A stretch of DNA of 64,000 bases, taken from the NCBI RefSeq assembly GCF_902459745.1, contig NZ_CABPSJ010000001.1, positions 930,001 to 994,000 of the forward strand, read 5' to 3'. The DNA is from Pandoraea communis (GTDB taxonomy: Bacteria > Pseudomonadota > Gammaproteobacteria > Burkholderiales > Burkholderiaceae). A model generated the notes under the pieces. The model saw only the letters and a program-made list of their open reading frames with translations. It was not told the DNA's origin and ran no database searches. The stretch's first letter is position 1; every line of letters starts with the position of its first letter. The translations under genes and the position numbers were made by a program. Shown here piece after piece: positions 1 to 64,000 of the stretch.

Positions 1-1109
1 TCGTACTTGGCGTTGTGCAGCATCGGCTTGCCTTCGCCGTTACCCAGGCGAATGAAGCAGCCCGGCACCTTCTGCAGGTAGTAGGCGAAGTCCTCGCTGC
101 CCGCGATCGGCGGGAACGGCGAGATGATGTGCTCGGCACCGACCAGCGCTTCGGCCACGCCGCGCGCAAATTCCGTCTCTGCCTCGCTGTTCACCAGCAC
201 CGGATAACCGCGGATGTACTCGATGTCGGCGCTCGCGCCGTAGCCTTCCGTATGCGACGTCACCAGCGCGCGGATACGCGCTTCGAGCGTGGCGCGCACC
301 TTCGCAGAGAACGAGCGCACGCTCAGTTCCATCGTGGCGTCTTCGGGAATCACGTTGGGGGCAAAACCGGCATGGAACGTGCCGACGGTGACCACTGCGG
401 CTTCTGTCGGGTCGATATTGCGTGCGACCACGGTTTGCAAGGCCATCACGAGGCTGCTGCCGATCACCACCGGATCGATGGCCAGGTGCGGGCGCGCCGC
501 GTGGCCGCCACGGCCGTGAATGCGGATCTTGACGGTGTCGCACGCGGCCATGAGCGGACCGGCGCGAAAACCGAACGTGCCCGTGGCCACGCCAGGGTGA
601 TTGTGCAGACCGAAGATCGCTTCGCACGGGAAGCGCTCGAACAGGCCGTCGGCAATCATCTGCTCGGCGCCGCTGTTCGAACCGGCTTCTTCCGCCGGCT
701 GGAAAATCAAATGGACGGTGCCGTCGAAATTGCGCGTCTTCGCCAGATGTTGTGCCGCGCCGAGCAGCACGGTCGTATGGCCGTCATGGCCGCAGGCGTG
801 CATCTTGCCGTCGTGCACGCTGGCATACGCGAGACCGGTCTGCTCGTGAATCGGCAGCGCATCCATGTCGGCACGCACCCCCACCGTGCGACCGCTCGTG
901 CCCACGGTGAGCGAGGCCACTACGCCGTGACCGCCAACGTTACGCGTGACCTGATAACCCCAGCTCTCGAGCTTCTCCGCCACGTAGCGCGACGTGTCGA
1001 CTTCCTCGTAGGACAGCTCGGGGTGTTGGTGGATATGGTGACGAATGTCGGCCAGTTGCTCGCGGGCATCGGCCAGATCACCCACTTCGCAATAGCGAAT
1101 CTCGCTCAT
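1..1109 (-). CDS. M20 family amidohydrolase (hippurate hydrolase/aminoacylase type), 3' end cut off
   Basis: Zinc- or manganese-dependent amidohydrolase that would cleave an N-acyl amino acid, cytoplasmic. The ATG at 1109 begins MSEIRYCEVGDL. The M20D landmarks appear in order: HHIHQHPELSYEE near the start, ADMDALPI, the metal-binding HACGHDGH, PAEEAGSNSGAEQMI, and SEDFAYY near the cut end. The reading frame is open to base 1, so only the last residues are missing. It is divergent from the LysR gene at 1377, the usual arrangement for a regulator and its target. The acyl group removed cannot be told from sequence. Confidence 0.9.
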   Translation of the reverse strand, partial: MSEIRYCEVGDLADAREQLADIRHHIHQHPELSYEEVDTSRYVAEKLESWGYQVTRNVGGHGVVASLTVGTSGRTVGVRADMDALPIHEQTGLAYASVHDGKMHACGHDGHTTVLLGAAQHLAKTRNFDGTVHLIFQPAEEAGSNSGAEQMIADGLFERFPCEAIFGLHNHPGVATGTFGFRAGPLMAACDTVKIRIHGRGGHAARPHLAIDPVVIGSSLVMALQTVVARNIDPTEAAVVTVGTFHAGFAPNVIPEDATMELSVRSFSAKVRATLEARIRALVTSHTEGYGASADIEYIRGYPVLVNSEAETEFARGVAEALVGAEHIISPFPPIAGSEDFAYYLQKVPGCFIRLGNGEGKPMLHNAKY

Positions 1110-1376
1110 CGGGGACTCCTCATTTTTTTGAATATCGCGGAGTATTGCACCGACGAAAATCCCCACCCATGACGTAAACCACGGCAAAATGTTGCTCTCA
1201 AGTCAACAATTGGACTCGCTGTCACGATAGGTAAATACCGGCATCGACGGCACAAATCATTTCCAATTCAATGGCTTACAGAGAATCACCGGCGCATTGG
1301 ACGCGTCCGGCGGCGGCCACCGGGTCAACGCCGGGGCGGACCGGCGTATTCGCTCGAACGTAACAGTGAAGCAAAC

Positions 1377-2297
1377 ATGGCAAACGCGTCGTGGATGGAC
1401 GACATTGGCGAGCGTCCGCTCAAATATCTCGCCGAAATTGCCGCGACGGGCGGCGTGCGCATGGCCGCCGAAGCGCTGAGCGTGAATCCGTCCGTGGTCA
1501 GCCGGCAGGTCGCGGCACTTGAGCGGCGTCTGCGTTTCCCGTTGATCGAGCGGCGCGGACGCAATGTGAGCGTCACCGAGATCGGTCAGGTGCTCATCGA
1601 CTATTACCGCGACGGTCAACGCCGTCAGCACGACCTGTCGGCGCGGCTGGAGGAATACCGGCATCTGAAGCGCGGCAGGGTCGCTATCGGGGTCGGGGAA
1701 GGTTTCATCGGCCGCCTGATCGCGCAGGCATTGCAACGATTCTCGATGAGCTATCCGGACATCCTCGTCGAGATTCGCTCCGGCCCGACGCCCGCGGTGC
1801 TCTCGCTGGTGCGCGACGACGTGGTGGATATCGGCCTGTGCGCGCGCTCGGCGGACGATCCCGCCATGCGCATACACCCGTTCGCACCGAAAGCCCTTTG
1901 CGCCGTGGTCGCGCCCACGCATCGCTTCGCCAGGATGACGAGCGTGCCGCCGTCGGAACTGGTGCACGAGCGGCTCATCTTCATGACCGAGGCGCACGGT
2001 GTGCAGCACTTCGTGCACTCGGTGCTCGACACGGCACGTCTGAACGTGACGCCCGCCTATCGCGTCGATCTGTTCAACACAGCGCAAACACTCGCGGCGG
2101 CGGGCCTGGGCGTGGCCTTCATGTCGGCCATTACGGCGCGGCGCGGCATCGAACTCGGCGAGTTGGTGGCCGTGCCCATCGACCACCCGATTGCGATGGG
2201 CTTCTCCAGCCAGATGATGACGCGCGTGGGACGGCGTCTGTCGCCCGCTGCCGACCACCTCTGGAAACAACTCGCGCAAAGCCTCGCACATCGCTGA
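1377..2297 (+). CDS. LysR family transcriptional regulator
   Basis: 306 residues. The N-terminal winged helix-turn-helix covers about residues 10-70 (RMAAEALSVNPSVVSRQVAA is the recognition region), followed by a periplasmic-binding-protein-like effector domain to the end. It stands head-to-head with the M20 amidohydrolase across about 270 bp, so control of that gene by an acyl-amino acid or its product is the obvious inference. It also lies just upstream of the TAXI gene on the same strand. The effector is unknown. Confidence 0.9.
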   Translation: MANASWMDDIGERPLKYLAEIAATGGVRMAAEALSVNPSVVSRQVAALERRLRFPLIERRGRNVSVTEIGQVLIDYYRDGQRRQHDLSARLEEYRHLKRGRVAIGVGEGFIGRLIAQALQRFSMSYPDILVEIRSGPTPAVLSLVRDDVVDIGLCARSADDPAMRIHPFAPKALCAVVAPTHRFARMTSVPPSELVHERLIFMTEAHGVQHFVHSVLDTARLNVTPAYRVDLFNTAQTLAAAGLGVAFMSAITARRGIELGELVAVPIDHPIAMGFSSQMMTRVGRRLSPAADHLWKQLAQSLAHR

Positions 2298-2371
2298 TTT
2301 GCCCGCGCGGCGTCGCCAGTTGCCGCGGATGGCGTATGATCGGCCGGGTGCTGGATATGCCTGCCTGTTAG

Positions 2372-3757
2372 ATGACAACCGACTCGAACCCACCCGCCCA
2401 CCGGCGACTCCGTGCGCGCTTCGTCGCCATTTCCTGGCGCGATCTCGCCGTGTCCTTCGGCCCCGTGGTGCTCATCGCGATTGCGGCCGTCTGGCTCGCG
2501 GTATGGCTCGTGAAACCAGCGCCGCCGCGCACCGTCACGCTCAGTGCCGGCCCGGAAGGCAGCTCCTTCTGGAACGCCGCACAACGCTACAAGACGATCC
2601 TCGCGCGCGACGGAATCACGCTCAACGTACTCACCTCCGAAGGCTCGCGCCAGAACGTCGAGCGGCTCGCCGACGAAACGCAGGATGTCGACCTCGGACT
2701 GGTGCAGGGCGGCGTATCGCAGGGTCTCGGCGTCGACGGTCTCGTGTCGCTCGGCAGCGTGTTCTACGCCCCGATCTCCGTGTTCTATCGCGGCGCGCGC
2801 GTGACCAAGCTCTCGGACCTGACGGGCAAGCGCATCGCCATCGGCCGCGAGGGCAGCGGCGCCCGAACGCTGTCGCTCACGCTGCTCAAGGCGAACGGCA
2901 TCGAGCCGGGCGGTGCAACCACGCTCACCGCCTACGACGGACAAGAGGCCGCGCAAGCGCTGATCGACGGCCGTGTGGACGCCACCATGCTCACCGGCGA
3001 CACCGCCACCGGGCCGACGATGGGCAAGTTGATGCGCACCCCCGGCGTGCATCTGATGGATTTCGCGCAAGCCGACGCGTACACGCGCCGCTTCACCTAT
3101 CTGAATCAATTGACGCTACCGCGCGGGGTCTTCGATCTCGGACGCAATCTCCCGGCGCACCCGGTGCACGTCATCAGCCCGACAGTCGAACTCGTGGCGC
3201 GCGACAGCTTGCATCCGGCGCTGTCGGACCTGCTCATCGAAGCCGCCAAGGAAGTGCACGGCAAAGCCAATCTGTTGCAGCGAGCCGGAGAATTTCCGTC
3301 GGCGCAGGTGCATGAATTCCCGATCTCGGACGACGCCGCGCGCTACTACCAGTCGGGCAAGGGCTTCCTGTACCGGCATCTGCCGTTCTGGATCGCGAGC
3401 CTCGCCGACCGCATCGTCGTACTGCTCGTGCCGATCATCGTGGTGTTGATTCCGGCATTCCGGCTGGTGCCGTCGCTGTATAGCTGGCGCGTGAAATCAC
3501 GGTTATATCGCTGGTACGGGGCGCTCATCGCATTGGAACGCGAAGCGCTGGCCAACGACGCGCACGTCGAGTACCGGAACCTTCGCCACCGGCTCGACGC
3601 CATCGAAGCCGCCGTCAATCGTCTGAAGATTCCGCTCGCCTACGCCGACCAGTTCTATGTGCTGCGCGAACACATCGGCTTCGTGCGTCAGCGCCTCGAC
3701 ACCATGAATGCAGAATCGAGCGCTGCCGGAGGCGAGGAAAGCGTGCAGGGCGCTTGA
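2372..3757 (+). CDS. TAXI-family TRAP-type solute-binding protein with two membrane anchors
   Basis: 461 residues. An N-terminal hydrophobic helix (about residues 24-48) follows a basic, non-cleavable-looking leader. The TAXI binding domain spans about residues 52-320 (TVTLSAGPEGSSFWNAA at its start, then VDLGLVQGGVSQG). A second strong hydrophobic stretch near residues 340-370 is followed by a cytosolic-looking tail of about 90 residues. TAXI proteins normally deliver substrate to a TRAP permease, but no DctQM genes are adjacent. This two-anchor form may work as a membrane-bound binding or sensing protein instead. The start at 2372 lies 75 bp after the LysR stop. Confidence 0.8.
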   Translation: MTTDSNPPAHRRLRARFVAISWRDLAVSFGPVVLIAIAAVWLAVWLVKPAPPRTVTLSAGPEGSSFWNAAQRYKTILARDGITLNVLTSEGSRQNVERLADETQDVDLGLVQGGVSQGLGVDGLVSLGSVFYAPISVFYRGARVTKLSDLTGKRIAIGREGSGARTLSLTLLKANGIEPGGATTLTAYDGQEAAQALIDGRVDATMLTGDTATGPTMGKLMRTPGVHLMDFAQADAYTRRFTYLNQLTLPRGVFDLGRNLPAHPVHVISPTVELVARDSLHPALSDLLIEAAKEVHGKANLLQRAGEFPSAQVHEFPISDDAARYYQSGKGFLYRHLPFWIASLADRIVVLLVPIIVVLIPAFRLVPSLYSWRVKSRLYRWYGALIALEREALANDAHVEYRNLRHRLDAIEAAVNRLKIPLAYADQFYVLREHIGFVRQRLDTMNAESSAAGGEESVQGA

Positions 3758-3890
3758 GCATCTCAAAGCAATGCTTATGCGATTCATAATCAGCACCAGC
3801 TTTTCTTATGAACGGACAAAGCGCAAACTGCTGACAGTCCTGGGCCGGAACACCGGCCCGTCGTGAAATTCAACGTCCTGGTCTGTTCGT

Positions 3891-4484
3891 ATGCCGTCGT
3901 CCTCCTCACCTTCCTCCGCTCCCGGCGCACCGCAACGCGTCGGCGTCGAACTGGCGCGCAGCGCATGCACGGTGCGCGCCGTGTGCGACGAGGATCTGCC
4001 GGCCATCACGGCCATCTACGCCCATCATGTGCGTACCGGCACCGCATCGTTCGAGGAAGTGCCGCCCGACGAGGCCGAAATGCGCACCCGTTGCGCGAAA
4101 GTGCTCGACGCGGGGCTGCCGTATCTCGTCGCCGAGCGCGACGGCAAGCTGCTCGGCTACGCGTACGCCACGCATTACCGGCCGCGTTCGGCCTACCGCT
4201 TCACGCTGGAAGACTCCGTGTATATTGCCGCCGATGCGACCGGGCAGGGCGTGGGCCGCGCGCTGCTGCTCACACTCATCGCGCAGTGCGAAGGCGGTCC
4301 GTGGCGGCAGTTGATTGCCAACGTCGGCGACAGCGGCAACGCGGCATCGCTCGCCCTGCATACCGCGTGCGGCTTCGTGCAGGCGGGCGTGCTCAAATCC
4401 GTCGGCTTCAAGTTCGGCCGCTGGATCGACACCGTGCTCATGCAACGGCCGCTGAGCGCGGGCGACACAACGCTGCCGGCCTGA
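3891..4484 (+). CDS. GNAT N-acetyltransferase, phosphinothricin/methionine sulfoximine acetyltransferase-like
   Basis: 197 residues. The acetyl-CoA binding loop is visible as GQGVGRALL, with the family's ITAIYAHHVRTGTASFEE near residue 45 and GFVQAGVLKSVGFKFGRW near the end. This pattern is typical of the PAT/MddA branch, which N-acetylates glutamate-analogue amino acids using acetyl-CoA. The first 25 residues are low-complexity Ser/Pro, so a later start is possible. It is convergent with the glutathione transferase, 13 bp away. Confidence 0.8.
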   Translation: MPSSSSPSSAPGAPQRVGVELARSACTVRAVCDEDLPAITAIYAHHVRTGTASFEEVPPDEAEMRTRCAKVLDAGLPYLVAERDGKLLGYAYATHYRPRSAYRFTLEDSVYIAADATGQGVGRALLLTLIAQCEGGPWRQLIANVGDSGNAASLALHTACGFVQAGVLKSVGFKFGRWIDTVLMQRPLSAGDTTLPA

Positions 4485-4497
4485 CCCGCCCGCCGCG

Positions 4498-5235
4498 TCA
4501 AAACGGCGAGGCGCGATCCAGTTCCTTGTAGTGGCGGAAGATGCCGGTAGTGTTGAACGCGATGCGGCGCGATGACTTCAGATACGCCGCGATCCGCGGC
4601 ACGCGCGCCACGGCGTCATGCGTCGCCTGACAGCGTGGAAACGCCTTGGCGAATTCCGACATCGCACGCGGGAACGCGTAACGCAGGCCCTCGACGACCT
4701 GAAACAGCGAAAGGTCGGCATACGACATTTCGCCTTCGGAAAGCCAGCCACCGGCGTGTGGGTTGTTCGCCAGCACGCGTTCGAAGTATTCGAAGAACTT
4801 CGGCAGACGGTAGTCGATCAGTTCCGCCGTGCGCTTGCGCGCTTCCGTGCGCTGATTACTGTAGTACAGACGACCCGCGATGGGATGGTGAGCGTCGTGC
4901 ACTTCGGCCACGAGATCGGCCAGCGTCAGTTGCAACTGGTTGACCCAACGGCGCGCGCGGGGCGACGCGCCCACGAGGCCGAGCAACGGTCCGAGATACG
5001 CCAGAATGTTTGCCGTCTGCCCGATCAGTTCGTCGCCCACGCGCAGAAAGGGCGGCGCGAAGGGCGGGTCGGTGCACAGGGGATCGTCCATCGTGCGCAG
5101 CAGGCCGTCCATACCCTGACCGGGCGGCTCGCCCTGCACGATCTCGACATACGGCGTGCCGGTGGCCTCGAAGGCGAGGCGGACAAACTCGCCGCGCCCT
5201 TGCAGGCCCGGCCAATAGAACAGTTCGAAGGTCAT
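4498..5235 (-). CDS. Glutathione S-transferase family protein
   Basis: 245 residues. The N-terminal thioredoxin-like domain starts MTFELFYWPGLQGRGEFVRL, the catalytic Tyr region of sigma/mu-type GSTs, with GQTANILAYLG as the glutathione-binding turn. An all-helical C-terminal domain follows. It begins only 16 bp after wspR on the same strand, with a very strong ribosome site (GAGGGGGGAC) before the ATG at 5235, so it is probably the distal gene of the wsp transcript. Nothing in its sequence ties it to c-di-GMP signalling. Confidence 0.85.
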   Translation of the reverse strand: MTFELFYWPGLQGRGEFVRLAFEATGTPYVEIVQGEPPGQGMDGLLRTMDDPLCTDPPFAPPFLRVGDELIGQTANILAYLGPLLGLVGASPRARRWVNQLQLTLADLVAEVHDAHHPIAGRLYYSNQRTEARKRTAELIDYRLPKFFEYFERVLANNPHAGGWLSEGEMSYADLSLFQVVEGLRYAFPRAMSEFAKAFPRCQATHDAVARVPRIAAYLKSSRRIAFNTTGIFRHYKELDRASPF

Positions 5236-5251
5236 GTCCCCCCCTCAGGCT

Positions 5252-6295
5252 TCAGGAAGCGCCCGGCTGCATCTCCACGCGATTCTTGCCCCGTTGTTTG
5301 GCGCGATAGAGCGCCAGATCCGCCGACTCGATCAACGACGTCGACGCCATGTGAGTGCGCGGAACCAACGCGGCGCCGCCGAGGCTGATCGTCACGTGGC
5401 GGCCGTTGGCCGAACCCACGTGGGGAATCGCCATCGCGTCGATCTGCGCGCGCACCTTCTCGGCGATGACTGCCGCGCCGTCGCCCGCCGTATTCGGCAG
5501 CACCATCACGAACTCTTCGCCGCCGAAGCGCGCGGCAAGATCGGCCGGACGCGACGCAGCATCGGCAATCGTGCTGGCAATGCGGCGCAGCACATCGTCA
5601 CCCGCGATGTGGCCGTACGTGTCGTTATAGATCTTGAAGTTGTCGACGTCGATCATCAGCAACGCCATCTCGCGTTGCTCACGCAACGCGCGACGCCATT
5701 CCGCACCGAAATACTCGTCGAAATAGCGGCGGTTCGCCAATCCGGTGAGGCCGTCGGAATGCGTCAGCCGCTGCAACTCCAGATTCGTTTCCAGCAACTG
5801 CTGCTGACTCTCGCGTAGCGCACGATACGCCTCATCGCGCTGAAGCAGGTTCATGTACGAGCGCGAGTGGTAACGAATGCGGGCCACCAGCTCGATGGTG
5901 TCGGGCAGCTTCACCAGATAGTCGTTGGCCCCCGCCGCGAAGGCTTCGCGCTTGATCGTCGACTCTTCCTTCGTCGAGAGCACGATGATCGGAATGTCGC
6001 GCGTGAGCGGACTGGCGCGATACTGTCGTACCAGCGACAAACCGTCGGTGCCCGGCATCACGAGGTCCTGAAGGATCACGGTAGGACGCGTCTGTTCCGC
6101 CACGCGCACTGCGTCGTCGGGATTCGCGCAGTAGTGGAAGTCGATATTCGGCTCGTTGGCCAACGCTCGCCGGATCGCTTCGCCGACCATCGCCTGATCG
6201 TCGACGAGCAATACCATCGCCGACGAATCGTTCAGGCTACTCGCGGCGCCAAGCGTTTGCTCCACCGGCTTCGGTTGACGTGGGGTCGTCGTCAT
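5252..6295 (-). CDS. wspR: WspR, REC-GGDEF diguanylate cyclase response regulator
   Basis: 347 residues. The receiver domain (about 28-145) has LLVDDQAMVGEA and the phospho-acceptor Asp77 in TVILQDLVMPG. A helical stalk (about 150-178) leads to the GGDEF domain with active-site GGEEF at 258-262. The product-inhibition I-site RxxD is intact (R249, D252), exactly five residues before GGEEF. It should make c-di-GMP when phosphorylated by WspE and be feedback-inhibited. It is the last wsp gene, 13 bp after wspF. It resembles Pseudomonas WspR closely through the receiver and stalk. Confidence 0.97.
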   Translation of the reverse strand: MTTTPRQPKPVEQTLGAASSLNDSSAMVLLVDDQAMVGEAIRRALANEPNIDFHYCANPDDAVRVAEQTRPTVILQDLVMPGTDGLSLVRQYRASPLTRDIPIIVLSTKEESTIKREAFAAGANDYLVKLPDTIELVARIRYHSRSYMNLLQRDEAYRALRESQQQLLETNLELQRLTHSDGLTGLANRRYFDEYFGAEWRRALREQREMALLMIDVDNFKIYNDTYGHIAGDDVLRRIASTIADAASRPADLAARFGGEEFVMVLPNTAGDGAAVIAEKVRAQIDAMAIPHVGSANGRHVTISLGGAALVPRTHMASTSLIESADLALYRAKQRGKNRVEMQPGAS

Positions 6296-6308
6296 GATTT
6301 ACGTCCTG

Positions 6309-7316
6309 TCATACAGTTCCAAACAACGCCACCAATTGTGGCGCAATGGTCGGTAGCGCCAGAATCTCCGACGCCGCGCCCGCTTCGGCTGCCGCTTTGG
6401 GCATGCCGTACACGGCGCTCGTCGCGCGATCCTGAGCGATCGTAATAAAGCCTCGCGCGCGCATGGCGCCGAGCCCGGACGCACCATCGCGCCCCATGCC
6501 CGTGAGCAGCACGCCCACCGCGCTCGAGCGCCAGTTCTCGGCCACGCTTTGCAGGAAGACGTCGATGGACGGCCGATACACGGCATCCTTGGGATCGTCG
6601 GTATACACGCAACGGCCGCTCGCCTCGACACGCAGATGACGATTGCCGCCCGCGAGCAGCACCACCCCCGTCGCCGGGCGCTCGCCCGCCTGCGCCAGAC
6701 GCACGGTGAGCGGTGTTTGCTGATCGAGCCAGGTCGCCATGCCGGGGGTAAACGCATCGTCCACATGCTGTACGACGATCACGCCCGCGGCAAAGTTCGC
6801 GGGCAGCCGTCCAAGCAGCGTGGCGAGCGCGGCCGGCCCGCCAGCGGACGCACCGATGGCCACCAGCGCGTCGGTACTCGTAGCGGCGACGGGTGCGATC
6901 ACGGGTTGCGGCACCCGCGCGTCGGCCTGCTGCGCAGCAATGGCGTCGATCTTCGCGAGCAGCGACGACGCCGGGCGCGCCAGATCCGACGCCCCGAGCA
7001 CCGGCGTGTCGACGGCGTCCACGGCACCTGCCCCCATCGCGTCGAACACGAGGCTCGCATGATGGCCGACGTCCGAGGTCACGATGAGAACCGGACAGGG
7101 CGTGCGGCGCATGATCTCGCGTGTGGCGGCCACGCCGTCCATCACCGGCATGACAAGATCCATCAGCACGAGATCCGGCGGCACAGGTGCGCACATCGCC
7201 ACCGCCTGCGCGCCGTCGTGCGCCACCCAGGCCACGTCGAATCCCGGGCGTTGCGCGAGCGTGCGGCGCAGCGCTTCGACGGCGATGATCGAATCGTTCA
7301 CGATCCCGATTTTCAT
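6309..7316 (-). CDS. wspF: WspF, CheB-like receptor methylesterase
   Basis: 335 residues. The receiver domain has phospho-acceptor Asp53 (LVLMDLVMPVMDG). A linker leads to the CheB methylesterase domain from about residue 145, with catalytic Ser157 (AIGASAGGPAAL), His184 (VVQHVDDAF) and Asp277 (GMGRDGASG). It removes methyl groups from WspA and damps the pathway. Loss of WspF in pseudomonads locks c-di-GMP high and gives wrinkly colonies. Its ATG overlaps the wspE stop by ATGA, indicating translational coupling. Confidence 0.97.
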   Translation of the reverse strand: MKIGIVNDSIIAVEALRRTLAQRPGFDVAWVAHDGAQAVAMCAPVPPDLVLMDLVMPVMDGVAATREIMRRTPCPVLIVTSDVGHHASLVFDAMGAGAVDAVDTPVLGASDLARPASSLLAKIDAIAAQQADARVPQPVIAPVAATSTDALVAIGASAGGPAALATLLGRLPANFAAGVIVVQHVDDAFTPGMATWLDQQTPLTVRLAQAGERPATGVVLLAGGNRHLRVEASGRCVYTDDPKDAVYRPSIDVFLQSVAENWRSSAVGVLLTGMGRDGASGLGAMRARGFITIAQDRATSAVYGMPKAAAEAGAASEILALPTIAPQLVALFGTV

Positions 7317-9703
7317 GAGCCCGACTCCCCGATGAGATCCACCACGGCACGCAGCAGCGTGTCGTCGTGGAAGCTGCCTTTCGCAAGGTAATAATCCGCG
7401 CCCGCGTCGAGTCCGCGCTGGCGATCTTCCTCGCGATCCTTGTATGAAACGATCATGACCGGTACATCGGCAGTGCGTGCGTCGCGCTTGATGAGCGAGA
7501 CCAGTTCGATGCCGTCCAGGCGCGGCATGTCGACGTCCGTAATCACCATGTCGAAGGTTTCGCTGCGCACGGCATTCCAGCCATCCATGCCGTCGACGGC
7601 CACGCTGACGTCGTAGCCGCGCGCGGCGAGCAGTTTACGCTCGAGTTCGCGCACGGTCAGCGAATCGTCGACGACCAGCACGCGCTTGCGGCCGCGCCCG
7701 CTCGCCTGTGCGGCTCTCACCGGCAGCCGTTCGAGCGACCCCATCTCCACGGCCTTCGCAATCGAGCGCACCAGATCGGCCGTGTCGATGATGAGCAGCG
7801 GCGAGCCGTCTTCGGTGAGCGCACCGGCAGCGATGTTGGGCACCTTGCCCAGCCGCGTATCCAAAGGCTGTACAACGAGCATACGTTCGCCGAGGAATTT
7901 ATCGACGGTCAAACCGTAGCGCGCATCGCCCTCGCCGAACACGACCACCGGCTGGTCTGCGGCCGCCGCAACAGGTTCGCTGCCGCACAGCACCTGCTGC
8001 GCACTCACCAGCCCGATCTGTTTGCCGTCCAGCGTAAAGTGCGGGCGGCCTTCGAGCATGGCGATATTCTCCTGTGGCAGCGCCAACGTGCGCGACAGAC
8101 TCGCCAGCGGCAGCGCATACGGCTCGCCGTCGATCTCGACCAGCAAGCTGCGCACCACCGACAGCGTCAGCGGCAATTGCAGGATGAACTTCGTGCCGCG
8201 CCCCGGCGCATGCTCGATACGCACCGTGCCGCGCACCAGCGCCGCCATGGCCCGTACCGCATCGAGGCCGACGCCTCGGCCCGAGACATCCGTCACTGTA
8301 TCGCGCAGCGTGAAGCCGGGCAGCATCAGGAATTCGAGCAGTTCGTTGTCGTCGAGCTGCTGCGCGGTGTCTTGCGCAACCAGCCCGCGTGCGATGACCG
8401 ACCGCCGCACGCGCTCGAGATCGATACCTGCGCCGTCGTCGGCCACGCTCACGAGCAGCAGACCCGCGCTGTGCCGCGCACTCAGCGTGATGACACCCTC
8501 GGCAGGTTTGCCTGCCGCAGCACGCTCGGCCGGGCTCTCTAGTCCGTGGTCGACGGCGTTGCGCAGCAAATGGCCCAGCGGCGCTTCGAGCTGATCGAGA
8601 ATGTCGCGGTCGACTTGCGTGTCTGCGCCGCGAATTTCCAGCCGCGCCGGTTTGCCGAGCGCGCGGCCCAGATCGCGCACCATGCGCGCGAATCCGCCCA
8701 GCCGGTCGTCGAGCGGCCGCATACGGCAAGCGAGCGCTTCGTCGTATAACCGCTGCGACAGTTGTGTCGAGCGCCGGTCGAACTGGTCAAGTTCGTGGAT
8801 CTGCTCGGCCAGCAACGATCCGCCTACACCGAGTGCACGTCGCAGATCGGCCAGTGCCGCGAGAAGCTGCTGACGATCTTCGTCGGAACGATCTGCCGCT
8901 CGCGCGAGCGCCGAGCTTACCCGGTCGAGCGCATCGCCCGCTTCGTGTTGGTGCCGCTTGAGCCGTTGCAGCGATTGCGCAAACGGCTGCGACCAGCGCG
9001 AGGCCACCAACGCCTCGCTCGACAGCCGCAATAGCCGGTTCAGGCTATCGGCCGATACGCGCAGCGCGCGCGAGGCGTGATCCGTACCTTCATCGTCTTC
9101 TCGCGCGTGATATTCGGGGTCGGCGGGACGAGTATCGCGCGTGTCGTGCGACGCGGGGGCAAGCGGCGGCTCCTCCGTCCCCCCAGGCACCGGCCCGGAC
9201 ACAACGGATGGCTGCGCCGTCTCCATGCCATAGCTGGCGTAATCGAACGACTCGGGCGCGTGTGAGGTGGCAGCTTCCGGCGTCGCACCGCTCGTCAGCG
9301 TGGCGAGTTGTTCGGTGAGTGCGGAAACGAAGGTGTCGATCTCTGCCTTGCCGGCGCCTTGCGCCCAGAGCGCATCGCGGCCCGGCGGATGCGCCAGCCG
9401 CATAAGCAGATCCACGCCCTGCAGCAGGCGGTCGATGATCGCCACATCAAGAACCAGCGCGCCGCGTTGCGCCGCCACGAAGGCATCTTCGAGCACATGC
9501 GCGAGCGAGACGCCGGCCTCGATGCCAACGATGCGCGCCGCGCCTTTGAGCGAGTGCGCCGCGCGCATGCAGGCTTCGAGGCGCGACGCGTCGGCTGGTG
9601 TTCGCTCCAGCGCCAACAGCCCATCGCCAAGCACTTGCGCCTGCGCCTCAGTCTCCATACGGAACAGGTCGAGCAATGTGGCGTTCTGCAGATCGTCGCT
9701 CAT
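7313..9703 (-). CDS. wspE: WspE, CheA-type hybrid histidine kinase with C-terminal receiver
   Basis: 796 residues from the ATG at 9703 (MSDDLQNATLL). The HPt domain carries phospho-His50 (AAHSLKGAARI). The kinase core has the N-box LLRNAVDHGLE and G-boxes VADDGAGIDL and SGRGVGLDAVR. A CheW-like regulatory domain and a C-terminal receiver with Asp723 (ITDVDMPRLDG) follow. It takes signal from WspA through WspB/WspD and phosphorylates WspR and WspF. The frame stays open far upstream, but this start overlaps the wspD stop by ATGA, like its neighbours. Confidence 0.97.
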   Translation of the reverse strand: MSDDLQNATLLDLFRMETEAQAQVLGDGLLALERTPADASRLEACMRAAHSLKGAARIVGIEAGVSLAHVLEDAFVAAQRGALVLDVAIIDRLLQGVDLLMRLAHPPGRDALWAQGAGKAEIDTFVSALTEQLATLTSGATPEAATSHAPESFDYASYGMETAQPSVVSGPVPGGTEEPPLAPASHDTRDTRPADPEYHAREDDEGTDHASRALRVSADSLNRLLRLSSEALVASRWSQPFAQSLQRLKRHQHEAGDALDRVSSALARAADRSDEDRQQLLAALADLRRALGVGGSLLAEQIHELDQFDRRSTQLSQRLYDEALACRMRPLDDRLGGFARMVRDLGRALGKPARLEIRGADTQVDRDILDQLEAPLGHLLRNAVDHGLESPAERAAAGKPAEGVITLSARHSAGLLLVSVADDGAGIDLERVRRSVIARGLVAQDTAQQLDDNELLEFLMLPGFTLRDTVTDVSGRGVGLDAVRAMAALVRGTVRIEHAPGRGTKFILQLPLTLSVVRSLLVEIDGEPYALPLASLSRTLALPQENIAMLEGRPHFTLDGKQIGLVSAQQVLCGSEPVAAAADQPVVVFGEGDARYGLTVDKFLGERMLVVQPLDTRLGKVPNIAAGALTEDGSPLLIIDTADLVRSIAKAVEMGSLERLPVRAAQASGRGRKRVLVVDDSLTVRELERKLLAARGYDVSVAVDGMDGWNAVRSETFDMVITDVDMPRLDGIELVSLIKRDARTADVPVMIVSYKDREEDRQRGLDAGADYYLAKGSFHDDTLLRAVVDLIGESGS

Positions 9704-10353
9704 GCGAGACTCCGGTCGAACGCCGCACCAACGCGCAACGGATCGAGCACGCCAACGACATGTTCGCGCCAGCGCAGTACCGCGACGGCGAAACCGTCGG
9801 TCGCACCCAGCGTCGTAGCAGGCACAGACCCCATTGCCGTTTTTGCCGGTGTGACGGTGCCGTGGACTTCCGTCACGGGAAACACACTCAGATGGTGACC
9901 ATGACGCAGTGCCAGCAGACGCGACGTACTCGTGCGCAAGAGACTCGAGGGCGCGGCCTGAGCTTTCGGTGCGGGTTGCACACCGAGCAGTTTCTCCAAC
10001 GACAGGCAAGGCACCAGCGCGCCACGCAAGTTGACCAGCCCAAGCAGGGCTCGCTGACGATGCCCCGGCACCGAATGCCAGGCACGCATCGGCGCCACCT
10101 CTTCGATGGTCGAGGCAGGTAACGCCAGCCATTCGTCGGCTACACGGAACAGCAGCAGCGACGGGCCGCGCGCCGCTTCGTCCTCACCGGGAACGGCGCG
10201 CCAGGGCGATGGGTCGACGGGCACGACCGGCAACCGGTCGAGCAACTCGGCCGCCTGCCGATGCAAGGCATGCGTGTCGGCGTTCAGCCTGAGATTCGGG
10301 TCGCGCTCGCCGGGGGCAAGACCGGTCTCACGCGCGATTTCGCGATTTGTCAT
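9700..10353 (-). CDS. wspD: WspD, CheW-like coupling protein
   Basis: 217 residues. A variable N-terminal region of about 65 residues precedes the CheW fold (LLLFRVADEWLALPASTIEE, later LGLVNLRGALVPCLSLEKLL). It links the receptor WspA to kinase WspE in the membrane array. This is the second of two CheW proteins in the cluster; a long N-terminal extension is normal for WspD. Its start overlaps the wspC stop by ATGA and its stop overlaps the wspE start the same way. Confidence 0.95.
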   Translation of the reverse strand: MTNREIARETGLAPGERDPNLRLNADTHALHRQAAELLDRLPVVPVDPSPWRAVPGEDEAARGPSLLLFRVADEWLALPASTIEEVAPMRAWHSVPGHRQRALLGLVNLRGALVPCLSLEKLLGVQPAPKAQAAPSSLLRTSTSRLLALRHGHHLSVFPVTEVHGTVTPAKTAMGSVPATTLGATDGFAVAVLRWREHVVGVLDPLRVGAAFDRSLA

Positions 10354-11786
10354 CGATGTCGAGTCCCATCGCGATGTGCGTGGTCATGAGGTTCGGTGGC
10401 CGAGGCGCCAGCCGTGCCTGCCGTGCTTTGTATGCGTTCGGCGCGTTCGAGCATCCGTTTGGCACCGTCAGCGTCGCCTCGCGCATCGAGCTGCGCAGCA
10501 CAATGCACGAGCGCTTCGTAATGTGCCGGATCGAGATACAACGCGCGACGGTAGTGAATGAGCGCCCCTTGCGCGTCGCCGCGCGCGTCTTCGACCAGTC
10601 CGAGCAAATATTCCGCCTGCGCATTGGCACGCTCCGTCGCGAGCACGTGGCGGCACAACGCCGCCGCGCGGACGAAATCGCCCGCATCGGCAGCAACGCG
10701 CGCCTGCTCGAGTTGTTCGCGAATGTCGGCGGTGGCGGCAACGCTCGGCACAACTGGCGGGGTCACCGGTGGCGTTGGTGGCAACGGCACGAAGGCGCGG
10801 GCGGGGCCGGCGGGCGCCACGCGAATCGCCGGCGTGCGCCGTTGCGCAGCCGCATCGACGGGACTCACCGGCAGTGCCGTATTGAACGAGCCGAGTGTCC
10901 CGGCGATATGAGATATGCCGGCGGACGAGGGCGCCACATCGCTCACGGGCCCGGTTGCACGGAACGAAAACGCCTGTACGTGCCCGGTCGACGTCATCCC
11001 GTTGCTGGTCAGCGTGCCGCCTTCGGCCGGTCCGGCGAAGAGCGTCGCGCCCAGACGCATGAGACGCAAGAGCGCGGCAATCGCACGGCACTGGCCCTCG
11101 CGGTCGAAATAGATCAACACGTTACGGAAGAACACGAAGTCGAACGTGCCAAGCCGGTCGGCGAGCGACGCGTCGAACAGATTGCCCGAATGCCAGCGCA
11201 CCTGCGTACGCAGTGCATCGACGATGCGAAAGCTGTCGTCTTCCTTCGTGAAATAGTGCTCGCGAAACTGCATCGATGCGGGCGGCCCGCGAAATGAATT
11301 GCGCCCGTATACCCCCTCGCGGGCCACGGCGAGCGCACGTTCGCTGATGTCGAGCGCGTCGACGGTGAATTCATTCGCGGCGAAGCCAGCGTCCAGCATC
11401 GTCATGGCGATGGAGTACGGCTCCTCACCGGTGGCACAGGGCAGACTCAACAGTCGTAACGCCTGCCCCTCGCGCATCGTCCCGCTTCGTGCATTTCGTT
11501 CGTCGCGCGCCATTTGCGCCAGTGCCGTGAAGGCGTCGCGGTGACGGAAGAACCAGGTCTCGGGCACCACCACCGCTTCGATCAGTGCCTGAAGCTCCTG
11601 CGGCGATTGTTGAAGTTGCTGCCAGTACTGCGAATAGGAGGACGCATCGTGCAAGTCATGCAGGTCGGGCGACAGCGCGGCGAGCCGGGCACGCACGGCG
11701 CGCTCGATGGCATTCGCCCCGAGCGTTTGTGCGTCGAGGCCCATGGTGTCGCGCAGCAAACGTTCGATGTTTCGCACATGGCTCAT
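10350..11786 (-). CDS. wspC: WspC, CheR-type receptor methyltransferase with TPR tail
   Basis: 478 residues from the ATG at 11786 (MSHVRNIERLL). The CheR N-terminal domain is followed by the SAM-binding methyltransferase domain, with PETWFFRHRDAF and LPCATGEEPYSIAM visible. A Pro/Ala-rich linker (about 330-390) leads to tetratricopeptide repeats (for example GALIHYRRALYLDPAHYEAL) near the C terminus. It methylates WspA glutamates to set sensitivity. The start is chosen because it overlaps the wspB stop by ATGA. Confidence 0.95.
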   Translation of the reverse strand: MSHVRNIERLLRDTMGLDAQTLGANAIERAVRARLAALSPDLHDLHDASSYSQYWQQLQQSPQELQALIEAVVVPETWFFRHRDAFTALAQMARDERNARSGTMREGQALRLLSLPCATGEEPYSIAMTMLDAGFAANEFTVDALDISERALAVAREGVYGRNSFRGPPASMQFREHYFTKEDDSFRIVDALRTQVRWHSGNLFDASLADRLGTFDFVFFRNVLIYFDREGQCRAIAALLRLMRLGATLFAGPAEGGTLTSNGMTSTGHVQAFSFRATGPVSDVAPSSAGISHIAGTLGSFNTALPVSPVDAAAQRRTPAIRVAPAGPARAFVPLPPTPPVTPPVVPSVAATADIREQLEQARVAADAGDFVRAAALCRHVLATERANAQAEYLLGLVEDARGDAQGALIHYRRALYLDPAHYEALVHCAAQLDARGDADGAKRMLERAERIQSTAGTAGASATEPHDHAHRDGTRHR

Positions 11787-12271
11787 GACGACGCCTCCGG
11801 CGCTTCGGCCAAGGCGTCGCGCGACGCATCGAACAGCAACGCGCGCGCTTCGTCGGTGAGCAATTGATCGACGCGCACCCACTGCACGAGTCCCTCATCG
11901 GTATCGAGCACCGGGCCGAGGTAGCGGCCTTCGGGCAGATCGACGCCGCTTGCCTGGAAGGCTGAAGCGTCGGCACGCAGCATATCCGTCGCGCGCTCGA
12001 CGAGGATGCCGAGGCGACGCGCGTTGGGGCCGGGCGCCGGGTAGTGCACGAGTACCAGACGCGTCGACCGGCGCTCGGGCGCTCCCGCGCCGGTGGCGAG
12101 CCGCGTCAGATCGATGACGGGCACCGGCTCGCCGCGATAGCTGAACGCCCCCGCCACCCAGGCCGGTGCGGCGGGCATGCGCTTGAGCGCGAGCCACGGC
12201 AGCACCTCGGCCACATGTTGGGCTTCGATGACGTAATGATCGGTCGCGATGGCGAAACGCAGGAACAACAT
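11783..12271 (-). CDS. wspB: WspB, CheW-like coupling protein
   Basis: 162 residues, a single CheW domain: MLFLRFAIATDHYVIEAQHV opens it and GAFSYRGEPVPVIDLTRL is the conserved central strand pair. It is the first coupling protein after the receptor gene and would bridge WspA to WspE. It starts 35 bp after wspA ends, the largest gap inside the operon, then runs into wspC with an ATGA overlap. Confidence 0.95.
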   Translation of the reverse strand: MLFLRFAIATDHYVIEAQHVAEVLPWLALKRMPAAPAWVAGAFSYRGEPVPVIDLTRLATGAGAPERRSTRLVLVHYPAPGPNARRLGILVERATDMLRADASAFQASGVDLPEGRYLGPVLDTDEGLVQWVRVDQLLTDEARALLFDASRDALAEAPEASS

Positions 12272-12306
12272 GGCGATGTCCGCGAATGACGAAGAGGGCC
12301 GTTACT

Positions 12307-13980
12307 TCACACCAGCCCCGAGGGCGGCAGGGCCAGCACCTTGAAGCGCGACACGCCGCTCTTGAGGCCGTTGGCGACGTGATTGAGTTCTTCGATGGCC
12401 TGGCTCGACTGTTGCAGCGATTCGGCCGTCTGCTGTGCCGCCTCGGAGAGCTGCACCAGCGCCTGATTGATCTGTTCGGCACCGGTGGCCTGCGCCTGCA
12501 TGCCCTCGTTGACGACCTGGAAGCGCGGCGGCAACGTCTGCACCTGCGCAATGATTTGTGCGAGCTGATCGCCGACCTGACGCATCTCGTCCATGCCGCG
12601 CCGCACTTCCTCGGCGAACTTGTCCATGCCCATCACGCCGGCCGACACCGCCGACTGGATCTCCTTGATCATCTGCTCGATGTCGTAGGTGGCGACAGCC
12701 GTCTGGTCGGCCAGACGCCGGATCTCGGTGGCCACGACGGCAAAACCGCGTCCGTACTCGCCTGCCTTCTCGGCCTCGATGGCTGCGTTGAGCGAGAGCA
12801 GGTTGGTCTGGTCGGCAACCTTCGTAATCGTGGTGACGACCTGATTGATGTTGCCCGCCTTCTCGTTGAGGATGCCCAGCTTGCCATTGACCGAGCCCGC
12901 CGCGTCCATCACATGGCGCATGGCGTCTTCCATGCGCGTGAGGCCGACGTGGCCGGTGCCCGCGAGCGAAGCTGCGTGGTTGGCCACCCCCGCCACTTCG
13001 GTCATGGTGTGCGCCAGATCGCGCGACGTGGCGAAGATCTCGCGCGACGTCGCGCCGATCTCCGTCGTGGTCGCCGCCGTCTCCGACGCCGTGGCCTGCT
13101 GCTGACGCGACGTGGCGGCAATCTCGGTCACCGACGTCGTCACCTGCAACGCCGACTTCTGCGCCTGCCCGACGAGCCCCGTCAACTCATCCGTCATCCG
13201 GTTGAAACCGGATTCCAATGCGCCGAATTCGTCGCGGCGCGCCAGATCGAGACGCTTGGTCAGATCGCCCGAGCGCATGATTTCCAGAATCTGCATCACG
13301 CTTGCGAGCGGCACGCTGATCGCCCGGAACAGCAACCAGCCGCACAACACCGCGCACCCCAATGCCACGGCCAGCGTGATGAGCAATGTCGCCTTGGCCG
13401 CCCTCACCGCTTCGGCAATGTTGCGAGTCGACTCGTCGGCGAAGGTCTTGTTGGTGTCGACCAGGCGCTGGATGGCGGAGCGCCCGCGCCCCCATTCCGG
13501 CAGGAGCTGATCCGATAGCATCGCGCGCGCGGCGGGCATCTGGCCATCGCTCACCAGCTTGAGCACCTGATTGCTGATGCGGCCGTATTGCTGGCGAATA
13601 CCGCTCACCTCGTCGTACTGCATGCGATCGACAGCGCGGTTGACGGTGGTGGCGTAGTCCTTGATCCAGCCATCGATCGTCGTATCCGCAGTACGAAGCG
13701 CGTCGAGATCGATCGCGCGGGTCTTGTCGTTCTCGTCGATGGCCACGACTTGCTGGAGCAACTGGTAGCTCTCGAACCAGGCGCCGCGCAGCATTGTGCT
13801 GTAGTACAGCCCCGGCGTGGAATCGGTCTCCACGCTGTGCGCCTCCTGCTCGATGGCCGCCAGCCGGGTATAGGCGACGCCCGCCATAAGAGCCATCAGG
13901 GCCAGGATCAGGCCAAAACTGGCCAGAATGCGATGTCGGATCGACCAGTGTTTCACGCCGCGCTCCCGTTCGTTGTTCAC
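12307..13980 (-). CDS. wspA: WspA, membrane-bound methyl-accepting chemoreceptor of the Wsp system
   Basis: 557 residues. TM1 is at about 14-34, then a periplasmic four-helix-bundle sensor of about 150 residues, TM2 near 190-215 ([20 protein letters not shown]), a HAMP domain and the cytoplasmic signalling hairpin. The hairpin tip reads [20 protein letters not shown], as in other MCPs. In Pseudomonas the equivalent senses surface contact and drives WspE. It is the first gene of the operon; the 152 bp upstream to the BKACE stop presumably hold the promoter, but I could not pick convincing boxes. Confidence 0.95.
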
Positions 13981-14132
13981 GCCCGGTGCCGGGGGAGGGC
14001 GACGCGGGCCTCTTTGAGGTTACGCCGATTCTATTACAGCGGCCCGGCCGGGCAACGCCGGTCAGGCCATGTATTTGGGTTTATTTTCGATTTCGGCGGA
14101 CCGGCCAATGCAAGCGAGGCTCGGGCCTGCGC

Positions 14133-14975
14133 TCAGCGGGTGAGGTCGCGCAAGGCGTCCGCCGTCATGGGGACGAGCGAGAGCGGGGTTGCCGCCGCAG
14201 TCAGTGCTGCGAGCGACGCCGCGTTGTCCGGCGAAACGCTGCCGTCCGGCAGGTGGAGATTGTTTTCGAAGCCGATGCGCGCGTGGCCGCCCTGCAACAC
14301 TGCCGCCAGCGCGCACTCGGCCTCGCGCGGGCCAAAGGCGCACATCGCCCAAGGGGGGGCGGCGGCAGCTTCGCCCAGCGCTTGCACGCCGTTCTGCCAG
14401 GCCGAGAGAAACGGCAGCAGATCGGAGGGCGACGACAACTGCCCCTTGCTGTACCGGCCCAGCACGAACAACACCCAATGGCGGCCCGCCCGGATCGCCC
14501 CGCTCGCGCGCAGACGCCAATAGTGCGCCACGTCTTCGGTGTCGTACAGGATGTATTGCGCGGTGATGTTCTCCTGCCAGAGCCACGAGAAGAACGCTTC
14601 GGCCGCCGGCGCGTGCGCCGCATCGGGCGACACTTCGCGCAATGCCACCGAAATCGCTTCGGGATGCAGCGCGTACACGGTCGCGATCTGCTGCGCCGGC
14701 GAATAGATACCTACCGCCTCGGTCGTCACCTGCAATACGAGTTCGTTGCCCACGGCTCGCTGCACGGCGGCGATGCCGGCCGTGTAGTCCGGCACTTCGA
14801 GACTGTGCGTGCCGTCGGCCTTGCGCACGTGCAGGTGGATCATCGCCGCGCCGGCGTCCAGACACGCCTTCGCGCACGCGCCAAGGGCTTCCGGCGTCAT
14901 GGGCAGCGCGCGATGGTCGACATGCGTGCGACGCGCGCCGTTGGGCGCCACAGCCAGGGCAAAGGCTCGCGTCAT
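14133..14975 (-). CDS. BKACE family (DUF849) beta-keto acid cleavage enzyme
   Basis: 280 residues, TIM-barrel fold. HVDHRALPMTPEAL near the N terminus and MIHLHVRKADGTHSLE carry the zinc-binding HxH typical of Kce/BKACE enzymes. The family condenses a beta-keto acid with acetyl-CoA and releases acetoacetate plus a new CoA ester. The ATG overlaps the aminotransferase stop by 4 bp, so the two are co-translated. This predicts that the transaminase makes, or feeds, the beta-keto acid substrate. Which member of the family's wide substrate range is used cannot be read here. Confidence 0.88.
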   Translation of the reverse strand: MTRAFALAVAPNGARRTHVDHRALPMTPEALGACAKACLDAGAAMIHLHVRKADGTHSLEVPDYTAGIAAVQRAVGNELVLQVTTEAVGIYSPAQQIATVYALHPEAISVALREVSPDAAHAPAAEAFFSWLWQENITAQYILYDTEDVAHYWRLRASGAIRAGRHWVLFVLGRYSKGQLSSPSDLLPFLSAWQNGVQALGEAAAAPPWAMCAFGPREAECALAAVLQGGHARIGFENNLHLPDGSVSPDNAASLAALTAAATPLSLVPMTADALRDLTR

Positions 14976-16315
14976 GCGGCACCTGCGGCTTTCACGCCGG
15001 TGACATCGGCCACCGCCAGCGCCAACCGTTCGACGATGCGATCGATGTCGTCCGGCCCGCAGATGAACGGCGGCGCGATCAGCGCATGGTCGCCATGCAC
15101 GCCGTCGACCGTCCCGCCCATCGGATAGATGAGCAACCCGCGCTCCTTGGCGGCGGCCTTCAGACGCGCATGGGTCTTGTCAGCCGTAGGCAGCGTTTGC
15201 TTGGTGGCACGCTCGGCCACGAATTCGACACCGACGAAAAGCCCCCGGCCGCGTATGTCGCCCACGTTCGGGTGATCGGCGAAGACTTCGCGCAGACGGG
15301 CGCGCAGTTGCTCGCCGCGCGTCTTCACGTTCTCCAGCAGATGCTCTTGTGCAATTGTGCGTTGCACGGCCAGCGCCGCCGCGCAGGCCATCGCGTGGCC
15401 CAGATAGGTATGACCGTGCTGGAAGAAACCCGACCCGCCGACCACGGCGTCGAATATCTTGTCGGAACACAGCATTGCCCCGATCGGCTGATAACCCGCG
15501 CCCAGCCCCTTGGCGATCACCAGAATGTCCGGCACCACGCCGTCTTCTTCACAAGCGAACAGATAGCCCGTGCGGCCCATGCCCGACATGACTTCGTCGA
15601 GCAGCAGCAGCACACCGTACTTGTCGCACACAGCGCGGATGCGCTTGAAGTAGTCGCCCACCGGCGGCACGGCACCGGCGGTGGCGCCCACGACGGTCTC
15701 CGCCACGAACGCGATCACCGTGTCGCCGCCGAGTTCGAGAATTTTCGCTTCGAGTTCGTCGGCCAGACGCTGCACGTACGTCGCATCGCTTTCGCCCTCG
15801 AACCGCTCGCGATACGCGAAGCAGGGCGAGACGTGGTGTGCCGGCACCAGCAGCGGGAGGAACGGCTCGCGTCGCCATGCGTTGCCGCCGATGGCCAGCG
15901 CACCGAGTGTGTTGCCGTGATAGCTCTGACGGCGCGCGATGAAATACCGGCGTTGTGGCTGTCCGATCTCGACGAAGTATTGCCGCGCCAGCTTGAGCGC
16001 CGCCTCCACGCCCTCCGACCCGCCGCTCACGAAGTACACGTGGTTCAGATCGCCGGGCGCGCTCGCGGCCAGCATGTCGGCCAGATGCTCGGCGACTTCC
16101 GTCGTGAAGAACGACGTATGCGCGTACGCCAACTGGGCCGCCTGCTGCTGCATCGCCTCGATCACACGGGGATGACCGTGCCCAAGACACGAGACCGCCG
16201 CGCCACCGCAGGCGTCGAGATAGTGCTTGCCGGTGCTGTCGATCAGCTCGATTCCCTGGCCGCCGACCGCGACGGGCAACGTTTGGCGCGGATTGCGGTG
16301 AAACACATGAGTCAT
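14972..16315 (-). CDS. Class III pyridoxal-phosphate aminotransferase
   Basis: 447 residues from the ATG at 16315 (MTHVFHRNPRQTLPV). It shows the class III layout: FVSGGSEGVEAALKLARQY (PLP phosphate contact), YHGNTLGALAIGG, LLLDEVMSGMGRTG (the Asp that binds the PLP ring nitrogen) and the Schiff-base Lys in DILVIAKGLGAGY. Family members transaminate omega-, beta- or gamma-amino acids. It is first in a two-gene operon with the BKACE gene and divergent from an RpiR regulator. Confidence 0.92.
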   Translation of the reverse strand: MTHVFHRNPRQTLPVAVGGQGIELIDSTGKHYLDACGGAAVSCLGHGHPRVIEAMQQQAAQLAYAHTSFFTTEVAEHLADMLAASAPGDLNHVYFVSGGSEGVEAALKLARQYFVEIGQPQRRYFIARRQSYHGNTLGALAIGGNAWRREPFLPLLVPAHHVSPCFAYRERFEGESDATYVQRLADELEAKILELGGDTVIAFVAETVVGATAGAVPPVGDYFKRIRAVCDKYGVLLLLDEVMSGMGRTGYLFACEEDGVVPDILVIAKGLGAGYQPIGAMLCSDKIFDAVVGGSGFFQHGHTYLGHAMACAAALAVQRTIAQEHLLENVKTRGEQLRARLREVFADHPNVGDIRGRGLFVGVEFVAERATKQTLPTADKTHARLKAAAKERGLLIYPMGGTVDGVHGDHALIAPPFICGPDDIDRIVERLALAVADVTGVKAAGAA

Positions 16316-16411
16316 GCCTGAACCCCTGACGGAAAGATGGTGCGTCGCGCGATGGCCCCAACCACCCGCATGCGAACAATGTCGCCAAGTGTAGGCGTAT
16401 CTCCGCTCGTT

Positions 16412-16427
16412 TGCAACATATGTTTCA
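16412..16427. promoter_or_regulatory. Operator-like palindrome, copy 1 (TGNAAC-N4-GTTNCA)
   Basis: TGCAACATATGTTTCA: only one base pair breaks perfect dyad symmetry. It sits 97 bp upstream of the aminotransferase start. The same TGNAAC-N4-GTTNCA pattern recurs at 16535, beside the RpiR start. Dyads of the TGTAAT-ATTACA type are known for RpiR/HexR-family proteins, so this is the likely binding site of the adjacent regulator. Confidence 0.65.
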
Positions 16428-16534
16428 TGCATTTTGTCGTCGCAACACTTCGCGCAATCCCCTGACCACCTTCGATGTCTCCGCGAAGCCCACGAGCATC
16501 GGGGGGAAAGCACGTGCGCGGCTGGGGCATTTCA

Positions 16535-16550
16535 TGCAACAATCGTTACA
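16535..16550. promoter_or_regulatory. Operator-like palindrome, copy 2 (TGNAAC-N4-GTTNCA)
   Basis: TGCAACAATCGTTACA, 29 bp before the RpiR ATG. It shares the outer half-sites with the copy at 16412, while the central four bases differ. The position would allow autorepression. Confidence 0.6.
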
Positions 16551-16579
16551 TTCTTTCGTTGCCGTGTTGCGATCCCCCA

Positions 16580-17512
16580 ATGCCAGAAGCCCCAGCGCTG
16601 CCACAAACGCTCGATCAACTCAACGCGCAGTTGCGTGAGCGCTATCCCCAGCTCAGCCCGCAGTTTCAGGCGGGCGCGCGTTTCCTGCTCGATCATCCGC
16701 AGCGCGTACCGATCAGTTCGATGCGGGCAATTGCCGCCGAGGCCGGTGTCCAACCCGCCACTTTCGTGCGGCTCGCGCAACATCTCGGTTTCGAAGGCTG
16801 GCATGGCTTGCGTGAATTGTTTCTCGAATCGATCCGGCTCGGGCCGCAGCCGTATGCGAGTCGCGCACGTCAGGTGATTCGCGAAGGCGACGCTGCGCGC
16901 ATGGTGCCCGAGATGTTCCGCGTGCAACACAACAACCTCGACCTGACCGAGGCAGGCGCCAATGCGTCGCTGGGCGCTGCCGTCGATCTGCTCGCCAATG
17001 CGGGCACCGTCCATGTGGCAGGCTTTCGCGCGTGCTTCCCCATCGCGTTCACGTTTCAGTACGTCTATCGGCTGTTCCGGCCGACGGTGCACCTGATTCG
17101 CGGCGAGGCCGGCACGTTGGAGATGGAGTTGCGCGCGCTCTCGGCGCGCGATGTGGTCGTCGTCATCAGCTTCGCACCCTATTCCAATGAAGCGCTGATT
17201 GTCGCCCGCGCCGCCCGGGCCGCCGGTGCACGCGTGCTCGCGCTCACGGATTCCACGGTCTCGCCGCTCGCCCTCGACGCCGACGTGACGGTGCTCTTCT
17301 CGCACGAAAGCCCGTCGTTCTTCCCCTCGATCACTGCGGGCATCGCCGTGGTGGAGACGCTTGTGGAAATGCTGCTCGCCCGCAAGGGGCGCGGCGCGGT
17401 GCGCGCGCTGGCGCTGGCCGAAGACCAGTTGCACGGCACCGGCGCCTACGTCAGGCCGGGCGCAGACGGCGACAGTGCTGCCAGCGGCGAGCGCGCCAAA
17501 CCGGACGCGTGA
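16580..17512 (+). CDS. MurR/RpiR family transcriptional regulator
   Basis: 310 residues from the ATG at 16580 (MPEAPALPQTL). The N-terminal helix-turn-helix of RpiR type (SSMRAIAAEAGVQPATFVRL) is followed by a SIS phosphosugar-binding-like domain from about residue 135 (VHVAGFRACFPIAF, VVVVISFAPYSNEALIVARA). It is divergent from the aminotransferase-BKACE operon and probably controls it through the two matching palindromes. RpiR proteins usually sense sugar phosphates; one beside amino-acid genes may sense something else. Confidence 0.9.
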   Translation: MPEAPALPQTLDQLNAQLRERYPQLSPQFQAGARFLLDHPQRVPISSMRAIAAEAGVQPATFVRLAQHLGFEGWHGLRELFLESIRLGPQPYASRARQVIREGDAARMVPEMFRVQHNNLDLTEAGANASLGAAVDLLANAGTVHVAGFRACFPIAFTFQYVYRLFRPTVHLIRGEAGTLEMELRALSARDVVVVISFAPYSNEALIVARAARAAGARVLALTDSTVSPLALDADVTVLFSHESPSFFPSITAGIAVVETLVEMLLARKGRGAVRALALAEDQLHGTGAYVRPGADGDSAASGERAKPDA

Positions 17513-17661
17513 GTTGTGACGTGCGCCAGCGACGCGCCGGGATGACTCCACGCGCAGTTTCTTTTATGATCGACGTGCTCCCTGCGGCCGGACCGTCGAC
17601 GCAAGTCCCGGCACGGCCTTATGCAGGACTCATCCCCTGTCGACAATCTCAAGGACTCCGA

Positions 17662-18075
17662 ATGTCGCATTCTCATCTGTCGCGTGCCCGCCGGGTCGCA
17701 CTCGGCACGGCGCTCGTCATCGGCGCCAGCCTGGCCGCCCCCGCGTTTGCCGCTTCCAATCTCATGTTCATGAGCAACTCGCCGCTGGCCTACATGAAAA
17801 AGGCCGACAACGAGTCGTTCGCCAAGGCCGCCGACGAGGTCCTATCCACCAAGCAGGACAACGAAACCGTCGTGTGGACCAACAAAGGCACGCACAACTC
17901 GGTCGCGATCACGGCTCACCTCACGCCGACCAATACCCAGAAGGACGACACCAAGACCTGCCGCGACCTGAACGTGCTGCTCGGCGCGAAGGGTCAGGAA
18001 GTCTTGCTCAAGCTCCCCGCCTGCAAGAAGGGCGACACCGGCCGCTGGGAACTGCAAAAGCGCGGCACGCAGTAA
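17662..18075 (+). CDS. Secreted small protein with surface-antigen-like C-terminal domain
   Basis: 137 residues. A signal peptide ends in APAFA-A at about residue 30. The mature part has a two-Cys pattern (KTCRDLNVLLGAKGQEVLLK, then LPACKKGDTGRWEL) that resembles the C-terminal domain of RT0821/Lpp0805-type surface proteins, where a disulfide is likely. It is periplasmic or outer-membrane associated; function unknown. It stands alone, with a strong hairpin terminator 30 bp downstream. Start chosen at 17662 because the signal peptide begins there. Confidence 0.75.
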   Translation: MSHSHLSRARRVALGTALVIGASLAAPAFAASNLMFMSNSPLAYMKKADNESFAKAADEVLSTKQDNETVVWTNKGTHNSVAITAHLTPTNTQKDDTKTCRDLNVLLGAKGQEVLLKLPACKKGDTGRWELQKRGTQ

Positions 18076-18103
18076 TCCCCCTTGCCTTCGCGGCATCAGA
18101 CAA

Positions 18104-18142
18104 GAAAAACGCCGGCCCCGAAATCTCGGGCCGGCGTTTTTC
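18104..18142. terminator. Bidirectional intrinsic terminator
   Basis: AAAAACGCCGGCCC pairs with GGGCCGGCGTTTTT around a short loop. A-run and T-run flank the stem, so it can end both the small secreted gene and the convergent fsr transcript. Confidence 0.9.
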
Positions 18143-18190
18143 ATTGCGTCGCAGGTGTACAGGCACCGGCGAATCCTGCAAGCAGCGGCC

Positions 18191-19426
18191 TCAGGCCGCA
18201 GCCACCTTCTTTTTGCCTTCGACATCAGGCAGCAGAATCGTCACGATACCCAGCAGCGGCAGATAGGCGCACACGTGGTAGACGAAGTCGATGCTCGTCG
18301 AGTCGGCGAGTTGCCCCAACACGGCGGCACCCACGCCTCCCATCCCGAACGCGAAGCCGAAGAACAGCCCCGACACGGTACCGACCTTGCCCGGAATCAG
18401 CTCTTGCGCATAGACGAGAATGGCCGAGAACGCCGAGGCGAGAATCAGGCCGATCGCAACCGTCAGAATGCCGGTCCAGAAGAGATTCGCGTACGGCAGC
18501 ATCAGCGTGAACGGTGCCGCGCCGAGGATCGAACCCCAGATCACATACTTACGGCCAATCTTGTCGCCCAGCGGCCCGCCGATCATCGTGCCCGCCGCCA
18601 CAGCGAACAGGAACACGAACAGATGTACCTGAGCGCTTTGCACCGACACGTGGAACTTGCTGATCAGATAAAACGTGAAGTAGCTGCTGATGCTCGCGAG
18701 ATAGAAGTACTTCGAGAAGATGAGCACCAGCAGAATGCCGATGGCAAATATCACCTTGCCGCGCGACAGGTGCGCGTGGCCGCCCCGGCGCGCCGCCGGC
18801 TTTCCCTTGCTCGCGGCGCGCTGCGAGGCATACCAGCGGCTCACCTGGAACAGCACCGCAATCGCCACGAGCGCCGCCACGGAAAACCACGCCACGCTGC
18901 CGCGGCCATGCGGCACGATGATCAGCGCGGCGAGTAACGGGCCAAGCGACGAGCCGACGTTGCCGCCGACCTGGAAGAACGATTGCGCCATGCCGTGGCG
19001 TCCGCCCGAGGCCATGCGTGCGACGCGCGAGGACTCCGGATGGAACACCGACGAGCCCATGCCGACGAGCGCAGCCGCGACCAGCAGCACGCCGAAGTTC
19101 GGTGCGACCGCCAGCAACAGCAGGCCGACAAGCGTGAAACCCATGCCGACCGGCAGCGAATATGGCTTCGGATGCTTGTCGGTATAGAGACCGACGACCG
19201 GTTGCAACAACGACGCCGTGATCTGATACGTGAGCGTGATCAGACCGACCTGGCCGAAGCTCAGGTCAAAGCTCGCCTTGAGCAGCGGATAGATGGCCAG
19301 GATCAACGACTGAATCATGTCGTTGAGCAAATGGGAGAAGCTGATCGCAGACAGCACGCGAAACGCCGTGCCCTGCGCAGCCGGCGAGGAGGCGCCGGGA
19401 AGGGACGTTGCAGGTTGACTCGACAT
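18191..19426 (-). CDS. fsr: MFS exporter of the fosmidomycin-resistance (Fsr) type
   Basis: 411 residues, 12 predicted transmembrane segments split by a basic central loop (about 205-225, RAASKGKPAARRGG). The family pattern is clear: SFSHLLNDMIQSLILAIYPL at the N terminus, FHPESSRVARMASGGRHGMA after TM4 and GGPLGDKIGRKYVIW in the second half. Known members export fosmidomycin and other small toxic compounds by proton antiport. Start at 19426 chosen by family alignment. The upstream region has several inverted repeats. Confidence 0.85.
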   Translation of the reverse strand: MSSQPATSLPGASSPAAQGTAFRVLSAISFSHLLNDMIQSLILAIYPLLKASFDLSFGQVGLITLTYQITASLLQPVVGLYTDKHPKPYSLPVGMGFTLVGLLLLAVAPNFGVLLVAAALVGMGSSVFHPESSRVARMASGGRHGMAQSFFQVGGNVGSSLGPLLAALIIVPHGRGSVAWFSVAALVAIAVLFQVSRWYASQRAASKGKPAARRGGHAHLSRGKVIFAIGILLVLIFSKYFYLASISSYFTFYLISKFHVSVQSAQVHLFVFLFAVAAGTMIGGPLGDKIGRKYVIWGSILGAAPFTLMLPYANLFWTGILTVAIGLILASAFSAILVYAQELIPGKVGTVSGLFFGFAFGMGGVGAAVLGQLADSTSIDFVYHVCAYLPLLGIVTILLPDVEGKKKVAAA

Positions 19427-19476
19427 GGGATGAGGATTTACGTCAAAGGCTTTGGAAAATCGAACTTTCCGGCGGC

Positions 19477-19498
19477 TTTCGTGCAGATATGCATGAAA
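19477..19498. promoter_or_regulatory. Imperfect 22-bp inverted repeat upstream of fsr
   Basis: TTTC-N-TGCA-N-AT-N-TGCA-N-GAAA pattern, 18 of 22 positions symmetric. It lies 51 bp before the fsr ATG, in the expected promoter zone, so it is a candidate repressor site. Confidence 0.45.
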
Positions 19499-19500
19499 GT

Positions 19501-19514
19501 TGGGATATATCCCA
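19501..19514. promoter_or_regulatory. Perfect 14-bp palindrome TGGGATATATCCCA
   Basis: Perfect dyad 75-88 bp upstream of the fsr start and directly next to the 22-bp repeat. It is AT-rich in its centre, as operators often are. Confidence 0.45.
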
Positions 19515-19777
19515 TTTTCTGCCGAAAATTGAATAAGTGAAGTGTAGAGCATGCGTAAATCGTCGTTACGCCAAGTTTTGTCGCGATTCCGCCATCCCAG
19601 CCCACCGCTGCATGCGTTGTAGAAAACGACAAGAGGGGCTCGGCAGGTGGTCGCGGATCTGGCCCCTGATATACCACCGACGAGCCGGCCCGGCCCTTTA
19701 TCGCAAGGGTTTGTGCGGGTTTATCGGGCGTTGGTCGGCGTCAGGGATTCGTGTAGAGTCGATTGACGAGTTGTGCC

Positions 19778-21433
19778 ATGCAGCACAAAGCACAAGGGCC
19801 CTACTCCTTCCTTGGTTCGCGGCAAAACATGATTCAACATTCCAGAGTCGTGCAGTGGCTGGTGACCGGGCTTGTGGTGACGGTCACGCTTCTTATTGTT
19901 CTCCTGCTCGGCTGGTTACGCGTCGTCGGCGCATCGCAAACGATTTTGCAGGAAGAGGCCGAACGCCAACGCGATGCGCTCGAGCGCATTGTCGACCGCG
20001 CCGACACCACGCTTCAGGGTGCCACCGCCTGGGTCGGGCGCAACTGTAGCGAGGTCAACAGCGCGCTACAGGCCGAAGGTACGCTCAGCCCTTACTTTCG
20101 TTCCATCTGGCTTGTGTCTCACGGCAAGATGTATTGCTCGTCGGTGCTTCGCACGAACGAGGCCATCGATATGCCGCTGCCGAACGAACTGGTGCCGTTA
20201 CTCACGGGAACGCGCGCCCTTTTTGTCGCCAGCACGCCTTATGTTCGAGACGCCCCTGCGTTGGCGATTTTCGTTCCCACCTCCGCCACCGACGGCGTGC
20301 TGGGATTTGTCGACGGGGTGTACCTCACCGAGTCTTTACATAGCGTGAAGAACAACAATCTCGAATGGACGGCGATGACCATCGGGAAGCTATCGCTGAC
20401 GTCCGAGGCGCCAACGCTGGAATCCGCCAATGTCGCCACGCGCGGCGCGCAAACTACACTCACCTCGGAACTCTTCGCGACGTCGCTCGCGGGTAGCCCG
20501 TCGTTGACCCGCAGGCTGATTGCCAATTACACCCCCATCTTTCTATCCTTCGGCGCCGTGATCGCGGTCTTGCTGGGCATTCTGACGTTCCGCCATCTCA
20601 GCCCGGCGCAGTTCATGCGGCGACAGATCGCACTCGGCATCAAACGCAACGAATTCAAGGTGTACTACCAGCCCGTGATGGAGCTGGCGACGGGACGCTG
20701 CACCGGTGCCGAGGCGCTGGTGCGCTGGCATCACCCCGTGGCCGGTCTGGTCCGGCCCGACGCCTTCATTCCCATCGCGGAGGGCAACGGTCTGATTATC
20801 GAACTCACACGTTCGTTGCTTAAGCTGATTCGCAACGACGTTGCGAAGGGCGCGTTACCGCAAGGCTTTCATATTGCGATCAATCTCGCCGAGCGCCACT
20901 TGCGGGATAACACCATCGTGCAGGATATCGAACGGATTTATGGGTCGCTGAACGACACCTATCCGCTCATCGCCGAGATCACCGAACGTTATGTCATTCG
21001 CGACTCGGCAGCCGCGCGCAACGTGATGGCGGAACTCCAGCGCCGGGGTATCGAAACGGCACTGGACGACTTCGGCGCCGAGAACAACTCCATCGGCTAC
21101 CTGAAGCGCTACGACTTCAACTATCTGAAGATCGACAAGGAGTTCTTGCCGGTTACCGAAGACGACGTGGTCACGCGCAACATCTGCGACTCCATCATCG
21201 ATCTGGCCGAGCGCATGGGGATGACGATCGTTGCTGAGGGTGTCGAGAGCGAAATGCAGGCGAATTATCTGCGCGAGCGCAACGTCACCTACGCACAGGG
21301 ATACCTGTTCGCGCGGCCGATCTCGTTCGACGAATTGGTGCCGTTTGCGGTGGCCCATGCGGGCGCGACGGTGAAGCAGGTGTCTGCGACAGTCACACCG
21401 ATCACGCCCCTGACGCAACCCAAGGCGGTTTGA
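19778..21433 (+). CDS. CSS-motif EAL-domain c-di-GMP phosphodiesterase
   Basis: About 551 residues. TM1 lies near residues 21-41 and a periplasmic CSS-motif sensor of about 180 residues follows, with the diagnostic Cys pair (WVGRNCSEV and MYCSSVL). TM2 is near 240-260, then the EAL domain. Catalytic residues look intact: EALVRWHHP, the Asn in FHIAINLAERH, AEITERYV, ALDDFGAENN, LKIDKEFL and VAEGVESEMQ. It should hydrolyse c-di-GMP, controlled by the redox state of periplasmic cysteines. The start is uncertain: ATGs at 19778 and 19829 and a TTG at 19763, none with a strong ribosome site. Confidence 0.9.
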   Translation: MQHKAQGPYSFLGSRQNMIQHSRVVQWLVTGLVVTVTLLIVLLLGWLRVVGASQTILQEEAERQRDALERIVDRADTTLQGATAWVGRNCSEVNSALQAEGTLSPYFRSIWLVSHGKMYCSSVLRTNEAIDMPLPNELVPLLTGTRALFVASTPYVRDAPALAIFVPTSATDGVLGFVDGVYLTESLHSVKNNNLEWTAMTIGKLSLTSEAPTLESANVATRGAQTTLTSELFATSLAGSPSLTRRLIANYTPIFLSFGAVIAVLLGILTFRHLSPAQFMRRQIALGIKRNEFKVYYQPVMELATGRCTGAEALVRWHHPVAGLVRPDAFIPIAEGNGLIIELTRSLLKLIRNDVAKGALPQGFHIAINLAERHLRDNTIVQDIERIYGSLNDTYPLIAEITERYVIRDSAAARNVMAELQRRGIETALDDFGAENNSIGYLKRYDFNYLKIDKEFLPVTEDDVVTRNICDSIIDLAERMGMTIVAEGVESEMQANYLRERNVTYAQGYLFARPISFDELVPFAVAHAGATVKQVSATVTPITPLTQPKAV

Positions 21434-21454
21434 GCACCAGCGCAACGCACGACG

Positions 21455-21493
21455 AAAACGCCTGACCGGAAAACACAACCGGCCAGGCGTTTT
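21455..21493. terminator. Intrinsic terminator after the EAL gene
   Basis: AAAACGCCTGACCGG pairs with CCGGCCAGGCGTTTT with one mismatch, and has a T-run on either strand. It ends the EAL transcript and possibly the opposing small ORF. Confidence 0.85.
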
Positions 21494-21515
21494 GCCTGAC
21501 GGTACTGCGAAGAGA

Positions 21516-21752
21516 TCAGAAGACCAACTGCGGCATATTGTTGCGCGGTGCGGGCATAGCTGCCGCACGCGTGCTATCCCTCATTTCGGCGCGCAGCAAC
21601 CACAATCGCTGTGCGACGAAACGTCTGAAGCGCATTTCACCCGCGGAGAAAGAGATTTGCATCTGATGTCGCTTGCCGTTGGGCAGCGTGCGAACCAGAC
21701 GATAGTATCGAGCCCCGTCAACCGTTTCCTTGATATTCCTGACGCGCATCAT
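21516..21752 (-). CDS. Hypothetical basic small protein
   Basis: 78 residues if it starts at the first of two adjacent ATGs at 21752, which follow a GGGGTGA ribosome-site-like sequence. It is rich in Arg (KRHQMQISFSAGEMRFRRFV in the centre) with no signal peptide or membrane segment. A terminator-like hairpin lies just past its stop. I do not recognise the family. The ribosome site and isolation by a terminator argue for a real gene, but codon evidence is thin. Confidence 0.45.
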   Translation of the reverse strand: MMRVRNIKETVDGARYYRLVRTLPNGKRHQMQISFSAGEMRFRRFVAQRLWLLRAEMRDSTRAAAMPAPRNNMPQLVF

Positions 21753-22042
21753 TTCACCCCGTTTCTGTTGTGTCAGGTGAGTGGGCACTTCGGCAAACGT
21801 CGCATTCCCGGTCAAGCCGCATCAAACCTGAACTTCAGCCTGACGCGACGCCGACCGGCACTGGGGGGGCATGCGGCGAAATTCAATGTAGTGGAGAAAC
21901 GTCCCCCATTCGTCCCCCAAAAGGGCGGCCGAAGTGCGCTTCGTTGGTGCGCCGCAACACTTCCGCGTCCAGCGCCGGTTTTCGCTGGTTCGCCCACCTT
22001 CTACAATGCGGTCACCTGCTGCGTTTGATCGAGAAAATCACT

Positions 22043-22894
22043 ATGGTTTCCGAACCTTCTTCAATGCCGGACGGCGTTTTACACGACGAAATGAATGACG
22101 CCCTGCAAGTGAGCGGTTCGCTTTGGCTGCATCGCGGCAACTCGTCGCTCGGTGGTCAGGCCCGGATTGCACTGCTCGAACAGATTGCCGCACACGGATC
22201 GATCACTGCGGCGGCAAAGGCCACGGGCATGAGTTACAAGGCGGCATGGGATGCCGTGGATGCGATGAATCAGCTTGCCGGCGAGCCGTTGGTCGCGCGC
22301 AGCACAGGCGGTCGCGGCGGTGGCGGCACACGCCTTACCGCGCGCGGCGCGAAACTCGTGGCGGCCTTTCGGGCGGTAGAAGCGGCCCAACGGCAATTCC
22401 TCGCGCGCGTGGCCAACGATCTGGAACATTTCGACGAGCAGTGGCCCGTGATCGCCCGGCTCGGTCTGCAAACGAGTGCACGCAATCAGTTGCACGGCAC
22501 CATCACCGACATTCGACGCTGTGGTGTGAACGACGAAGTCACGCTGACCTTGCCCGGCGGCGAAGCGATTACGGCGTCACTCACGCATCACAGCACGCAA
22601 ACGTTGGGGCTTGCCATCGGTGGCGATGCGTTCGCGCTCATCAAGGCGCCATGGATCGATATCGCGCGCGGCGCAGATCTCGCAGGACTGCCAACGGCAA
22701 ACCGGCTCTCGGGCACGGTCGACGCCATCACCGACGACGCCGGACAAGCCGAAATCATGCTGGCGTTGCCCGGTGGCAGCCGGCTCGCCGCCGTCATGCC
22801 GCACGAGACGCTGGCGGCTCGGGGACTGGCGGAAGGCGTTGGCGCAACAGCCGTATTCCCGGCCGCCAGTGTGATTGTGGGCGTGATGGCCTGA
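22043..22894 (+). CDS. modE: ModE-type molybdate-responsive transcriptional regulator
   Basis: 283 residues. The N-terminal LysR-like winged helix (about 35-110) includes SITAAAKATGMSYKAAWDAV, the typical ModE recognition helix. Two MOP/TOBE molybdate-binding modules follow, from SARNQLHGTITDI (about residue 150) and from ANRLSGTVDAI (about 220). With molybdate bound it should repress high-affinity uptake (modABC). No molybdate transport or cofactor gene is in the window, so its targets are elsewhere. The stop codon lies inside a hairpin. Confidence 0.92.
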   Translation: MVSEPSSMPDGVLHDEMNDALQVSGSLWLHRGNSSLGGQARIALLEQIAAHGSITAAAKATGMSYKAAWDAVDAMNQLAGEPLVARSTGGRGGGGTRLTARGAKLVAAFRAVEAAQRQFLARVANDLEHFDEQWPVIARLGLQTSARNQLHGTITDIRRCGVNDEVTLTLPGGEAITASLTHHSTQTLGLAIGGDAFALIKAPWIDIARGADLAGLPTANRLSGTVDAITDDAGQAEIMLALPGGSRLAAVMPHETLAARGLAEGVGATAVFPAASVIVGVMA

Positions 22895-22913
22895 CGCAAG
22901 GGCGTCAGGCCAT
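22886..22913. terminator. Hairpin overlapping the modE stop codon
   Basis: ATGGCCTGACGC pairs perfectly with GCGTCAGGCCAT around a 4-base loop. There is no T-run on either side, so it is a weak or Rho-assisted terminator at best. It lies between convergent modE and the MFS gene. Confidence 0.5.
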
Positions 22914-22939
22914 CGAGCACGTTACAGCGCAGGCGTTTC

Positions 22940-24115
22940 TCAGTTCGTCGCGACTTGCAGGCTCGCATCGCGACGGTCCAGGCGCAGGCTGAGCAACGCA
23001 ACACCCACGCCGGCCAGCGGCACGAGCGCGGCCACCCAGGGCACCGCCGCCAGACCCGGACCGTGGTCGATGACGAAGCCCCCCAGCCACGCGCCGATGG
23101 CGTTGCCGAGATTGAAGGCGGCGATGTTGAAGCTCGATGCGAGGCTTTCCCCCGCCCCCGAGGCCTTTTCCATCACCCACAGTTGCAGCGGTGCGACTGT
23201 CGCGAACGCTGCCGCGCCAAGCAGGGCCACGAACACGATGGCCAGCCAGTGCGAGTGCAGCGCAAAGGTCATCAGCCCGAGAACGACGGAGAGCGCCAGC
23301 AAGCTGCCCAACACGGTCGGCACCACGCGACGATCCGCGAGTTTGCCGCCAAGCAGGTTACCGATCACCAGGCCGCCGCCGAAGATCAGCAGAATCGGCG
23401 AAACGGCACCTTCGGCAAAACCGGTGACTTCGGTGAGCAGCGGGGCAATGTACGTGAATACGCCGAACACACCTACCCAACCGAGCACCGTCGTAAGCAA
23501 GCCGAGCAGCACCGGACGGCGTGCCAGTGCACGCAGATCGGCACGCCAGTCACCCGCATCCTTCGGTGCTGCAATCTTCGGCACGAACCAGGCGATCACG
23601 AGGAACGCGAGTGCGCCAATGACCGTGACCGCCCAGAAGCTGGCGCGCCAGCCGAAGTGCTGACCCAGCCACGTACCGAACGGCACGCCGAGAATGTTGG
23701 CGACGGTCAGCCCCGTGAACATCACGGCAATGGCCGACGCACGGCGCTCACGCGGCACCAGACCGGTTGCGACGACCGAACCGACACCGAAGAACGTACC
23801 GTGGGCGAACGACGTCAGCACGCGGGCAGCCATCAGCGCCCCGTAGCTCGGCGCCAGCGCACACGCGGCGTTACCGATGGTGAAGATCGCCATGAGCACC
23901 AGCAGCACCGTCTTGCGCGGCCAGCGGGCGGTGGCGGTTGTCATGAGCGGGGCGCCAACGACGACACCCAGCGCATAACCGGAGATAAGCAAGCCTGCGG
24001 CCGCGATCGAGACACCGAAATCGGCGCCGACGTTGAGCAGCAGACCCATGATGACAAATTCCGTCACGCCGATGCCGAAGGCACCGGCGGTCAGGGCGTA
24101 GAGGGCGATGGGCAC
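22940..24115 (-). CDS. MFS efflux transporter, AraJ/YdhP-like DHA1 family
   Basis: 391 residues, 12 predicted membrane helices. GIGVTEFVIMGLLLNVGADF at the N terminus and the motif-A-like MTTATARWPRKTVLL loop between TM2 and TM3 are typical of the AraJ branch, which exports sugars, arabinose analogues or drugs. The real substrate is unknown. It is divergent from the LysR gene at 24295 with a perfect 17-bp palindrome between them, so LysR control is likely. Confidence 0.88.
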   Translation of the reverse strand: MPIALYALTAGAFGIGVTEFVIMGLLLNVGADFGVSIAAAGLLISGYALGVVVGAPLMTTATARWPRKTVLLVLMAIFTIGNAACALAPSYGALMAARVLTSFAHGTFFGVGSVVATGLVPRERRASAIAVMFTGLTVANILGVPFGTWLGQHFGWRASFWAVTVIGALAFLVIAWFVPKIAAPKDAGDWRADLRALARRPVLLGLLTTVLGWVGVFGVFTYIAPLLTEVTGFAEGAVSPILLIFGGGLVIGNLLGGKLADRRVVPTVLGSLLALSVVLGLMTFALHSHWLAIVFVALLGAAAFATVAPLQLWVMEKASGAGESLASSFNIAAFNLGNAIGAWLGGFVIDHGPGLAAVPWVAALVPLAGVGVALLSLRLDRRDASLQVATN

Positions 24116-24233
24116 GGAAGACTCCTGTCTGAATATAAGGAAAGGTCACGCCGCCGAGGTGACAGCCGTAACCGATGTGCGGAATATAGACGCCCTCGCA
24201 TTGATGAAATAGACTGCGCGAAGGAAAATGATT

Positions 24234-24250
24234 TGTGACTTGGCGTCACA
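24234..24250. promoter_or_regulatory. Perfect inverted repeat TGTGAC-N5-GTCACA between MFS and LysR genes
   Basis: 17 bp with 6-bp perfect arms, 45 bp before the LysR start. A second site with the same half-sequences in opposite order (GTCAC-N9-GTGAC) lies at 24145-24163, close to the MFS start. Paired sites of this kind suit a LysR tetramer. Confidence 0.55.
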
Positions 24251-24294
24251 GCGTCGCGCAAAGCCAGTTGTGGCAAGGGACAGGGACACATTCG

Positions 24295-25203
24295 ATGGGT
24301 CGACAGGACGTCAATCGCTCAGGCGATATGGAAGTTTTCGTGCGGGTCGTGGCGCATGGCGGCTTCTCGGCGGCGGCGCGCGCGTTGCATATGACACCGT
24401 CTGCCGTAAGCAAGCTGATTGCCCGGCTCGAGTCTCGCCTGGGAGCGCGCCTGTTCAATCGCTCGACGCGTCGTCTGCAACTCACGCCCGAGGGCACGTC
24501 GTTCCACGAGCGCGCGTTGCGCGTGCTGGCCGACATCGAAGCGGCCGAGCGCGAAGCTGCGGCCGGGGCCGTGCCGCGCGGCCTGCTGCGCGTGAATTCG
24601 AGCGTACCGATCGGCTCGCTCTATCTGTTGCCGGTGATTCCGGCATTTCTGGCGCAGTACCCCGAGATCCGTCTGGATCTGACACTCACCGATACGGTGG
24701 TCGACCTGCTGGAGCAGCGTGCCGACGTTGCCGTGCGCGCAGGTCCGCTGCGTGACTCGCGGTTGGTGGCCCGCAAGCTTGGCGAGAGCCGCCTGCATGT
24801 GGTCGCGTCGCCCGAGTATCTCGCGCGCAACGGCCCGTTGCGATCCCCAGCCGACCTGATTCATCACAACGTCATGGCCTTCAATTTCGACCGTCAGGTG
24901 CAGGGGTGGCCGTTTCTCGACGGCGCCGGCGGTATCACGCACTATCCGCAGATCGGCAACATGGCCGTGAGCGACGGCGATACCATGCGCAAGCTCGCGA
25001 TCGAGGGGCTGGGTCTGGCCCGCCATTCGCGCTATCACGTCGATGCCGATTTGCGTGCGGGACGGCTCGTCACCGTGCTGGAAGACTACAATCCCGGCGA
25101 TCTGGAACCGGTGCATGCGGTGTATGTCGGGCAGGGCGGCCACTTGCCCGCGCGCGTGCGCGCGTTTCTCGACTTTCTCGTGGCCAACGTTCACCTGCCC
25201 TGA
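24295..25203 (+). CDS. LysR family transcriptional regulator
   Basis: 302 residues from the ATG at 24295 (MGRQDVNRSGDMEVF), which follows a GGGACAGG-like ribosome site. The helix-turn-helix is at about 16-60 (FSAAARALHMTPSAVSKLIA), with an effector domain after it. It resembles the DhcR/PecT-type group that often controls neighbouring transporters. It is divergent from the AraJ-like MFS gene, its likely target. Confidence 0.9.
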   Translation: MGRQDVNRSGDMEVFVRVVAHGGFSAAARALHMTPSAVSKLIARLESRLGARLFNRSTRRLQLTPEGTSFHERALRVLADIEAAEREAAAGAVPRGLLRVNSSVPIGSLYLLPVIPAFLAQYPEIRLDLTLTDTVVDLLEQRADVAVRAGPLRDSRLVARKLGESRLHVVASPEYLARNGPLRSPADLIHHNVMAFNFDRQVQGWPFLDGAGGITHYPQIGNMAVSDGDTMRKLAIEGLGLARHSRYHVDADLRAGRLVTVLEDYNPGDLEPVHAVYVGQGGHLPARVRAFLDFLVANVHLP

Positions 25204-25241
25204 ACCCGCAGAGATTCTGCCCCCTTCCCGGACTCCGCGAC

Positions 25242-26132
25242 TTAACCTGGCCCGTCACTGGCCGCAGCCAGAAGTGGCACGATCAGATCGCTGATTGGCG
25301 TAGGGATGCCGCGCGCACGCGCATATCGCTGCACCACCCCGTTTCGGCTGTCCCATTCGAGCGGGCGCCCGGCTTGCCGGTCGGCGAGGATCGACGTGCC
25401 CAAGTCGGGCGGGGAATGGGCAAATTGATCCACGATCGCTTGCGCGACGTCGTCGCCCAGTGTTGCACCCGCCGCACGAGCCACCTCAAGACACTCCCGT
25501 AGATAGGCGAGCGCCAGCCCGGCGATGTCGCTTCGGGAGAACATGCCTGCGCGACGATTTGTCAGCACCATCAACCCTGCTACCGCGTTCTGTAGGAGCT
25601 TTCGCCAAGCGACGGATGTGAAATCCGTCGCGACGTCGACCGAACACCATGTGCCACGCAAAGCCTCGAGCACCAGGCGGGTCCCCGGCGCGTCAGGCAA
25701 TGTGAGGCGCGCTTGGCCACGCAGCCAAACCGAGGCATCCGGTTCGCGTTGTGCGGGAAACCAGACCACCGAGGGCAGCACTGGCCCCCCATGCAAGTGC
25801 GGCGCAACAAGCGCTTTCTGCTCAAGACCGTTTTGCAGCACGCAGACCACCGTCCTTGCGTCGCACAGTGCCGAAAGCAAGGAGGCGGCTGCCGCCACCT
25901 GTGTCGACTTGACCGCGACGAACACCAGATCGAATGTGCCCCTGATCTCGACAGGATCAATCCGCACCGGACCAGGAACCACAATGCGATCGCTATCGAT
26001 ACGCAGCACCAGGTGCTCATGCATCGTACGGCCGTATATCGCCGGCGTGCGTCCAACCGCATGCATCGCAGCAGCGACAGTCGTGCCAATTGCCCCCGGG
26101 CCCAGGATGGCAACGGATGGATTCTCAGACAT
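25242..26132 (-). CDS. PanE/ApbA-type ketopantoate reductase family oxidoreductase
   Basis: 296 residues. The N-terminal Rossmann fold has VAILGPGAIGTTVAAAM, the NADP-binding glycine motif, and VAVKSTQVAAAASLL. The C-terminal helical domain has WRKLLQNAVAGLMVL, containing the catalytic Lys and Asn of PanE. It would reduce 2-dehydropantoate or a similar 2-keto acid with NADPH. It sits at the end of a LysR-EamA-PanE run on one strand, not with pantothenate genes, so another 2-keto acid substrate is plausible. GC is lower than in the surrounding core genes. Confidence 0.82.
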   Translation of the reverse strand: MSENPSVAILGPGAIGTTVAAAMHAVGRTPAIYGRTMHEHLVLRIDSDRIVVPGPVRIDPVEIRGTFDLVFVAVKSTQVAAAASLLSALCDARTVVCVLQNGLEQKALVAPHLHGGPVLPSVVWFPAQREPDASVWLRGQARLTLPDAPGTRLVLEALRGTWCSVDVATDFTSVAWRKLLQNAVAGLMVLTNRRAGMFSRSDIAGLALAYLRECLEVARAAGATLGDDVAQAIVDQFAHSPPDLGTSILADRQAGRPLEWDSRNGVVQRYARARGIPTPISDLIVPLLAAASDGPG

Positions 26133-26199
26133 CGTGGTGGTTCTCCTGTCGTCTTGTCATTCCGGTCATACGAGTGCGCGACGCTCGTTAATGTGAGCG

Positions 26200-27027
26200 T
26201 CATCCGATGATCGCCGCCCCGATGGCAATGACGGTGCACGCCAGCATCTTCCGAACGGTCAACGCATCGCCAAGGAAGAAATACCCAATCAACGCTGCGA
26301 AAAGCACGCTGGTTTCGCGCAGCGCCGATACCGCCCCCATGGGCGCGCCAGCCATGGCGTAGATCACAATCCCGTAGGCCAGAAGAGAGACCAACCCGCC
26401 GACAAATGCCTGGGTGAATCCGGGGCGGATGGCCAGCAAACTACCTGCGCCGCGCAGCCCGATGTACACCACTGGCATCAAGATGCCCCACAAGGCGCAC
26501 ATCCAGACCGTGTAGGCCAGCGGAGCGCCGGACAGGCGCACGCCGATGCCGTCTGCCACGCTATAGGCAGCAATGAAACACCCGGTTCCCAAGGCGTACG
26601 GCAGGCTGGTGACCGCAAGCCCGCGCCCGTTGAAGGCCAGGAAAACGATACCGCCTGACACCAGCACAACGCCGAGCAGGGCATCGATCCCGATTTTCTC
26701 TCCAGCGAACGCCGATGCCGCGACGACGATCATCACGGGGGAGGAGCCTCGTGCAATCGGATAGGTCTGCCCGAGTTCGCCCGCGCGATAGCTCCTGACA
26801 AGAAACAGGTTATAGCCAACGTGCAGCACCGCGGAAAGCACGGCATACCCCCAACTGGCTTCGGCTGGCGGCTTCAGAAACAGGGCGATTGTGGCGCTGG
26901 CGATCGCAACGGCCACACACATGATCGTCATCGACCAAAGCCGGTCGGCCCCGCCACGCAGCAGCGCATTCCAACTGGCGTGCAGAAGGGCCGCCATCAG
27001 TACCAGGAGAACGATGTGAAAAGGCAT
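26200..27027 (-). CDS. EamA/DMT-superfamily transporter
   Basis: 275 residues, about ten hydrophobic segments in two EamA repeats; YPIARGSSPVMIVVAASAFA marks the end of the first and MGAVSALRETSVLFAALIGY the second. Members export amino acids or metabolites. It lies between the LysR gene (75 bp upstream) and the PanE-like gene (67 bp downstream), all on the minus strand and probably one unit. Confidence 0.82.
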   Translation of the reverse strand: MPFHIVLLVLMAALLHASWNALLRGGADRLWSMTIMCVAVAIASATIALFLKPPAEASWGYAVLSAVLHVGYNLFLVRSYRAGELGQTYPIARGSSPVMIVVAASAFAGEKIGIDALLGVVLVSGGIVFLAFNGRGLAVTSLPYALGTGCFIAAYSVADGIGVRLSGAPLAYTVWMCALWGILMPVVYIGLRGAGSLLAIRPGFTQAFVGGLVSLLAYGIVIYAMAGAPMGAVSALRETSVLFAALIGYFFLGDALTVRKMLACTVIAIGAAIIG

Positions 27028-27101
27028 GCGCCATACTAAGCATCGTCGGCCCCTTGGTTAAGCGAAGTCTCCTCATTGCATGATGAGTCAATCCTCATGG
27101 G

Positions 27102-28007
27102 TTACCGATAGCTTTGCTGAGCCTTGCCGGACTCCGCCAGCAGCCAGTGGCGAAAGTTGACGATGTGGGGCTGTGACTCGACGCCCTTCGGGCAGACAAA
27201 GTAGTAGGCCACCGGAGAAGGGAATGGGACGTCAAACAGTCGGACCAGACTGCCGTCGCCGATCTCGGCTTCAACGTGTCCACTTCTTGCCAGTGCAATC
27301 CCCTGCCCCAACAGCGCCGCTTCAATCGTCATGTTGGTGTCGGCAAATCTGACGCTTTCCTTGAGCGCCGATATGGCCACCCCGACGTGTTGAAACCAAA
27401 GCGCCCATTTCGGCACCAAATCTGAGCCATCACGCGTGAGCAGCGGGTAGCGTAATAATTCGACAGGTTCGCACGGTACGCCAAAGCGGTTCAGAAGATC
27501 GGGACTGGCCACCGGAAAAATCTGCTCCCTGAACATGAAATCCGAATGCAGTGCCGGGTAATTTCCACTACCGAAACGGATCGCAACCTCCGGTTCCGTG
27601 CTCGAAAACTTGATGGCAGTGTCGGTGGTTTCGAGTGTGACCAGAATTTCCGGGTGCTGCCGGGACAGACTCGGCAGCCGGGGCAACAGCCATTTCAGGG
27701 CAAAGGAATACGTCGTACTGACCCTCAGCCGGACTCGGCCTTTTTTCTCTCTCAGGTCGGCGAGCGTTGCCCCCAGACTCATGAAGAACTCACGCACGAT
27801 CGGCGCGAGGGCTGCACCTGCAGGTGTCAGGCGTAATGACTTGCCTCGCTCGAACAGCTGCAACCCCCACAGGTCTTCGAGGTGCTTTAGCTGATGACTG
27901 ACCGCACTTTGGGTGATGTGCAGCTCCTCTGACGCAGAGGTAAACGTCGCGTGCCGTGTCGCGACCTCAAATGTGCGCAAAGTGGCGGTAGGCGGCAGAT
28001 CTCTCAT
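27102..28007 (-). CDS. LysR family transcriptional regulator, GcvA-like
   Basis: 301 residues from the ATG at 28007, preceded by AGGAAGCG. LRTFEVATRHATFTSASEEL and ITQSAVSHQLKHLEDLWG form a GcvA-type helix-turn-helix (about 8-65). The effector domain follows, with FALKWLLPRLPSL at its start. An in-frame ATG at 28043 would add 12 residues. It heads the lower-GC LysR-EamA-PanE block. Confidence 0.88.
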   Translation of the reverse strand: MRDLPPTATLRTFEVATRHATFTSASEELHITQSAVSHQLKHLEDLWGLQLFERGKSLRLTPAGAALAPIVREFFMSLGATLADLREKKGRVRLRVSTTYSFALKWLLPRLPSLSRQHPEILVTLETTDTAIKFSSTEPEVAIRFGSGNYPALHSDFMFREQIFPVASPDLLNRFGVPCEPVELLRYPLLTRDGSDLVPKWALWFQHVGVAISALKESVRFADTNMTIEAALLGQGIALARSGHVEAEIGDGSLVRLFDVPFPSPVAYYFVCPKGVESQPHIVNFRHWLLAESGKAQQSYR

Positions 28008-28241
28008 GTCATCGCTTCCTCGGTGAGCGTTCCAGAATTTCACACGTATGAATCGATGCTCATGATGGGGCCTCTCGCCGCAGCGCTCAAGATGCCCGTT
28101 GGCGATGTCCTAACGCCCCCCCCTAAGGGCTAGGGATGCGAAAGCGCTCGCGCCGCTTCGCGACCAACGAATAGGCCACGCAACGCATCCCCCTCAGCCA
28201 TGTCGACTCCCGATGACCGCGCTTATGACTTTCGCCAAGGC

Positions 28242-29606
28242 TCAGCCGCGCGACCGGTCGCGATGCGACCAGACAAAGAGCGGCCACGCCAGCGCGGCGC
28301 AAATCAAGCCACCCGCCCATACCAGCCCCCAACCGCCAATCGACAGCAGCAGCGGGATCGTGAGCGGCGTAAGGAACATCGTCAGGAAGACGCCTGTGTT
28401 ACCGATGCCGAGCGCTGTCCCGGCACGTGAGGCGCCCGCGAGCGTTGCCAGCTCCGTGAATGCGACACCGTGCCACGCCGACGCGACGACGCCGCCCGCA
28501 ATCAACAGCGCGATCAACCACGGTGTGCCGTGTGCGAGCCAATCGGGGCGATGCGCGAGCGCCGTCACGAGCAGCGCCAGAAGCGCGAAAACCACGCCGA
28601 CGACAATCGTGCACACGCGCAAATACACCGGGCGATTACGACGCTTGTCCGTATAACGCCCGCTCCACACACGCGTGATCGCAGCCCCCGTCTGCACAGC
28701 GACTAGCGTGAACGAGATCGTCGCCACGCTCACGTGCGCAAAGTCATGCAAAAACACGGTGCCGAACGTCAATACGGCGACTTGCGGCATCACGAGCACT
28801 GCCATGCCCAGCGCTGTGCTCAGTAAGCGCGCGTCGCGCAACGGGGTGTAGCTCGCGGCGGGACGCCCGCCCGTAGCGCTCGCGGCACGGGCTGCCGTGC
28901 TCACCTTGTCATCCGGTTCGTGCGGTTCCTCCGGCGGCTCAATCAACCACAGCCACGCCATGAATGCGGCGGCGACACACGCGAGCGCCAATTCGAAGTA
29001 CACCGCGCGGAAGCCGAAATACAGCGCCGTGCCCGGCAATACCAGCGCACCGATGCCGCCGCCCATCGGCACGGCGCATTGCCGCACGCTCATCGCCAGA
29101 CCGCGCTCGCTATCATGAAACCAGCGCATGATCGCGCGCCCGCTCGATCCGTTCACACTGCCACCGAGTACGCCGATGGCCAGCATCCCCGCTGCGAGCA
29201 TCGGCATCGACGGCACGAAATGTGCCGTCGGCACCCCCCACAACGCCAGGCCGGCGAGCGCCGCCGCCGTCACCAGCAGCCCGACAAGCAGCACCCGCCT
29301 GTCGCCCCAGCGATCGGTGAGCATGCCCCACGGTAATTCGGAAATGGCGATACCCAGGCCGATCATGCCGAGCACGATGCCGAGATCGCCGTTAGCCAGC
29401 CCGTAAGCGCTGCGCATCTGCACGGCGGTGGCGGGAATGCCGCCCATGGCGGCAGCAAAGCTACCGTTGGCCGCCACGCCGACGCCCAATACCTTCCAGC
29501 GATGGTTACGACCGAGGGCGTGGGTAACGGTTGGCACAGCCGGAACGGCCAGAACAGGTGGCGCCTGATTGGCGGTAGCAGGGGCAGTACATAGGCGTTC
29601 ATTCAT
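28242..29606 (-). CDS. MFS transporter
   Basis: 454 residues, 12 predicted membrane helices with a hydrophilic central loop (about 235-265, rich in Asp/Glu). Motif A-like sequence GMLTDRWGDRRVLLV lies between TM2 and TM3 and SGRYTDKRRNRPVYL in the second half. Start at 29606 (MNERLCTAPA) is chosen over an upstream extension that lacks a family match. It is divergent from the LysR gene at 29847, probably its regulator. Substrate unknown. Confidence 0.85.
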   Translation of the reverse strand: MNERLCTAPATANQAPPVLAVPAVPTVTHALGRNHRWKVLGVGVAANGSFAAAMGGIPATAVQMRSAYGLANGDLGIVLGMIGLGIAISELPWGMLTDRWGDRRVLLVGLLVTAAALAGLALWGVPTAHFVPSMPMLAAGMLAIGVLGGSVNGSSGRAIMRWFHDSERGLAMSVRQCAVPMGGGIGALVLPGTALYFGFRAVYFELALACVAAAFMAWLWLIEPPEEPHEPDDKVSTAARAASATGGRPAASYTPLRDARLLSTALGMAVLVMPQVAVLTFGTVFLHDFAHVSVATISFTLVAVQTGAAITRVWSGRYTDKRRNRPVYLRVCTIVVGVVFALLALLVTALAHRPDWLAHGTPWLIALLIAGGVVASAWHGVAFTELATLAGASRAGTALGIGNTGVFLTMFLTPLTIPLLLSIGGWGLVWAGGLICAALAWPLFVWSHRDRSRG

Positions 29607-29846
29607 GTGTGACACGGTGCGCGGCCCACAGGCACGCGGCTCAGAGGAGAGAAGTCGCGGCGTCCATCTCCCCGTGAAGCCTGGGTTCAAGACGCCATGC
29701 TCCGCATCCTACGGATAGACAATCCATCGGAAAAGCGGGAAAATTCGATGCCTTATATCGTTTTTTCCGGATTAACTCCGAATGTAGGCGGTGTGCGGTG
29801 CGCGCCTCCGACGCCTCTTCAAAAGCGAGACTTCCCAAGAGCCACC

Positions 29847-30740
29847 ATGAACGCCCGCGCCTTCGATCTCACGCAGTTGCGTACCTTTATCGCCGTTCAC
29901 GACGCCGGCAGCATTTCGGCAGCCGCAGAGCAGATCTTTCTGTCGCAATCGAGCGTCAGCGAGCAGCTCAAGAAGCTCGAAGCGCGTGCCGGACAGCCGT
30001 TGCTCGTGCGTTCGCGCAAAGGCATGCGACCCACCCCCGCCGGCACGCGACTGCTCGCCTATGCGCGGCAGATCTCGGCGCTGTCCGAGGCGGCGTTCGA
30101 AGACCTGCAAGGCGTGCTGCTCGATGGCGAGTTGCGCATCGCCATCACCGATTACTACCGTCCGCACGACGTTGGCCGTGTCCTCAAACGGTTCACGAGT
30201 CTGTATCCGCGCCTGCGCCTGCATGTGAGCGCCATGCAAAGTGCGCAGATCGAGCGCACCGCGCTGACTGGCGAACACTTCGATGTGGGATTGGCGTTGC
30301 GCCTGATGAACGAGGATGTCGGCCGAGGCGCCAAAGCGCTGGGCTATCGAACGCCGGGCACGCTGGTGCGCCGCGAACGTCTCGTGTGGGCGATGTCGTC
30401 GTCGCTGGCCGAGCCCGTCGGCGAACCGCTGCCGCTGGTGACGCTGCCGCCGTCGTGCGCGCTGCAAAGCCTCGTGCTCGGTGTGCTCGAGCGACACAAA
30501 GTGCCTTACCGCGTCTCTCACTCCGCAGCGGGCGTGGCCGGCATGCAACTGGCGCTCGGTGCAGGGCTGGGCATCTCGTGCCTGAACGAATCGGCACTCA
30601 CGTCCGATCTCATCGTGTGCCCGCCGTCCCTCGGTCTGCCGCCGCTGCCGCGCGCAGAATTCCACCTGCTGCCCGGACGCGCCGACGAAACCGATCTGAT
30701 CCGGCACGCCCGCAATGCGCTGCTGCGACTCTTCGCGTGA
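29847..30740 (+). CDS. LysR family transcriptional regulator
   Basis: 297 residues from the ATG at 29847 (MNARAFDLTQLRTF). The helix-turn-helix region reads SISAAAEQIFLSQSSVSEQL (about 24-43), with an effector domain to the end. It is divergent from the MFS gene across 240 bp. The frame is open to 29697, but the shorter start matches the usual LysR length. Confidence 0.9.
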   Translation: MNARAFDLTQLRTFIAVHDAGSISAAAEQIFLSQSSVSEQLKKLEARAGQPLLVRSRKGMRPTPAGTRLLAYARQISALSEAAFEDLQGVLLDGELRIAITDYYRPHDVGRVLKRFTSLYPRLRLHVSAMQSAQIERTALTGEHFDVGLALRLMNEDVGRGAKALGYRTPGTLVRRERLVWAMSSSLAEPVGEPLPLVTLPPSCALQSLVLGVLERHKVPYRVSHSAAGVAGMQLALGAGLGISCLNESALTSDLIVCPPSLGLPPLPRAEFHLLPGRADETDLIRHARNALLRLFA

Positions 30741-30789
30741 TACCTTTGCCCCCTGATCCCGATTTTGTCCGCTTAATGCGGTTGCCGTC

Positions 30790-31164
30790 ATGCCGGAAGC
30801 CACTCCGATTCGTCTGAATTTCAACACCCGCCGCGCGCTGCTGTTCGCGTTGACGGCCGAGCGTCTGTCGGCGTTCTACGAGCATGGACAGTGGATGACG
30901 GACAAGCAGGGCGCCACACTCGCGCAAATGTGGCTATCGCGCTCGAAGCTGCAATTGCCGCTGGAAGAACGGCGTCTGCTCTCGACGCTGAGCGACGACT
31001 TCGCGCGCGAGCTGGCTGGCTCACTCTCTCGCGAAGCCGGCTTGTACACCGCGCATGAAATGATGGAATCGCTCGACGCAGACTACGCGTACGCGTCGGT
31101 CGTCGCGCAAGATCTGCTGGAAGATTGCACGCGACGCCTCGTCGAGGCGGGGGTTACAGAATAA
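30790..31164 (+). CDS. Conserved-looking hypothetical protein
   Basis: 124 residues, acidic to neutral and mostly helical by eye, with no signal peptide or membrane helix. It opens MPEATPIRLNFNTRRALLF and ends LLEDCTRRLVEAGVTE. It follows the LysR gene by 49 bp on the same strand and ends 46 bp from the convergent DUF2288 gene. I do not recognise the family. Confidence 0.6.
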   Translation: MPEATPIRLNFNTRRALLFALTAERLSAFYEHGQWMTDKQGATLAQMWLSRSKLQLPLEERRLLSTLSDDFARELAGSLSREAGLYTAHEMMESLDADYAYASVVAQDLLEDCTRRLVEAGVTE

Positions 31165-31210
31165 CCGCGAGGCATCACGCCGCATCGGGAGCGGCCGCAA
31201 CGCCGATTCA

Positions 31211-31573
31211 TTACACGACGATGCCGCGCTCCTGCACCAGCACCCAGGGCGCCACGACGACGGCCCACAACGCCGGCGTGCGCGCGGCGAAATCGGTCGC
31301 GTGTTCGGCCTGCATACGTTGCACCATACCCGACGAAAGCCATTGGGACACGGTGTCCTTATCGTCGTTGGCAACCGCCTCGGCGACCGACACGAGATCA
31401 ACACCGGGGGCAACGTATAGCAGCACGCCGCGCGCGAAAAAGGACTCCAGATCCTTCCAGTCGATCTTGGCAGTTTCGCCGAGCAGGCGTATATAGACAT
31501 CGCTCGCCCCCGGCGTGGCGTTTTGCGGCGACTGACCGGCTTGGGCGGGCTTTGACGACTTTGGCGAATCCAT
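31211..31573 (-). CDS. DUF2288 family protein
   Basis: 120 residues. After a Ser/Pro-rich N terminus, the DUF2288 core runs from about residue 28: LLGETAKIDWKDLESFFARG, LLYVAPGVDLVSVAEAVAND and a C-terminal WVLVQERGIVV. Family function is unknown; it is widespread as a small cytoplasmic protein in proteobacteria. Divergent from the hypothetical gene at 31766. Confidence 0.8.
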   Translation of the reverse strand: MDSPKSSKPAQAGQSPQNATPGASDVYIRLLGETAKIDWKDLESFFARGVLLYVAPGVDLVSVAEAVANDDKDTVSQWLSSGMVQRMQAEHATDFAARTPALWAVVVAPWVLVQERGIVV

Positions 31574-31765
31574 GACAGCGTGGCTCCAGGGCAGCGCAGG
31601 CCGAAGAGCGGCGGCGTGCGGAAAACCGGAAATATCGAAAACCCGCATTGTAATGCGCCCCGGCGTGCGCGACGGTGGTAGCATCGGAACCCCACGTATG
31701 ACGCCGGTGTCGCAGCGACATGGCACGGCCGCTACGTGGTGGCTAACGCTTTACCGAGGAACCGC

Positions 31766-32188
31766 ATGTCCAAACAAAAAACCGATCCCAAGCTGGAACA
31801 AGCGCTGACGCGCGGCGATCTCGCCATGCGCCAGATCAACTCTGCCCGTGCAACTGCGCTACTGCGCGCGCTTGGCGAGATGATCGTGGCGGCGTCGGCA
31901 ACGATCGGCGTCGAAGCGGTGGTAGACGTGCCTAACGGCGACAAGGTCTACGACCCGGAAAACGGTGTGTGGCCGCAGGCACTCGTGCTGTCGTTCGACG
32001 GCCCCATCGACGAGGCCGAAGAAGAAGAGCTGCGCACCGTGCAGTTGATCGCCGACAAGTATCCGGAGACGTTCCGGGTGGTGTGGCATCGCGCCGATGG
32101 CAAGATGGGCCGCCATGAAGCGCGTCCGCTCGCGATGGTCGCCTTCCTGACCGACGTCGAAGTGCCGTGGCTCGACGACGACGCCTGA
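31766..32188 (+). CDS. Hypothetical acidic protein
   Basis: 140 residues from the ATG at 31766, with GAGGA five bases before it. No signal peptide. Features include VEAVVDVPNGDKVYDPENGV and LVLSFDGPIDEAEEEEL, with an acidic C terminus (WLDDDA). A strong terminator follows. I do not recognise the family. Confidence 0.6.
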   Translation: MSKQKTDPKLEQALTRGDLAMRQINSARATALLRALGEMIVAASATIGVEAVVDVPNGDKVYDPENGVWPQALVLSFDGPIDEAEEEELRTVQLIADKYPETFRVVWHRADGKMGRHEARPLAMVAFLTDVEVPWLDDDA

Positions 32189-32255
32189 TACCGGATCGAC
32201 ACTGCCAGCACGAGGGACGGCATCGCCGCACTCCCTCATGACGCGTGCCGACCGA

Positions 32256-32290
32256 CCGCCGCCCGAGGCTCACGCCCGGGCGGCGGTTTT
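32256..32290 (+). terminator. Intrinsic terminator
   Basis: CCGCCGCCCG pairs with CGGGCGGCGG across an 11-base loop, then TTTTGTTT. It ends the transcript of the hypothetical gene at 31766 just before the convergent EamA gene. Confidence 0.88.
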
Positions 32291-32296
32291 GTTTGG

Positions 32297-33208
32297 TCAC
32301 TCGGCTGATGCGCTATGCAAACATCGGTCGGGCCGATGCCAGACCGCGATCAGGAGTCCCACCGCAATCAAACCTGCGCCAAGCATCCCTGCATCGCTCA
32401 ATCGGTCGCCAAGCAGCGCGAATCCAAAAAGCGTGGCAAACAGGGGATCGCTGGTCTCGATGATCTGCACTTTGCTGGCTTGCCCGCCTTCCACCGCACG
32501 CGTTGTGAAATAGAAGCCACCGATGGTGGGAAGCAAGACGAGCGCACACACGGTTATCCATGTGGAACCCTCAGGTATCGCGAAGCCCTCGCGCAAAAGC
32601 GGCATCAGCAGAAACAGACTTCCGAATCCGAAGAGCCATACCAGTTGAGGCAATCCCGAACCGATCCTGAACCACTTGGAAAGGAAGATGAACAGCGCAT
32701 AGCCGCACCCGCCAGCCAACGCCAGCACAATGCCGGACAAACTACCGGTCACGCCGTGCTCGAACAGGCTCATCAATCCCACACCCACGACGATCGCAGC
32801 GAAGGCGATAATCGTCTGGCGCGTGACCTTTTCCCCAAGCAACAGGCCGGATAACGCGATAGTGGCACCGCCTGCGGCATAGGTGAGGAAGGAAACCAGC
32901 GGAATCGACGCCTGCGCGAACGCCTTCGTTTCAAAGGAGTAAAGACCGAAGATACCCAGTAGCGAAAGACACGCAAACTGCGGCCAGCGTCTGACGAGAC
33001 TGACGGTTTGCTGCCTTAGCTGCGGTCGACATGCGCAGAGTCCAGCGACCAATACGAATGCGCCGAAGCACTTCCAGAAGGCGATCAAGCCGGGCGTTGC
33101 CCCTTGATCGAATCCGGTGCGCGTCAATACACCGATCGTGCCGTTCAAGAGGGCGGCGAGCAGCGCACAGGCCTCGGGCCCATAGCTCGTTCGAGCGAAG
33201 AAGCGCAT
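32297..33208 (-). CDS. EamA/DMT-superfamily transporter
   Basis: 303 residues, ten predicted membrane helices as two EamA repeats (LLNGTIGVLTRTGFDQGATP at the first helix, PTIGGFYFTTRAVEGGQASK in the second half). Likely a metabolite exporter. It follows the desaturase by 39 bp on the same strand and shares its lower GC, so the two probably form an operon acquired together. Confidence 0.82.
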   Translation of the reverse strand: MRFFARTSYGPEACALLAALLNGTIGVLTRTGFDQGATPGLIAFWKCFGAFVLVAGLCACRPQLRQQTVSLVRRWPQFACLSLLGIFGLYSFETKAFAQASIPLVSFLTYAAGGATIALSGLLLGEKVTRQTIIAFAAIVVGVGLMSLFEHGVTGSLSGIVLALAGGCGYALFIFLSKWFRIGSGLPQLVWLFGFGSLFLLMPLLREGFAIPEGSTWITVCALVLLPTIGGFYFTTRAVEGGQASKVQIIETSDPLFATLFGFALLGDRLSDAGMLGAGLIAVGLLIAVWHRPDRCLHSASAE

Positions 33209-33247
33209 TTCGAATATGGCGTTTGCGGTGGCGCTGAAACGGCACCG

Positions 33248-34222
33248 TCAGGGCGTCGAGGGTGTTTTCACGAAGTGGATAAAGGACACTCGGCTTTTAC
33301 GGTCCGACGAGAAGATGCCGCCCCACCTGTCGTCCCATTCCGCGAACGCACGGTCTGCCCTGAGAATCCGGGTCGCGGCAGCGAGATGCCAATGGGGAAC
33401 GCCGGGCAACAGATGATGTGTCAGGTGAAACGAGTCACCATGCATGCCGATGAACAGGCGCTCGACCCAGAAGGAATATCGGTTTCGCGAGCTGAATGGC
33501 CACTCGTTGGCCGCCTCCATGAATGGGTAATGCTCCGATAACTCGCTGAACCAGCCGACGAGGGGAAAGACCAGAACCAAAGGGATCCACCAAAAGAGCA
33601 TCAGGCTCCCCAACCAGCCGTAAGCGTAGGCAGTGGCAGCGATGGACACATGAAAGGCGACGATCAACCAAGACTCGATCTGCGTCTCGTTCGGCCGGGA
33701 TGAGAACGACAAGCGACTCAGGAGGAGAGATTTGATGTACCGGATCGTCAAACGACCGCCTATCGCGCTTAGAACGAATCGCCGGAAAAAGCGCGGACCT
33801 CGTGGGGTCTCATACACTCCCGCGTCGTTCAATTCCCGGAAATCCGGATCGCGAACGGCATCGCCCAATCGGGCGTGGTGTGCGATCACGTGGGATCGGC
33901 GATAAGCCAGCATGGATTGCATGACTGGCCAGCCGCAAAAGACTCGGCCCGCAGCGCGATTCAATCCCTGGAATCTGAATAAGATTCCGTGCGATGCGTC
34001 ATGAAAAAGACTTGCCAATGCGCGCTGTCGTGTCCCGATAATCAGGATCGACAAGGGGTACAGCAACGGATGTACCTTTAGCGACAGCGCACAAGCCGCA
34101 AGGATCCAGACGTAGTCGGAAACAAGGGAAACAACCCCTCGGTAATTGTTTCGCTCGCATAGTGCTTTGATGCTGCGCTTCTGGTCTCGGGTCAGTTCGA
34201 GATTCGTGTATTTGCGTACCAT
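33248..34222 (-). CDS. Fatty acid desaturase family membrane di-iron enzyme
   Basis: 324 residues from the ATG at 34222, preceded by GGGGGAG. All three histidine boxes are present: HDASH (74-78), SHVIAHH (111-116) and FHLTHH near residue 280. Hydrophobic segments around residues 30-65 and 190-235 anchor it in the inner membrane. It would insert a double bond or hydroxylate a lipid-like chain, needing an electron donor that is not encoded here. GC is clearly below that of the wsp or uvrA genes. The substrate could be an acyl chain or a secondary-metabolite lipid. Confidence 0.85.
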   Translation of the reverse strand: MVRKYTNLELTRDQKRSIKALCERNNYRGVVSLVSDYVWILAACALSLKVHPLLYPLSILIIGTRQRALASLFHDASHGILFRFQGLNRAAGRVFCGWPVMQSMLAYRRSHVIAHHARLGDAVRDPDFRELNDAGVYETPRGPRFFRRFVLSAIGGRLTIRYIKSLLLSRLSFSSRPNETQIESWLIVAFHVSIAATAYAYGWLGSLMLFWWIPLVLVFPLVGWFSELSEHYPFMEAANEWPFSSRNRYSFWVERLFIGMHGDSFHLTHHLLPGVPHWHLAAATRILRADRAFAEWDDRWGGIFSSDRKSRVSFIHFVKTPSTP

Positions 34223-34452
34223 GCTCCCCCCATCGAACATGCCGACGACGGTTGAGGGGCATCCCCATCTCCCGTCATCCCATCTCACGCTCCGAGGGGA
34301 AAGCGCGCATCCAGTTTGACCTTGCATTCTGCCAGCGGAAGTACGCCAGCAGAACGCGATCGGGTGCGAAAAGTCAGAATTCAGAATTTTCGGATGACTG
34401 ATCTTTCACGGCGTCATCCGTCAGATGCGCAGTCGCATCGAATCCGCACAAC

Positions 34453-35166
34453 TCAGATTGACGCCAGCGCAAACGTACTGCCCGTCGCGATCTTGTCGAC
34501 GGCGCCGCCCTGCCTGAAGTGCAACGCGTCGAATTCGCCGAGCACCGTGGCGTTCTCCCCCTGCACGTGCAGTGCCGTGCCTTCGGGGATACCGACGACG
34601 CTCTCGTCCGGATTGATCGCCAGATACTCGGCGAGACGCTCCTCGCGCGACTCGCCGTTATGCCCGGCCGGCTTGCCGCTGATGAAGTGCGGATTCACCT
34701 GAAACGGAATCAGGTTGAGCGCCTTGAGTGTCGGCGGCTCAACGATGGGCATGTCATTGGTCGTGCGAATGGTCGGGCAGACAACGTTCGCCCCGGCGCT
34801 CCATCCCACGTACGGCATGCCGGCGTTCACACGCTCGCGCAACAGACCCACAATCCCCGCGTTGTACATGCGGTCGAGCAACGCGAACGTATTGCCGCCC
34901 CCCACCACAACGGCTTGCGCCTGTTCGATGGCCGCCCGCGCGTCCTTGTGGCGATGAATCGATTCGAGCACGTAGCCCAGCCGGTCGAACGTCGGTTTCA
35001 CGCGCGCTTCGTACTCGTCGTAGCTGAAGGTGATGCCCCCGGCGTAGGGCACGAACAGGACGCTTTTCACGCGCCCCCTGAGCACCGCGTGCACCTGATC
35101 GCCGGCGTGCGCCAGAAAGCCCAGGTTGCCCTTGCGGGAGCTGCTCATCATCAAGATCTGTTTCAC
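34453..35166 (-). CDS. pepE: Dipeptidase E (alpha-aspartyl dipeptidase), peptidase S51
   Basis: 237 residues. The nucleophile Ser123 sits in VGWSAGANVV, with VVVGGGNTFALLDRMYNAG upstream and PFQVNPHFISG carrying the catalytic His near residue 160. It hydrolyses dipeptides with an N-terminal aspartate in the cytoplasm. Length and motifs match Enterobacterial PepE. Divergent from glcB across 466 bp. Confidence 0.92.
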   Translation of the reverse strand: MKQILMMSSSRKGNLGFLAHAGDQVHAVLRGRVKSVLFVPYAGGITFSYDEYEARVKPTFDRLGYVLESIHRHKDARAAIEQAQAVVVGGGNTFALLDRMYNAGIVGLLRERVNAGMPYVGWSAGANVVCPTIRTTNDMPIVEPPTLKALNLIPFQVNPHFISGKPAGHNGESREERLAEYLAINPDESVVGIPEGTALHVQGENATVLGEFDALHFRQGGAVDKIATGSTFALASI

Positions 35167-35632
35167 GACTCATGCCTCCTGGGCAGATGTTCTCGGGGGT
35201 GCGGCCAGGTTCCGGCGCACAGCGTGCATTCGGTGCAGACGAAGAGTGTACCCGGCGGCCCACGCATTCCCCTGCCAATCGTGGACATCGCCATTTCGCA
35301 TTTGCGACGCCCACGCTTCTCATGAAGTGAAATGTCATACCGAATGCTGCAATCGCACACGAGAAATCGAGCACCGGGCGCAAAGCCTTATGTCACGGGT
35401 GTCATATGCCAACCCATATGCCACCTATAAGCTACGGGGGGTCTGACGGATCGCAATCCTGGGTTTCCGATCGCCCGGAGAAGGATTACACTCAAACTCT
35501 TATATAAGACTGCCCCTTATCGTCTGTTCCGTCTGTCCTGGCGAAGCGCTTTCCGGCAAACAATATGCCGTTACGCGCGCCGGGGCCGGACGACATCGCG
35601 TCAAACTGGTTTTCAAACTCGAGTACAGCATC
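35167..35632. other. 466-bp intergenic region between pepE and glcB
   Basis: No gene seen. It contains a direct repeat of CATATGCCA at 35403 and 35415 (12-bp period, just over one helical turn) and an AT-rich TATATAAGA at 35501, about 130 bp before glcB. This region must hold both divergent promoters, but I could not assign -35/-10 pairs with confidence. Confidence 0.6.
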
Positions 35633-37813
35633 ATGACTTCCACTTCCCAGCGTGGCGGCCTGAAGGTCGCAGACAATCTGATCGCGTTCATCGAAAAGGA
35701 AGCCCTGCCGGGCACCGGCGTCGATGTGGAGGCGTTCTGGAAAGGCTTCGACGCCATCGTCCACGACCTCGCCCCGAAGAACCGCGCCCTGCTCGCCGAG
35801 CGCGACCGCCTGCAAGGCGAACTCGATGGCTGGCACCGCGCCAACCCGGGCCCGATTGCCGACGCCGCCGCCTACCGTGCGTTTCTCGAAAAGATCGGTT
35901 ACCTGCTGCCGGCACCGGCCAGCGTCAAGGCCACCACGGCCAACGTCGACTATGAAATCGCCGAACAGGCCGGCCCGCAGCTCGTCGTGCCGCTCTCCAA
36001 CGCCCGCTACGCCCTGAATGCCGCGAACGCGCGCTGGGGCAGCCTGTACGACGCGCTTTACGGCACCGACGCCATCGCCGAAACGGGCGGCGCCGAGAAG
36101 GGCACCGGCTACAACCCGAAGCGCGGCGAACTCGTGATCGCCTTTGCGCGCGGCTTCCTCGATCAGGCCGCGCCGCTGGCCGACGGCTCGCACAAGGACG
36201 CCACCGGCTACAGCGTCGAGAACGGCAAGCTCGTCATTGCGACCAAGAGCGGCAAGACCGCACTGGCAACGCCTGCCCAATTCATCGGCTATCAGGGCGA
36301 CGCTGCCGCGCCGGTCGCCGTGCTGCTCAAGCACAACGGTCTGCACTTCGAGATCCAGTTTGACGCCACGCACCCGATCGGCAAGACCGACGCGGCCCAT
36401 ATCAAGGACGTGCTCGTCGAAGCCGCCGTGACGACCATCATCGACTGCGAAGACTCGGTCGCCGCCGTGGATGCCGACGACAAGGTCGACCTGTACCGCA
36501 ACTGGCTCGGCCTGATGCAAGGCACGCTCACGGAAGACGTGTCGAAGGGCGGCAAGACCTTCACCCGCCGCCTGAACGCCGACCGCGAGTACACCGGTGC
36601 CGATGGCAAGCCCGTGAAGCTGCATGGCCGCTCGCTGCTGTTCATCCGCAACGTCGGCCACTTGATGACCAACCCGGCGATCACCGACCGCGAAGGCCGC
36701 GAGATTCCCGAGGGCATTCTCGACGGCGTGGTCACAGTGCTCGCCTCGCTGCATGACCGCAAGCATCAACTGAACTCGCGCACCGGCTCGATCTACATCG
36801 TCAAGCCGAAGATGCACGGCCCGGCCGAAGTCGCTTTCGCCGACGAGCTGTTCAGCCGCGTCGAAGACCTGTACAGCCTGCCGCGCAACACGCTCAAGAT
36901 GGGCATCATGGACGAAGAGCGCCGCACCAGCGTGAACCTCTCGGCCTGTATCGCCGCCGCCGCATCGCGCGTCGCGTTCATCAACACGGGCTTCCTGGAT
37001 CGCACGGGCGACGAAATGCACACCGCGATGGAAGCCGGTCCGATGATGCGCAAGGGCGACATGAAGTCGTCGGCATGGATCACCGCCTACGAGAAGAGCA
37101 ACGTGCTCGTGGGTCTGGCCGCCGGCCTGCGCGGCCGCGCACAGATCGGCAAGGGCATGTGGGCCATGCCGGATCTGATGCACGCCATGCTCGAGCAGAA
37201 AATCGCGCATCCGAAGGCCGGTGCGAACACGGCCTGGGTGCCGTCGCCGACCGCCGCCACGCTGCACGCACTGCACTACCACATGGTCGACGTGCAGGCT
37301 GTCCAGCAGGCACTCGAGAAGATCGATTACGCCAAGGAACGCGACACGCTGCTCACGGGTCTGCTGACCGTGCCGGTCGTGGCCAAGGCCGAGTGGAGCG
37401 CCGACGAGATCCGCAAGGAAATCGAAAACAATGCGCAGGGCATTCTCGGCTACGTCGTTCGCTGGATCGATCAGGGCGTGGGTTGCTCGAAGGTGCCGGA
37501 CATCAACGACATCGGCCTGATGGAAGACCGCGCCACGCTGCGCATTTCGAGCCAGCATCTGGCGAACTGGCTGCGTCACGGCGTGGTCACGCGCGCGCAG
37601 GTCGAAGAGACGCTCAAGCGCATGGCCGCCGTGGTCGACAAGCAGAACGCCGGCGACAAGCAGTATCGTCCGATGGCGCCGAACTTCGACGACTCGCTGG
37701 CGTTCAAGGCCGCAAGCGCGCTGGTATTCGAAGGTCTGACGCAGCCCAACGGCTACACCGAGCCGCTGCTGCACAAGTACCGTCTCGAGTTGAAGGCCAA
37801 GCAACGCGGATAA
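35633..37813 (+). CDS. glcB: Malate synthase G
   Basis: 726 residues, close to the 723 of E. coli. Condenses glyoxylate with acetyl-CoA to malate, in the glyoxylate/glycolate route. Visible landmarks: [19 protein letters not shown], the catalytic Arg in [16 protein letters not shown], the signature [20 protein letters not shown] and [20 protein letters not shown]. It is a single gene, not linked to an isocitrate lyase or glycolate oxidase here. A hairpin terminator follows. Confidence 0.97.
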
Positions 37814-37868
37814 TCGCCTGAGGTGATCGCCCGACGATAAGTCAAAGCCGCACAGGACTTATCATCCG

Positions 37869-37896
37869 ACGCCCGACGGGGTAACCTGTCGGGCGT
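37869..37896 (+). terminator. Intrinsic terminator after glcB
   Basis: ACGCCCGAC pairs with GTCGGGCGT across a 10-base loop, followed by a T-rich GTTTGTATTTT. A second inverted repeat (GATAAGTC at 37836 with GACTTATC at 37856) lies just before it. Confidence 0.8.
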
Positions 37897-37922
37897 TTGT
37901 ATTTTCAGGAGCCGGCCTGCGC

Positions 37923-39200
37923 ATGGACCCCGCCATCGCCCTGCAACGCGCCGAACGGCGTGCCCTGTCCTTCCTGCTGGTAGCGCTGGCGATTTTCATC
38001 GCTACGCTCTTCATGCCCGTGCACTTCGCTACGGGCTGGATTCGCGCGGCGGCCGAAGCCGCGATGGTCGGCGGACTGGCCGACTGGTTTGCGGTCGAAG
38101 CGCTGTTCCGGCGCATTCCGATCCCCGGCCTCGCCCGGCATACCAACATCCTGATCCGAAAAAAGGACGCCCTCGGTGACGGCCTCGCCCGCTTCGTGCG
38201 CGAGAAGTTTCTCGACACGCCGTCGGTCGTACGGCTCATCCAGCAACAAAATCCGGCGGATGCCGTCTCGCACTGGCTCGGCTCGCACGAGAACACGCGC
38301 CAATTGAGTGCGGTGTTGGTGAAAGTGGCGAGCGGCGTGCTCGACGTGATGGACGAGCGCAACGTGCAGGCCTTCATCCGCCGCGCGCTCGACACGATGA
38401 TCGACCGGCTGGACCTGTCGCAATCGGCGGCCGCCATTCTGGACACGCTCACGCGCGACGGCCGCCATCAGGCACTGCTCGACGAGACGCTCGACTATCT
38501 TGTCGAACTTCTCAACGAGCCGCAGACGCGCGAATTCATCTCGGCACGCATCGTCGACTGGCTCAAGACCGATCATCCGAAGAAGGAAAAAGTGCTGCCG
38601 TCAGCGTGGCTCGGCGACAAGGGCTCGGACATGATCTCGGCGGCCGTCACCCGCCTGCTTGCGCAAATGGAGGCCGACGAGTCGCATCAACTCCGTCAGG
38701 CATTCGATCGAGCGGTGGCGGGGCTGATCGAACGGCTGAAGCACGACGCCGAATTTCAGGCGAAGCTCGACGCATTCAAGACACAACTCAAGGGCGACAC
38801 GGCGCTGAACGCCTATGCAGGCGGTCTGTGGAACGAATGGCGAAGCTGGGTGAAGCGCGATCTTGCACGCGACGATTCGGTGATCGGCGCCAAGATCACC
38901 GGCGCGGCAGCGTGGATCGGTCAGGAACTGGCGCGCAGCGCATCGCTGCGAAAAGCGCTCGACGCGCAATTGCTCGACGCCGCCGAGCGCATGGCGCCGG
39001 GCTTCGCCGACTTCGTGACGGATCACATCCGCTCGACGGTGCATGGTTGGAACGCCGAGCATCTGTCCCGGCAGATTCGCCTGAGCGTTGGGCAGGATCT
39101 GCAATACATCCGCATCAACGGCACCCTCGTCGGCGGACTGATCGGTGCGGTGCTGTATCTGATCGCGCAAGCGCCGGTGCTTCTCGCGCGCGCCCACTGA
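37923..39200 (+). CDS. DUF445 family membrane protein (YjiN-like)
   Basis: 425 residues. An N-terminal membrane helix lies at about 16-35 and a second near the C terminus (GTLVGGLIGAVLYLIAQAPV). Between them is a long amphipathic helical region with the conserved AEAAMVGGLADWFAVEALFR and HTNILIRKKDALGDGLARFV of DUF445. Function is unknown; the topology suggests a bilayer- or envelope-spanning structural protein. It stands between the glcB terminator and the porin gene. Confidence 0.88.
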   Translation: MDPAIALQRAERRALSFLLVALAIFIATLFMPVHFATGWIRAAAEAAMVGGLADWFAVEALFRRIPIPGLARHTNILIRKKDALGDGLARFVREKFLDTPSVVRLIQQQNPADAVSHWLGSHENTRQLSAVLVKVASGVLDVMDERNVQAFIRRALDTMIDRLDLSQSAAAILDTLTRDGRHQALLDETLDYLVELLNEPQTREFISARIVDWLKTDHPKKEKVLPSAWLGDKGSDMISAAVTRLLAQMEADESHQLRQAFDRAVAGLIERLKHDAEFQAKLDAFKTQLKGDTALNAYAGGLWNEWRSWVKRDLARDDSVIGAKITGAAAWIGQELARSASLRKALDAQLLDAAERMAPGFADFVTDHIRSTVHGWNAEHLSRQIRLSVGQDLQYIRINGTLVGGLIGAVLYLIAQAPVLLARAH

Positions 39201-39330
39201 CGACTCCCCCTCCGGCAGCCCGGCAGACACCACCGCTCAGGCCGGTGTCTGCCTCGCGCAACGCTAAGGCGGCGGGTCACGACACTCGCCCGGCGTCCGC
39301 CTTCCCGAGATGCCACGCGGCTTCCCCGTT

Positions 39331-39355
39331 TATATCGATTCAATTTATCGATATA
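39331..39355. promoter_or_regulatory. 25-bp inverted repeat upstream of the porin gene
   Basis: TATATCGAT pairs perfectly with ATCGATATA around a 7-base centre. It contains ATTCAATTTATCGAT (39338-39352), which matches 12 of 15 bases of the dyad upstream of the purine permease at 43001. It lies about 115 bp before the porin ATG in a strikingly AT-rich patch. Probable LysR-type operator. Confidence 0.6.
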
Positions 39356-39469
39356 TAAAAAATCAAAATTATATTTATACAACCTCGTTCCCTATAGTTC
39401 GGTCCCAGCCGCGCCGTCTCTCGCAAGCGCGCAGATGCTTCCCGAATACCCTAGAGAACGCCACACCTC

Positions 39470-40600
39470 ATGAAGACCACGATTCTGGCCCGTATGGGCT
39501 TTGCCGGCGCATGCGCCGCAGTGAGCCTTGCCGCGACCACCGCGCATGCGCAAAGCAACGTCACCATTTACGGCCTGATTTCGGGCGGCGTGGGCTACGT
39601 GAGCAATCAGGGCGGCAACAAGACGTGGCAGGCGCTCTCGGGCACCAACCAGAATCCGCGCTGGGGTTTCCGAGGCTCGGAAGATCTCGGTAACGGCACC
39701 AAAGCCATCTTCACGCTCGAAGCCGGCTTCAGCATCGTGAATGGCACGGGCGCCCAGAACGGCCGCGCCTTCGGCCGTCAGTCGTTCGTCGGTCTGTCGG
39801 ACAACACCTGGGGCACGCTCACGCTGGGTCGTCAGTACGACACTATTCACGATTACGTCGGCCCGATCATCATCTCGAGCAACGGCGTGAACATCGGCGA
39901 CAACGACAACGGATACAACGATATCCGCATGCAGAATTCAGTGAAGTGGGTGAGCCCGACGCTCGGCGGCTTCCACGGCACGGCGCAATACGGCTTCTCG
40001 AACTCGGCCACGGGCTTCCGTAACAACAATGCCTACAGCTTCGGCCTCGCCTACAAGTACGCCGACTTCGACTGGAATGCGGCCTACGCGCAGTACAACA
40101 ACCCGTTCAGCGGCACGAACAACGACGGCGCCATCGCCAACGATTACGCCAGCCCGCTGCTGATCTTCTCGAAGAGCGCCACGCGTGCGAACGTCTACGC
40201 GAACCAGCAGCGCATCTTCGCCACGGGCGGCTTCTACCGCTGGGGCCCGGCCCTCATCGGCGCGATGTTCTCGGACGTGCGTTATACGTACCTCGATGCG
40301 TCGCACCTGCATCTCCAGAACTACAACCTGACGCTGAACTACAACATCACCCCGGCCCTCGTGCTCGGCGCAGCGTATGGCTTCACATCGGGCAAGTACG
40401 ATGTGATCAATACGCGTCCGCAATGGCATCAGGTGAACCTGCAAGCCGATTACTGGCTGTCCAAGCGCACGGACGTCGCGCTCACGCTCAACGCCCAGCA
40501 AGCCGCCGGCGATGCGCGATACGCCCAGCTCTTCGGCTACGCGGCCTCGAGCACGAAGCGCCAGATGGCCGTGACGCTCGGCATGCGCCACACGTTCTGA
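39470..40600 (+). CDS. Gram-negative trimeric porin (Burkholderia OpcP/OmpC type)
   Basis: 376 residues. A signal peptide ends THAHA-Q at about residue 26, then QSNVTIYGLISGGVGYVSNQ, the standard first strand. WGFRGSEDLGNGTKAIFTLE and AFGRQSFVGLSDNTWGTLTL are family signatures, and the C terminus ends in Phe (MRHTF), the outer-membrane insertion signal. It is a general diffusion porin of beta-proteobacterial type. It ends 18 bp before a periplasmic nucleoside hydrolase gene, so the pair likely serves nucleoside uptake. Confidence 0.95.
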   Translation: MKTTILARMGFAGACAAVSLAATTAHAQSNVTIYGLISGGVGYVSNQGGNKTWQALSGTNQNPRWGFRGSEDLGNGTKAIFTLEAGFSIVNGTGAQNGRAFGRQSFVGLSDNTWGTLTLGRQYDTIHDYVGPIIISSNGVNIGDNDNGYNDIRMQNSVKWVSPTLGGFHGTAQYGFSNSATGFRNNNAYSFGLAYKYADFDWNAAYAQYNNPFSGTNNDGAIANDYASPLLIFSKSATRANVYANQQRIFATGGFYRWGPALIGAMFSDVRYTYLDASHLHLQNYNLTLNYNITPALVLGAAYGFTSGKYDVINTRPQWHQVNLQADYWLSKRTDVALTLNAQQAAGDARYAQLFGYAASSTKRQMAVTLGMRHTF

Positions 40601-40618
40601 CGCGCGCTGTCTTCCTCA

Positions 40619-41770
40619 ATGCATAACAAGTTCGACACCATGGCCGACCTGAACGAACCGAACGCACCGCTCGACACGAGCGCATCGCGCCATCGCAGCC
40701 GCCGCAGCTTCCTGCGCACGTCGCTCGCCGCCTCGCTCGCCACGTTGGGCTCGACCGGCGCCGGCAGCGCTTTCGCAGAACTCACGTCGACCGAAGGCGC
40801 CACCCGTCTGGCGGCCGGCGGCACCGCACGCCGCAGCGTCATCATCGACTGCGACCCCGGTCAGGACGACGCGATCGCCATCCTCTTCGCCCTGGGCGCG
40901 CATGACCAGATCGACCTGAAGGCGCTCACCGCCGTGGGCGGCAACGTGCCGTTGAATCTGACCGAGCGCAACGCCCGCATCGTGCGCGACTGGGCGGACA
41001 AGACGACGACGCTGCCGGTCTACGCCGGTTGCCCGAAGCCGCTCATGCGCGAGCTGATTACCGCTGCGAACGTGCACGGCCGCACGGGTCTCGATGGCGT
41101 GACGCTGCACGAGCCGCGCGGCCCGCTCGCTCCGCAGCACGCCGTTACGTATCTGATCGATACCCTGCGCGCCGCCGCGCCGGGCAGCGTGACACTCGTG
41201 GCGCTCGGTCCGCTGACGAATATCGCCACCGCTCTCACCGCCGCACCGGAAGGCGCCAAGGCTCTGCGCGAGATCGTGTTGATGGGGGGCGCGTGGTTCG
41301 AGCGCGGCAACATCACGCCGGCGGCCGAATTCAACATCTATGTCGACCCGGACGCCGCGAGCATTGTGCTCGGCGCGGGCGTGCCCGTGACGGTGTTGCC
41401 GCGCGACGTCTGCGTGAAGGCACCGATCACGCCGGAGCGCGTGGCCCCGTTCCGCGCGCTGAAGAATCGTTGCGGCCCGATCGTCGCGGACATTCTCGCG
41501 GCGGAAGTGGCGTACCAGAAGGGACGTCGCGGTGTGGAATCCGCTCCGATGTACGACCCGTGCACCATCGGCTATCTGGTCGATCCGACAATGTTTGGCG
41601 GCCGCCGTGTGAATGTAGCCGTGGAGACGACGGGCCAGCTCACGCTGGGTGAGACGGTCGTGGACTGGAATGGCCGCTCGAAGCGCGCCGTGAATGCCAC
41701 GTGGATCGCCGATGTGGACGCCGACCGCTTCTACGACACGCTGCTCGCCCGTATCGCACGACTGCCGTAA
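40619..41770 (+). CDS. Tat-exported nucleoside hydrolase
   Basis: 383 residues. A twin-arginine signal (SRRSFLRTSLAASLATLG, Arg28-Arg29) ends near GSAFA at residue 53, so the enzyme is periplasmic, unusual for this mostly cytosolic family. The calcium-binding DCDPGQDDA (Asp77, 79, 83, 84), TLVALGPLTNIATAL and VLMGGAW are intact. It would split nucleosides into base and ribose in the periplasm. An alternative start is the ATG at 40640. Probably co-transcribed with the porin. Confidence 0.92.
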   Translation: MHNKFDTMADLNEPNAPLDTSASRHRSRRSFLRTSLAASLATLGSTGAGSAFAELTSTEGATRLAAGGTARRSVIIDCDPGQDDAIAILFALGAHDQIDLKALTAVGGNVPLNLTERNARIVRDWADKTTTLPVYAGCPKPLMRELITAANVHGRTGLDGVTLHEPRGPLAPQHAVTYLIDTLRAAAPGSVTLVALGPLTNIATALTAAPEGAKALREIVLMGGAWFERGNITPAAEFNIYVDPDAASIVLGAGVPVTVLPRDVCVKAPITPERVAPFRALKNRCGPIVADILAAEVAYQKGRRGVESAPMYDPCTIGYLVDPTMFGGRRVNVAVETTGQLTLGETVVDWNGRSKRAVNATWIADVDADRFYDTLLARIARLP

Positions 41771-41802
41771 TTCGTCGCCATGAAGACGTCGGCGTAGAAA
41801 TA

Positions 41803-41834
41803 ACGCGGTGGCCCGGAACGGCCGCCGCGTTTTT
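41803..41834. terminator. Intrinsic terminator between convergent nucleoside hydrolase and LysR genes
   Basis: ACGCGGTGGCC pairs with GGCCGCCGCGT (one G-T type mismatch), followed by TTTT on the plus strand. Confidence 0.85.
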
Positions 41835-41858
41835 GCGTGACACACGGCGCGCGGCCAA

Positions 41859-42896
41859 TCACGTTGCGAGATGCCTCACGATCCAGTCGCGGCAAGCGCT
41901 GACCTGCGGGCCGCGCTCCTTGCCTTCAAGCGACATCAGCGCCACGGTGCGCGTGACGCGCGGCGCCGTGACCTCGAGGGCGACGAGCGCCGGGTCGTGC
42001 AGATGCAAGGTGTAGAGCCTGGGCAGAATCGCCAGGGCAAGCCCGCTGCGCACCAGCGCGTAAAGCGGCTCGGTGTACTCCATGCGGTACTTCGGTTCGA
42101 GCCGCAGATTCTGCGAGCCACCGGTGCGTTGCAGGGAATCGCTGACGTTGCCGCGCACGAAAACCGCGAGGTCGCGCTCGGTGAGCTGCGTCCATGTGAC
42201 AGACGCCACCGAAGCGAGCGGGTCGTCGCGACGCGCCACGAGCACGATCTCATCGTCGAACAGGTCGTCGCACCGAAAGCCATCGGCACGCGCGGCGTGA
42301 CCGGCCTCGTCGGCATCGTCGCGAACGCCGACGCCGAGGTCGATTTCACCGCGCGCGAGGGCTGCGACGAGTTCGCTGTTCGGCAGATCGGACAGCGCGA
42401 AGCGCACATTCGGATGGGCCTCGCGCAAGGTGCCGAGCACCGGTAACAGACGCGCCGCGACCGACGGAATGAAGCCGATGCGCACCGTCTGGGCTTGCAG
42501 CGCGAAGGTGCTCGTCATGTCGTCGAATGTGCCGCGCGCGGCGTTGAGCAAACGCTCGGCGAGCGGCAGGATGGTCGTACCGGCTTCGGTCAGCGTCAGG
42601 CGGTGCGCCGAGCGCTCGAACAACCGGCCACCGAGCAGGAATTCGATCTGCCGGATCGCCGCCGTGAGGGCCGGCTGCGTGACCGAGAGCGCGTGCGCCG
42701 CCTGCGTGAAACTGCGCGAGTGGGCAAGCGCCACGAAGTACTGCACCTGACGCAACGTGAGCGCGGGCAGCGGTGGCACCTGCGAAACCGCCGGGTTCGG
42801 CGAACCCGGCGCCGCTATCGTTGGGGCAGCCCTGGATGCCTTCGGCTCGCTCGCACTGGCCGCAGCGTTCTGGGTACGTCGGGACGAAGTCGCCAT
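41859..42896 (-). CDS. LysR family regulator of the purine-nucleoside island
   Basis: 345 residues. A Ser/Ala/Pro-rich leader of about 45 residues precedes the helix-turn-helix (SFTQAAHALSVTQPALTAAI). The effector domain starts near residue 135 (VRIGFIPSVAARLLPVLG). It is divergent from the purine permease, and both the permease and porin upstream regions carry the same dyad. I infer it senses a purine or nucleoside and controls both sides of the island. The long leader may mean the true start is downstream. Confidence 0.88.
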   Translation of the reverse strand: MATSSRRTQNAAASASEPKASRAAPTIAAPGSPNPAVSQVPPLPALTLRQVQYFVALAHSRSFTQAAHALSVTQPALTAAIRQIEFLLGGRLFERSAHRLTLTEAGTTILPLAERLLNAARGTFDDMTSTFALQAQTVRIGFIPSVAARLLPVLGTLREAHPNVRFALSDLPNSELVAALARGEIDLGVGVRDDADEAGHAARADGFRCDDLFDDEIVLVARRDDPLASVASVTWTQLTERDLAVFVRGNVSDSLQRTGGSQNLRLEPKYRMEYTEPLYALVRSGLALAILPRLYTLHLHDPALVALEVTAPRVTRTVALMSLEGKERGPQVSACRDWIVRHLAT

Positions 42897-42999
42897 GGCG
42901 AGTTCCTGTTGTGTGTCCTGACGAGGGGACAGGACGACGATTTCGCAAGACCACGGAAGCCCCGGATACCTCAGGAATCCACGGCCTTCGTGAAGAATA

Positions 43000-43017
43000 G
43001 ATTCGAATTATCGAATC
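43000..43017. promoter_or_regulatory. Inverted repeat GATTCGA-ATTA-TCGAATC upstream of the purine permease
   Basis: Perfect 7-bp arms around ATTA, containing a T-N11-A LysR-type core. It lies midway between the divergent LysR (41859-42896) and permease genes, 77 bp before the permease ATG. It shares a 15-bp motif (12 matches) with the dyad at 39338. Confidence 0.65.
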
Positions 43018-43093
43018 ATAAGTAATTTCATTTTTTATTTATAGTCGCGTGCACGTACAGTGCCATGCAAAGACCCCCCACTATTCTTGGCTT

Positions 43094-44488
43094 ATGCAGA
43101 CTTCTACTCCTGAGCGCGACACGGCGCGTCCGACGGCTCGCGCGACGCCCCTGGGCCAGACTGCGCCCGCCCAGGGCGGCTGGCTCGAGCGCCGCTTCGC
43201 CATCGCCAGGCGCGGTTCCAGCGTGCGCACCGAAGTGCTGGCCGGCATCACCACGTTCCTCGCCGCCGCCTATCTGCTCGTTGTCATTCCGTCGCTGCTT
43301 GCCACCGGCGGCATGGATCGCGGCGCGGCCACCACGGCCGTCATGCTGGTCTTCGTGCTGTTCTCGGTGCTGATGGGTCTGTACGCGAACCTGCCGTTCG
43401 TTGTCGGGCCGGGCATCGGCGGGTCGGTCATCGTGGGGGTCACACTTGCCGCCACCGAACACGTGGCCTGGCAGACGGGCATCGCCATCGCGTTCCTGTC
43501 GGGCGTGCTGTTCCTGTTGCTGACTGCCGTCGGTGCACGCAGCGTGGTGGCGCGACTGATTCCGACGGCCATCAAGCTCGGTCTGGGCGCTTCCATCGGC
43601 TTGTTCATCGCCGTACTCGGCGTGCGCAATGCCGGCATGGTCGTCGCCAACGCCAAGACCAACGCGTTCGCGCTGGGCGACTTCAGCAAGCCGGGCACGA
43701 TCGTCGCGCTGATCGGTCTGGGCACCGCCGTGCTGCTGCAAGGCCGCAAGGTGCCGGGGGCCATCCTCTGGTCGATTCTGGCCGCCGCAGTCGCGGGCGT
43801 GCCGCTCGGCGTGACCAAGTTGCCCGAGTCGTTCGTCTCGCTGCCGCACAGCATTGCGCCGGTGGCCTTTCAGCTCGACCTGAGCAGTGCGCTCACGATT
43901 GCGGCGCTGCCGTATCTGTTCGCGTTCTTCGCCGCCGAGTTCTTCTCGACGCTGGGCACCACACTCGCGGTGGGCGGCAAGGCCGGCCTGCTCGACGAGC
44001 ACGGCAATATGGAGAACATCAACCGTCCGTTCCTCGTCGATTCGATTGCCGCGACGGGCGGTGCATTGCTGGGCATTCCCGCGCTGACAGCGCTGGTCGA
44101 GTCGGCAGCGGGTGTCGAAGCCGGGGGCCGCACCGGTCTCACGTCGATTGCCGCTGCCGTGATGTTCGCGCTGATGTGCTTCTTCGTGCCGGTCGCGTTG
44201 GCCGTTCCCAAGGAAGCCACCGCGCCCGCGCTGATCCTCATCGGCCTGTCGATGTTCAGCACGATCCGTCATGTGCCGTTCGACGATTTCAGCGACGCGT
44301 TCCCGGTGCTGGCAATGGTGCTGCTCACGCTCCTCTCCAACAGCTTCGGCACCGGCATTGCGGGCGGTCTGCTGTGCTACGTGCTGGTCAAGGCGCTGAT
44401 GGGCCGCTTCAAGGAATTGCCGTGGGGACTGTACGTGCTGGCACTGCCGCTGGCGTATTACTTCTGGACGGTGGTCGGACGCCATTGA
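43094..44488 (+). CDS. AzgA/NCS2-type purine permease
   Basis: 464 residues from the ATG at 43094 (MQTSTPERDT), about 12 membrane segments. Family landmarks: TEVLAGITTFLAAAYLLVVI, the conserved NLPFVVGPGIGGSVIVGVTL and AFFAAEFFSTLGTTLAVGGK with its substrate-side Glu. It would import hypoxanthine, guanine or adenine by proton symport, taking up bases released by the periplasmic nucleoside hydrolase. The deaminase follows 64 bp later. Confidence 0.9.
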   Translation: MQTSTPERDTARPTARATPLGQTAPAQGGWLERRFAIARRGSSVRTEVLAGITTFLAAAYLLVVIPSLLATGGMDRGAATTAVMLVFVLFSVLMGLYANLPFVVGPGIGGSVIVGVTLAATEHVAWQTGIAIAFLSGVLFLLLTAVGARSVVARLIPTAIKLGLGASIGLFIAVLGVRNAGMVVANAKTNAFALGDFSKPGTIVALIGLGTAVLLQGRKVPGAILWSILAAAVAGVPLGVTKLPESFVSLPHSIAPVAFQLDLSSALTIAALPYLFAFFAAEFFSTLGTTLAVGGKAGLLDEHGNMENINRPFLVDSIAATGGALLGIPALTALVESAAGVEAGGRTGLTSIAAAVMFALMCFFVPVALAVPKEATAPALILIGLSMFSTIRHVPFDDFSDAFPVLAMVLLTLLSNSFGTGIAGGLLCYVLVKALMGRFKELPWGLYVLALPLAYYFWTVVGRH

Positions 44489-44552
44489 CCGGCCCCCTGT
44501 TCGCCCGGCGGATACCCCGTCTGCCGGTGGCTTCAAGACAAGACCAGACGTT

Positions 44553-45662
44553 ATGACAGAGACACTGGGCTACATGCCCGCCGCACGCACCGGCGTGCAG
44601 ATTCAGGAGGCGCATCGCACGTTCTTCCATGCGATGCCGAAGGTTGAATTGCATTGCCATTTGCTCGGCACGGTGCGTCACGACACGTTCGTGGCGCTCG
44701 CGCAGAAATCGAATGCGCCGCTTGCCCGCGCCGAGATCGATGCCTTTTACACGCGCGACGAAAAGCCCATCGGGGTGTTGCGCGTGCTGCGCGCCCTCGA
44801 CGAGCATCTGCTGAACACGCCGGACGATCTGCATCGCATCGCCTACGAATATCTGGCCGACGCGGCGGCTCACAACGTGCGCTACAGCGAATTCTTCTGG
44901 AACCCGACGGGCACCGTGCGCACGTCAGGCATTCCTTACGTGAGCGCGCAGGACGCCATCGTCGCCGCCATTCGCGATGCCCGGCGCGATCACGGCATCG
45001 TCGGCCGTCTCGTGCCGAGCATCGACCGCGAAGCCGATCCGCGCGAAGCCGTCGAGATGGTGGAGTGGATGCGCGCGCATCGTGCCGACGAAGTGATCGG
45101 TATCGGCATCGACTATCGCGAGAACGACCGGCCGCCCGAGCTTTTCTGGAAGGCGTATCGCAACGCGCGTCTGGCGGGCTTCAAGACGACGGCGCACGCG
45201 GGCGAATTCGGTATGCCGTGGACGAACGTCGAGACGGCCGTCGAACTGCTCAAGTGCGACCGCATCGATCACGGCTACACCATCGTCGACGCCCCTGACT
45301 TCGCGCGCGAGTGCGCGGAGCGCGGCATCGTCTTCACCGTGGTACCGACCAACTCGTATTACCTGCGCACGCTCACACCGGAGCGCTGGGCGCAGGATCA
45401 CCCGATTCGCCGCATGCCGGGCCTCGGCCTGAAGATTCACCCGAATACCGACGATCCGACGTTGCATCAGGTCAACCCGGCACGGGCATGGGAACTGATG
45501 TACAGCCACTTCGGCTTCTCGCTCGACGACTTACGCGCCTTCATGCATAACGGCCTCGACGGCGCGTGGATGGACGACAGTATGCGTCGCGAATGGCACC
45601 GCGACTTCGCTGTGGAATTCGACACGGCACACGACACGCTTACCCGAACGCTGGCGGCCTGA
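44553..45662 (+). CDS. Adenosine/adenine deaminase family enzyme
   Basis: 369 residues. Zinc ligands His34 and His36 (ELHCHLLGTVR), the TTAHAGEFG motif, IDHGYTI and the catalytic NTDDP are present. It would deaminate an aminopurine to its oxo form. The residue normally Asp or Glu after the HxH motif (HLDG/HLEG) is Leu here, and the 365-375 region (AEFDTAHDT) is divergent, so substrate preference may be changed. It is likely in an operon with the purine permease; a strong terminator follows. Confidence 0.88.
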   Translation: MTETLGYMPAARTGVQIQEAHRTFFHAMPKVELHCHLLGTVRHDTFVALAQKSNAPLARAEIDAFYTRDEKPIGVLRVLRALDEHLLNTPDDLHRIAYEYLADAAAHNVRYSEFFWNPTGTVRTSGIPYVSAQDAIVAAIRDARRDHGIVGRLVPSIDREADPREAVEMVEWMRAHRADEVIGIGIDYRENDRPPELFWKAYRNARLAGFKTTAHAGEFGMPWTNVETAVELLKCDRIDHGYTIVDAPDFARECAERGIVFTVVPTNSYYLRTLTPERWAQDHPIRRMPGLGLKIHPNTDDPTLHQVNPARAWELMYSHFGFSLDDLRAFMHNGLDGAWMDDSMRREWHRDFAVEFDTAHDTLTRTLAA

Positions 45663-45704
45663 CGCCGCTGCAACTGTGCTTTTCCTTGGTCCCACCCGAC
45701 CTTC

Positions 45705-45728
45705 AGCCGCCTTCGGGCGGCTTTTTTT
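45705..45728 (+). terminator. Intrinsic terminator after the deaminase gene
   Basis: AGCCGCC-TTCG-GGCGGCT stem with a stable UUCG tetraloop and a run of seven T. Confidence 0.95.
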
Positions 45729-45884
45729 GCTCAGGCGTTCCTCGGAAAATCGGCATTCAGGCAGATGCTCGCTGTGCTGCGATCCAGCGCGGCACGCGCG
45801 AGCGCGTCGAGAGATTTTTCTTGTGCCACGCCGCACGCGCGCTCACATCGCGCTAAGCGTTGCCATCGCGGTTTTCCACAACGC

Positions 45885-45910
45885 AAAAAAACCGGCCTGA
45901 GCAGGCCGGC
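45885..45910 (-). terminator. Intrinsic terminator of the DUF4148 gene
   Basis: On the minus strand, CCGGCCT pairs with AGGCCGG around a 4-base loop and is followed by seven T. Confidence 0.92.
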
Positions 45911-45947
45911 TGTGTCGCATCGCTTGGGGTCGACGCGTTAGTGCAAC

Positions 45948-46262
45948 TTACGAACGGTTGTCCAGATCGAGCAGGTTGCGGTCGTTCAGTTGGGCACGTA
46001 CGTCAGCGCGCGTCAGCGAATCTGCCGGCGCAGCCTGTTGCGTTTGCGTTGCCGTGACCAGCGGCGTGCCGGTTTCGACTTGATTCAGTTGACCGTTGGC
46101 GCTGGCTTGCACCAGTTCGCTGCGCACTTCGGCGCGAGTGACCTGGCTTTGGGCAGCCACTTGCAGGTCGGAAACGTTATTGTCGTAACGGGCATCAGCG
46201 AAAGCAGAGGCCGAGACGAACGAAGTGGCGGCGACAACGGCAGCAAGGATACGGGCGTTCAT
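45948..46262 (-). CDS. DUF4148 family secreted protein
   Basis: 104 residues from the ATG at 46262. A signal peptide ends SASAFA at about residue 24. Two DUF4148-type segments follow (VTRAEVRSELVQASANGQLN and SLTRADVRAQLNDRNLLDLD). This small periplasmic family is abundant in Burkholderiaceae and of unknown function. Its own terminator isolates it as a single-gene unit. Confidence 0.85.
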   Translation of the reverse strand: MNARILAAVVAATSFVSASAFADARYDNNVSDLQVAAQSQVTRAEVRSELVQASANGQLNQVETGTPLVTATQTQQAAPADSLTRADVRAQLNDRNLLDLDNRS

Positions 46263-46695
46263 GGTAAGACTCCTGTCAATAGTTGATAACGGCTTCATCA
46301 GCTAGCGTTCGGGGCATCGGCAGCGATGGGTGCCCTGAGGCACTTCGTTTTGCTGCGTTGCGGTGTCCGTCGCGTTGGCATGGATGAATCTTAGGGAAAA
46401 CCCGTGGTTTTTTCGCAACTGAGCGTCTACAAAACGCAACCGATCGTCCGATTCGGAAAATCTATTTGAAATCAATAGGTTACTACCGATAAATCGGGTA
46501 AATGACGCACGGATGGCGCTTATCGGGCAGCGACTCGACGGGAAATGCCGCGATATGCAATGACTTGTTTGATCTAAAGGGGTTTCTTGCAGAGGGTGAC
46601 AGCAGTAGAGTGAGCTCATGATGAAGTCAATCGGCATCGTAAGTCGCGAGGTGCGCCGCACCGCGAACGACGCCGGTTCGTACAGGAGCAATACC
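46263..46695. other. 433-bp region with no confident gene
   Basis: AT-rich compared with the surroundings. I see two weak dyads, CTATT-N7-AATAG (46462-46478) and CCGAT-AA-ATCGG (46486-46497), that may be control sites for the DUF4148 gene. An in-frame extension of the next small gene could start at 46618. Confidence 0.5.
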
Positions 46696-46812
46696 ATGGC
46701 TGCCCTCGGTTCTTTCCTTCTGCTGGCGTGCGCTTCGCTGCTCACCGCTTCGTATCTGCGCAGCCGTGCCGCTCGTACGCACCGTCAACAGGCGCGAGTG
46801 ACGCGTCGCTGA
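46696..46812 (+). CDS. Very small single-pass membrane protein
   Basis: 38 residues: a hydrophobic segment (AALGSFLLLACASLLTASYL) then a strongly basic tail (RSRAARTHRQQARVTRR), giving one membrane helix with the tail inside. ACAGGAGCAATACC places a good ribosome site before the ATG at 46696. An upstream in-frame ATG at 46618 would add 26 residues. Family not recognised. Confidence 0.45.
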   Translation: MAALGSFLLLACASLLTASYLRSRAARTHRQQARVTRR

Positions 46813-47030
46813 TCCGGTTCACCGGTCAACTCGTTCCCCATAGGTATCGTCGGTTCGTTTGCGCGGTCTTATCGTTTCGCGCGATGAATCGGCCTTTCAG
46901 ACGTTTCATTATTTCGTTTTCAGCAATGCGCCCTTCCTCGGGATCGCATTTTTCTCCTTCGCCGGCGAGCGTAGATTGTCGGCAATGACGACGCCCACGG
47001 TGGACGTCTCGCCAGACAGGAGAAATGAAA

Positions 47031-47294
47031 ATGAAACAAGTTCTGATCGCTTCGGCCTTTGTTGCCGCATGTCTTACCGCAGGTGCTGTGAGCGCCGCCG
47101 AAAAGTCGCAACCGGCCGCACAGCCCCAGCAAACCCAGCAACAAGCACAAGCGCAAACGCAGGTGCAAACGCAGGTGCAAACGCAAGCCCAGCCGGGCCC
47201 TGTGGCCGCCTCGGTGCAAACGTCGACGGTCGCACCGGTGTATGAAGTGCCGGGCCGCGTGAATCGCGCCGGATCGATCTACTTCGGTCAGTAA
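47031..47294 (+). CDS. Secreted Gln-rich repeat protein
   Basis: 87 residues from the ATG at 47031, eight bases after AGGAG; an ATG six bases earlier is too close to the ribosome site. A signal peptide ends GAVSA-A near residue 22. The mature part is about one-third Gln (QPQQTQQQAQAQTQVQTQVQ) with a QTQV repeat, then a defined C terminus (EVPGRVNRAGSIYFGQ). Periplasmic or envelope location; function unknown. Confidence 0.6.
   Translation: MKQVLIASAFVAACLTAGAVSAAEKSQPAAQPQQTQQQAQAQTQVQTQVQTQAQPGPVAASVQTSTVAPVYEVPGRVNRAGSIYFGQ
47154..47184 (+). repeat. 12-bp tandem repeat inside the Gln-rich gene
   Basis: CAAACGCAGGTG occurs twice in tandem (47154, 47166), then a partial third copy CAAACGC. 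It encodes the QTQV repeats in frame, so copy number can change without a frameshift. Confidence 0.85.
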
Positions 47295-47300
47295 GTCTGT

Positions 47301-47341
47301 AAAAAAAACGGCAGGCCGGGGAGTCATCCACCGGCCTGCCG
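47301..47341 (-). terminator. Intrinsic terminator, T-run on the minus strand
   Basis: CGGCAGGCCGG pairs with CCGGCCTGCCG; the eight A at 47301-47308 read as a T-run on the minus strand. It probably ends the uppP transcript, 120 bp past that gene, and may also help end the Gln-rich gene. Confidence 0.8.
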
Positions 47342-47462
47342 GGGTCCCGGTTCGCGGGACGTTCTGCTCGCTTCCTCCTCAACTCCCCCCGCTTCCCCTC
47401 AATAGGTTCGCGTCATCGCGAAGGCAGCACCTGACGGGCTACCCTCGTCGAAGTCCATCGCT

Positions 47463-48314
47463 TTACAGAGACTGACTTGCGGCCAGCACGACGGCCGAGG
47501 CCACGAGACAGTAGATGCCGAACAGATACCAACGGCCGCGTTCGAGCCAGCGCGACAGCCAGCGCAGCGCCACCAGACCGGCGAGGAAGCTGAACGCCAT
47601 GCCGACGAGACTCGGCGTGAGCACCGTCATGAAGTGGCCCGAGAATGTCTGCGCGCCGCCGGACTTGTACAGCCGATAGGCCTCTTTGACGATCACCGGC
47701 GGTGTGAGCACCACGGCCAGCGCGAAGCTGAATTCTTCGACGCGAACTTTATCGAGTCCACGCAGCATGCCCGTCGAGATGGTCGAGCCCGAGCGCGAGA
47801 AACCGCGGAAGGGCAGGCAGATGCCTTGCACCGCACCGATCCAGGCGGAGTCGGCGCCGCGCATCGGACGATCGCCCATCGGCGGACGCCGGGTGCCGGA
47901 GATCAGAATCAGAATGCCCGCCATCGCGAGACCGGCCGAGATGATGTACATGTTGCCGAACAGATGCTCGATCTCGGAATGCCCGGTGCCGCGCATCAAC
48001 ACCTTCTCGATGAAGAACATCAGCGCCAGCCCGATCACCCCGGTGAAGGCTGTCGCGATGATCACCTGTTTGGCGTTGTGAATGAAATCGTACTTCGACG
48101 AGAAGTAGCGCTCTCTCCACGACTTCCAGAAATAGACGATGACCGCGAGCATCGTGCCGGTGTGCAGCATGACCAGCAACAACGTCATGGCAGGCGCCGA
48201 CGGATCAAGCCCCATGAGCTTCTCGGCCATGATGACGTGCGCCGAACTCGACACGGGAAGCAACTCCGCCACGCCCTGCACAATCGCGAGCACAAGCACT
48301 TGCAGATAATCCAT
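47463..48314 (-). CDS. uppP: Undecaprenyl-diphosphatase
   Basis: 283 residues, about eight membrane helices. The catalytic QGVAE (QxxxE) motif with LLPVSSSAH is at about 14-28, and the second motif GFSRSGSTIS matches PGxSRSxxT except that the Pro-Gly is Arg-Gly. It recycles undecaprenyl carrier for peptidoglycan synthesis and gives bacitracin tolerance. Start at 48314 (MDYLQVLVLAIVQ), with AAGGA before it. The altered first residue of motif two puts it in a less common BacA subgroup. Confidence 0.88.
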   Translation of the reverse strand: MDYLQVLVLAIVQGVAELLPVSSSAHVIMAEKLMGLDPSAPAMTLLLVMLHTGTMLAVIVYFWKSWRERYFSSKYDFIHNAKQVIIATAFTGVIGLALMFFIEKVLMRGTGHSEIEHLFGNMYIISAGLAMAGILILISGTRRPPMGDRPMRGADSAWIGAVQGICLPFRGFSRSGSTISTGMLRGLDKVRVEEFSFALAVVLTPPVIVKEAYRLYKSGGAQTFSGHFMTVLTPSLVGMAFSFLAGLVALRWLSRWLERGRWYLFGIYCLVASAVVLAASQSL

Positions 48315-48474
48315 GCGTAATCCTTGAGAAATGGGCAAGGACGGTACGCCGCATTCGTGACATTTTCGTGACAGTCACATGACGCCGGCAGCCGGTTGCC
48401 TGCCCCCAACCGGCTGCCCGGCATCATACTCCGACTGAATTGGCAGGAAATGAGGTATTGAGTCGGCGGGACAA

Positions 48475-49791
48475 TCAACCGGCCAGACCACGCAGTGCCT
48501 GATCGAGATCCGCGAGCAAATCGTCGATGTGCTCGATGCCGATCGACAGGCGCACCGTCTCTTCGCTCACCCCCGCCTTGCGCAGTTCATCCGGCGAGAG
48601 CTGACGGTGCGTGGTCGACGCCGGGTGCGTGGCGAGCGACTTGGCGTCGCCGATGTTGACCAGACGCGTGAAGAGTTGAAGCGCATCCTGAAACGCTGCG
48701 CCCGCTGTGCGTCCCCCCTTCACGCCGAAGGTCAGAATGCCTGGGCCGCGCCCCGACAAGTACCGTTCCACGAGCGCGTGATCCGGATGCTCCGGCAGTC
48801 CCGCGTAGTTGACCCATTCCACCTTCGGATGCGTCTTGAGAAACTGCGCGACCTTCAGGGCGTTCTCGGTGATGCGATCGAGCCGCAGGGCCAGTGTTTC
48901 GATGCCTTGCAGGATCTGGAACGCGTTGAACGGCGAGATGGCTGCGCCCGTATTGCGCAACGGCACCACACGCGCGCGGCCGATATACGCTGCCGCACCG
49001 AACGCCTCCGTGTACACGACACCGTGATAGCTCACGTCCGGCTCGTTCAGACGCTTGAAACGCACCTTGTGATCGGCCCACGGGAATTTGCCGGAGTCGA
49101 CGATAGCGCCGCCCAGGCTCGTGCCGTGGCCCCCAAGATATTTCGTGAGCGAATGCACGACGATATCCGCACCGTGCTCGAACGGGCGCAGCAGATAGGG
49201 CGACGGCACCGTGTTGTCGATGATGAGCGGAATGCCGTGACGGTGCGCAATCTCCGCGAGCTTCGCGATATCGGTGATGTTGCCCAGCGGGTTGCCGACC
49301 GACTCCGCGAAGATGGCCTTGGTGTTGGCATCGATGAGCGGCTCGAACGATTCCGGCTCGCGCGGATCGGCGAAACGCGTGGTGATGCCCGAGAGCGGCA
49401 ACGTGTGCGCCAGCAGGTTGTAAGTGCCGCCGTACAGCGTGCTGGCGGCGACGATATTGTCACCGGCCTCGGCGATCGTCTGAATGGCGTAAGTGACAGC
49501 GGCCTGACCGGACGCGAGCGCCAACGCCGCCACCCCGCCTTCGAGCGCGGCGACACGCTGCTCCAGCACGTCCTGCGTCGGGTTCATGATGCGCGTGTAG
49601 ATGTTGCCCGGCACCTTGAGGTCAAACAGATCGGCACCGTGCTGCGTGTCGTCGAAGGCGTAGGCCACCGTCTGGTAGATCGGCACCGCCACGGCGCGCG
49701 TGGTCGGATCGGGCCGGTAGCCGCCATGTACGGCCAGCGTCTCGAGACGCCATTGCGGGGCTTGCCGGGTTGCGTCGGTCTTGTCGGTCAT
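48475..49791 (-). CDS. metY: O-acetylhomoserine sulfhydrylase (aminocarboxypropyltransferase)
   Basis: 438 residues from the ATG at 49791, with GGAG eight bases before it. A Cys/Met-metabolism PLP enzyme: [49 protein letters not shown] and the PLP Lys in [18 protein letters not shown]. It makes homocysteine from O-acetylhomoserine and sulfide. I found no SAM riboswitch fold upstream, though I could not fold the RNA. It is separated from uppP by 160 bp. Confidence 0.93.
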
Positions 49792-50026
49792 GTCGAATGT
49801 CTCCGGATAAACGTGATGTTCCATTGGTGGAACGATTTGATTAGATATCCAACGGCATTCTAAACGGCAGCGCGCGCCTGGCTTATCTCCGATTGGCAGA
49901 TGCTTAGCGAGGCACGTCCCGCAATCGTTCGTAATACGACATGCGACGGGCGCGCTATCTGACACGCTACCGGCTGGCTATACTCGTTCGCACGCCGCCA
50001 CAGCACCTTCCGGGAGACGCATTGCC

Positions 50027-50983
50027 ATGCTATTCAGCCTTATGGATCTTGCGCACCAAACGCATCGTATGAGCCGCGTCTCGTTGCGAATTGCGCGGCG
50101 CGTCAGATCTCGGCTCGCCATTGCAATTGCCTGTGTCTCATTCGGATGGCTTGGCAGCGCCTTCGCGCAGGAGAAGGTGAGCTTCCCTTCGCTGGATACC
50201 GGCAACAACGGCGTGCCCGTGATGATCGACGCCTATTTGTTTCGAGCGGCCAACGCCAGCAGCCCCACGCCCGCCGTGGTCTTCATGCATGGCTGCAACG
50301 GGATGTTCACACGCAAGGGCAAGATCGACGGCCGCGAGCTCGATTGGGCGCGGCGGTTGAACGCGCAAGGCTACGCAGTGCTGGCGGTGGATAGCTTCAC
50401 CTCGCGGGCGCAGCCCAGCGAGTGCGCCAACAACGGCCCCGTGCGGCCTTCGGTGGAGCGTCCCGGCGATGCCTACGGCGCATTGCGCTACCTTCAGGCC
50501 TTGCCGGACATCCGCCCGGATCGCATCGCTTTGATGGGTTGGTCGCACGGCGGCGGCACGGTTTTGTTCTCTATCGGCCCCAAGAGCCCCGGACGCACGC
50601 GGGACAAGGACACCCAACCGGCGCCGGATTTTGTCGCCGCCATCGCGTTCTATCCCGGCTGGTGCAACACGAAGGCGCAGGGCGCGGACTGGTCAACGCC
50701 GATCCCGCTGTTGCTCCTCACCGGTGCCGACGACGTCTGGACCAAAGCCGTTCCCTGCGACGCCTTCGTGCACGACGCGACCGCTCGGGGTGCACCGATC
50801 ACGTTCCACATCTATCCGGGTGCGGTGCACGACTTCGACTACCCCAATCTGCCCGTACGCAATCGACCGGAATTCGCCAACCCGCGCACCCACGTCGTGC
50901 CGATCACCGGCACCCAGCCGGAAGCCAGAGACGATGCCATCGCGCGCGTGACAGCATTTCTTGCAAAAGCGTTCGGGAAGTAA
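50027..50983 (+). CDS. Exported alpha/beta hydrolase (dienelactone hydrolase-like)
   Basis: 318 residues. The basic N terminus (RIARRVRSRLAIAIACVSFG) and a cleavage site after GSAFA near residue 47 point to the periplasm. The hydrolase core has VVFMHGCNGMF (oxyanion loop), nucleophile Ser in MGWSHGGGTV, Asp in LLLTGADDVW and His in YPGAVHDFDY. The start at 50027 has a GGGAG ribosome site, but the ATG at 50069 would give a more normal signal peptide. Substrate unknown. Confidence 0.8.
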   Translation: MLFSLMDLAHQTHRMSRVSLRIARRVRSRLAIAIACVSFGWLGSAFAQEKVSFPSLDTGNNGVPVMIDAYLFRAANASSPTPAVVFMHGCNGMFTRKGKIDGRELDWARRLNAQGYAVLAVDSFTSRAQPSECANNGPVRPSVERPGDAYGALRYLQALPDIRPDRIALMGWSHGGGTVLFSIGPKSPGRTRDKDTQPAPDFVAAIAFYPGWCNTKAQGADWSTPIPLLLLTGADDVWTKAVPCDAFVHDATARGAPITFHIYPGAVHDFDYPNLPVRNRPEFANPRTHVVPITGTQPEARDDAIARVTAFLAKAFGK

Positions 50984-51066
50984 TTGTCGAGCGAATTCGG
51001 TAGTGCATTCGCCACATCGGCCAGAAGTGCCCGTCCCATGGTCGTTTCCAGGCGAAATGACGAAAC

Positions 51067-51312
51067 TTTTCCACTGGAAATCCACAGCTTATTCATGAAA
51101 AAAGCCGGGGATATCCACAGGAAATCCACCGGCTTGCTCTGGGTTGTGCACGGCATATCCACCACCTATCCACAGGATATTCACCGGTTATCTGTATTGC
51201 TCAGGCGACTTATCCCCTGGCTTTCCACCGGCTATCACCTGGCTATCCACAGGGTTGCCCACAAGGGCTTCACAGCTTACTCACAGTGTTATCGACAGAC
51301 TTGTCCACAGAC
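51067..51312 (+). repeat. Array of about 22 DnaA-box-like units in an 11-bp register
   Basis: Units read TTTTCCACTGG, AAATCCACAGC, TTATTCATGAA and so on; the consensus is NTATCCACMGG, close to the DnaA box TTATCCACA. The first 17 units (51067-51253) keep an exact 11-bp step; then five looser units of 10-13 bp end with TTATCGACAGAC and TTGTCCACAGAC. TATCCACAGG occurs exactly three times (51112, 51167, 51244). Units at 51100, 51133 and 51199 are badly decayed. No unit is a perfect TTATCCACA, but several differ by one base. All face the same way. Confidence 0.85.
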
Positions 51313-51427
51313 GCCCCCTTGTGGGTCAGCACCCATCTCATCAAGTTACGTATCAAGAAAGCGCACAACGCAAGATCCGTCGCCCCGGCACCTCCCGCTG
51401 TGTCCTGCGAACGCCCATGGCCCTCCC

Positions 51428-51457
51428 AAAAAAACAGGACGCCATCAGGCGTCCTGT
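51428..51457 (-). terminator. Intrinsic terminator of uvrA
   Basis: ACAGGACGCC pairs with GGCGTCCTGT around a 4-base loop; the A-run at 51428-51434 is the T-run of the minus-strand transcript. Confidence 0.95.
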
Positions 51458-51500
51458 ATGTGGCCCGCGAACTGCGCGAACCGAGGGTCGACTCGACCGG

Positions 51501-54500
51501 CTACTTCGCCGTGGCGGCTTCCTCCGACTTCGTTGTCGATACCCCGGACGCCGCCGTCTGCGCGAGTACCGGTTTGAGCGCAACACCGGTATGACTCGCA
51601 GCAACCTTCGTCAGCGCATCGGGCGACATCGCCGCCACCACTGTCCCGCCGTTCTTGCCGCCTTCCGGCCCCATGTCGACGATCCAGTCCGCCTCGGCAA
51701 TCACATCGAGGTTGTGCTCGATCACAACAACGGTATGCCCGCCGTTCACCAGCCGGTGCAGCACATTGATGAGCCGCGCCACGTCCGCCATGTGAAGGCC
51801 AACCGTCGGCTCGTCGAGTACATACAGCGTGTGGGGCGGCTTCTGCCCGCGCCGCGTGATGTCGTCGCGGACCTTGGTCAACTCCGTCACCAGCTTGATA
51901 CGTTGCGCTTCGCCGCCCGACAGCGTCGGCGACGGCTGTCCCAATGTGAGATAGCCAAGCCCGACGTCCTTCATCAGTTGCAGCGGATGGGCAATGCTCG
52001 TCATCGACGCGAAGAATTCGACGGCTTCGTCCACTTCCATCGTCAGCACATCGCCAATGCTCTTGCCGCGCCAGGTGACGGCCAGCGTCTCGGCATTGAA
52101 GCGCTGACCGTGACACACGTCACACAGCACCTTCACGTCGGCAAGAAAGCTCATGCCGATGGTGCGCACGCCTTGTCCTTCGCATGCCGGACAACGGCCG
52201 TCGCCTGTGTTGAACGAGAATCGCGATGCCGAGTAACCGCGCGCACGTGCTTCGAGCGTATCCGCAAACAGCCGTCGAATCGTGTCCCAGAAGCCGATGT
52301 ATGTGGCCGGGCACGAGCGGGGTGTCTTGCCGATGGGCGTCTGGTCGACTTCGAGTACGCGATCAATCGCCTCCCAGCCGGTCACCGACTCGCAGCCATG
52401 CCACGCGTGCACCACCGGACGGCGCGGTTCTGCGGATACCGCCGACTTCGCGCGCGGCTTGCCATCCGCTTTCACTGCATGACGCACCGTGCCCTTGCGC
52501 GCACGTCGCTCCGCCGGTGACGACAATACCGAACGCCCCACCGCATCGAGCAGGTTCGTCATCAGCACGTCGCGTGCCAACGTCGATTTTCCGGAGCCGG
52601 AGACACCGGTAATCGCCGTAAGCCGCGATAACGGCAACGACGCCGTCACGTGCTTCAGGTTATGCAGCGTTGCACCGTGCACCGCCAGCCAGTTCGGCGG
52701 CACCGCCTCGACACCCTTGGCAGACGCCCTCACCTCACGGCGCGGTTCAAGCGGATGCTGCAACGGATGCGCCAGGAACTTGCCGGTGAGCGACTCGGGG
52801 TGGGCGGCCAGATCGGCCACACTGCCCTGCGCGACGAGCGTGCCGCCTCGTTTGCCCGCGCCCGGACCAATGTCGATGATGTGATCGGCGCGACGAATCG
52901 TATCTTCGTCATGCTCGACCACGACCAGCGTGTTGCCCTGATCGCCCAGCTTGCGCAACGCGCCGAGCAGAATGCCGTTATCGCGCGGGTGCAAGCCGAT
53001 GGTCGGCTCGTCCAGCACATAGCAAACGCCCTGCAGGTTGCTGCCCAACTGCGCCGCCAGGCGAATGCGTTGCGACTCGCCGCCCGAGAGCGTCGGCGCG
53101 GCGCGATCGAGCGTGAGGTAGCCGAGCCCGACTTCCTCCAGAAATTCCAGACGCCCCTGAATCTCGCTGATCAGATCGCGCGCGATGCTCGCATCGCGCC
53201 CGTGCAGTTCGAGTTGCTGAATCCACGCGCGCACGTCGCTCACGGTCCACTGCGCGACGTCGGAGATCGCGTGTTCGTCGAACGTCACCGCACGCGCGAC
53301 GGTATTGAGCCGTGCACCGTGGCAATCCGGACACGGCTGATCGCCCACGTCTTCCGGCTCCTGCTCCTGCGACGGCAGCGAATGCTCACGCCCCCGGTTG
53401 TCCTGATTGAGCACCGTGTCGTCGAACGCTTCGCGCTGCTCGCGCGTAAGCGCGAGACCCGTGCCCACACACGTCGAACACCAGCCGTGCTTGCTGTTGA
53501 ACGAGAACATGCGCGGATCGAGATCCGGATAGCTCGTGCCGCACACCGGGCACGCGCGCTTGACCGAGAACACCTCGATCTCGCCCACGCCTTCACCCGG
53601 CTGTTCATTGGACATGGTGTCGCCGAGACCGTCGAGCGGGGCGAGCAGATGCATGACACCCTTGCCCAACTCGAGCGCCGCCGCGAGCAACGTGCGCAGC
53701 AAGCCTTCGTTCTCGGGCGCGATCACCACGTCGCCCACCGGCAGTTCGATCGTGTGCTCACGGAAGCGATCGAGCTTCGGCCACGGATCGACCGGCAAGA
53801 ACACGCCATCGACACGCAGGTGCGAATGCCCGCGCGCCTTGGCCCACTTCGCCAGATCGGTGTAAATCCCCTTGCGGCCCACCACCAGCGGTGCGAGCAA
53901 GCCCACGTGCTGGCCGCGACGGTCACGCATCAGTTGTGCAACGATGGAATCCGGACTCTGCGCCGTGACAGGCGCACCGTCATGAATGCAGTGCTGAATG
54001 CCGAGCTTGACGTACAGCAGACGCAGGAAGTGCCAGACTTCCGTCGTCGTTGCCACGGTACTCTTGCGCCCGCCGCGCGACAGACGCTGCTCGATGGCGA
54101 CGGTCGGCGGAATGCCGTACACGGCGTCCACTTCCGGACGCCCCGCCGGCTGCACGATGGACCGCGCATAAGCATTGAGCGACTCGAGATAACGGCGCTG
54201 CCCTTCGTTGAAGAGAATATCGAACGCGAGCGTCGACTTACCCGACCCCGAAACACCGGTAATCACACTGAACTTGCCGCGCGGAATCGCAACGTCGAGC
54301 GACTTCAAGTTGTGCTCGCGTGCATTGACGATACGAATATCATCGCCACCCGCAGGCTTACGATGCGCGCGCGCTGCACGCAACGCCGTTTGCAGCGGCA
54401 TGCCGGGGTCGCCAGCAGGTCTGGCCGCCGCCACCGCTTGCCCCGGCGCGACCACCGTGCGTTCGTAGTCGGCCAAGGCGCGTCCGGTATGCGAACCCTC

Positions 54501-57431
54501 GCACGCGATCACCTGCGCAAGGGTGCCCGCGCACAGTACTTCGCCACCGCCTTCGCCGCCTTCCGGCCCGAGGTCGATGATCCAGTCGGCGGCACGCACC
54601 ACGTCGAGGTTGTGTTCGATGACGAGCAGCGAGTTACCGCCATCGAGCAACTTGCCGAACGCCCGCATGAGCTTGGCGATGTCGTCGAAGTGCAGCCCCG
54701 TCGTCGGCTCGTCGAAGATGAAAAGACGACCGCGATGCGCGACCTTCTGTCCGCTCGCGGTCTTCTTCTGCGCAGCTTCCGCGAGGAAGCCCGCCAGTTT
54801 CAGACGCTGCGCTTCGCCGCCCGAGAGAGTCGGCACGGGCTGCCCCAGCTTCACGTATTCGAGACCGACGTCCACGATCGGCTGAAGCACCCGCAGCACA
54901 TCGCGATCCGACGAAAACAGCTTGACGGCCTCATTGACCGTCAGCTCGAGTACGTCCGACACGCTCAGTTCGCGTATCGCCTCGCCCGGCACGGCGCGTC
55001 GAATCTTCACGTCGAGCACTTCGGCGCGATAACGCTTGCCGTCGCAGTCCGGGCAACGCAGATAGACGTCGCTCAGGAACTGCATCTCCACGTGCTCGAA
55101 GCCCGAGCCGCCGCACGTCGGGCAGCGTCCGTTGCCGGAGTTGAAGCTGAAGGTGCTCGCGGAGTAGCCGCGTTGCAGCGCCACCGGCTCGGCCGCGAAC
55201 AGTTTGCGAATCTCGTCGAAGGCGCCCACGTAGCTTGCCGGGTTCGAGCGCGCCGTCTTGCCGATGGGCGACTGATCGACGAACACCACACCCGACAGTT
55301 GTTCGGCACCGAGGAGTTCGTCGTGTGCGCCCGGCGCTTCGGTCGGGTTGCCAAAGTGACGCGCCAATGCCGGATTGAGCACGTCTTGCACCAGCGTCGA
55401 CTTGCCCGAGCCCGAGACACCGGTCACACACACGAGGCGGCCGAGCGGAATCTCGACGTCGACATGCTTGAGGTTGTGCTCGCGAGCCCCGCTCAACGTC
55501 AGACGCGGTGTGCCGGCATCGACCGGACGCGCCCGCCAGTTCGACGCATTCGCCACATGCTTTCGTCCACCCAGATAGTTGCCGGTCAGCGTGTCGGCGT
55601 GACGTACTTCCTCGGGCGTGCCATCGAAGACGATCTGACCGCCACGTTCGCCCGGCCCCGGTCCCATGTCGATCACGCGGTCGGCCGCGAGCATCACCGC
55701 CGGGTCGTGTTCGACCACCACGAGCGTATTGCCCGCGTCGCGCAGACGATGCATCGCGGCGACGATACGGTCCATGTCGCGTGGATGCAGGCCGATACTC
55801 GGCTCGTCCAGCACGAAGAGCGTGTTGACGAGCGACGTGCCAAGCGCCGTCGTGAGGTTGATACGTTGCACTTCGCCCCCCGAGAGCGTACGGCTCTGGC
55901 GGTCGAGCGTGAGGTAGCCGATGCCGACGTCGCACAGATACTTCAGACGCGTGCCGACTTCCTCCTGCAACAGCTTGAGGGCATCGTCGAGCAGGCTCGA
56001 CGGCAAGGTAAGCGAATCGAAGAACTGACGCACACGCGAAATCGGCATGAGCATCAGGTCGTGCATGGTGAGGCCCGGCAGCGCTTCGAGTTGCTCGCGC
56101 GACCACGACACCCCGCGCGGCATGAAGCGCTGGGCGGGCGGCAGCACGGCGTCGGCGTTCTCTTTCGAGCCGAGGCGCCACAGCAGGCCTTCCGTCTTCA
56201 GGCGAGCGCCGCCGCAAGTCTCGCAGGTCGTGTAGCTGCGGTACTTCGAGAGCAGCACGCGGATGTGCATCTTGTACGCTTTCGACTCGAGATACCCGAA
56301 GAAGCGGCGAATGCCGTACCACTGCTTGTTCCACTCGCCTTTCCAGTCGGCATCGCCTTCGATGACCCACTCGCGATGCTCGGGCGAGAGCTTCGACCAC
56401 GGCGTATCGCGCGGAATGCCGGCACGGCCGGCGTACTCGAGCAGGTCGTCCTGAATCTCTTTCCAGGCGGGTGTCTGGATGGTCTTGATCGCACCGCCCC
56501 GTAGCGTCTTGCGCTCGTCGGGGATCACCAGACCGAGGTCGACGCCGATCACGCGGCCGAAACCGCGACAGGCCTCGCACGCGCCGTAGGCGGAATTGAA
56601 CGAGAAGAGCGCCGGTTGCGGGTCGGCGTAGTGCAGGTCGCTGTCGGGGCAATGCAAATCCTGCGAGTAGCGCCAGATATCGGGCTCGCCATCGTCGGCC
56701 AGCACGTAGACGTTCACCCGCGCGCGACCGCGCTTGAGCGACGACTCGATGGCTTCCATCGCGCGCACTTTTTCGGTGTTCTGCAAGCGGAACCGGTCGG
56801 CAACGACATCGAGTACCTTTCGGGTGCCGTCGGCCGTTGCGACTTCCCGCTCGGCCTGCACCCGCGTGTAGCCCGACGCCGACAGCCATTGCTCGACTTC
56901 ATCCGCCGTAACGCTGCCCGGCAATTCGACCGGGAACGTGACAACCAGACGCGGATCGCCTTGGGCAGTGCGGGCCATCAAGTCGGCGTAGATCGTCTCA
57001 GGCGTGTCGTGACGCACGGGTTGCGCCGTCTCGCGATCGAACAGCGCCGCCGCGCGGGCGAACAACAGCTTGAGGTGATCGTTGAGTTCGGTCATCGTGC
57101 CGACCGTCGAGCGCGAACTGCGCACGGGGTTGGTCTGATCGATGGCGATGGCCGGCGGAACGCCTTCCACATGGTCGACCTGCGGACGATCCATGCGGTC
57201 GAGGAACTGGCGCGCGTAAGCACTGAAGGTTTCGACGTAGCGACGCTGGCCCTCGGCAAACAGCGTGTCGAAGACGAGACTCGACTTGCCGGAACCGGAC
57301 GGACCGGTCACGACCGTCATCTCACCGGTCTGGAGATCGACGTCGAGGTTCTTGAGGTTGTGCTGGCGGGCGCCACGAATGCGAATGGCGTGGTTTGCCG
57401 ATGGGTCGGGTTTCGGGGATGACTTGTCCAC
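51501..57431 (-). CDS. uvrA: Double-length UvrA: two UvrA units fused in tandem, four ABC ATPase modules
   Basis: 1976 residues, about twice the usual 940. Walker A motifs lie near 43-51 (GPSGSGKSS), 677, 1064 and 1615 (each GVSGSGKST). Four LSGGE signatures lie near 515, 869, 1447 and 1835. An Ala/Pro-rich linker at about 1008-1045 joins the halves. In the first zinc module of the N-terminal half CxxC is CPDS, so one ligand is lost; the C-terminal half keeps CPVC and CSTC. The C-terminal zinc fingers of both halves are complete. It should act as a pre-formed UvrA dimer in nucleotide excision repair. Such fusions occur in Burkholderiales, usually beside a normal uvrA elsewhere. A LexA box lies upstream. 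Confidence 0.93.
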   Translation of the reverse strand: MDKSSPKPDPSANHAIRIRGARQHNLKNLDVDLQTGEMTVVTGPSGSGKSSLVFDTLFAEGQRRYVETFSAYARQFLDRMDRPQVDHVEGVPPAIAIDQTNPVRSSRSTVGTMTELNDHLKLLFARAAALFDRETAQPVRHDTPETIYADLMARTAQGDPRLVVTFPVELPGSVTADEVEQWLSASGYTRVQAEREVATADGTRKVLDVVADRFRLQNTEKVRAMEAIESSLKRGRARVNVYVLADDGEPDIWRYSQDLHCPDSDLHYADPQPALFSFNSAYGACEACRGFGRVIGVDLGLVIPDERKTLRGGAIKTIQTPAWKEIQDDLLEYAGRAGIPRDTPWSKLSPEHREWVIEGDADWKGEWNKQWYGIRRFFGYLESKAYKMHIRVLLSKYRSYTTCETCGGARLKTEGLLWRLGSKENADAVLPPAQRFMPRGVSWSREQLEALPGLTMHDLMLMPISRVRQFFDSLTLPSSLLDDALKLLQEEVGTRLKYLCDVGIGYLTLDRQSRTLSGGEVQRINLTTALGTSLVNTLFVLDEPSIGLHPRDMDRIVAAMHRLRDAGNTLVVVEHDPAVMLAADRVIDMGPGPGERGGQIVFDGTPEEVRHADTLTGNYLGGRKHVANASNWRARPVDAGTPRLTLSGAREHNLKHVDVEIPLGRLVCVTGVSGSGKSTLVQDVLNPALARHFGNPTEAPGAHDELLGAEQLSGVVFVDQSPIGKTARSNPASYVGAFDEIRKLFAAEPVALQRGYSASTFSFNSGNGRCPTCGGSGFEHVEMQFLSDVYLRCPDCDGKRYRAEVLDVKIRRAVPGEAIRELSVSDVLELTVNEAVKLFSSDRDVLRVLQPIVDVGLEYVKLGQPVPTLSGGEAQRLKLAGFLAEAAQKKTASGQKVAHRGRLFIFDEPTTGLHFDDIAKLMRAFGKLLDGGNSLLVIEHNLDVVRAADWIIDLGPEGGEGGGEVLCAGTLAQVIACEGSHTGRALADYERTVVAPGQAVAAARPAGDPGMPLQTALRAARAHRKPAGGDDIRIVNAREHNLKSLDVAIPRGKFSVITGVSGSGKSTLAFDILFNEGQRRYLESLNAYARSIVQPAGRPEVDAVYGIPPTVAIEQRLSRGGRKSTVATTTEVWHFLRLLYVKLGIQHCIHDGAPVTAQSPDSIVAQLMRDRRGQHVGLLAPLVVGRKGIYTDLAKWAKARGHSHLRVDGVFLPVDPWPKLDRFREHTIELPVGDVVIAPENEGLLRTLLAAALELGKGVMHLLAPLDGLGDTMSNEQPGEGVGEIEVFSVKRACPVCGTSYPDLDPRMFSFNSKHGWCSTCVGTGLALTREQREAFDDTVLNQDNRGREHSLPSQEQEPEDVGDQPCPDCHGARLNTVARAVTFDEHAISDVAQWTVSDVRAWIQQLELHGRDASIARDLISEIQGRLEFLEEVGLGYLTLDRAAPTLSGGESQRIRLAAQLGSNLQGVCYVLDEPTIGLHPRDNGILLGALRKLGDQGNTLVVVEHDEDTIRRADHIIDIGPGAGKRGGTLVAQGSVADLAAHPESLTGKFLAHPLQHPLEPRREVRASAKGVEAVPPNWLAVHGATLHNLKHVTASLPLSRLTAITGVSGSGKSTLARDVLMTNLLDAVGRSVLSSPAERRARKGTVRHAVKADGKPRAKSAVSAEPRRPVVHAWHGCESVTGWEAIDRVLEVDQTPIGKTPRSCPATYIGFWDTIRRLFADTLEARARGYSASRFSFNTGDGRCPACEGQGVRTIGMSFLADVKVLCDVCHGQRFNAETLAVTWRGKSIGDVLTMEVDEAVEFFASMTSIAHPLQLMKDVGLGYLTLGQPSPTLSGGEAQRIKLVTELTKVRDDITRRGQKPPHTLYVLDEPTVGLHMADVARLINVLHRLVNGGHTVVVIEHNLDVIAEADWIVDMGPEGGKNGGTVVAAMSPDALTKVAASHTGVALKPVLAQTAASGVSTTKSEEAATAK

Positions 57432-57587
57432 TTGGTATCAGGGCCGCTTGATTGACAATGAACAGCGTGAAGATAAACAGCGTGACATCTGACAGCGCGC
57501 ATGCGCGCCTCGGGGGAACTACTGTATCAGGCCGATAAGACAGTCGCTGGCAGCATCCTGCGCTTCGCCCGGCACGCTGCGATTGTA

Positions 57588-57603
57588 CTGTATATTTGTA
57601 CAG
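57588..57603. promoter_or_regulatory. LexA (SOS) box upstream of uvrA
   Basis: CTGTATATTTGTACAG fits CTG-N10-CAG with the AT-rich core of the classic gamma/beta-proteobacterial LexA site. It is 157 bp upstream of the uvrA start and overlaps a TACAAT -10-like sequence on the minus strand. It implies DNA-damage induction of uvrA. The peptidase gene on the other side starts 105 bp away and could also be affected. Confidence 0.82.
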
Positions 57604-57707
57604 CATAATCGATTCCCCCCATTACCGGTGTTCCTAATTCGAACGCCCGGGATTGCCCCCGCATCGATGGAGTAGCATGGCGGCTTCCGGGCTCTCTTTC
57701 GCACGCC

Positions 57708-59357
57708 ATGGGTGCAATCCTTGCCGCACGCAGTGCCATCCTGCACGCCGCCACACACATCCCGCCGGGTCGAACGCCGGGGAATGCGCGCCTTCGCGCC
57801 GGCTTCCTCGCATGCCTCATGCCGCTCACCATGCTCGCCGCCTGCGCGAGCGCGCCGCATGCTCCCCCGGCATCGTCGCCGCCGACGGCAACCGCGACGC
57901 TCACCCGCTACAACGTCGACCGTTTCCCCATCGAGCATTACGATCAGGACGTCGATCACTGGATTCGGCCCGACGCCCCCGGCTACGATCAGCCGCTGCT
58001 TTCCGCGCAGGCACAAAGCCGGCGCTTCGACATCTTCCGTGCGCGCTACTTCGGCACCGCACCGCGCGACCCGTCGCCGTGGAACGGCGCATGGCTCTCG
58101 ACATCGCTGCTCAATGCCGCCGGTGCGCAGCAGATCGCCGACTCGCAGGGCCGCCGCGTGAGACGTTTCGACAACAGTGCCCCCGGCGTGCGCACGACCT
58201 ACGGTGAGAACTTCCAGCCGCACACCGCAGCGTGGAATCGTGCGATCGAAGCGAACATGGCGCTGGCACAACTCACTGCCGATCACGCGGATTGGCAATA
58301 CGATCCGCGCCAGCGCGGCATCACGGTCGACAACGCGCTGGTGCGCCAACTGCCGACCAACGATCCGGCGTTCTACGATTTCCGTCAGGCCGGCGAGGGC
58401 TATCCGTTCGACGCGCTGCAAGACTCGGCACTGCGGCCCGGCACGCCGGTGTACGCGCTCGCCCGCAGCGCCGATGGCGCGTGGCTGCTCGTCTATTCAC
58501 CCGATCTGATCGGCTGGGTGGATGCCCGCACGGTGGCGTCGGTTGACGAGCGTTTCGTCGCGACCTGGCGCGACGCCGCAATGCGCAACCTCGGCGCCAT
58601 CGTGCGCGCCGACGCAGCACTTGCCGACACATCGTCCGGCACCACACCCCCTGTCTACCGGACCTTTGCGCCGATCGGCACCGTGCTGCCGCTCATGTCG
58701 TTGCGCGACGGGCGGCAGGCGGCGATGTTCCCCGTGGCCGACATCCATCGGCGGGCGCAGATTCGCACCGCCGTGCTCGACACGTCGGCCATCGTGCCGA
58801 TGCCGTGGACGCTCACCCCCCGTCATATGGCGCAGGTAATGAAACAACAGATCGGGCGTCCTTACGGCTGGGGCAACACGCTGTTCTACAACGACTGCTC
58901 CGCCGAAACGCGCAGTCTTTTCGCCCCCTTCGGCGTGTGGCTTCCCCGCCATTCGTCGGATCAGTTACGCGCGGGGAAACGCACCGATCTGCGCGCGGCG
59001 GATATCGATACGCGACTGCGCACGCTGACCGAGCGCGGCCGTGCGCTGATGACGCTGATTCATATCAACGGACACATCATGTTGTATTTGGGCAGTGTCC
59101 AGCGCGACGGCGCAAGCGTGCCGATGACTTATCAGAACGTGTGGGGGCTGTCGCCGGCGGATAACAGCCGGCGCGACGTCATCGGCGGCTCGGTGATCCT
59201 GCCGCTGCTGAAGACCTATCCGGAAGATCCGGGGGCGCGCTCGCTTGCGGGCAAGTCGTTGTTCGAGATCAGTGTGATCGGCGGCGACATTCCCGAGGCG
59301 GGCGCAGACGCGCCACACGCACCGGGCGTCGATTCGCCGGAAGAGATGCCGCAATAA
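57708..59357 (+). CDS. SH3 and NlpC/P60 (C40) peptidoglycan peptidase lipoprotein
   Basis: 549 residues. A lipobox, MLAAC, puts the lipid-bearing Cys at about residue 45. An N-terminal stabilising domain and two SH3-like domains (ALRPGTPVYALARSADGAWL in the first) precede the C40 domain. Catalytic Cys lies in FYNDCSAETRSLF after GRPYGWGN, and His in HINGHIMLYLG. It is similar to YkfC-type gamma-D-glutamyl-diamino acid endopeptidases that cut peptidoglycan stem peptides. The leader is long, so a start nearer residue 30 is possible. Confidence 0.85.
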   Translation: MGAILAARSAILHAATHIPPGRTPGNARLRAGFLACLMPLTMLAACASAPHAPPASSPPTATATLTRYNVDRFPIEHYDQDVDHWIRPDAPGYDQPLLSAQAQSRRFDIFRARYFGTAPRDPSPWNGAWLSTSLLNAAGAQQIADSQGRRVRRFDNSAPGVRTTYGENFQPHTAAWNRAIEANMALAQLTADHADWQYDPRQRGITVDNALVRQLPTNDPAFYDFRQAGEGYPFDALQDSALRPGTPVYALARSADGAWLLVYSPDLIGWVDARTVASVDERFVATWRDAAMRNLGAIVRADAALADTSSGTTPPVYRTFAPIGTVLPLMSLRDGRQAAMFPVADIHRRAQIRTAVLDTSAIVPMPWTLTPRHMAQVMKQQIGRPYGWGNTLFYNDCSAETRSLFAPFGVWLPRHSSDQLRAGKRTDLRAADIDTRLRTLTERGRALMTLIHINGHIMLYLGSVQRDGASVPMTYQNVWGLSPADNSRRDVIGGSVILPLLKTYPEDPGARSLAGKSLFEISVIGGDIPEAGADAPHAPGVDSPEEMPQ

Positions 59358-59380
59358 GCGCAACGCCGCCGGCCCGCAAC

Positions 59381-60613
59381 TCAGAACCTCAGCGCGCTGA
59401 AGGGCGCGGGGTCGACGACCGGCGTCTCGCCCGTCATCATCTCGCCCACCAGGCGGCCCGTGACCGGCCCTAGCGTCAGACCGTGGTGTGCATGACCGAA
59501 CGCGAACCACAGTCCGCGATGAGAAGGCGCAGGGCCGATGATCGGCATCATGTCCGGCGTGCAGGGGCGTCGGCCGAGCCACGGCGCGGCGTCAACTCGC
59601 TCGCCGAGCGGGAACGTCTCACGCGCGAGGGGTTCGACGGCGGCCAGTTGCACCGGCGTGGGCCGCGTGTCGCGCAGGCCGAGTTCCACGCCTGTGGTGA
59701 GCCGGATGCCACGCGTCATCGGTGTGATGAGAAAACCGTGCTCGGCATCGAGCACCGGTTGATTGAGCCGGGCGCCCGGTTGTGCGCGGTAATGCATGTG
59801 ATAGCCGCGTTTGACCGCGAGCGGCAGACGGTAGCCCAGCGCCGCCGTCACCGTATCGGCCCACGGTCCGAGTGCGATGACAGCGCGTCGCGCTTCGATG
59901 TGCCCCTCCTGCGTCTGCACCGACCACTGCGGCTGCAAAGTCGTAGCGTCACCGTTGAACACGCGGCCGCCCAGCGACGCAAAGTGGCGTGCATACGCCG
60001 CCACCAACGCGCCCGGATCGCTCACGGAATCCGACGCCGTGTAACGTAGTCCACCCACGAGCGCGTGCGTGAGCGCGGGCTCGTCGTCACGCAGACGGGA
60101 GACGTCAAGCCGCTCGAACGGCACGCCGTACTCTTCGCGCCACCGCTCGGCATCGCGTTGGGCGGCATCCATCGCGGCAGCCGTGCGGAAGACCTTGACC
60201 CAACCGCCCTCACGCAACAGATCCTGCGCACCGGATGCCGCGATGAGTTCGCGATGCTCCGTCACGCAATGGGCGATGAGTGTGCTGTAGTGACGCGCGA
60301 TCTCCGCGTGCCGCTTCGGGGCAGAGTGGTACCAATAGCGCGCGAGAAAGGGCGCGATCGTGGCCATCGCCGAGGGGTGATATCGCACGTCCGTCGAACG
60401 ATTGCCCGCGTAGCGCAGCAGCGTGCCGAGGTCTCGCGGAAAGGCGTATGGATACACGCCCTCGCGCTGAATCAGCCCGGCGTTGCCGAACGAGGTTTCG
60501 CTGCCCGGCGGCTTGCGGTCGACGAGCGCCACCGACAGGCCGCGCCGCTGCAAATGCACGGCGACGGACACACCGACGATTCCGGCACCAAGCACTAGCG
60601 CGTCGAATCTCAT
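59381..60613 (-). CDS. dadA: DadA-like FAD-dependent D-amino acid dehydrogenase
   Basis: 410 residues, DAO superfamily. FAD-binding ALVLGAGIVGVSVAVHLQRR at the N terminus, TSFGNAGLIQREGVYPYAFP as in DadA, and GLWFAFGHAHHGLTLGPVTG at the C terminus. It oxidises D-amino acids to 2-keto acids via an imine at the inner membrane face. The ridA gene lies upstream on the same strand (99 bp gap), which fits because RidA hydrolyses the reactive imines such enzymes release. Confidence 0.88.
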   Translation of the reverse strand: MRFDALVLGAGIVGVSVAVHLQRRGLSVALVDRKPPGSETSFGNAGLIQREGVYPYAFPRDLGTLLRYAGNRSTDVRYHPSAMATIAPFLARYWYHSAPKRHAEIARHYSTLIAHCVTEHRELIAASGAQDLLREGGWVKVFRTAAAMDAAQRDAERWREEYGVPFERLDVSRLRDDEPALTHALVGGLRYTASDSVSDPGALVAAYARHFASLGGRVFNGDATTLQPQWSVQTQEGHIEARRAVIALGPWADTVTAALGYRLPLAVKRGYHMHYRAQPGARLNQPVLDAEHGFLITPMTRGIRLTTGVELGLRDTRPTPVQLAAVEPLARETFPLGERVDAAPWLGRRPCTPDMMPIIGPAPSHRGLWFAFGHAHHGLTLGPVTGRLVGEMMTGETPVVDPAPFSALRF

Positions 60614-60712
60614 GAGCGTTGCGTCAAACAGTCAGGGGAGCGGGGGGCGCAGCAAGGCTCACGCGCGATGCAAACGAGGTGCGCGGCGGTGAGCCTGGCT
60701 CGTGCAGTGCGA

Positions 60713-61066
60713 TTACGCCAGCGCGGTGACGGAGATTTCGACATCAAGACCGGCGCGCATGAGCGGCGACTGCACGCAGGCGCGCGTCGGTGCGTGGCCT
60801 TCGGGCACCCAGGCGTCCCACGCGGCGTTGAATTCGGCGAAGTGCTTGGCGTCGGACAGCCAGATGTTGGCGGTCAGCAGACGCGACTTGTTGACGCCGG
60901 CTTCGGCGAGCAAGGAATCGATACGGGTGAGGATTTCGGTGGTCTGCTGCGTGACCGGCACGTTGGTCGTGTCCGGCACCTGACCGGCCAGATACACCAC
61001 GCCGTTGGCGATCACGATCTGGCTCATGCGAGCGTTGGTATGCAGACGCTTGATTTCGTTCGACAT
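60713..61066 (-). CDS. RidA family enamine/imine deaminase
   Basis: 117 residues. VIANGVVYLAGQVPDTTNVP and the catalytic Arg in PTRACVQSPLM are present. RidA trimers hydrolyse 2-aminoacrylate-type imines. It is upstream of the dadA-like gene in the same direction, likely an operon protecting against imines from D-amino acid oxidation. Some residues (FNAAWDAWVPEGHAPTRACV) point to the Rid2/Rid3 side of the family, not RidA proper. Confidence 0.88.
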   Translation of the reverse strand: MSNEIKRLHTNARMSQIVIANGVVYLAGQVPDTTNVPVTQQTTEILTRIDSLLAEAGVNKSRLLTANIWLSDAKHFAEFNAAWDAWVPEGHAPTRACVQSPLMRAGLDVEISVTALA

Positions 61067-61166
61067 AGGGGGGCACCGTAAGAAGAAAACGGGCCGGGAG
61101 TCGGCCCGGGTGGCGCTATCTTATACGACGACGCCTACGACACCTGCGCGCCCCTTCATCCCCGGA

Positions 61167-61826
61167 TCACTGCCGAATCAACGCCATGGCGCAATCGAGC
61201 ACCGTGCGCTTGAGATCGGCCATGCCTTCGGGCGGCAGGAACGGGCCCATCATGTGGCGGTACGAAACCGTCTTGCTGATGGCGGACGTGAGCATGAAGA
61301 ACATCACGTCGGCGTCCGCCACGGGGCGCTTCTGCGCTTCGAGCCAATCGGCCACAAGCGGCACCATCACGTTGCGATACGGACGCACCAGCCGTTGCGT
61401 GAGAACGTCGAGCCGCTCGCCTTCTTCGGTCGCTGCGGTCGAGAAGAACATGCCGACGTCGGGATTCTCGAATACCGCATCCACGAACACGCGTACCGCC
61501 TGTTCGATACGCTCGGCCGGTCCCAGCGGTGAGTGCTGCAGCGCATCGGTCTGCTCGATGAGCGAGTGCGTAAGCGATGCGATCTGATCGACGACTGCGA
61601 CCCACAGCGCCTCCTTCGAGCCGAAGTGGTGCGAAATCAGCGCCGCGTCGACACCGGATGCCTCCGCGATCTGCCGCACGCTGCTCGCATAGAACCCTCG
61701 CTGCGCGAAGATGCGCCGGGCGTTGAGTAACAACGCGTCGGCACCATGCGTGCAATCGCACGTGGGGCGCCCACGTGCGCGTTTGCGGGGCGGAGCGGCT
61801 TGCGGGACGGCTTTGTTCGGAGTCAT
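61167..61826 (-). CDS. TetR family transcriptional regulator
   Basis: 219 residues from the ATG at 61826 (MTPNKAVPQAAPP). After a basic leader (RKRARGRPT) comes the TetR helix-turn-helix, SSVRQIAEASGVDAALISHH (about 53-72), and then a helical ligand-binding domain. It is divergent from the NADH dehydrogenase gene, with a dyad operator over that promoter, so it most likely represses ndh and itself. Confidence 0.9.
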   Translation of the reverse strand: MTPNKAVPQAAPPRKRARGRPTCDCTHGADALLLNARRIFAQRGFYASSVRQIAEASGVDAALISHHFGSKEALWVAVVDQIASLTHSLIEQTDALQHSPLGPAERIEQAVRVFVDAVFENPDVGMFFSTAATEEGERLDVLTQRLVRPYRNVMVPLVADWLEAQKRPVADADVMFFMLTSAISKTVSYRHMMGPFLPPEGMADLKRTVLDCAMALIRQ

Positions 61827-61911
61827 TGAGCGATGGGGTGTTCGAATTCGCAACAGCAATGCGCCAAGTCTACCCGACCCTAACGCACCTGCCTGCCCAG
61901 ACATTTGCTAT

Positions 61912-61941
61912 TTGACACGCCCGGGCCACGCTCGCTATTAT
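61912..61941 (+). promoter_or_regulatory. Sigma-70 promoter of the ndh gene
   Basis: TTGACA at 61912-61917 and TATTAT at 61936-61941 with an 18-bp spacer, about 42 bp before the ndh ATG. This is the clearest housekeeping promoter I could read in the window. Confidence 0.7.
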
Positions 61942-61947
61942 GCGCTT

Positions 61948-61965
61948 ATTCATCACTTGTTGAAT
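61948..61965. promoter_or_regulatory. TetR-type operator over the ndh transcription start
   Basis: ATTCATCACTTGTTGAAT, an 18-bp dyad with 14 symmetric positions (ATTCANCANNTGNTGAAT). It begins six bases after the -10 box, so bound repressor would cover the transcription start. Confidence 0.6.
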
Positions 61966-61982
61966 TTGACATTTTCCCCCAA

Positions 61983-63275
61983 ATGTCTCGCGCAAACCGG
62001 ATCGTGATTGTCGGTGGCGGTATCGCCGGCCTGAGGCTGGCAACGCGTCTGGGCCGTACGCTCGGGCGTGCCGGTGCTGCACGCGTGACGCTTGTCGACA
62101 GTCATCCTACCCACCTTTGGAAGCCGATGCTGCATACCGTGGCGGCCGGCACGCGCGATGGCGCACACACACAGGTGACGTATCTCGCCCATGCATGCAG
62201 CAATGGCTTCACGTATCAGGCGGGTCGCATGTGCGGGCTGGACCGTTCGCGCCGGGAGGTCGTGCTGGGGGAGATGGAAGCGCCAGACGGCTCGCGTCTG
62301 CTGGGCGAGCGTCGCGTGCCATACGATGCGCTCGTGCTCGCGCTCGGTTCGCAAGCCGACGATGCCGGTCTGCCGGGCGTGCGCGACGTCTGCCATTTCA
62401 TCGACAGTCAGCCGCAGGCCGAGGCCTTCCATGCGGCGTTGCGCTGCAAGGCGTTACGCAGTGCCGTGAGCGACGACGCGTTGCGTGTCGTGATCGCCGG
62501 CGGCGGCACCACGGGTGTGGAACTTGCCGTCGAGTTGAGTCGCACGTTTGCCTTGGCCGCCGGTTACGGCGATCCGCAGATTTGCGAGCGTCTGAAGCTC
62601 ACGCTCGTCGAGAGCGGCCCGCGTGTGCTGGGGGCGTTCCCTCCCGACGTGTCCGAGGCGTCGCAGGCACAGCTTGAACGTCTGGGTTTTCATGTACTGA
62701 CGGACACACGCGTCGTGTGTGCGGACCGCGACGGCTTCTATCGAGATGACGGTCAGTTGATTCCCGGCGATCTGCTGGTCTGGGCGGCGGGCGTGAAAGC
62801 CCCGGACTGTCTGCGGGACATCGGAGGGCTTATCACCAACGATGCCAACCAGATCGTGGTGCGCAATACGATGCAAACCGCGCAGGACGAGCGGATTTTC
62901 GCGCTCGGCGACTGCGCATCACTCACGCTTGCGCAGGGTGAGTGCCCGTTGCCTCCGACGGCGCAAGTAGCGACCCAGCAGGCGGCGCATCTGGGCCGTC
63001 ACCTTGGTGCGTGGCTCGAAGGCCGCGCAATTCCGCCGTTCGCTTATCGCGATCCTGGTGCGTTGGTATCGCTGTCTGACTACAACGCGTTCGGCACGCT
63101 CGGGCGCTTCGGTTTTTTCAAAGGTGGCATCGTGCGCGGACAGTTTGCGCAATGGAGCCACGCCATGTTGTACCGACGCCATCAGCATGCACTGCACGGG
63201 TTTGCCCGCGCTACAGTGCTGCTGGGCGCGGAAAAACTCGGCGGCCTTCGCGGGCCGCGTATCCGGCTGGCCTGA
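61983..63275 (+). CDS. ndh: Type II NADH dehydrogenase (NDH-2-like FAD oxidoreductase)
   Basis: 430 residues from the ATG at 61983. The FAD site is IVIVGGGIAGLRLATRLGR, the NADH site VVIAGGGTTGVELAVELSRT near residue 172, and IFALGDCASL and PPTAQVATQQAAHLGRHL are the standard NDH-2 tail motifs. A C-terminal amphipathic segment would hold it on the inner membrane. It passes electrons from NADH to quinone without pumping protons. The divergent TetR gene and operator suggest conditional expression. Confidence 0.92.
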   Translation: MSRANRIVIVGGGIAGLRLATRLGRTLGRAGAARVTLVDSHPTHLWKPMLHTVAAGTRDGAHTQVTYLAHACSNGFTYQAGRMCGLDRSRREVVLGEMEAPDGSRLLGERRVPYDALVLALGSQADDAGLPGVRDVCHFIDSQPQAEAFHAALRCKALRSAVSDDALRVVIAGGGTTGVELAVELSRTFALAAGYGDPQICERLKLTLVESGPRVLGAFPPDVSEASQAQLERLGFHVLTDTRVVCADRDGFYRDDGQLIPGDLLVWAAGVKAPDCLRDIGGLITNDANQIVVRNTMQTAQDERIFALGDCASLTLAQGECPLPPTAQVATQQAAHLGRHLGAWLEGRAIPPFAYRDPGALVSLSDYNAFGTLGRFGFFKGGIVRGQFAQWSHAMLYRRHQHALHGFARATVLLGAEKLGGLRGPRIRLA

Positions 63276-63277
63276 CC

Positions 63278-63745
63278 ATGCGAAGCGACCGAACCAATTG
63301 CCCCAACCGAAGCGGCAGCAGCCGCGCCCAAGGGACATCCCCGACCTCCCGTGCCTCGCGCACGTCACGCAGCGCCTTGCGGACTCAGGGTGTCTGGCAG
63401 CACACCGTTGCGATGCTCGATGCCGAGCCCGTCGTGTGCCAGCCGGTCATTCCCTACACGCGACGCGCGCCCAGCGTCCGGGTGCTGGAGATCTCCAGCG
63501 AACTGACGATTACCGTGTCGTGGAACGACGCGACGGGCGGCAACTACGGTGCGCAGATCTGGCGCATTCGCCGTGCGCATCATCCGGGCATTTGTGCGTT
63601 GACGGGTGAGACGATCGACGTTGGCGACTTCGTCTACCGCCCGCTATTCGGTGACGTACCGCCGCTCAACGCCGACGCGATGATCTCGGCCGACGCCATT
63701 CGCGTCATGCGTGCATCGCTGAGCCGCGAACTCGAACCGGCGTAA
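63278..63745 (+). CDS. DUF3331 family protein
   Basis: 155 residues. The first 45 are Ser/Arg-rich and probably disordered or not translated (another ATG lies at 63413). The DUF3331 core follows: ITVSWNDATGGNYGAQIWRI, then HHPGICALTGETIDVGDFVY, then PLNADAMISADAIRVM. The family is known from Burkholderia-group genomes; its function is unknown. It starts 2 bp after the ndh stop, so it is likely co-transcribed. Confidence 0.8.
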   Translation: MRSDRTNCPNRSGSSRAQGTSPTSRASRTSRSALRTQGVWQHTVAMLDAEPVVCQPVIPYTRRAPSVRVLEISSELTITVSWNDATGGNYGAQIWRIRRAHHPGICALTGETIDVGDFVYRPLFGDVPPLNADAMISADAIRVMRASLSRELEPA

Positions 63746-64000
63746 GACGACGACCGGCACCCCGCGCGGATCTGCTGCCGGGGTGTACTCCGCGAAGTCG
63801 TGTTTTCATCAAGGACGCTGCACCCGCACCCGGCGGGACGGATCCCCGATCCCCGATCCCCGATTCGTCCTGGTCTACGATCATCTGTCCCTTCTGACAA
63901 CGCTCCGCATTCAGTGGAGCATTGCCTCCCACATTCCTGCCTCTCTGAACCTACCCCGGGTGCTGCCCGTCGACATCTGGCGATGTCTGCGAATTGCGTA
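63746..64000. other. Window end, no supported gene
   Basis: I see no convincing coding region or RNA. A short tandem repeat of GATCCCC (three and a half copies) lies at 63841-63864. Confidence 0.5.

Follow-up and report, generated by a model that had tools for sequence, protein, structure and literature searches.

The window analysed here comprises 64,000 nucleotides of the Pandoraea communis contig NZ_CABPSJ010000001.1 (positions 930,001 to 994,000, forward strand). Between the 3' ends of two convergent genes, dlh and uvrA, it carries an array of short sites resembling DnaA boxes. The features are, in positions of the window:

50027..50983, + strand: dienelactone-hydrolase-family gene (dlh; Pfam PF01738), which ends ~80 bp before the array and lies outside the element
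51067-51309, + strand: DnaA-box-like array as a whole, 22 same-strand positions (17 in exact 11-bp register and five more)
51067..51253, + strand: main array, 17 positions at an exact step of 11 bp with the folded consensus NTATCCACNGG; 11 pass the genus matrix, the rest are degenerate
51078..51088, + strand: left end unit AAATCCACAGC, by which 26 of 27 loci were anchored on the left
51255..51309, + strand: right block of five box-like 9-mers, beginning with TTGCCCACA at 51255, GGCTTCACA at 51266, and TTACTCACA at 51277
51289..51309, + strand: right end pair, TTATCGACA at 51289 and TTGTCCACA at 51301
51501..57431, - strand: uvrA of double length (1976 aa; NCBIfam NF001503/TIGR00630), whose 3' end faces the array and which lies outside the element

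The exact 11-bp step of the 17 units in 51067-51253, described in an earlier note on this DNA, is upheld by self-identity, shuffling, and folding. At lag 11, the self-identity of 51067-51312 amounts to 0.421, whereas none of 1265 other 246-bp segments exceeds 0.349 and 2000 dinucleotide shuffles have a mean of 0.251 and a maximum of 0.357; the peak recurs at lags 22 and 33. An unseeded 11-bp fold of 51067-51253 returns N-T-A-T-C-C-A-C-N-G-G. The array is absent from the output of Tandem Repeats Finder. On the plus strand, 5, 11, and 17 sites deviate from TTATCCACA by at most one, two, and three mismatches, respectively (shuffle means 0.09, 0.77, and 4.5; maxima 3, 5, and 12), and the minus strand of the array holds 0, 0, and 1 such sites. 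The common direction claimed for all units thus holds, with no minus-strand site at up to two mismatches.

Five further units, said to follow at 10-13 bp, are indeed present, but the actual steps to their starts are 12, 11, 11, 12, and 12 bp. A genus-wide matrix accepts 15 of all 22 positions (11 of 17 in register, 4 of 5 in the right block); both this matrix and the profile used below go back to a DnaA-like motif, either as seed or as criterion of selection. Inside the array, the boxes are for the most part weak. Decay had rightly been noted for the units at 51100, 51133, and 51199, but this list is incomplete, since those at 51089, 51188, and 51232 fail the matrix too. B-DNA takes ~10.5 bp per turn. 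With 11 bp per unit, successive sites consequently drift by ~17 degrees, so that the phased layout is retained but the sites follow a gentle spiral rather than the one exact DNA face that had been assumed.

A comparison with relatives showed units and phase to be conserved in the genus. By DNA search the region was found in 27 of 32 genomes. A 66-position profile detected an array in 26 of the 32, including G028, which the DNA search had not yielded; the union of both places an array in 28 of 32 Pandoraea genomes. G017, G023, G025, and G030 lack an array by DNA search and by profile. In the 26 genomes for which profile matches at E<=0.001 were obtained, these fall at a single locus per genome; the scoring covered, as a rule, 150 out of the several hundred first-look candidates in a genome. 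For 27 loci, 407 steps between recognised sites were collected, comprising 202 steps of 11 bp and 86 of 12 bp; steps of 2-9 bp and 24-31 bp do not occur, one step falls into 13-20 bp, and five are overlapping 1-bp steps. A few long steps lead to sites outside the arrays. The matrix finds only 0-3 hits per locus on the reverse strand.

The array has conserved ends and a variable length. All 27 loci share the right end TTATC(G/T)ACAG, with G in 23 of them and T in the other 4, and in the last box six of nine columns are invariant across these loci. The distance between the ends is 1-3 modulo 11 in all 26 measurable loci, with 11 different lengths of 45-256 bp and 4 to 23 units between the ends; for this measure the left starts were set by hand, L026 was omitted for want of a left anchor, and G028 lies outside the set. 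Since the loci share ancestry, the 26 do not count as independent, and whole-unit changes in length are also an expected outcome of recombination between repeats. In case of G008, G010, and G029 the arrays are short, with the middle mostly lost and both ends kept.

Degenerate units and length shifts by whole units are what a neutral, decaying tandem repeat might leave behind. Against such an extremely improbable reading stand the column identities, which on the right side are 0.785 inside (61 columns) versus 0.458 outside the array (40 columns) in an ungapped alignment of 27 loci on the right anchor, anchor columns excluded, where indels in the flank depress the outside value. Also opposed to it are the presence of the right-end anchor box in every one of the 27 loci and the 12, 22, 12, 12 spacing of the right block, which is seen again in most of them. 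On the left side, the corresponding values for 26 loci are 0.757 inside versus 0.576 outside, again excluding the anchor columns; the left anchor was picked by a search for TCCACA, and its own identity is therefore no evidence. The array is not a decayed simple repeat.

The gene context of the arrays changes within the genus. A dlh match is missing near the array of G018, and both dlh and metZ are missing in case of G008, G010, and G029. For G015, no match to uvrA turned up on either side of the array (over ~8 kb and 11 kb, respectively), and the 14 kb around the array of G028 contain no match to any of eight window genes. Due to the array of G015 without uvrA and that of G028 without any of the eight genes, the association of uvrA with the array is incidental. 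The adjacency to an SOS-linked uvrA had been stressed before; a site at 57588, CTGTATATTTGTACAG, which we take to be LexA-like from the presumed consensus, does lie 157 bp upstream of the uvrA start, but the array is situated at the uvrA 3' end, ~6 kb from the promoter. The varying neighbours also speak against a role as roadblock or terminator, in which a DnaA oligomer would block read-through between convergent genes. The position between the 3' ends of dlh and uvrA would suit such a role, and E. coli DnaA can impede transcription near terminators according to passages of PMC10950094, yet we consider it quite improbable.

The array of G028 (L291:6280-6390, on G028:C4) has as neighbours a flavin amine oxidase gene and a frame resembling cytochrome c, which was recognised by eye. 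The neighbour gene did not serve to place this array, as some match to it exists in 32 of 32 genomes; besides G028 itself, one match reaches 59% identity and the rest are at ~40% or short fragments. The occurrence of this array among other genes may go back either to relocation or to a separate origin.

The earlier statement that no dnaA gene is nearby is correct for the window, but dnaA is located on the same contig ~120 kb from the array. A lasting sign change of the GC skew occurs at ~1,114-1,122 kb, and no lasting switch is seen near the array at 981 kb. A single 10-kb stretch, at 1,050 kb, likewise has a weakly positive skew. At L071:1900-2600 (G000:C1:1121900-1122600), a TAGTAGTAG trio, an AT-rich stretch, and perfect DnaA boxes occur together near the skew minimum. 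This locus, ~20 kb from dnaA and ~141 kb from the array, is likely oriC; 31 of the 32 genomes of the genus contain a match to it, which in three cases extends over ~100 bp only. Another DnaA-box cluster (L073; G000:C1:1173171-1173335) is found upstream of a gene that we take to be gidA/mnmG-like, followed by the palindrome GTTTCACGTGAAAC, presumably parS-like.

In all 20 genomes with both loci on one contig, the array lies 56-150 kb from oriC, with nine main contigs treated as circles, five of which are single-contig genomes; the remaining eight arrays lie on contigs other than that of oriC. The orientation of the array relative to oriC is reversed in 4 of these 20 genomes. The closeness to oriC could reflect inherited gene order.

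The array had also been proposed as a second initiation site, which it probably is not. A DnaA-trio is present in 0 of 28 arrays versus 30 of 30 oriC-like loci, the latter count being partly built in, since these loci were found by similarity to trio-bearing sequence. The lowest GC content in any 50 bp has a median of 0.42 in the arrays versus 0.24 in the oriC-like loci. Like units on two insect-symbiont plasmids, one with trio-like repeats adjoining (see below), would be in line with a second or dormant chromosomal origin, but with neither trio, AT-rich stretch nor lasting skew switch at the array, and with a separate trio-bearing locus matched across the genus, this is highly improbable.

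Of the recognised types of DnaA-box loci, the array agrees with a cluster outside oriC, a known kind, in that 11 sites with up to two mismatches lie within 246 bp at ~141 kb from the oriC-like locus. The trio or AT-rich unwinding element and the skew switch of an oriC are missing at the array. In the three-box core of DARS, boxes are oppositely oriented; the minus strand of the array offers no site at up to two mismatches. Iteron origins of Rep proteins have a linked rep gene and iterons of 17-22 bp; here the period is 11, and no rep was detected among the 7 neighbouring proteins scanned. The IHF consensus WATCAANNNNTTR, expected for datA, is missing within ~200 bp in 27 of 28 loci, where the strict consensus may miss real sites. 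The datA-like or DARS-like site suggested in the earlier note is thereby not borne out in the strict sense.

That the sites are DnaA boxes is suggested by several lines of evidence, and on these DnaA very probably binds the array. The consensus over 27 loci, TTATCCACAGG, equals the DnaA box plus GG; it derives from the seeded matrix, but the unseeded fold agrees with it, and the closeness to the DnaA box that had been remarked on is thus sustained. The DnaA of this genome aligns with the domain IV structure 1j1v along 92 of 94 residues (E 6.5e-29) and contains GGRDHTTV, a signature which we assume to be linked to box recognition. A non-DnaA protein preferring TTATCCAC-like sites might bind the array instead. 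Such a protein could account for the right-end anchor box, which has G or T at position 6 versus C in the canonical box, and for the looseness of position 9, and the similar array of plasmid pSOE2 is accompanied by a RepA-type initiator gene as well. Considering the 27-locus consensus and the family genus g12, in which similar boxes occur in 11-12-bp steps beside dnaA, this is unlikely.

In the family, a strict three-unit pattern matched 10 of 299 genomes and missed the array in this window. Profile R1, built from 26 stretches chosen for their likeness to TTATCCACAGG, gave 42 of 150 at E<=0.01 over the family. All 12 g12 loci examined carry dnaA or yidC matches and thus lie at a likely oriC; four loci from other genera are without dnaA and yidC matches. 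At E<=1e-4, R1 gave 9 of 300 over the order and 15 of 398 over the phylum, both counts including G000. In G625, which belongs to another family of the phylum, about a dozen imperfect same-direction units, mostly in 11-bp steps, are located at the end of a contig, with an AAA_21 gene close by (L320, last 300 bases; G625:C57:32642-32702). Due to this comparable array, long phased arrays are not confined to Pandoraea. The scan of genome contigs covered at least 118 stretches, a sample; Rfam returned three matches, all far below the gathering scores, and the phage search gave no match.

Perfect repeats were observed on two plasmids. pSOE2 of Pantoea edessiphila (L175:3417-3620) carries fourteen perfect TTATCCACAGG units, arranged as two runs of seven with a trio-like TAGTAATAG close to each run, in addition to a RepA-type gene, and its array is perhaps part of the plasmid origin. 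The only record returned by the plasmid search, Buchnera pTrp (L334:1-125 and last 125 bases), has 22 perfect units of the TTATCCACCGG type, which span the ends of the record; its annotated genes are trpE and trpG in an incomplete gene table. Both share with the Pandoraea arrays the unit TTATCCAC(A/C)GG and the 11-bp steps but differ in the perfection of their repeats. At L311, which comes from another family of the order, about six box-like units in 11-bp steps lie just upstream of a gene for a DnaB helicase (37-1440, - strand). On a contig of Candidatus Dependentiae (L136:4503-4796), 20 perfect 11-bp TTATCCACCAC repeats are arranged around 100 consecutive N; a uracil-DNA-glycosylase gene and a NusA-like gene are nearby.

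A similar geometry is found in E. coli oriC, where the sites of two arrays (R5M, tau2, I1, I2; C1-3, I3) are 9-mers 2 bp apart in one orientation near stronger boxes. PMC6070618 describes these low-affinity sites as unable to bind DnaA by themselves and as being filled starting from anchor boxes; the claim that normal oriC boxes are irregular was too strong, as such 2-bp-separated sites (11-bp steps) are known there. The E. coli arrays comprise four sites each and adjoin an unwinding element, in contrast to 22 positions in Pandoraea, where no such element was found. DARS1 and DARS2 of E. coli are likewise non-coding DnaA-box loci, but are built on a three-box core (in DARS2 plus IHF and Fis sites), unlike the direct repeats seen here.

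Grouped DnaA boxes outside oriC are shared with the oriC-proximal clusters of B. subtilis, a member of a different phylum. The Pandoraea array differs from these in being one per genome, in its 11-bp phase and single direction, and in its 22 positions. Removal of six such clusters led to early initiation (Okumura 2012, as reviewed in PMC5295017), and elsewhere the same review grants these clusters no significant role in initiation. In E. coli, DnaA boxes are enriched near oriC and linked to titration, an old idea for which direct evidence is recent, according to PMC12371093.

We infer that the array is an oriC-proximal platform for DnaA assembly without an unwinding element, serving as a DnaA sink by titration, and assign a probability of roughly 0.55 to this reading of the sequence. 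DnaA would occupy the stronger boxes first, above all the conserved right end, and further DnaA, probably ATP-bound, would then line up head to tail on the weaker boxes at their 11-bp spacing, in the manner of the low-affinity 2-bp-spaced arrays of oriC. Since neither trio nor AT-rich DNA lies alongside, the oligomer would be unable to open the duplex, and the array would thus act as a sink. At 56-150 kb from oriC it would be copied soon after initiation, whereupon the trapping sites would double and free DnaA would be held below the level for re-firing oriC. The 4 to 23 units between the ends argue against a sink, as a pure need for capacity would not predict such variation, and so does the fact that four of 32 genomes manage without an array.

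Beyond storage, DnaA assembled at the array could hydrolyse its ATP and thereby be inactivated, as in a datA-like switch. Boxes in the same direction are the layout for Arg-finger contacts between ATP-DnaA molecules, and head-to-tail contacts of ATP-DnaA follow same-direction boxes, according to excerpts of PMC10316083. The array is moreover near oriC, as datA is according to PMC4585315, and both would be DnaA-binding non-coding loci fairly near oriC, for which binding in Pandoraea is presumed. The datA locus of Escherichia coli has, however, five boxes over ~1 kb and requires IHF (statements in PMC5295017 and PMC10950094), as opposed to contiguous boxes in Pandoraea and loci in which the strict IHF consensus is almost always missing, so that hydrolysis at the array appears rather unlikely.

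Returning to the sink by titration, a more specific version may tentatively be considered, though we hold it to be doubtful. The array would be a “decoy origin”, a platform of ~20 sites for a head-to-tail DnaA filament with the geometry of oriC, in which the ends are conserved and the filling varies. Soon after each initiation, and without IHF, it would bind ATP-DnaA in a cooperative manner. If so, ATP-DnaA would be gauged via competition with oriC for the same oligomer, and not by storage of single molecules.

In the open-licence literature, mostly at the level of titles and abstracts, neither DnaA sites in Pandoraea nor a phased 11-bp array outside oriC were encountered. A single 11-bp-phased array of ~20 boxes in one direction near oriC is thus not among the printed cases found, which does not establish its absence from print. 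Being compact, single, strongly phased, near oriC, and excisable in one step, the array would allow titration, ATP hydrolysis, and cooperative filament formation to be separated outside the usual models. A ready-made series for this purpose exists in nature, given that arrays range from 4 to 23 units between the ends, that one of them is found among other genes, and that four genomes have no array.
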